This document shows, piece after piece, positions 1-20,456 of a stretch of 20,456 bases of DNA. Location of the stretch: positions 1 to 20,456 of IMG/VR virus record IMGVR_UViG_3300007540_000165; one strand, 5' to 3'. Made by a program: the position numbers and the translations under genes. This DNA comes from a virus. Under the pieces are notes generated by a model that worked only from the letters and a program-made list of their open reading frames with translations, was not told where the DNA came from and searched no databases. How positions within the stretch are numbered: the first letter of the stretch is position 1; every line of letters begins with the position of its first letter.

Positions 1-41
1 GCCAATTTGCTGCAAATAGAGCAGGGCAACTAGGGGGTTAA
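1..41 (+). CDS. 3' end of an upstream gene (partial, frame uncertain)
   Basis: The first bases are probably the tail of a gene that starts outside the window. Frame 1 is open until TAG at 31-33 (…LLQIEQGN). Frame 3 is open until TAA at 39-41 (…QFAANRAGQLGG). Either could be the real one; frame 3 reads slightly more like a protein end and would put the stop next to the following start at 47, as at the other junctions here. Too little sequence is present to name a product. Confidence 0.3.
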   Translation, partial: QFAANRAGQLGG

Positions 42-46
42 ACTTA

Positions 47-1252
47 ATGCAACAAGAAATGAAAATACAACAAATCTCAGTGGAAAAATTGATTCCTTAC
101 GCAAGGAATTCTCGCACGCATAGCGATGAGCAAGTTGCACAGATTGCGGCCAGCATCAAAGAGTTTGGCTGGACTAATCCAATTTTGATTGACGGTGAAT
201 CCGGCATCATTGCCGGGCATGGCCGCTTAATGGCTGCTCGCAAACTTGGCATGGATAAAGTTCCTGTCATTGAATTGGCTCATTTGTCGGATATTCAAAA
301 GCGGGCATTGATTATTGCCGACAATAAACTTGCATTAAATGCAGGGTGGGACAATGACATGCTTGCGCTGGAATTTGAAGAGTTAAAATTAGAAGGTTTT
401 GATCTTCAATTGACTGGTTTTGGTGACGAGGAAATTTCCGCATTAAATCCTGAGCAAATTAAAGGATTGACAGACGAAGATGCCGTTCCTGATGTTCCTG
501 ACGAACCAATTACTAAACTTGGCGATATATATCAGCTTGGTAATCATCGATTGATGTGTGGCGACAGTACAAGCATTGATGCTGTTAAAAAATTAATGGA
601 TGGTAAAAAAGCAGATATGGTTTTTACTGACCCGCCTTATGGAGTTAGTTATACAGGTGGATTACAAAATTCATCAAAAGGTTTGCAAGGTAATGCAAGA
701 GAAATGATTAAAAATGATGATATAGATTTATACGAGGAAGCTGTAACTATTGCATCTATTTTTTGCGATGGTGCTGTTTTTATGTTTTATGCTGACACTG
801 TTCCATTTGGTTTATATAGAGGGATTGAAAATGTTGGCGGTGAAGTTGTTGCTTTGCTTATTTGGAAGAAAAAAGGTGGCTACGGTGCATTAGGAGCATC
901 ATATAAACCAAATCATGAACCATGTGTTATTTGGAAGAAAAAAGGTTCAAAACTTAATTTTATTGGCGCAACTAATGAAAATAGAGTTTGGGAAGAAAAC
1001 AAAGAAGGAATAAATAAATTACATCCGACACAAAAGCCAGTTGCAATTCCTAAAAGAGCAATTGGTAATCATAAAGCAGATATAGTTTTAGATTTATTTG
1101 GCGGTTCTGGAAGCACAATGATTGCTTGCGAAGAATTAAATAGGAAAGCAAGATTAATGGAATTAGACCCCAAATACTGTGACGTTATAGTCAAACGATG
1201 GGAAGAATTTACAGGGAAGAAAGCAGAGTTAATAAATGGCAGCGCACAATAA
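47..1252 (+). CDS. ParB-domain / N6-adenine DNA methyltransferase fusion
   Basis: Predicted to methylate adenine in double-stranded DNA using S-adenosylmethionine. Residues 6-80 are a ParB/Srx-type domain with the conserved box GIIAGHGRLMAARKLG (53-68). Residues 155-390 are the methylase: DPPY (195-198) is the catalytic motif IV, HPTQKP (326-331) is the usual motif before the cofactor site, and FGGSG (351-355) is motif I that binds SAM. Motif IV before motif I is the beta-class order, as in CcrM-like enzymes, and DPPY points to N6-adenine. The start has an AGGGGG ribosome site at 32-37. The stop overlaps the small terminase start by 17 bases, so the gene belongs to the packaging operon. ParB-methylase fusions are common in phages. 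The target site cannot be read from sequence, and no partner restriction enzyme is present. Protection of phage DNA, or marking it for packaging, is inference. Confidence 0.93.
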   Translation: MQQEMKIQQISVEKLIPYARNSRTHSDEQVAQIAASIKEFGWTNPILIDGESGIIAGHGRLMAARKLGMDKVPVIELAHLSDIQKRALIIADNKLALNAGWDNDMLALEFEELKLEGFDLQLTGFGDEEISALNPEQIKGLTDEDAVPDVPDEPITKLGDIYQLGNHRLMCGDSTSIDAVKKLMDGKKADMVFTDPPYGVSYTGGLQNSSKGLQGNAREMIKNDDIDLYEEAVTIASIFCDGAVFMFYADTVPFGLYRGIENVGGEVVALLIWKKKGGYGALGASYKPNHEPCVIWKKKGSKLNFIGATNENRVWEENKEGINKLHPTQKPVAIPKRAIGNHKADIVLDLFGGSGSTMIACEELNRKARLMELDPKYCDVIVKRWEEFTGKKAELINGSAQ

Positions 1253-1712
1253 ATTACCGGCAGAAGTTCATAGTGTTCATGGCAGCAAGGGCATGAATGT
1301 TGGAGTAATGCTGCCAGAAAAAATAAAAGCAAGAATTCCTTTTGCAGAATGGATTTCTCAACCAGAGTTATTTAGCAAGGCAAAATTTGTCAAAGAAACT
1401 GCTGAGTATTTGTATGATGTTTATGGGATTGGCTCTAATCAGGATCGTCATACTTTGGCAATGCTGGCAAACCAAATGCAAGTTTATATTGATGCAATTG
1501 TTGAACAAGACAAACATCCTCTTGTAATTAAAATCAACAATGGCAAAACGCTTGCTCCGAACCCATATATTTCAATTGCAAATAAAGCAATGGACAATTG
1601 CGTAAGGCTAATGAATGAATTGGGCCTCACTCCAAAATCAAGATTGGCCGCAAATAAACTTGAGGATGATTCTGCTCTTTCCAGCTTTATGAAAGGCTGG
1701 ACTCCTCAATGA
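1236..1712 (+). CDS. terS: Terminase small subunit, P27 family
   Basis: DNA-recognition subunit of the packaging motor. It binds the phage DNA at the packaging start and hands it to the large subunit. The 158-residue length is normal for the P27 family. The diagnostic C-terminal part is present: NPYISIANKAMDN (109-121), a helix that carries the family's NP start, followed by LMNELGLTPKSRLAA (125-139), the usual 'elGLTP-SR' signature. The C-terminus (SSFMKGW) probably contacts the large subunit. The start lies inside the end of the methyltransferase gene, and the stop overlaps the large terminase start (ATGA at 1709-1712), so the two subunits are translationally coupled. The packaging type (cos or pac) cannot be decided here. 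Confidence 0.9.
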   Translation: MAAHNKLPAEVHSVHGSKGMNVGVMLPEKIKARIPFAEWISQPELFSKAKFVKETAEYLYDVYGIGSNQDRHTLAMLANQMQVYIDAIVEQDKHPLVIKINNGKTLAPNPYISIANKAMDNCVRLMNELGLTPKSRLAANKLEDDSALSSFMKGWTPQ

Positions 1713-3370
1713 GATGGCAAGACGGGGTTATATATGCAAATCAAGTTGTCAAAGGCGAGATTTTAGTTTGCCGAGACATTCGTTTATCTTGCCAGCGTTT
1801 TCTAAATCAACTTGAAAACAAAGAATGGGAATGGGAATTTATCCCGGAGGCTGTCGATCACTTTCTAAAATTTGCTTTTTTAACTAAGCACACAAAAGGA
1901 GCAATGGCCGGGCAGCCATTTATTCTTGAGCCATTTCAAATTCTGCTTGCTTGTTCTATCTATGGATTCAAATCTAAAAAAGATAGATCAAAAAGAATGG
2001 TTACTGATGTAATCATCTTCATTCCGCGTAAAGCTGGCAAATCAACTTTAATTGCCGTCATTGGGCTTTATGAATTAATCTTTGGTGAAGCTGGCTCCGA
2101 AGTGTTTACGCTTGCCACAAGCCGGGATCAAGCATCAATTGTATTTACTGCTGCTATTGGATTAATTGAATCTTTGCCGCAAGAAGTTGCAAAAATTTAC
2201 AATGTAGGAAAACATCAGATTACAAAAACTGGTGATTCTCAATCTATATTCAAAGCACTATCAAGAGACACAAAAAAAACAGGCGATGGTTTAAATCCAT
2301 CTTGCGCCATTATTGATGAAGCCGCTCAGATTGTTGATCGTAATTCAATTGAGGTTTTGCACTCCGGCATGGTGGCGCGAAAAAATCCTTTGAGAATTTA
2401 TATTACTACCGCAAGTTTTACAAAAGACACAAAGTTTTTTGAAGATATGCTGATGTTTCAATCAATGTTATCGGGTGAAGCAACAGATAATCCGCATTGG
2501 TTTGGTTTGTTATACGGGCTTGATCCGCATGATGATTGGCAGAATCCAGACACATGGGCAAAAGCAAATCCAATGCACGGCATTAGCGTATTTGAAGATG
2601 CTATTAAGCAGCGCGCCGAAGAATCAAAATCAAAGCCAGCGACATTAAATGAGTTTCTTTGTAAAACTCTTAATGTATTTGTAAGCGCAAACTCTGCATG
2701 GATTGACCGAAATCATTGGGATGAATGTGCCATTGAATCTGATGAGCGCGTTCCTGAAGCTGTATTTATGGGTTTTGATTTAGCGGCAACGCGAGATTTA
2801 AATGCTGTTTGCACATTAAAACGATATGCAGAAGATGATTATTTTGCAGAGTTTAAATTCTTTTTACCCGAAGAAGGTTTGAATCATGTTCCGCAACATT
2901 ATTTAGATATTTTTAGAAATGCTAAAGATTCCGGCATATTGCATTTAACTGAAGGCAATGTGATGGATGATCGAGAAATCAGCGAATATATTAAACAACA
3001 AGCCCAAAAATACGAATTAAAAGAATTAGGTTATGACGCATACAATGCTGCAAGTTTAATTGCTCGATTGCATGATGATGCTTTGCCAGTTAAAAAAGTT
3101 GGTCAAGGCATGGCAGTTTTAAGCAATCCATCAAAGCATTTGGAAAAGTTAATTTTAGGCAAAAATATTAAACACAATGGCAATCCGTTCCTTGGTTGGC
3201 AGCTTGGAAATTGCGAAGTGTACGAAGATGTAAACGGAAACATTAAAATTCGTAAAAATGAAGCTGATAAATCAGCGAAAGTTGATGGCGTAATTGCCCT
3301 TATAATTGCTATGCATTGTTCATTGGATCATCCAGTAAACAATACAGGATATGGATTCAGAACATTTTGA
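1709..3370 (+). CDS. terL: Terminase large subunit (ATPase and nuclease)
   Basis: Motor of DNA packaging: the N-terminal ATPase pumps DNA into the prohead and the C-terminal nuclease cuts the concatemer. The 553 residues fit the Terminase_1 family that normally pairs with P27 small subunits. The Walker A motif is PRKAGKST (106-113). Walker B is CAIIDEAAQ (199-207), with the catalytic Glu after the Asp. The coupling motif is ITTAS (232-236). In the nuclease domain, acidic residues expected to hold metal are D357 (GFDLAATRDL), D443 (GYDAYNA) and D526 (KVDGVIAL). All key residues are present, so the enzyme looks intact. It starts by ATGA overlap with terS. Its usual next gene, the portal, is separated from it by an inserted endonuclease gene. 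Confidence 0.95.
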   Translation: MRWQDGVIYANQVVKGEILVCRDIRLSCQRFLNQLENKEWEWEFIPEAVDHFLKFAFLTKHTKGAMAGQPFILEPFQILLACSIYGFKSKKDRSKRMVTDVIIFIPRKAGKSTLIAVIGLYELIFGEAGSEVFTLATSRDQASIVFTAAIGLIESLPQEVAKIYNVGKHQITKTGDSQSIFKALSRDTKKTGDGLNPSCAIIDEAAQIVDRNSIEVLHSGMVARKNPLRIYITTASFTKDTKFFEDMLMFQSMLSGEATDNPHWFGLLYGLDPHDDWQNPDTWAKANPMHGISVFEDAIKQRAEESKSKPATLNEFLCKTLNVFVSANSAWIDRNHWDECAIESDERVPEAVFMGFDLAATRDLNAVCTLKRYAEDDYFAEFKFFLPEEGLNHVPQHYLDIFRNAKDSGILHLTEGNVMDDREISEYIKQQAQKYELKELGYDAYNAASLIARLHDDALPVKKVGQGMAVLSNPSKHLEKLILGKNIKHNGNPFLGWQLGNCEVYEDVNGNIKIRKNEADKSAKVDGVIALIIAMHCSLDHPVNNTGYGFRTF

Positions 3371-3391
3371 TATAATAAAAAAGGCTGAAAG

Positions 3392-4039
3392 ATGAATTCT
3401 GCTTATGTTTATGTTCATTTAAGGCTTGAATCTAACATTCCTTTTTATGTTGGAAAAGGAACGGGCAAAAGAATTGATGATAAAAAACAAAGAAATAAGC
3501 ATTGGACAAACATTGTTCGCAAAGATGGCGGCTGTAAAAAAATAAAAATAGTTTCAAATATTGATGATGAATTAGCTTATTTAGTTGAAATTGAAGCAAT
3601 AGATAAATATAAAAAATTAGGCATTAAATTAGCTAATAAAACAAATGGTGGAGAAGGCCAATTTGGAAATAAAGTAAATTTAGGAATTGCAAAATCACAA
3701 TCTCATAAAGATAAATTGCGAATTGTTAATTTAGGCAAAAAACAATCAAAAGAAACTATTGAAAAAAGAATAAAATCTATTAAAGAAAAAGAAAAAACAG
3801 GATGGATAAATCCTTTTTTATTAGAAAAAAATAAGCAAAAAGGAATAAAAAATTTCAATTTTTCTGGTCATTACCTTACGCCATTTGGAATTTTTTGCAG
3901 TCTATATGATGCAGCAAAAGCAAATAATTGTACCGAAAAAGCAATTAGAGTTAGATGCCACGGCAATACTTGTAAAGTAAAAGGCAAGATTTATTCATAC
4001 CCGCCAAAAGATGGCTGGTCATTTATTCCAAAGGTTTAA
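3392..4039 (+). CDS. Free-standing GIY-YIG homing-type endonuclease
   Basis: Predicted site-specific DNA endonuclease of the homing type. The N-terminal nuclease fold shows YVYVHL (5-10) and FYVGKGTGKR (18-27), the equivalents of the two GIY-YIG strands. A glutamate-bearing helix follows (VEIEAIDKYKKLG, 65-77; E67 or E69 is the likely metal ligand), then NKTNGGEG (82-89). Residues 98-130 contain a NUMOD3-like DNA-binding segment (GKKQSKETIEKR). The end (YLTPFGIFCSLYDAAKANN, then KDGWSF) looks like the helix-turn-helix-type module often found at the C-terminus of phage homing enzymes. The gene is richer in A, T and lysine than its neighbours, which fits independent transfer. It lies between terL and portal and does not break either. 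Its last codons supply the portal ribosome site. There is an AAGG ribosome site at 3381-3384. Confidence 0.88.
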   Translation: MNSAYVYVHLRLESNIPFYVGKGTGKRIDDKKQRNKHWTNIVRKDGGCKKIKIVSNIDDELAYLVEIEAIDKYKKLGIKLANKTNGGEGQFGNKVNLGIAKSQSHKDKLRIVNLGKKQSKETIEKRIKSIKEKEKTGWINPFLLEKNKQKGIKNFNFSGHYLTPFGIFCSLYDAAKANNCTEKAIRVRCHGNTCKVKGKIYSYPPKDGWSFIPKV

Positions 4040-4040
4040 T

Positions 4041-5447
4041 ATGGCTCTCACTGATATTTTCAAAAGAAAATCAGCAGTAAGTACTGAAAGCAACTCGTTA
4101 TTTGGAATGACGAGTTTGGGCAATAATGTTCTTCGGAATGCTGGTTCGCCACAAGCCTACCAGCAAATGCTTTATGTTACGACCAGCTCGGCAACGCAAG
4201 CCGGTCGAACTGTTGATATGTCTGTGCTATCTCGTAATAGCACTATTATGTCTTGTGTCGGCGTTAAAGCTCGCGCATTGTCTCAATTGCCAATTGAAGT
4301 TATGGCATACAACGCAAATGATGAATTGGTAAATGCTTGCCATGATCCTAGTATTGGTGCGCGAGACAAGATTAAAGCTAAGCAGGTTTATTCTTTGCTT
4401 TCCAATCCCAATAATTTTCAATCGCAATATGAGTTTTGGTATCAATTCTCAATGTGGCTTGATTTATCTGGTGAGGCATTTACTTTGCTATGGCGCAAAG
4501 ATCAGAATAAACAAGATCAAACTCCGCTTGAGATGTATATTCTTGATTCAACGCTGATTACTGCTCAATTAACGCCAACAAGATACCCAACTTACCGGCT
4601 ATCAACGCCAACTTATGGATTTAGTAAAGATGAGCCGCTTGCTGCATGGCAAGTAATGCACGCTAAAGAGGCTGCATGGCAAGGCTCTGCTGGTTTTAAT
4701 AAAGGCATTCTTGCTACTGAATTGGTAGCATTGGATCAAGACATTGATCTTTATGCAAATTATATAATGTTAAATGGCGCAAAACCATCCGGCTTATTTG
4801 TTACAGACCAAGTTATTCCAGATTCAAAATATAAAGAAATTGCTGCTCGGCTTAAGGATGGTTGGTCGCAACTTACTGGATCGCGTCCAAGTGATCCGTC
4901 AAAGCCGGGTCAAGGAATGTTGTTGGATAATGGCATGAAATATATGCCTGTTGATATGCTTACTATTCAAGATGCTGATGTAGCAAATTTAAAGCAGCAA
5001 ACGATGACAAGAATTTGCGCCTTGTTTGGCGTTCCGCATCAAATGGTTGGAGTTGGTGAAGGTAAGTTTAATAATACTCAAACATTGCTTGATGAATTTT
5101 ATAAATCAACAATGTCACCAATGATTACTAATGTTGAGCAAAAATTAAAATCTAGTTTGCTTCAGGGTTTTCCAAATCTTTATATTAAGTTTCAAACTCA
5201 AGATTTTTTAAAAGGCGCACCATTAGATCAAATGAATTATTCGGTCGCAGGTGTTAATGCTGGAATTTTTACGCCGAATGAGGCGCGTAAATATTTGGGA
5301 CTTTCTGAAATTAATGATAATATTGCCAATAAATTAGTTGCAAGTAATAATAAGCAACAAGCAATTAGCGGAACATCACCACAAGACACAGGCGGCGGCG
5401 GCAATACTAGTTCGGTCGGAAAGACTGGAAGCGCAGGTAAAGCATGA
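4041..5447 (+). CDS. Portal protein, HK97 family
   Basis: Forms the ring at the unique capsid vertex through which DNA enters and leaves, and to which the neck attaches. It has 468 residues from the chosen start. Features typical of the Phage_portal family are the early segment STIMSCVGVKARALSQLP, the long central wing-stem region, and the C-terminal GIFTPNEARKYLGL motif followed by a Gly/Ser-rich disordered end. ATG 4041 is preferred to the in-frame ATG at 4011 because AAAGG at 4030-4034 lies six bases before it and the protein then begins MALTDIFKRK, a normal portal start. The 4011 start has no ribosome site and would overlap the endonuclease gene by 29 bases. Its stop overlaps the next small ORF (ATGA at 5444-5447). 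Confidence 0.93.
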   Translation: MALTDIFKRKSAVSTESNSLFGMTSLGNNVLRNAGSPQAYQQMLYVTTSSATQAGRTVDMSVLSRNSTIMSCVGVKARALSQLPIEVMAYNANDELVNACHDPSIGARDKIKAKQVYSLLSNPNNFQSQYEFWYQFSMWLDLSGEAFTLLWRKDQNKQDQTPLEMYILDSTLITAQLTPTRYPTYRLSTPTYGFSKDEPLAAWQVMHAKEAAWQGSAGFNKGILATELVALDQDIDLYANYIMLNGAKPSGLFVTDQVIPDSKYKEIAARLKDGWSQLTGSRPSDPSKPGQGMLLDNGMKYMPVDMLTIQDADVANLKQQTMTRICALFGVPHQMVGVGEGKFNNTQTLLDEFYKSTMSPMITNVEQKLKSSLLQGFPNLYIKFQTQDFLKGAPLDQMNYSVAGVNAGIFTPNEARKYLGLSEINDNIANKLVASNNKQQAISGTSPQDTGGGGNTSSVGKTGSAGKA

Positions 5448-5575
5448 AGCCCGATCATAAGCAATCAAAGCAAAAGCAGATTGCGGATAAAATAAAATTA
5501 AACGCCGATATTCGCATTAAAAAACCATTTAAAACTAATGGTATGAAAGAAAAAAAGGTGGTTTTCTATGACTAA
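5444..5575 (+). CDS. Small basic protein of unknown function (43 aa)
   Basis: I do not recognise this protein. The ORF fills what would otherwise be a 120-base gap. It begins with an ATGA overlap with the portal stop and ends eight bases inside the protease start, the same tight packing as the real genes around it. It reads MKPDHKQSKQ… to …KKVVFYD. About a third of its residues are Lys or Arg with no cysteine or tryptophan, so it should be strongly basic and mostly disordered or helical. Its 3' end contains the AAAAAAGG ribosome site of the protease, so translation across it may only serve to couple portal and protease. It could be a DNA- or scaffold-binding peptide, or non-functional. Only the coding potential and junctions are observed. 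Confidence 0.5.
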   Translation: MKPDHKQSKQKQIADKIKLNADIRIKKPFKTNGMKEKKVVFYD

Positions 5576-6374
5576 AAACGTCACTTTTGTATTTGAATCT
5601 CAAGTAAATCTCGGCGTTAATGCTGACGAATCCGCTTCCCCATCCGGCACTATTGAAGCCATGCTTACTACATGGGGCGCACGAGAAGGCGCAGACGGTC
5701 GCAAATTTAATTATCAACCAGAGCCATTTAAAGAATGGGCAAAAGAATTTGCTGCTACTGGCAAGCCTTTGCCTATGTATTTTCAGCATAACTCCGAAGC
5801 CATGCCGGTAGGTAAATGGGATGAATTTGAATTTACTGATGAAGGCATGATCGGTAAAGGTTCAATTTATGTAAATACTACGGCAGGCAAAGATATTTAT
5901 ACCATCATGAAAGAATCGCCTCTTATGATTGGTGGCGTTTCTGTTGGTGCATATGCCGATGAATATCAATGGGTAAAAGAGGATGGAACTCCATTCCCTG
6001 CCGGATCGCAAGATTATTGGGACGAAGGATATTTTCAAATCACAAAAGGTGGTTTGTCTGAAGTATCCATTGTTATGAATCCAAATAATCCAAATGCAAA
6101 CATCAGCAAGATGGAATATTTCCGCGCTGATGGTTCGGCAGATTTAAAAGTATTTGAAAAATCTTTGCGTGATGCTGGATTTTCTCGAACAGATGCGAAA
6201 AAAGCCGCATCTGTATTTGGCAAGGCTATCGGTGAGCGTGATGCTCTTATCGAAAAAGCTGAACCGACTCCCGATGTGCGTGATGCTAAATCGGATGCGG
6301 CAATTGAGATTCTTGCGGCACTTGAACAACGCGAGTTGTTAAAAGCTCTTGAATCACGACTCAAAAAATCTTAA
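5568..6374 (+). CDS. Prohead maturation protease, HK97 family (S78/U35)
   Basis: Serine protease packed inside the prohead that removes the N-terminal scaffold domain of the major capsid protein, letting the shell expand. In 268 residues it shows the family landmarks: MYFQHNSEAMPVGKW (70-84) with catalytic His74, the GGVSVGAYADEY strand (122-133) with candidate nucleophile Ser125, and GGLSEVSIVMNPNNPNA (161-177), the usual 'LsEvSlV-PANp-A' strand. The C-terminal tail (about 190-268) holds a 'LRDAGFSRTDAKKAA' helix common in these enzymes and may be cleaved during maturation. It lies directly before its substrate, capsid protein 1. The ribosome site is AAGGTGG at 5555-5561. Confidence 0.92.
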   Translation: MTKNVTFVFESQVNLGVNADESASPSGTIEAMLTTWGAREGADGRKFNYQPEPFKEWAKEFAATGKPLPMYFQHNSEAMPVGKWDEFEFTDEGMIGKGSIYVNTTAGKDIYTIMKESPLMIGGVSVGAYADEYQWVKEDGTPFPAGSQDYWDEGYFQITKGGLSEVSIVMNPNNPNANISKMEYFRADGSADLKVFEKSLRDAGFSRTDAKKAASVFGKAIGERDALIEKAEPTPDVRDAKSDAAIEILAALEQRELLKALESRLKKS

Positions 6375-6383
6375 GGAATAATT

Positions 6384-7724
6384 ATGTCTAAAGAAATTCT
6401 CGAAAAACTGGATGCTATTGAAGCCTCTGTTAAAACTGAAGCTGCTGCTGCTGCTGATGTAAAAATTACCGAAGCACTTGCCGCGGCTGAAGCCGCATTT
6501 GCTGAAAAAGTTTCTGCTCTTGAAGCTAAAGTTGCAAGCATTCAAGCACCATCAATTATCAAGCCTGAAGCCAGCATTCGTGCCGGTGTTAATCGCTCGG
6601 TAAAAGAACAACTTTCTGCATTCTTTAAATCAGGCGGTCGCGCTGAAAAAGAACTGAAAATGTTTGAAGATGAAAGCCACCATGCTGCTTACATGAAGGA
6701 AGCCTCGGCTCTTACTGGCGGCGGCAATAACCAAGGTGGCCGTACAGCTTATGATCCAGTATTTGCGGCACTGCGTCTCGCAAATCCAATGCGTGGCGTT
6801 TCGCGTACTGTTGCAACTGATGGCTCGTCTTATCAATTTCGCAGCAAAGTAGGCAATGCAGGGGCCTCTTGGGGTTATACGATTCAGAATAACGGTTCGG
6901 CTACTACTGAAAACACCACAATCTGGCAATTGGTTTTGCAAGATTTGAACGTGCAATTTCCAATCCGCACTGCTGCGCTGGATGATATTGACGGTCTTGA
7001 AGCCAATGTTGTTGACGATATGCTGGTTGAATTTAGCCAAGCTGAAGCTCTGTCAATGATTCAAAATAACGATCAAGGCGCGACCAGCTTGCCATACGGC
7101 GGCTCTAATGGTTTGCGTGGTTTGAATCAATACGCTGGCGCGGCTGCAACTTATGCAGGCGGATCAGTTACTACGGCAGCGTTCGGCACTAGCGGCACAG
7201 GCAGCACTTCCGGTCTGCATTCGCTGGCAACTTATGACCAGTTGACAACTAATGCGAATACTGTTGGCGCAGCAAATATCACTTATAAAGACGTGGTGAA
7301 CTTTGTTTACTCGCTGCCGCAACAGTACTGGACTCCAACGGCTAAATTTATCATTAGCCCAATTTTGCTCCAGCAAATTCGCGGCTTGGTTGATAGCCAA
7401 GGTCGTCCAATTTATGTCGATGGTCTGGCCCGTACTGATGGCATTGTTGGCTCGCTGCTTGGCTTTGATGTAGTTGTTAATAAGTATCTTGACACTCCTT
7501 CACAAACATCGACCGGCTCTGCTGGCACTACTAGCCTATATCCAATGTACTTTGGTGATTTCAATCGCTTCCATAGCATTGTGGATCGTTTGAATATGGT
7601 TATGCGTCGTTATGACCAGACCCTGCCGGGCTTTATTACTTTCTTCGGCGAAAAGCGTCTTGCAACTTCGGTTGTCGATCCTTTTGCCGGTGTTCGTTAT
7701 CGCTCGACTGGTACGGCAACCTAA
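6384..7724 (+). CDS. Major capsid protein 1, HK97 fold, with delta domain
   Basis: Main shell subunit. Residues 1-55 are an Ala/Glu-rich helical, coiled-coil segment, and residues 1 to about 105 form the N-terminal scaffold (delta) domain expected of HK97-type capsids. The mature shell domain starts near YMKEASALTGGG (103-114); in HK97 itself the cleavage is after residue 103, so cleavage close to K105 is a reasonable inference. The core then runs to DPFAGVRYRSTG near the C-terminus, typical of the Phage_capsid family. A strong AAGGA ribosome site sits at 6373-6377, six bases before ATG. The gene is followed by an intrinsic terminator, as expected for the most abundant protein. It is clearly paralogous to the next gene, which lacks the delta domain. 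Confidence 0.93.
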   Translation: MSKEILEKLDAIEASVKTEAAAAADVKITEALAAAEAAFAEKVSALEAKVASIQAPSIIKPEASIRAGVNRSVKEQLSAFFKSGGRAEKELKMFEDESHHAAYMKEASALTGGGNNQGGRTAYDPVFAALRLANPMRGVSRTVATDGSSYQFRSKVGNAGASWGYTIQNNGSATTENTTIWQLVLQDLNVQFPIRTAALDDIDGLEANVVDDMLVEFSQAEALSMIQNNDQGATSLPYGGSNGLRGLNQYAGAAATYAGGSVTTAAFGTSGTGSTSGLHSLATYDQLTTNANTVGAANITYKDVVNFVYSLPQQYWTPTAKFIISPILLQQIRGLVDSQGRPIYVDGLARTDGIVGSLLGFDVVVNKYLDTPSQTSTGSAGTTSLYPMYFGDFNRFHSIVDRLNMVMRRYDQTLPGFITFFGEKRLATSVVDPFAGVRYRSTGTAT

Positions 7725-7739
7725 GCAGCAAATTAAATT

Positions 7740-7769
7740 CCCATCGGGTTTCGGCTCGATGGGGTTTTT
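7740..7769 (+). terminator. Intrinsic terminator between the two capsid genes
   Basis: CCCATCG (7740-7746) pairs perfectly with CGATGGG (7757-7763). Inside, G7748-C7755 and a G-T wobble can extend the stem over a six-base loop. A run of five T follows (7765-7769). It begins 15 bases after the stop of capsid protein 1 and ends 20 bases before the start of capsid protein 2. It should end most transcripts after the major capsid gene and let a fraction read through. Confidence 0.85.
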
Positions 7770-7789
7770 AAGAATTCAGGAAATAAAAA

Positions 7790-8833
7790 ATGAAAATTAC
7801 CGAACGTATCCTTGCTGGCATTAAATCTACGCTTGAAACAGGCGATAAGATAAAAATTGATTTGCGCGAAGCATCTGCGCTGACCGGCAGCGGTGATGGT
7901 GTCGGTGGTCGAACATTTTTTGACGATGCTTTTGCATCTTTCCGATATGCAAACCCGTTTAGACAAGGAGCGCGTGAAATTTCCGCTGCAAATATGTCTA
8001 GCGTTCAATTTGTAGCAAAAACTGGTAATGCGGCAAATGCCACTAATCCTTGGGGTTATACATTTACTCCTGATAGCGGATCGCCAAATATCAACACCAG
8101 CATTTGGCAAATGCCAACTCAAGTTATTACAGCACAGCTCCCAATTCGTTCGGCTGTGTTGTCTGATGTAAATGGTTTGAACAATGTGCTGATTGAAGAT
8201 TTGATGATGGAATTTGCGGCTTTAGAAGGCGCGTCCATGGGTTTAAATAACGATCAATCAGGCAGCACTACTGCAAGCACAGGCGCAACATATGGCTTGC
8301 GTGGCTTGAATTATTATCCGGGCGCAGCAGGTGCAGTTTCCGCATTCGGCACTAGCGGCACAGCTTTAACAAATGGTTTGCATACAATTGCAACGGTAGG
8401 ATCAACAATTGCGGGTTTGAGCAAATCAACTCTTTCCGATATGCGGGCAGCTTTGCCCGGTCAATATTGGTCGCTTCCCGGCACTGCTTGGATGATGCAC
8501 CCAACCGCAATCGATGTTTTGACGAAAGCAATTACAGCGGGAAATGTTCCGTATTTTGTTGAAACTGGCGTGGCAAATGGCGGTTCTGTTGTTAATGTAT
8601 TCGGTTGGCCTGTTATTCCCAATCCTTATCTTGATCCGTGGTCAAGCGTAGGCGCAAAATCTATTTATCTGGCTAATTGGCCTCGTTTTATGACGATTGC
8701 TGATGTCCAAGAAATGGATATTCAAGCAATGGATCAAACCGCTCCCGGCTTCATTACGCTGTTTGCTCAAAAACGTATGGCAAGCACTGTTCGCGACCCG
8801 TTTGCCGGTGTTCGTGTTATTGCGACTGCTTAA
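7790..8833 (+). CDS. Second HK97-fold capsid protein, lacking the delta domain
   Basis: Paralogue of the preceding capsid protein, 347 residues. REASALTGSG at 26-35 aligns with KEASALTGGG at 105-114 of copy 1, an offset of 79 residues, so only a short 25-residue N-terminal arm remains where copy 1 has its scaffold domain. Collinear matches continue to the end: GGRT, ANPFR, NPWGYTF, IRSAVLSDVNGL, a shared AFGTSGT, the LPGQYW region, DQTAPGFITLF and DPFAGVR. No frameshift or internal stop is seen, so it looks functional and not a decaying copy. AGGAAA at 7778-7783 is its ribosome site. The terminator upstream suggests it is made in smaller amounts. It may form a special position in the shell, such as the pentons, by analogy with T4 gp24, or a minor mixed component. 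That role is inference. Confidence 0.88.
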   Translation: MKITERILAGIKSTLETGDKIKIDLREASALTGSGDGVGGRTFFDDAFASFRYANPFRQGAREISAANMSSVQFVAKTGNAANATNPWGYTFTPDSGSPNINTSIWQMPTQVITAQLPIRSAVLSDVNGLNNVLIEDLMMEFAALEGASMGLNNDQSGSTTASTGATYGLRGLNYYPGAAGAVSAFGTSGTALTNGLHTIATVGSTIAGLSKSTLSDMRAALPGQYWSLPGTAWMMHPTAIDVLTKAITAGNVPYFVETGVANGGSVVNVFGWPVIPNPYLDPWSSVGAKSIYLANWPRFMTIADVQEMDIQAMDQTAPGFITLFAQKRMASTVRDPFAGVRVIATA

Positions 8834-8835
8834 TT

Positions 8836-9489
8836 ATGCCGAGCGAAACGACAGGCTTAGGTTATGTGGCTCTTGCGCCAACGCGCAATCCATTTAACTA
8901 TGATCGCTTTGAGCAAACGAGCAGAAACATTGCTGCAGTTTGGTTAACGCTTACTGAAATTCGCAATCAGATCAATCTTTATTCTGACACTTCGCAAGAT
9001 ACTTATCTTTCTGCTTTAGAAGTTGCTGTCAGAATGGCGATTGAGGATTATTTAGGAATGCCAATTGCGCCGGTTTCTTACCGTGTTTATTATGGTGTTT
9101 CAGCTTTATATGGCTCCCCTATTTCTTTAGATTTGCCGGAAATAAGCCAAACAGGTGTAACAATTGATTCAGTAAAATATTATGATGATTCAACAACTCC
9201 GGTTTTAACTACGGTTTCAGGATCATTATATTTTTATGATTCAACCGGCTCAAAAGTTATTTGCTCTGATTTGCCAAGCAATATTAATCCGCAAATGACT
9301 TCTCCGGTAATTGTTGATTACACTTTGGCAGCAAGTGCATTAGCAGATTATCCAGTTATTAAACAAGCTGGATTGCTGCTATACACGCATCTTTATAATA
9401 ATCGCAGCAATACTACTGAATTGAAATTAACTGATTTGCCATTTGGCGTAAATACTTTGCTTCGTCCTTATAAACCTTTGGTGATGTAA
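8836..9489 (+). CDS. Head-tail connector (adaptor), gp6-like
   Basis: Adaptor that forms the ring under the portal. The 217-residue protein has the gp6-like/phiE125 gp8 layout: helical N-terminal part (AAVWLTLTEIRNQINL, then TYLSALEVAVRMAIEDYLG), a central beta section starting 'LDLPEISQTGVTIDSVKYYD', then a long helix with hydrophobic face (DYPVIKQAGLLLYTHLYNNR), and the closing LPFGVNTLLRPYKP, which is the family signature. It starts two bases after the capsid 2 stop. No clear ribosome site is seen, so it probably depends on ribosomes finishing the capsid gene. Its stop shares one base with the next start (TAATG). Confidence 0.85.
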   Translation: MPSETTGLGYVALAPTRNPFNYDRFEQTSRNIAAVWLTLTEIRNQINLYSDTSQDTYLSALEVAVRMAIEDYLGMPIAPVSYRVYYGVSALYGSPISLDLPEISQTGVTIDSVKYYDDSTTPVLTTVSGSLYFYDSTGSKVICSDLPSNINPQMTSPVIVDYTLAASALADYPVIKQAGLLLYTHLYNNRSNTTELKLTDLPFGVNTLLRPYKPLVM

Positions 9490-9833
9490 TGGGTATTGCT
9501 CGATATGAAGATGTGCAAGTTTATGATCTAAGTGAAAGCACTTCGACATTTGGCGAAACTGTAACTACTGAAACATTAAAATTTGCATCTAGGCCATTGG
9601 TTAAAGAAGTAAAAACAAATTTAACGATTACGGATAAATACCGTATTTATCAAAATTTGATTTACTTTACTTTTTCTTATACGCCATATACTCGTGATAT
9701 GGCTGATACGCAACATGCTTACGCTGTTAAATGGCGTAATCTTGATTGGCGAATTGAAAGCGCAGTTGAGGCAAATGATCGCATGACAATTACCTTTCTT
9801 TGCTATCACAATGACCCGGTAACCAAAGTATAA
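9489..9833 (+). CDS. Head closure protein (SPP1 gp16-like adaptor)
   Basis: Small beta-barrel neck protein that seals the connector after packaging. The 114-residue length, the position between the gp6-like connector and the tail terminator, and the C-terminal pattern (YAVKWRNLDWRIESAVEANDR, then ITFLCY) match the phage head-tail joining family. In these, the W-x-I strand is followed by a charged turn and a final strand. There is no strong single motif, so the call leans partly on order. The start is in a TAATG overlap with the previous gene, and the next start is one base after its stop. Confidence 0.75.
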   Translation: MGIARYEDVQVYDLSESTSTFGETVTTETLKFASRPLVKEVKTNLTITDKYRIYQNLIYFTFSYTPYTRDMADTQHAYAVKWRNLDWRIESAVEANDRMTITFLCYHNDPVTKV

Positions 9834-9834
9834 A

Positions 9835-10251
9835 ATGGCAACGCAAAACAATCCAAGCGAATATGCAAAAGCGATTCAGGCGCAATTAACATCTATTGTT
9901 GATCCGGTTCCTGTTTACGCTTCATTCAATCGAAATTTTGCAACGCAGCCAAAATTTATAACTTGGAATTTGCGGAATATTCATCAGGAAGTTTTTACTG
10001 GAACAACGCAAAGTAATAAAAGTATTGATAGGCCAATTTTTCAAATTAGCGTTTTTACTGTTAATCTTTCTGATGGCTTTGATTTATCAAATACAATTTT
10101 GCAGCAGCTTCATGGATACAGCGGGCAATTTGGTGGTGTAACTGGTTTTTATATTTCAAAAGCTGATGTAAATTGGCTTTATAATACTTACGATAATGAA
10201 ATTGGATTGCATTCTATTTTTATGGATTGCACAATTGATATTCCAGCATAA
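9835..10251 (+). CDS. Tail terminator / tail completion protein
   Basis: Likely forms the ring that ends tail tube polymerisation and joins the tail to the head. The 138-residue layout resembles the DUF3168/lambda gpU-type group: an N-terminal helix (YAKAIQAQLTSIV), a strand with the 'QPKFITWNL' segment, a central strand (RPIFQISVFTVN) that leads to a helix with DLSNTILQQLHGYSG, then two closing strands ending MDCTIDIP. The order connector, closure, terminator, tube supports this. The last codons overlap a candidate promoter for the tube genes (10235-10264). No ribosome site is clear, so translation is probably coupled to the head closure gene. Confidence 0.72.
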   Translation: MATQNNPSEYAKAIQAQLTSIVDPVPVYASFNRNFATQPKFITWNLRNIHQEVFTGTTQSNKSIDRPIFQISVFTVNLSDGFDLSNTILQQLHGYSGQFGGVTGFYISKADVNWLYNTYDNEIGLHSIFMDCTIDIPA

Positions 10252-10264
10252 AACAGTTTATAAA
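10235..10264 (+). promoter_or_regulatory. Candidate sigma70-type promoter before the tail tube genes
   Basis: TTGATA (10235-10240) is one base off the -35 consensus. TATAAA (10259-10264) is one base off the -10 consensus. The spacer is 18 bases. Transcription would begin near 10271, giving a leader of only about a dozen bases that includes the AAGGA ribosome site. It is the best such pair I noticed near a gene junction, but AT-rich DNA gives chance matches. Confidence 0.35.
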
Positions 10265-10283
10265 TTTTTTCTAAGGAATAAAA

Positions 10284-10778
10284 ATGGCTCTCCCGAATAA
10301 AATTCTACCCGGTTTCAGCGCGGCTCTTTATTGCCAACCAACCGCATCGCCAACGCCTTTGACGACTGCTCAACTTTCTCTAGTTGCATCCGTTTCTGCT
10401 ATTGCTACAAACGGCAATTTGATTAATGTTGAAGCAATTCCTGCTTTCGGTCAAGATGACGGTGTCGCATCATTTAGTATTGCTGGCTCCCGTCAATCAG
10501 ATAAAATTCCTGTGCAATCTGCTCCAACTTCATTGAGCATTACGGCCCCATGGAATCCTGCCGATACTAATCTTTTGCTGATGCGCGCTGATGCTTACAG
10601 CGGCACGATTGATCGCACGTTTGTGATCTCTGCTACTGATGGCACTGGCATTGTTTATTATGCCTTTAACGGTCGCGTGAGCCAGTTTGATATTGATTCA
10701 GCTCCCGGTGCAGAGGCCAAGGCAATGTTTACGATCCATCCGCGTGGTGGTCAATACGGCTGGTCAAATAACGCATAA
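10284..10778 (+). CDS. Major tail tube protein, copy 1
   Basis: Predicted tail tube subunit, 164 residues, rich in beta-strand with few charges. I base the role on position (after the tail terminator, before the chaperones and tape measure), on its strong ribosome site (AAGGA at 10273-10277, six bases from ATG) and on being followed by a close paralogue and a strong terminator, as expected for a very abundant protein. It begins MALPNKILPGFSAALYC. The middle (residues 53-92) is identical to residues 62-101 of copy 2. Its C-terminal half also aligns almost without gaps: DAYSGTIDRTFV, FNGRVSQF, PGAEAK and HPRGGQYGWSNN. I do not recognise a named Pfam signature. A decoration or minor tail role for one of the copies remains possible. 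Confidence 0.78.
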   Translation: MALPNKILPGFSAALYCQPTASPTPLTTAQLSLVASVSAIATNGNLINVEAIPAFGQDDGVASFSIAGSRQSDKIPVQSAPTSLSITAPWNPADTNLLLMRADAYSGTIDRTFVISATDGTGIVYYAFNGRVSQFDIDSAPGAEAKAMFTIHPRGGQYGWSNNA

Positions 10779-10787
10779 GGATTAATC

Positions 10788-11306
10788 ATGACTATTCCAG
10801 CAAAAGTTCTACCGGGTTTTGCCGCTTCATTTTGGATGCAATCCGGCGCGGCTCCAACGCCATTGACAACTGCAAACCTTTCAGTTTGGACCGCTTCAGT
10901 TGCAACCATTGTCGGCACTGCTGCAAATGGCACAGGCGCGGCTGGTGTCGCTCTTAATATAGAGGCTGTTCCGGCATTTGGTCAAGATGATGGCGTGGCT
11001 TCATTTTCAATTGCTGGATCGCGGCAATCTGACAAAATTCCGGTACAGTCTGCTCCAACATCGCTATCAATTACTGCGCCTTGGAATCCATCTGATGCCG
11101 GTTTGCTTTTGATTCGTGGCGATGCTTACAGCGGAACTATTGATCGAACATTTGTTGTTGCTGCTGTTGATGGCACAAATACAGTTGCTTATGCTTTTAA
11201 CGGCAGAGTTTCTCAATTTCAAATTGATGCAGCTCCGGGCGCAGAAGCCAAATGTATTTTTACTGTTCATCCGCGTGGCAATCAATACGGCTGGTCGAAT
11301 AACTAA
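10788..11306 (+). CDS. Major tail tube protein, copy 2 (tandem paralogue)
   Basis: Paralogue of the preceding gene, 172 residues, nine bases downstream. Ribosome site TAAGGA is at 10776-10781. It differs mainly in the first 60 residues, which are longer and Ala/Thr/Gly-rich (…TAANGTGAAGVALNIEAV). From residue 62 it follows copy 1 closely, with 40 identical residues in a row, then DAYSGTIDRTFVV, FNGRVSQFQID and HPRGNQYGWSNN at the end. Its codons are largely different from copy 1 in the identical part, so this is not a recent duplication. No terminator lies between the copies, and one follows this gene, so both should be produced at similar levels. The two may build one mixed tube, or a main tube plus a special ring; the sequence does not say. 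Confidence 0.78.
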   Translation: MTIPAKVLPGFAASFWMQSGAAPTPLTTANLSVWTASVATIVGTAANGTGAAGVALNIEAVPAFGQDDGVASFSIAGSRQSDKIPVQSAPTSLSITAPWNPSDAGLLLIRGDAYSGTIDRTFVVAAVDGTNTVAYAFNGRVSQFQIDAAPGAEAKCIFTVHPRGNQYGWSNN

Positions 11307-11315
11307 TACCCTTTT

Positions 11316-11337
11316 CGCCCTTCGGGGCGTTTTTTTT
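11316..11337 (+). terminator. Intrinsic terminator after the tail tube genes
   Basis: A CGCCC/GGGCG stem (11316-11320 with 11325-11329) closed by a stable TTCG tetraloop is followed by eight T (11330-11337). It starts ten bases after the stop of tube copy 2. It should lower expression of the downstream chaperone and tape measure genes compared with the tube genes. Confidence 0.92.
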
Positions 11338-11346
11338 AGATAAAAT

Positions 11347-11577
11347 ATGACACAAATCTCAAGCTCTCAAGACTTGCTTGGCTTTTTGATTAGCCAAGTA
11401 AACACAGGTAATAAAAATTGGTTTGGTTTTCCAGAGCAAAAAATTACCGGAATTAATTTAGTTCATGAAATTGCAGCCAGACATGCTGATGTAATGTCAC
11501 CGTTTGAAGTGGTGCAATATGTTTGCGAACTAAACGATCAAATTTACAAACAAATTATAAAAAAGGATATTAAATGA
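11347..11577 (+). CDS. Small protein of unknown function between tube and chaperone genes
   Basis: I do not recognise this 76-residue protein. It is soluble in appearance with no signal peptide or membrane segment. It has an N-terminal helix (SSQDLLGFLISQV), a Trp/Phe-containing loop (NWFGFPEQ), and C-terminal helices (NLVHEIAARHADVMS, then FEVVQYVCELNDQIY) ending in lysines. The ATG lies nine bases after the terminator T-run with no ribosome site, so expression should be low. Its stop overlaps the start of the chaperone gene (ATGA at 11574-11577), which supports it being real. The position suggests a helper in tail assembly, but that is inference from context only. Confidence 0.65.
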   Translation: MTQISSSQDLLGFLISQVNTGNKNWFGFPEQKITGINLVHEIAARHADVMSPFEVVQYVCELNDQIYKQIIKKDIK

Positions 11578-12035
11578 AACTATCAGAAAAACTTAAAGTA
11601 AACAGCCAAAAAATTCGTGTTCGAGAATTTGTAATGGCTGGACAAAAATTGCGGGTTCGGGTTCCGCTTGTCTCTGAGATGGATGAAATGAATAATCGGG
11701 TAAAAAATGCCGACATTTCTGCTCAGTACGAAAAACTTTCTATTCCTTTGATTGAAAAAAAAGAAGAAATTGAAGGTGAGGCAATTGAATTTAAAGAAGA
11801 TGACATTTTAATTAGCGGAAAATCCGTAAAAGAAATGGCAAAAATGGCAGCGCAAACAAATGCCAGAATTCTTGAAATGTTTAAATTGCTAGTGCCTGAA
11901 ATTGATGGCGAAAATATGGATAATTTGACTTATGAAGAAATTGAAAGTGAGTTTCCTTTTTCAATTCAAATTGAATTATCAAAAAAAATTACTGAAGTAA
12001 TTTCGCCGGGATATGAGGAAACGAGAAAAAACTAA
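11574..12035 (+). CDS. Tail assembly chaperone, G-type (unshifted product)
   Basis: Equivalent of lambda gpG: a non-structural chaperone that coats the tape measure protein during tail assembly. The 153 residues are charged and mostly helical with an N-terminal beta part (VREFVMAGQKLRVRVPLVSEMDEM) typical of such chaperones, which often start with a short statement of strands and a 'v…e…m' helix. It has a strong ribosome site, AAGGA at 11563-11567. It ends at TAA 12033-12035 just after an A-AAA-AAC slippery heptamer, and a second open frame continues directly in the -1 frame. The order tube, G, GT, tape measure is the standard one for long-tailed phages, which is the main reason for the call. 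Confidence 0.85.
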   Translation: MKLSEKLKVNSQKIRVREFVMAGQKLRVRVPLVSEMDEMNNRVKNADISAQYEKLSIPLIEKKEEIEGEAIEFKEDDILISGKSVKEMAKMAAQTNARILEMFKLLVPEIDGENMDNLTYEEIESEFPFSIQIELSKKITEVISPGYEETRKN

Positions 12036-12379
12036 TTGGCTCATTGCGTTTGCAAGCTCGTGCGTACATGATTGCACACGGAGCAAATCCAGACGCAGTG
12101 AGCGAAGAAGATTTTCGATTAGTAATGATTTCTTTAAATGATGGATTGATTGGAAATAAACAAGTATTAACAACATTGGGAAGTTTAACAACTGGTGTTT
12201 TTAATTACATTCGTTCAAAAGATCAATCAGCATATAAATTAGAAGATATTATTGGGCAAACTTACGATTACATTTACACTCCGCAAACTGAAGAACAAAA
12301 GAAAGAATTGGTAAATAAAAACCTTCTTTCATTTATTCAAATGATGCCCGGATCAAATGAGGTTTTTAATAATGGCTAA
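11574..12379 (+). CDS. Tail assembly chaperone, GT-type product by -1 frameshift
   Basis: Predicted fusion of the G protein with a T domain read in the -1 frame. Slipping at 12026-12032 joins residues 1-153 to 115 more residues encoded by 12032-12376, giving about 268 residues (stop TAA at 12377-12379). The T part starts LIGSLRLQARAYMIAHGANPD and contains the helical run DAVSEEDFRLVMISLNDG and a Tyr-rich segment near YDYIYTP. It has no good start of its own: before the ATG at 12069 the only candidate is TTG 12044 with no ribosome site, and a TGA at 12014-12016 closes the frame upstream. In lambda, the T domain recruits the tail tube protein to the tape measure. The same role is expected here, with a low ratio of GT to G. 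Confidence 0.85.
12026..12032 (+). promoter_or_regulatory. -1 programmed frameshift site (A-AAA-AAC)
   Basis: In the G frame the codons are AGA-AAA-AAC-TAA, so the heptamer A AAA AAC is in the correct X-XXY-YYZ phase and is immediately followed by the zero-frame stop. G and T frames overlap only between 12017 and 12035, and this is the slippery site in that 19-base overlap. A possible stem downstream (GCTCGTGC at 12056-12063 with GCAC 12074-12077 and GAGC 12081-12084, three bases bulged) lies farther away than usual and may not matter. Confidence 0.82.
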
Positions 12380-12968
12380 ATTTGTTGGCTTTACTGAATT
12401 CCAATATTTGCTCGGGCAAATGAATAAGGATTTTGGCGTTCAAGATGCACGAAAAAATGTATTAGTTCCGGCAGCTAAAAAGGCAATGCAAATTGTTTTG
12501 CAAGCAGCAAAAAACAATCTTATTCCGGGACATGGTTTAGATACTGGACAACTTAAAAAAACTTTGACTGTAAGCGCAAGACCAGTTAAAAGCTCAGATT
12601 TAAGATCGCAATATGTAAAACAAGGTGATATTGTTATTGCTACCGTTTCCGCAAAACTTGTTAAAAAATATGTTGAATCAAAAACAAGTAAAAGTGGCAT
12701 AAAAAATATTGGTGACGTTTCAGACGCTCGTGCAATCGCCGTTGAATTTGGGACAAAAAATCACAATAAAAATGCTGATATTAGAGGCTTAAGCAAGCGT
12801 TCCGCATTAGCATTACAGCGAGAATTAGGAACAGTTAAAATGCCAGCAAAACCGTATTTGCGGCCAGCATTAGAAAAAAATTACAATGCAGTTTCTGAAC
12901 AGTTGGGCAAAGAAATAACAATCGCTTTAAATAAATATAAAGCTAAAAACGGAATAGGTTCATCATGA
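12372..12968 (+). CDS. HK97 gp10-like tail protein
   Basis: Member of the HK97 gp10-like family, whose members act at the tail completion/neck stage. The 198-residue protein shows an N-terminal helical part (VPAAKKAMQIVLQAAKNN), a 'GLDTGQLKKTLTVSARP' strand region, the 'AIAVEFGT' motif near the middle, and the family's MPAKPYLRPALEKN motif near the C-terminus. ATG 12372 (MAKFVGF) is chosen over ATG 12357 because GAGG at 12359-12362 lies nine bases before it and the overlap with the T frame shrinks to eight bases. In HK97-like phages this family usually sits between head closure and tail terminator; here it lies between the chaperone and the tape measure. Its stop overlaps the tape measure start. 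Confidence 0.8.
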   Translation: MAKFVGFTEFQYLLGQMNKDFGVQDARKNVLVPAAKKAMQIVLQAAKNNLIPGHGLDTGQLKKTLTVSARPVKSSDLRSQYVKQGDIVIATVSAKLVKKYVESKTSKSGIKNIGDVSDARAIAVEFGTKNHNKNADIRGLSKRSALALQRELGTVKMPAKPYLRPALEKNYNAVSEQLGKEITIALNKYKAKNGIGSS

Positions 12969-14908
12969 GTTTAATTGCGCGCCTTGGTGTTGTTCTCGGT
13001 TTAAATTCAACAGAATTTATCAAAGGCATTGATGATGCCACAAAGAAAACAAAAGAATTTGAATATAACCAGCGCAAACAAATTCGTATTGCTGAGAAAG
13101 CGACTCAAGACATGATGACAATGGCTAGTCGTGCCGCTATGGGCATGGCTGGTCTTGGTTATTTGGTTGGCCAAGCATTTTCAAAAGCTGATGAAATTAC
13201 AGATACAGCAAAAGCATTTAATATTACAGTTGATTCATTAATTTCTACGCAGGGCGCATTACAAGCGGCTGGCGGCGAAGCTAATAACGTGACAACTCTT
13301 TTTTCAAAACTTGCTAGCGTTCAAGAAGATGCAAGAAATGGCAGTGACGCATTACGTTTATCTTTTACAAAACTTGGCATTTCCGGCAAAGATGTTGACA
13401 AATTATCTCTTGACGAAATGTTCAAGCGGGTTGCAACTGAATTGGCAAAAGTTGAAGATGAAACAAAGCGAACAGCACTTGCACAGGATTTGTTAGGCAA
13501 AGCAGCCAAAGGAGTTGATTGGGGCGGCTTTGTTGATGAATATAAAAAGTTTTCCGATCCTAGTTTAATTGCAGCAATTAATGAAAATGCAAAGGCTTGG
13601 GATAACATTGAAAAAGCGATGAAATCAATTGGGCATATTATTCAATTGATGGTCGCTCCTTTTGCTGCTGTTGTTAATTCTGCTGCTGATTTATTTAAAA
13701 CTTGGAATTCAATTAAAGAAGGCGGTGATGCTAGTGTTGATTGGGGCGCAGCAATGGGTGGTATGCCCGGCGAAGAAGGCGCAACAACTGAGCATGTTGG
13801 AAAAGGAAAACCAGCGTTTTCACCAATTGCAAAACCAGCATCAACTGGCTCATATAAAGAAGCCAGCGAAAAAGAAAAAGCTGCGGCAAAAAGAGCAGCT
13901 GATGAATTAAAAAGATTGTTAGATCGAAAAGCCAAATTTAACGCCGAATTAAAATATGGCGAACAAATTCAACAAGAAAAAATTGGTGCATATTTTCAAG
14001 AATATTATTTAAATCTAGATTTATTGGCATTAGAAGCTGATAAATATAAAATTTCAATTGATGAATATAATCAAAGAAAATTAATCATTGAGCAAGCTGA
14101 AAAATTAAATGAAATTCAAAGAAGTGCAGAGGCTGCAAAAATTACAGCACTTCGTGATTTTGAAAAAGCATCTACTGAAGATAAAGAATTTGCTGAAAAA
14201 TTATATAAACAAAAAATTAAAAATATTGAGGAATTAACTTCTTTGCAGCTTGCATCAACAAGAGAAACAAACGCTGCCGAAAGAAAAAATTTCGATGATT
14301 CATTTGAGCGGCAATATAGTTTTATTGAAGGCTGGAAAAGTGCATTTCGCGAGTATGCAGTTGAATCAGAAAAGAATTTTAATGTAGGCCAAAAATCATT
14401 TGGTATTGCCATGAATACTATGGAAGATGCTATTAACCAATTTGCAAGAACTGGTAAATTGGCATTTAGTGATTTGGTTGGTTCTATGTTGAAAGAAATG
14501 ATTGCTTTGCAGTTAAAAATGCAAGCATCGCAACTTTTTGGCTTCTTAAAAAATGCCATTGGAATAGTTGACGTTGGCGCAATGGGCGCTGGAAGTTCTT
14601 CAACTTTAGAAGGATTTTCAGCAATGCAGTATCCGGGAATGGCTACTGGCGGGCGAATTGATGGGCCAACAATAGTTGGTGAAAATGGACCTGAATTGTT
14701 AATTCCAAATCGACCCGGAACAATTATTCCAAATGGCGCATGGCAAGCGCAAGTTTCTTCCGGCGGCGGCACTACTATTAACGGTCCATATATTGCCAGC
14801 ATGAATGCTATTGATACTCAAAGCGGTATTCAATTTTTAGCTAAAAATAAAGATACAATCTGGGCTTCGTATCAAAGCGCAAACCGCGGCATTCCAGTTA
14901 CAAGGTAA
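12965..14908 (+). CDS. Tape measure protein, lambda type
   Basis: Sets tail length and is ejected with DNA at infection. In 647 residues it has an N-terminal helical part, two hydrophobic stretches (about 51-72, 'MASRAAMGMAGLGYLVG', and about 221-236), a long charged coiled-coil region (about 300-450), a lambda-family tape measure C-terminal domain (about 456-532: GWKSAFREYAVESEKNF, FARTGKLAFSDLVGSMLKEM) and the closing GGRIDGPTIVGENGPE motif near 562-577 that is typical of this family. Using about 0.15 nm per residue, the tail would be roughly 95-100 nm, a medium siphovirus tail. The start is in ATGA overlap with the gp10-like gene. No lysozyme or peptidase domain is seen inside it. Confidence 0.93.
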   Translation: MSLIARLGVVLGLNSTEFIKGIDDATKKTKEFEYNQRKQIRIAEKATQDMMTMASRAAMGMAGLGYLVGQAFSKADEITDTAKAFNITVDSLISTQGALQAAGGEANNVTTLFSKLASVQEDARNGSDALRLSFTKLGISGKDVDKLSLDEMFKRVATELAKVEDETKRTALAQDLLGKAAKGVDWGGFVDEYKKFSDPSLIAAINENAKAWDNIEKAMKSIGHIIQLMVAPFAAVVNSAADLFKTWNSIKEGGDASVDWGAAMGGMPGEEGATTEHVGKGKPAFSPIAKPASTGSYKEASEKEKAAAKRAADELKRLLDRKAKFNAELKYGEQIQQEKIGAYFQEYYLNLDLLALEADKYKISIDEYNQRKLIIEQAEKLNEIQRSAEAAKITALRDFEKASTEDKEFAEKLYKQKIKNIEELTSLQLASTRETNAAERKNFDDSFERQYSFIEGWKSAFREYAVESEKNFNVGQKSFGIAMNTMEDAINQFARTGKLAFSDLVGSMLKEMIALQLKMQASQLFGFLKNAIGIVDVGAMGAGSSSTLEGFSAMQYPGMATGGRIDGPTIVGENGPELLIPNRPGTIIPNGAWQAQVSSGGGTTINGPYIASMNAIDTQSGIQFLAKNKDTIWASYQSANRGIPVTR

Positions 14909-14911
14909 TTT

Positions 14912-15592
14912 ATGTCATTACAAACAATTTTATCGGTCGCTGAATCCGTGAATATCATGGATCACAAATTTGCAGGGCAAATGCTTTCGCGAAATATGCG
15001 GATCAGCACATCGGAAATTTTGACTGTGCAGCCTTTTCAATTTTCAATAAAGCCGATGAATTATTTGCTTTATTCAAAAAATAGAAATGTTCTTTCTGCA
15101 CTTCGAGTTGCTGACAGAATTACTGAGCAATATTTAAATTTTGGTTCTACGGGCTGGCTAAATTATATTGCCTATCAAGGCGATATGACATCGGTGCAAA
15201 TTAACTCTGTAACGATTACATCAGCAACGGCAAATAAAACTATTGTTTTAGGTACTTTACCTTCTATTTCTTCTGCTGCTTATATTGTTCGCGCTGGTGA
15301 TTTTATTCAGGTTGACCGATATTCATATATTGCGACAGCAGACGTTCAAAGAGGCGCAGGAGCAACCGTGAGCGTTCCGGTGCATAGAACGGTACTTACT
15401 ACGGTAACAACGTCAATCGGGGCTGTAATAGGCCAATACGGAACAACTGCGGCATTGGGTGGCAATACTTATGCTGGAATCACTTTCCCTGTTATTTTGC
15501 GCGATTATCCTGCTTACACTTTGGTTCCAATGACCAATGATTCCTTCATTTCTTGGGATGGTGCATTTGGCGCATATGAGGTGGTTCTTTGA
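14912..15592 (+). CDS. Tail tip protein (distal tail-like position)
   Basis: Probable tail-tip structural protein, 226 residues. It is the first gene after the tape measure, where distal tail or lambda M/L-type proteins are found. The sequence is beta-rich: after MSLQTILSVAESVNI there is an early Tyr-rich part (NYLLYSKNRNVLSALRVADR), a domain with GWLNYIAYQGDMTSV, and then AGDFIQVDRYSYIATADVQRG followed by VSVPVHRTV, a pattern found in tail baseplate-type proteins with an inserted barrel. I have no single decisive motif, so the exact role (Dit-like ring or other) is an inference. AAGG at 14902-14905 is a ribosome site six bases ahead. Its stop overlaps the TTG start of the next gene. Confidence 0.65.
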   Translation: MSLQTILSVAESVNIMDHKFAGQMLSRNMRISTSEILTVQPFQFSIKPMNYLLYSKNRNVLSALRVADRITEQYLNFGSTGWLNYIAYQGDMTSVQINSVTITSATANKTIVLGTLPSISSAAYIVRAGDFIQVDRYSYIATADVQRGAGATVSVPVHRTVLTTVTTSIGAVIGQYGTTAALGGNTYAGITFPVILRDYPAYTLVPMTNDSFISWDGAFGAYEVVL

Positions 15593-16194
15593 ATAATATT
15601 CCACCAGTACAAAATACAAATATTATTCGCTATGCTGATTTTGTTCGCATTACTACCGGCTCGGCTGTTTATCGGTTTTCTACTACGCCAACGGCTGTAA
15701 CAGTTTCGGCTGTTGATGCAAATCCATTTACCGGGCTTGGCAGCTTAGTAAAAGTTGGATCAGCGCAGCGGGATATTAAATCAACTGCAAATGAAACAAC
15801 TATTACTTTAGTTGGAATTGATACTGCGCTGCTTTCTGTTGTTTTGGGAGCGCAATTAAAAGGCGCGCAGATTGAAATGTGGCATGGATTTTTTGATGCC
15901 AATGGCGTATTGCTGACTACTGGCGGCACTGGTGGCTTGTATCAATTTTTTAATGGATATATCAACAGCTTTGCAATTTCCGAACAATTTATGGAAGATG
16001 TAAGGGCGTATCTTGGTACAATTACGGTAAGCGCATCAAGCATTCAATTAATTTTACAAAACCGAGTTGCTGGCAGATATACAAATAATAATTCTTGGAC
16101 ATTTTTCAATGCAACAGATTCATCAATGAATCGCGTGAATTTTATTCAAACAATTAATTACCAGTTTGGCAAAGGCGCAGCTCCAAATTCATAG
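15589..16194 (+). CDS. Tail tip hub-like protein (TTG start)
   Basis: Probable tail-tip hub or adaptor of 201 residues, beta-rich. The middle has DIKSTANETTITLVGIDTA, then AQLKGAQIEMWHGFFDANG, and the end has NRVAGRYTNNNSWTFFNATD followed by NRVNFIQTI. The 'R-TN—SW/S—F—D' ending resembles DUF2163-type and other hub proteins of siphophages and gene transfer agents, so a role below the distal tail ring is likely, but this match is by eye. TTG 15589-15591 is the start: it overlaps the preceding TGA, and GAGGTGG at 15578-15584 is one of the best ribosome sites in the window. No in-frame ATG gives a better N-terminus. Confidence 0.65.
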   Translation: MNNIPPVQNTNIIRYADFVRITTGSAVYRFSTTPTAVTVSAVDANPFTGLGSLVKVGSAQRDIKSTANETTITLVGIDTALLSVVLGAQLKGAQIEMWHGFFDANGVLLTTGGTGGLYQFFNGYINSFAISEQFMEDVRAYLGTITVSASSIQLILQNRVAGRYTNNNSWTFFNATDSSMNRVNFIQTINYQFGKGAAPNS

Positions 16195-16202
16195 GATAAA
16201 AC

Positions 16203-16649
16203 ATGATAAGACAAGCAAATAAATATGATCTTTCTGAAATTGTACGGATGCTTAAAAATTACCGTGAGCAAGCACCAACTCAATTTTTAAAAGATTCAAA
16301 CAATCAAGAACATATTGAAACATTGTTGAGCAATATTATTGCTGGTGCAGGTTTTATTTTGCTTGCTGAAAAAGCAGAATCAATTGTTGGAATGTTAATT
16401 GCCGCTCAACATCCAAATATCTGGAATCCTGAAGCAATGCAAATAAGCGAGGTCGCATATTGGGTAGATGTTGAGCATCGAGGCGGCACAGCAGGTTATC
16501 GTTTGCTGCAAGCGTATATTCAGCAATGCGAAGAATATAAAAAAGAAGATCGCATTAAATTTTTTACGCTAAGTAAAATGTCAAATTCTCCGGATTTAGA
16601 TTATCAAAAATTCGGTTTTGCAAAACTTGAAGAAACATGGTTTAGATAA
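16203..16649 (+). CDS. GNAT-family N-acetyltransferase
   Basis: Predicted acetyl-CoA-dependent N-acetyltransferase with the complete GNAT fold in 148 residues. It starts with MIRQANKYDLSEIVRMLKNY (the usual 'iR-A—D—i' strand-helix). Then come a strand with GFILLAEKAESIVGMLI, the cofactor motif in EVAYWVDVEHRGGTAGYRLL (R-G-G-T-A-G is the pyrophosphate loop), and a C-terminal strand YQKFGFAKLEETW. The substrate is unknown. The gene lies between two tail-tip genes with a clean ribosome site (AGGA at 16193-16196, six bases away), so it is part of the tail operon. Phages often carry such GNATs next to tail genes. It may modify a phage structural protein or a host component; neither is shown here. 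Confidence 0.88.
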   Translation: MIRQANKYDLSEIVRMLKNYREQAPTQFLKDSNNQEHIETLLSNIIAGAGFILLAEKAESIVGMLIAAQHPNIWNPEAMQISEVAYWVDVEHRGGTAGYRLLQAYIQQCEEYKKEDRIKFFTLSKMSNSPDLDYQKFGFAKLEETWFR

Positions 16650-16652
16650 ATT

Positions 16653-19600
16653 ATGCCCGGATCAATTATTGCAGCGAGTGTTTTTGGTTTAACGGGAATT
16701 ACTGCAACAATTGCAGCATTTGCGATTAATATGATCGCATCTTCAATTCTTGCAAAAGCATTTTCCCCATCATCAAATCAAAATAATACTTTAGGTGATC
16801 AACAAAATCCGGGCAGTAGAATTCAAATTCCTCCGGCTGGTGATAATAAAATTCCTGTTGTTTATGGCTCAGCTTATGTAGGCGGCATTGTTACTGATTT
16901 ATCTATAACAACAGATAATCAAAATCTTTATTATTGCTTAGCTCTTGCTGAAGTAACAAATACAAACATAGGAGCATCGCCTGATACTTATACATTCGGA
17001 AATGTATATTGGGGCGGCAAACGAGTAATTTTTAGCACTACTCCGGGTCAGCTCTACAAAGTTACTGGTTTGCTAGATGAATCCACAAATATTACTGATA
17101 CCACTGTTGCTGGAAAATTAGAGTTTTATTTTTATCGTAACGGATCGCAAAATCCAACAAACACGGCTTATTATGCTTATTCGTCAAATATTATGGCGAA
17201 CCCAAATCTAACTTATAAGTGGGATGCAACAAAGTTAATGACAAATTGCGCTTTTGTGATTATTAAAATTCAATATTCACAAACGGCAAATTTAACAGGC
17301 ATTCAGCAAACCAAATTTCAGCTTACCAATTCGCGTTATGCTCCCGGCGATTGCATTAATGATTATTTGCAATCGACAAGATATGGTGCGGCTGTTGCAA
17401 GCACAAATATTGACGCAGCAACTTTGACAGCATTAAATGTTTACTCTGCTCAAAATGTAACTTATACGAATTATTCTGGTGGCATTACTACACAGCCAAG
17501 ATTTAGGTTTGATGGTGTAATTGATACTTCGCAAACTATTATGACAAATTTACAGTACATGGCTACATGTGCTGATTGCTTACTTAAATATAATGAAATT
17601 CTTGGTGATTGGGGCGTTATTATCCAATCAACTACTTATTCAATTTCAATGGCATTAAATGATAGTAATATTATTGGCCCAATTCAAGTAACGCCTCTTG
17701 ATATTGCATCTTCATTTAATGTTGCAGAAGTGAAGTTTCCAGACAGCACAGCGCAAGACAGTTTTAATTCTTCAATTTATGATCTTGCTGTTATTGATCC
17801 TACTTTGCTATATCCAAATGAGCCGGTAAATAAACAATCTATTACTTTGCCGCTTGTTAATAGCTCCGTTCGCGCACAAATTTTGGCAAATAGATTTTTA
17901 AAATCTTGCCGCGAAGATTTGCAAGTGCAATGTATTATTGATTATGAAGGCTTGCAATTAGAAGCCGGAGATATTATTTCTCTAACAAATGCAAATTATG
18001 GATGGGCTGCAAAATTATTTAGAATTTCTAAAGTAGTTGAAAACTTTAATGATGATGGCACTATTACTGCATCATTAACTTTGCTTGAATATAATTTTCT
18101 TGTTTATAATGATGTAAGCGTTACAGAATTCACTCCAGCTCCGAATACTGGCTTTGGTAATCCAATGGCATGGGGTACTTTAACAGCTCCTACAATTGGC
18201 GGTTTAAATCCTTCGGGTGTTAATCCATCATTTATTGCGACTGTTTATATTGCTCCAAATGGCATTACGCAATATGCTGAACTGTGGTATTCGGCATACG
18301 CTGCGCCAACAAGCACACAGCGTTATTTTGCTGGCACAACGGCTATTCAAGCTGATGGAAATCCATATACGCCAAGTTCTACCACTTTGATTACTTTGTC
18401 TGATATACCGTCCGGCAATTGGTATTTTTTCACACGCATGGTTAATAATCTTGGCTCAAGTGATTATTCTCCGGCATCTAGTTTGCTGCAATGGCGACCA
18501 ACAACATTTACTTATGATTTGCAATATTTAATTGTTGCCTATGGTGATGATTTAATTGGCACAAATATTTCAGCATCGCCAACTGGAAAAAATTATTATG
18601 GTCTTTATAATTCTTCTTCAACTTCTTACAGTTCGGTTGCATCTGATTACACTTGGTATTTAGCTCAACCGACATTTGGAACAGCAAATAAACTTTGTTT
18701 TATTAATAGAACTGGTCGAAAATTTAGTTTTGGAACAGCTCCGGCAGTATATGCAGCTGGCACTGCTGCTTATGTTCCGGCTTCTACGTTTGATAATTCG
18801 CTTTGGTCTGCATTGCCGGATGGAACAAATTATATTGATCTTGATATTCGGACGGGGCAATTAACAAGAACAGGAACTACTTCAACAGGTGGTGGCGAAT
18901 TATCTATTTCAAATAATCCTGATGGCACTTTAGTCGGCCAGCTTGCTCAATTTTTAGATTTTGGCGGCTCATCAACTTATACAAGTTCGGTTTCTCAATT
19001 AACAATTGATATTTATGGTCGGGTGGTTGGTTTAATTCCTCCCGATGGTTTTTATTATTCAAATTATGATGCTGTTGCAACAGCCGGGCAAACTGTATTT
19101 ACTCCAACTGCAAGAACGGCAGGATTTATAACGGGCCAAGATTTTGTTTTTAAAAATGGCGCGCTTTTTTCTCCGGGAATTGATTACACAGAAACGGCAA
19201 CAACGGTAACATTTACAAATGCTTGCGCTGTTGGTGATAATATTTCTATCATTTCATTTAGATCAGTAAGCACAGCAATTTATTATGAAAATCTTGGATT
19301 GGTTTATTCAAGCGGATCAGGAACAGCAACTTGCACATTTACAAATTTGCCAAACCAGCTAATTAATGCGGGCGATAAAATTACGTTTTCAAACACGGGA
19401 TTGCCAACTCAATACACTGTTGCATCAATTAATTATGTAACAAAACAGATTGTATTTACTGGAGCATTTACAGCAACAGCGGGACAACAGCTATATCGTT
19501 ATCGCGCACTTGGCTCTGTTTATCCGTCATTTAGTCGCTGGAATGCTACATTATCGGCAGCTTCAAGTTATACACCGACAACATTTCAATTTGTTTCTGG

Positions 19601-19964
19601 TGCTGAATTATTATTTTTAAATGGCACAATTGTTAATGACCAAGACTATGATTTGGTTGGTAATACAGTGAACAATTTTCCATCTACGGCAACAGGAAAT
19701 TTTGATATTATTCAATTTGCCACTAATAATTTTGGTGTCCCAAATGGCTCACCGGCTTTAGTTTCTACATTTACAGTAAATGGTCAAACTGTTTACAATT
19801 ATTTATATGATTCGGCAGCATTTGAAGTTTATGGTAACGGCTGTTTATATGTTCAAACATCGGATTACTCAATGGCAACGGGTTCTTATACATTAGTAAC
19901 AACGCCACTCAATAACACAACAGTTTTGAGCCAGCAAACATATTCAAGGACGGGCGCAGCATGA
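16653..19964 (+). CDS. Tail tip attachment protein, J-like (host specificity)
   Basis: Large tail tip protein (1103 residues) that probably forms the central tip and helps bind the host. The N-terminus has a hydrophobic segment (about 5-36) and then KIPVVYGSAYVGGIVTD (66-82), the 'pvvYG—vgG' start of lambda J relatives. A Phage-tail_3-like part follows: LQYMATCADCLLKYNEIL and GDWGVII (about 300-325), and LEAGDIISLTNANYGW (from about 433) with a 'FRISKV' strand. Residues about 510-615 look like a fibronectin III-type domain. The last third is beta-rich and holds two copies of a hairpin module of the type 'F-x-NG…DY' (830-870 and 986-1025) seen in phage fibre proteins. No ribosome site is obvious. 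Its stop overlaps the next gene start (ATGA). Confidence 0.88.
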   Translation: MPGSIIAASVFGLTGITATIAAFAINMIASSILAKAFSPSSNQNNTLGDQQNPGSRIQIPPAGDNKIPVVYGSAYVGGIVTDLSITTDNQNLYYCLALAEVTNTNIGASPDTYTFGNVYWGGKRVIFSTTPGQLYKVTGLLDESTNITDTTVAGKLEFYFYRNGSQNPTNTAYYAYSSNIMANPNLTYKWDATKLMTNCAFVIIKIQYSQTANLTGIQQTKFQLTNSRYAPGDCINDYLQSTRYGAAVASTNIDAATLTALNVYSAQNVTYTNYSGGITTQPRFRFDGVIDTSQTIMTNLQYMATCADCLLKYNEILGDWGVIIQSTTYSISMALNDSNIIGPIQVTPLDIASSFNVAEVKFPDSTAQDSFNSSIYDLAVIDPTLLYPNEPVNKQSITLPLVNSSVRAQILANRFLKSCREDLQVQCIIDYEGLQLEAGDIISLTNANYGWAAKLFRISKVVENFNDDGTITASLTLLEYNFLVYNDVSVTEFTPAPNTGFGNPMAWGTLTAPTIGGLNPSGVNPSFIATVYIAPNGITQYAELWYSAYAAPTSTQRYFAGTTAIQADGNPYTPSSTTLITLSDIPSGNWYFFTRMVNNLGSSDYSPASSLLQWRPTTFTYDLQYLIVAYGDDLIGTNISASPTGKNYYGLYNSSSTSYSSVASDYTWYLAQPTFGTANKLCFINRTGRKFSFGTAPAVYAAGTAAYVPASTFDNSLWSALPDGTNYIDLDIRTGQLTRTGTTSTGGGELSISNNPDGTLVGQLAQFLDFGGSSTYTSSVSQLTIDIYGRVVGLIPPDGFYYSNYDAVATAGQTVFTPTARTAGFITGQDFVFKNGALFSPGIDYTETATTVTFTNACAVGDNISIISFRSVSTAIYYENLGLVYSSGSGTATCTFTNLPNQLINAGDKITFSNTGLPTQYTVASINYVTKQIVFTGAFTATAGQQLYRYRALGSVYPSFSRWNATLSAASSYTPTTFQFVSGAELLFLNGTIVNDQDYDLVGNTVNNFPSTATGNFDIIQFATNNFGVPNGSPALVSTFTVNGQTVYNYLYDSAAFEVYGNGCLYVQTSDYSMATGSYTLVTTPLNNTTVLSQQTYSRTGAA

Positions 19965-20456
19965 CGCAGGCATTTAATTTATCGCAACTCGGCAACTTTG
20001 TTAATTCAAGCGGGCAGCTTAATGCTGCTGCTGGTCTTTATAATCAAACTGCTGTTGCTAATGGCGGCACTGGCAAAGCCACAGTAACAGCAGGAGCAAT
20101 TCTTGTGGGCAATGGCACTTCTGCTATGGTTGAAATTGGCGGCACTACTGCCGGAACCATTCTCGCAGCTTCGCCAACTGGATGGGCTGCAACGGCTGCA
20201 TCAGTGTCAACAGGCGGCAATTACATTTTAAATGCTTACACAAGCCCGGCAACTTGGACAAAGCCAGCGGGATTAAAAGCAATTAAAGTAACTGTTGTTG
20301 GTGCTGGTGGCAATGGAGGGCCTGCTGTTGGCGGTTCGTCACTTTACGGAGCAGGTGGTGGCGGTGGTGGCGGTGGTGCTGCAATTCTATATATACCAGC
20401 TCCTTCAATTCCGGGGCCTGTTGCTGTTACTGCTGGGACAGGTACAAATTCTTTTA
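19961..20456 (+). CDS. Tail fibre protein with glycine-rich domain (5' part, cut by window end)
   Basis: Start of a tail fibre or receptor-binding protein; the 3' end is outside the window. The 165 codons seen read MTQAFNLSQLGNFVNSSG…, followed by VANGGTGKATVTAG and ILVGNGTSAM, the repeat-like N-terminal pattern common in phage tail fibres. From about residue 98 a 'WTKPAGLKAIKVTVVGAGGN' segment begins a glycine-rich domain with eight glycines in a row (20354-20377, GGT/GGC codons). Such domains occur at the tips of several phage adhesins, where loops decide receptor choice. The ATGA overlap with the J-like gene shows it belongs to the same operon. No chaperone is visible inside the window. 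Confidence 0.82.
   Translation, partial: MTQAFNLSQLGNFVNSSGQLNAAAGLYNQTAVANGGTGKATVTAGAILVGNGTSAMVEIGGTTAGTILAASPTGWAATAASVSTGGNYILNAYTSPATWTKPAGLKAIKVTVVGAGGNGGPAVGGSSLYGAGGGGGGGGAAILYIPAPSIPGPVAVTAGTGTNSF

Follow-up and report, generated by a model that had tools for sequence, protein, structure and literature searches.

In HK97-type heads, the textbook case is that of one self-scaffolding protein that makes both the hexamers and the pentamers of the shell. Additional capsid paralogues that serve special positions are nevertheless known. In phage T4, gp23 and gp24 are HK97-fold paralogues that arose by duplication; gp24, the minor of the two, is located at the pentons, and both undergo processing by the head protease, with 10 residues removed from gp24 compared with 65 from gp23 (PMC9958956). 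A homologue of the capsid protein, Ccm of SaPIbov5, has also been located at the pentons by cryo-EM, and its delta domain is the shorter one (87 compared with 128). Ccm alone formed no capsids, and its authors suspected that the delta domains, together with the N-arms, bring hexamers together (PMC8569155). The 'vertex protein' of phiCbK was considered as a further precedent and rejected, since the band was gp68 itself in another form (PMC3556154).

The locus described here lies in a 20.5 kb IMG/VR virus fragment with a siphophage-type structural module; the whole stretch analysed, 20,456 nt, is referred to as the window. The genes of the module are ordered terminase, portal, S78 prohead protease, c1, c2, connectors, major tail protein genes and tape measure. 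Both capsid genes, c1 and c2 (Table 1), have exactly the boundaries and lengths given in a preliminary description of the window, and its proposal that they are tandem paralogues, aligning collinearly from the predicted maturation site onwards, is confirmed. By BLASTP, residues 104–442 of c1 match residues 25–346 of c2 with 138/345 identities (40%, E=3e-73), collinear to the C-termini, and the exact motifs KEASALTGGG and REASALTGSG are found at c1 105 and c2 26 respectively. The c1 protein matches the Pfam family Phage_capsid with 94.7 bits against a cut-off of 24.2, and its sequence also matches the RcGTA capsid protein (phmmer, 5e-6). No Pfam family is matched by c2 at 1e-3, and its match to PHROG 10, 'major head protein', is weak (2.7e-7). 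An origin of c2 from c1 by faulty annotation or a frameshift is ruled out, as both open reading frames are intact and present in all relatives; each has its own start and ribosome-binding-like site.

Table 1. Features of the capsid region, numbered from the first letter of the window.
Feature	Position	Strand	Evidence
Portal protein	4011..5447	+	PF04860 6e-57
Prohead maturation protease, S78 type	5568..6374	+	PF04586 6e-9; PHROG 80 1e-14
c1, full-length HK97-type major capsid protein, 446 aa	6384..7724	+	PF05065 8e-27; PHROG 10 5.6e-30
c1 delta (scaffold) domain, residues 1 to ∼105	6384..6698	+	Predicted helices; c2 alignment begins at residue 104
c1–c2 intergenic region	7725..7789	+	Terminator-like hairpin and Shine-Dalgarno-like AGGA of c2
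c2, second capsid paralogue of predicted HK97 fold, 347 aa, most of delta domain missing	7790..8833	+	
c2 short conserved leader, residues 1–26 (predicted helix, then DLR before EASALTGSG)	7790..7867	+	
Head-tail connector, directly 3' of c2	8836..9489	+	PHROG 442 5.5e-13

Models were obtained with AlphaFold, for c2 from 89 c2 orthologues alone and for c1, separately, from 87 c1 orthologues. Both proteins are predicted to have the HK97 fold, as had been proposed, in models of moderate confidence (mean pLDDT 67 for c2 and 66 for c1) in which residues 70–106 of c2 are poorly predicted. The closest solved structure to both models is the capsid protein of the Rhodobacter capsulatus GTA, Rcc01687, the single GTA protein returned (6tsu for c2, Z 20.8, Foldseek E 1e-14; 6tb9 for c1, Z 18.8). 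HK97 prohead I (8fqk_A) is also matched by both, with Z 17.2 for c2 and 14.8 for c1. The c2 model aligns with encapsulins over most of its length (Z ∼15–16.6), and the two-component Family 2B encapsulins 9bje and 9bix are among the fold matches.

The two proteins differ at the N-terminus. In the c1 model, helices at residues 2–52, 65–82 and 97–108 precede the shell domain, as in the HK97-type delta domain; with ∼100 helical N-terminal residues and an S78 protease gene nearby, c1 has the features of a delta-domain capsid protein. Its putative cleavage site, at the end of this domain, is placed from the aligned motif. The c2 model opens with a helix at residues 3–17, and in a structural alignment HK97 prohead I from residue 76 onwards corresponds to c1 from residue 68 and to c2 from residue 2, which indicates that c2 lacks roughly the first 65–75 delta residues. 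As modelled, c2 appears to have lost the long first delta helix (2–52 in c1) and to have kept the last part of the domain with a maturation-site-like motif. In most relatives the c2 leader reads M-(K/T)-I-T-E-K-I-L-x-G-I-K, or something very similar, ahead of EASALTGSG, and we regard this leader, of ∼26 residues compared with ∼105 in c1, as a probable remnant of the delta domain. The preliminary description had called c2 naturally scaffold-free; this is contradicted by the conserved leader, with its predicted helix and maturation-site-like motif, and 'scaffold mostly lost' is the better wording. The residue at the presumed cleavage site (P1) is Lys or Arg in 69 of 87 c1 and 64 of 89 c2 sequences, strictly basic in neither, and suggests possible leader removal by cleavage at this point. 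The S78 protease is likely to process c1 and perhaps also c2.

IMG/VR was searched with c2, c1 and divergent orthologues, and GTDB genomes were also searched, yielding five contigs. The relatives are widespread freshwater phages related to the Methylophilaceae phage P19250A, and the gene pair, for which the preliminary description had proposed such a search, is conserved among them. In the combined set, c2 is present in 303/303 loci where c1 has >400 nt downstream, a count that is not deduplicated by contig and contains 211 distinct c1 proteins. The least biased count comes from loci fetched with c1 alone and having >500 nt downstream, in 74/74 of which c2 is the next recognised gene; just two loci in this c1-alone scan are without c2, both ending within 93 nt of c1. 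The isolate P19250A carries direct orthologues in the same order, P19250A_0005 (c1) and P19250A_0006 (c2), which differ only in that the latter is annotated 'hypothetical protein'. The longest contigs of the relatives are mostly ∼36–40 kb, and P19250A is 38.7 kb. One contig that carries the pair, IMGVR_UViG_3300022748_000017 (L248), has 75,987 bp, about twice the family's usual 38 kb, which could mean that the assembly is doubled or that the genome is larger.

Two other phages were considered and rejected. Methylophilales phage Venkman (MT375522) is reported to be a marine relative of P19250A (PMC8163748). A tblastn comparison found no match to c1 or c2 in its record; its head module is a different one, with a separate scaffolding protein and MCP and a long portal, and this rules it out as a second isolate with the pair. 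Salmonella phage 118970_sal3, which gave two weak matches, has one MCP of the ordinary kind, and at the place checked no further capsid gene adjoins it.

In a tree built from 36 sequences each of c1 and c2, with three single-MCP outgroup sequences, c1 and c2 form two groups with one change of label, although support at the root is weak (SH-aLRT 26 for the c1 side and 86 for the c2 side) and the outgroup branch is very long. The single change of label points to one c1/c2 duplication, older than the sampled family, and the single split, with its low support on the c1 side, rules out recent or repeated duplications. Some side chains separate the two groups consistently, among them c1 F322/c2 W234, c1 K367/c2 P279 and c1 L403/c2 E307, numbered as in the proteins of the window. 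In 64 close, independent pairs the median dN/dS was 0.082 (c1) and 0.087 (c2); c2 is under strong purifying selection, with a constraint like that on c1. At larger distances c2 diverges more than c1 (mean distance 0.34 compared with 0.25, 40 loci). Over the same 40 loci, agreement with the distance matrices of portal, protease and connector is poor for c1 and above all for c2; c2 is the least congruent with the head module, with correlations of 0.63–0.68 compared with 0.78–0.93 among the other genes (0.91 for portal and connector). This suggests that lineages have exchanged c2 or that rates are uneven.

A terminator-like hairpin at 7739–7764, followed by TTTTT, separates c1 from c2. By a strict definition, 47 of 50 diverse loci have such a hairpin with a T run separating the two genes, compared with 0.02 expected by shuffling, and an intergenic hairpin is present in 97 of the 117 distinct c1–c2 intergenic sequences, its stem varying widely from lineage to lineage. 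It is not specific to the pair, since a similar hairpin lies 3' of the single MCP in Bcep176 and in a Desulfofustis phage, and we conclude that it is a marker of where the capsid gene ends rather than a device of the pair. The hairpin leaves c2 on the far side from c1, alongside the low-copy connectors, and we infer lower production of c2 than of c1; this gene setting is compatible with c2 as a lower-abundance partner.

The window holds a second clean terminator-like hairpin at 11316–11329, 3' of the second tail protein gene, so that both presumed high-copy products, capsid and tail tube, have one. The major tail protein gene is itself in tandem (10284–10778 and 10788–11306, 74% identity); among 82 relatives with enough sequence, two copies are found in 43, one in 38 and three in one. 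In loci L034 and L052 the c1–c2 gap is 645 nt long, with the hairpin and T run at its start, and contains a 211-codon open frame. By eye, this frame resembles (YTYIHF...PFYIGKG motif) a 215-aa ORF at 3392–4039 of the window, between terminase and portal, which has a GIY-YIG-like start, also recognised by eye. A mobile endonuclease-like gene may thus have been inserted between the capsid genes in L034 and L052. A homologue of the 3392–4039 ORF at the same place was seen in only 1 of 113 loci scanned, possibly the source stretch itself.

We propose that c1 is the major capsid protein, whose delta domain would drive procapsid assembly and then be removed by the adjoining S78 protease, and that c2, derived from c1 by one old tandem duplication, would serve the same shell as a specialised minor subunit. 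After the duplication c2 would have lost the long outer helix of the delta domain. Retaining little scaffold itself, it would not nucleate a shell alone, and would instead be built into lattices nucleated by c1, its short leader possibly being clipped at the site homologous to that of c1. It would most probably form the pentons at the eleven non-portal vertices, like T4 gp24 or SaPIbov5 Ccm. In a T=7 shell, which is assumed here, the pentons would need 55 copies and the hexons 360, and the hairpin 3' of c1 would keep the c2 transcript below the level of c1. The genome size of HK97, a T=7 phage, is near that of the relatives' contigs, and capsid enlargement therefore need not be invoked. That c2 is some kind of shell or assembly component is highly probable. 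Its assignment as the penton subunit, drawn by analogy from the position of the shorter-propeptide paralogues gp24 and Ccm, is the reading we favour and consider reasonably probable. A stricter version, in which the delta scaffold is restricted to c1, now a hexon specialist unable to close vertices, and the mostly scaffold-deleted c2 is an obligatory penton, is more tentative, and we regard it as slightly more doubtful than credible.

All that points to a conserved minor subunit of the shell counts equally if c2 is part of the virion away from the pentons, whether at the portal vertex only or in the hexons, randomly or at fixed places and perhaps for stability. The c2 gene does adjoin the head-tail connector genes. 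Both solved precedents for a shorter paralogue place it at the pentons, however, and no portal-vertex-specific feature is seen in the c2 sequence; we consider a non-penton position rather unlikely. An assembly regulator with no fixed place in the mature virion, acting on shell size or shape or as a guard against capsid-hijacking satellites, would accord with the loss of most of the delta domain and has a parallel in Ccm, a capsid homologue that redirects head size. The low congruence of c2 distances would be unsurprising in a module under changing pressure. Such a role is nevertheless improbable for a protein that is universal in the family and constrained as strongly as c1, and since Ccm works by occupying pentons, it is not cleanly separate from the penton role.

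The alignment of the c2 model, with its N-terminal helix and no long delta domain, on to encapsulins raises the question of whether c2 forms a small compartment of its own outside the phage head. The best structural matches, however, are phage and GTA capsid proteins, in sequence c2 is closest to c1, its gene is flanked by capsid and connector genes within the head module, and no cargo gene was recognised in the window; this explanation is very improbable. A decaying or neutral duplicate without function might be suspected from the loss of most of a domain, the lack of a Pfam match and the long branch that carries the c2 group, but the frame is intact in ∼200 distinct c2 proteins, and the low dN/dS and complete retention rule out decay, leaving this reading a negligible probability.

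If the stricter version holds, the family would represent a phage-encoded division of labour within a small HK97-type head. A natural family with a scaffold-truncated second copy would also allow a test of what the delta domain does at each position, and virion proteomics and cryo-EM are feasible because a Methylophilaceae strain (IMCC19250) has supported growth of the isolate P19250A. A protein that is common in freshwater viromes and now annotated as hypothetical would gain a likely function.

No phage-encoded capsid pair of this sort outside T4 was found in the open-access papers searched, nor any virion proteomics or structure for the present family, and in those papers we found no precedent for a phage-encoded, mostly scaffold-deleted paralogue fixed in a family of small delta-domain siphophages. 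The Family 2B encapsulins (Streptomyces lydicus) likewise form shells of two HK97-fold proteins, but are cellular compartments, with a weaker match, no portal and no phage context. The preliminary description took T4 gp23/gp24 as the precedent; this stands as a similar case. The second precedent, SaPIbov5 Ccm (PMC8569155), had been overlooked. Ccm is likewise a homologue with a shorter delta domain, and it co-assembles with the delta-type capsid protein of phi12. It is, however, satellite-encoded to hijack a helper phage and has 24% identity, whereas c2 belongs to the phage itself, occurs throughout the family and retains only its short leader.

In T4, as here, one phage has two HK97-fold paralogues, of which the one with the shorter propeptide is minor in T4. 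T4 has a separate scaffold core, ∼20% identity between gp23 and gp24, and a large prolate head; c1 and c2 belong to a delta-domain, HK97-type head module, share ∼40% identity, are encoded by neighbouring genes that a hairpin separates, and come from genomes near 38 kb. The penton position is established in T4 and is proposed for c2. The contrast drawn previously, that gp24 keeps a propeptide, falls, because c2 has kept a leader and gp24 loses few residues compared with gp23, so that the two cases look alike. Judged by its gene, c2 is a paralogue of the major capsid protein encoded directly beside it and presumably co-expressed with it, and by analogy it fits the pattern of Ccm and gp24, that of a penton paralogue with a shorter propeptide.
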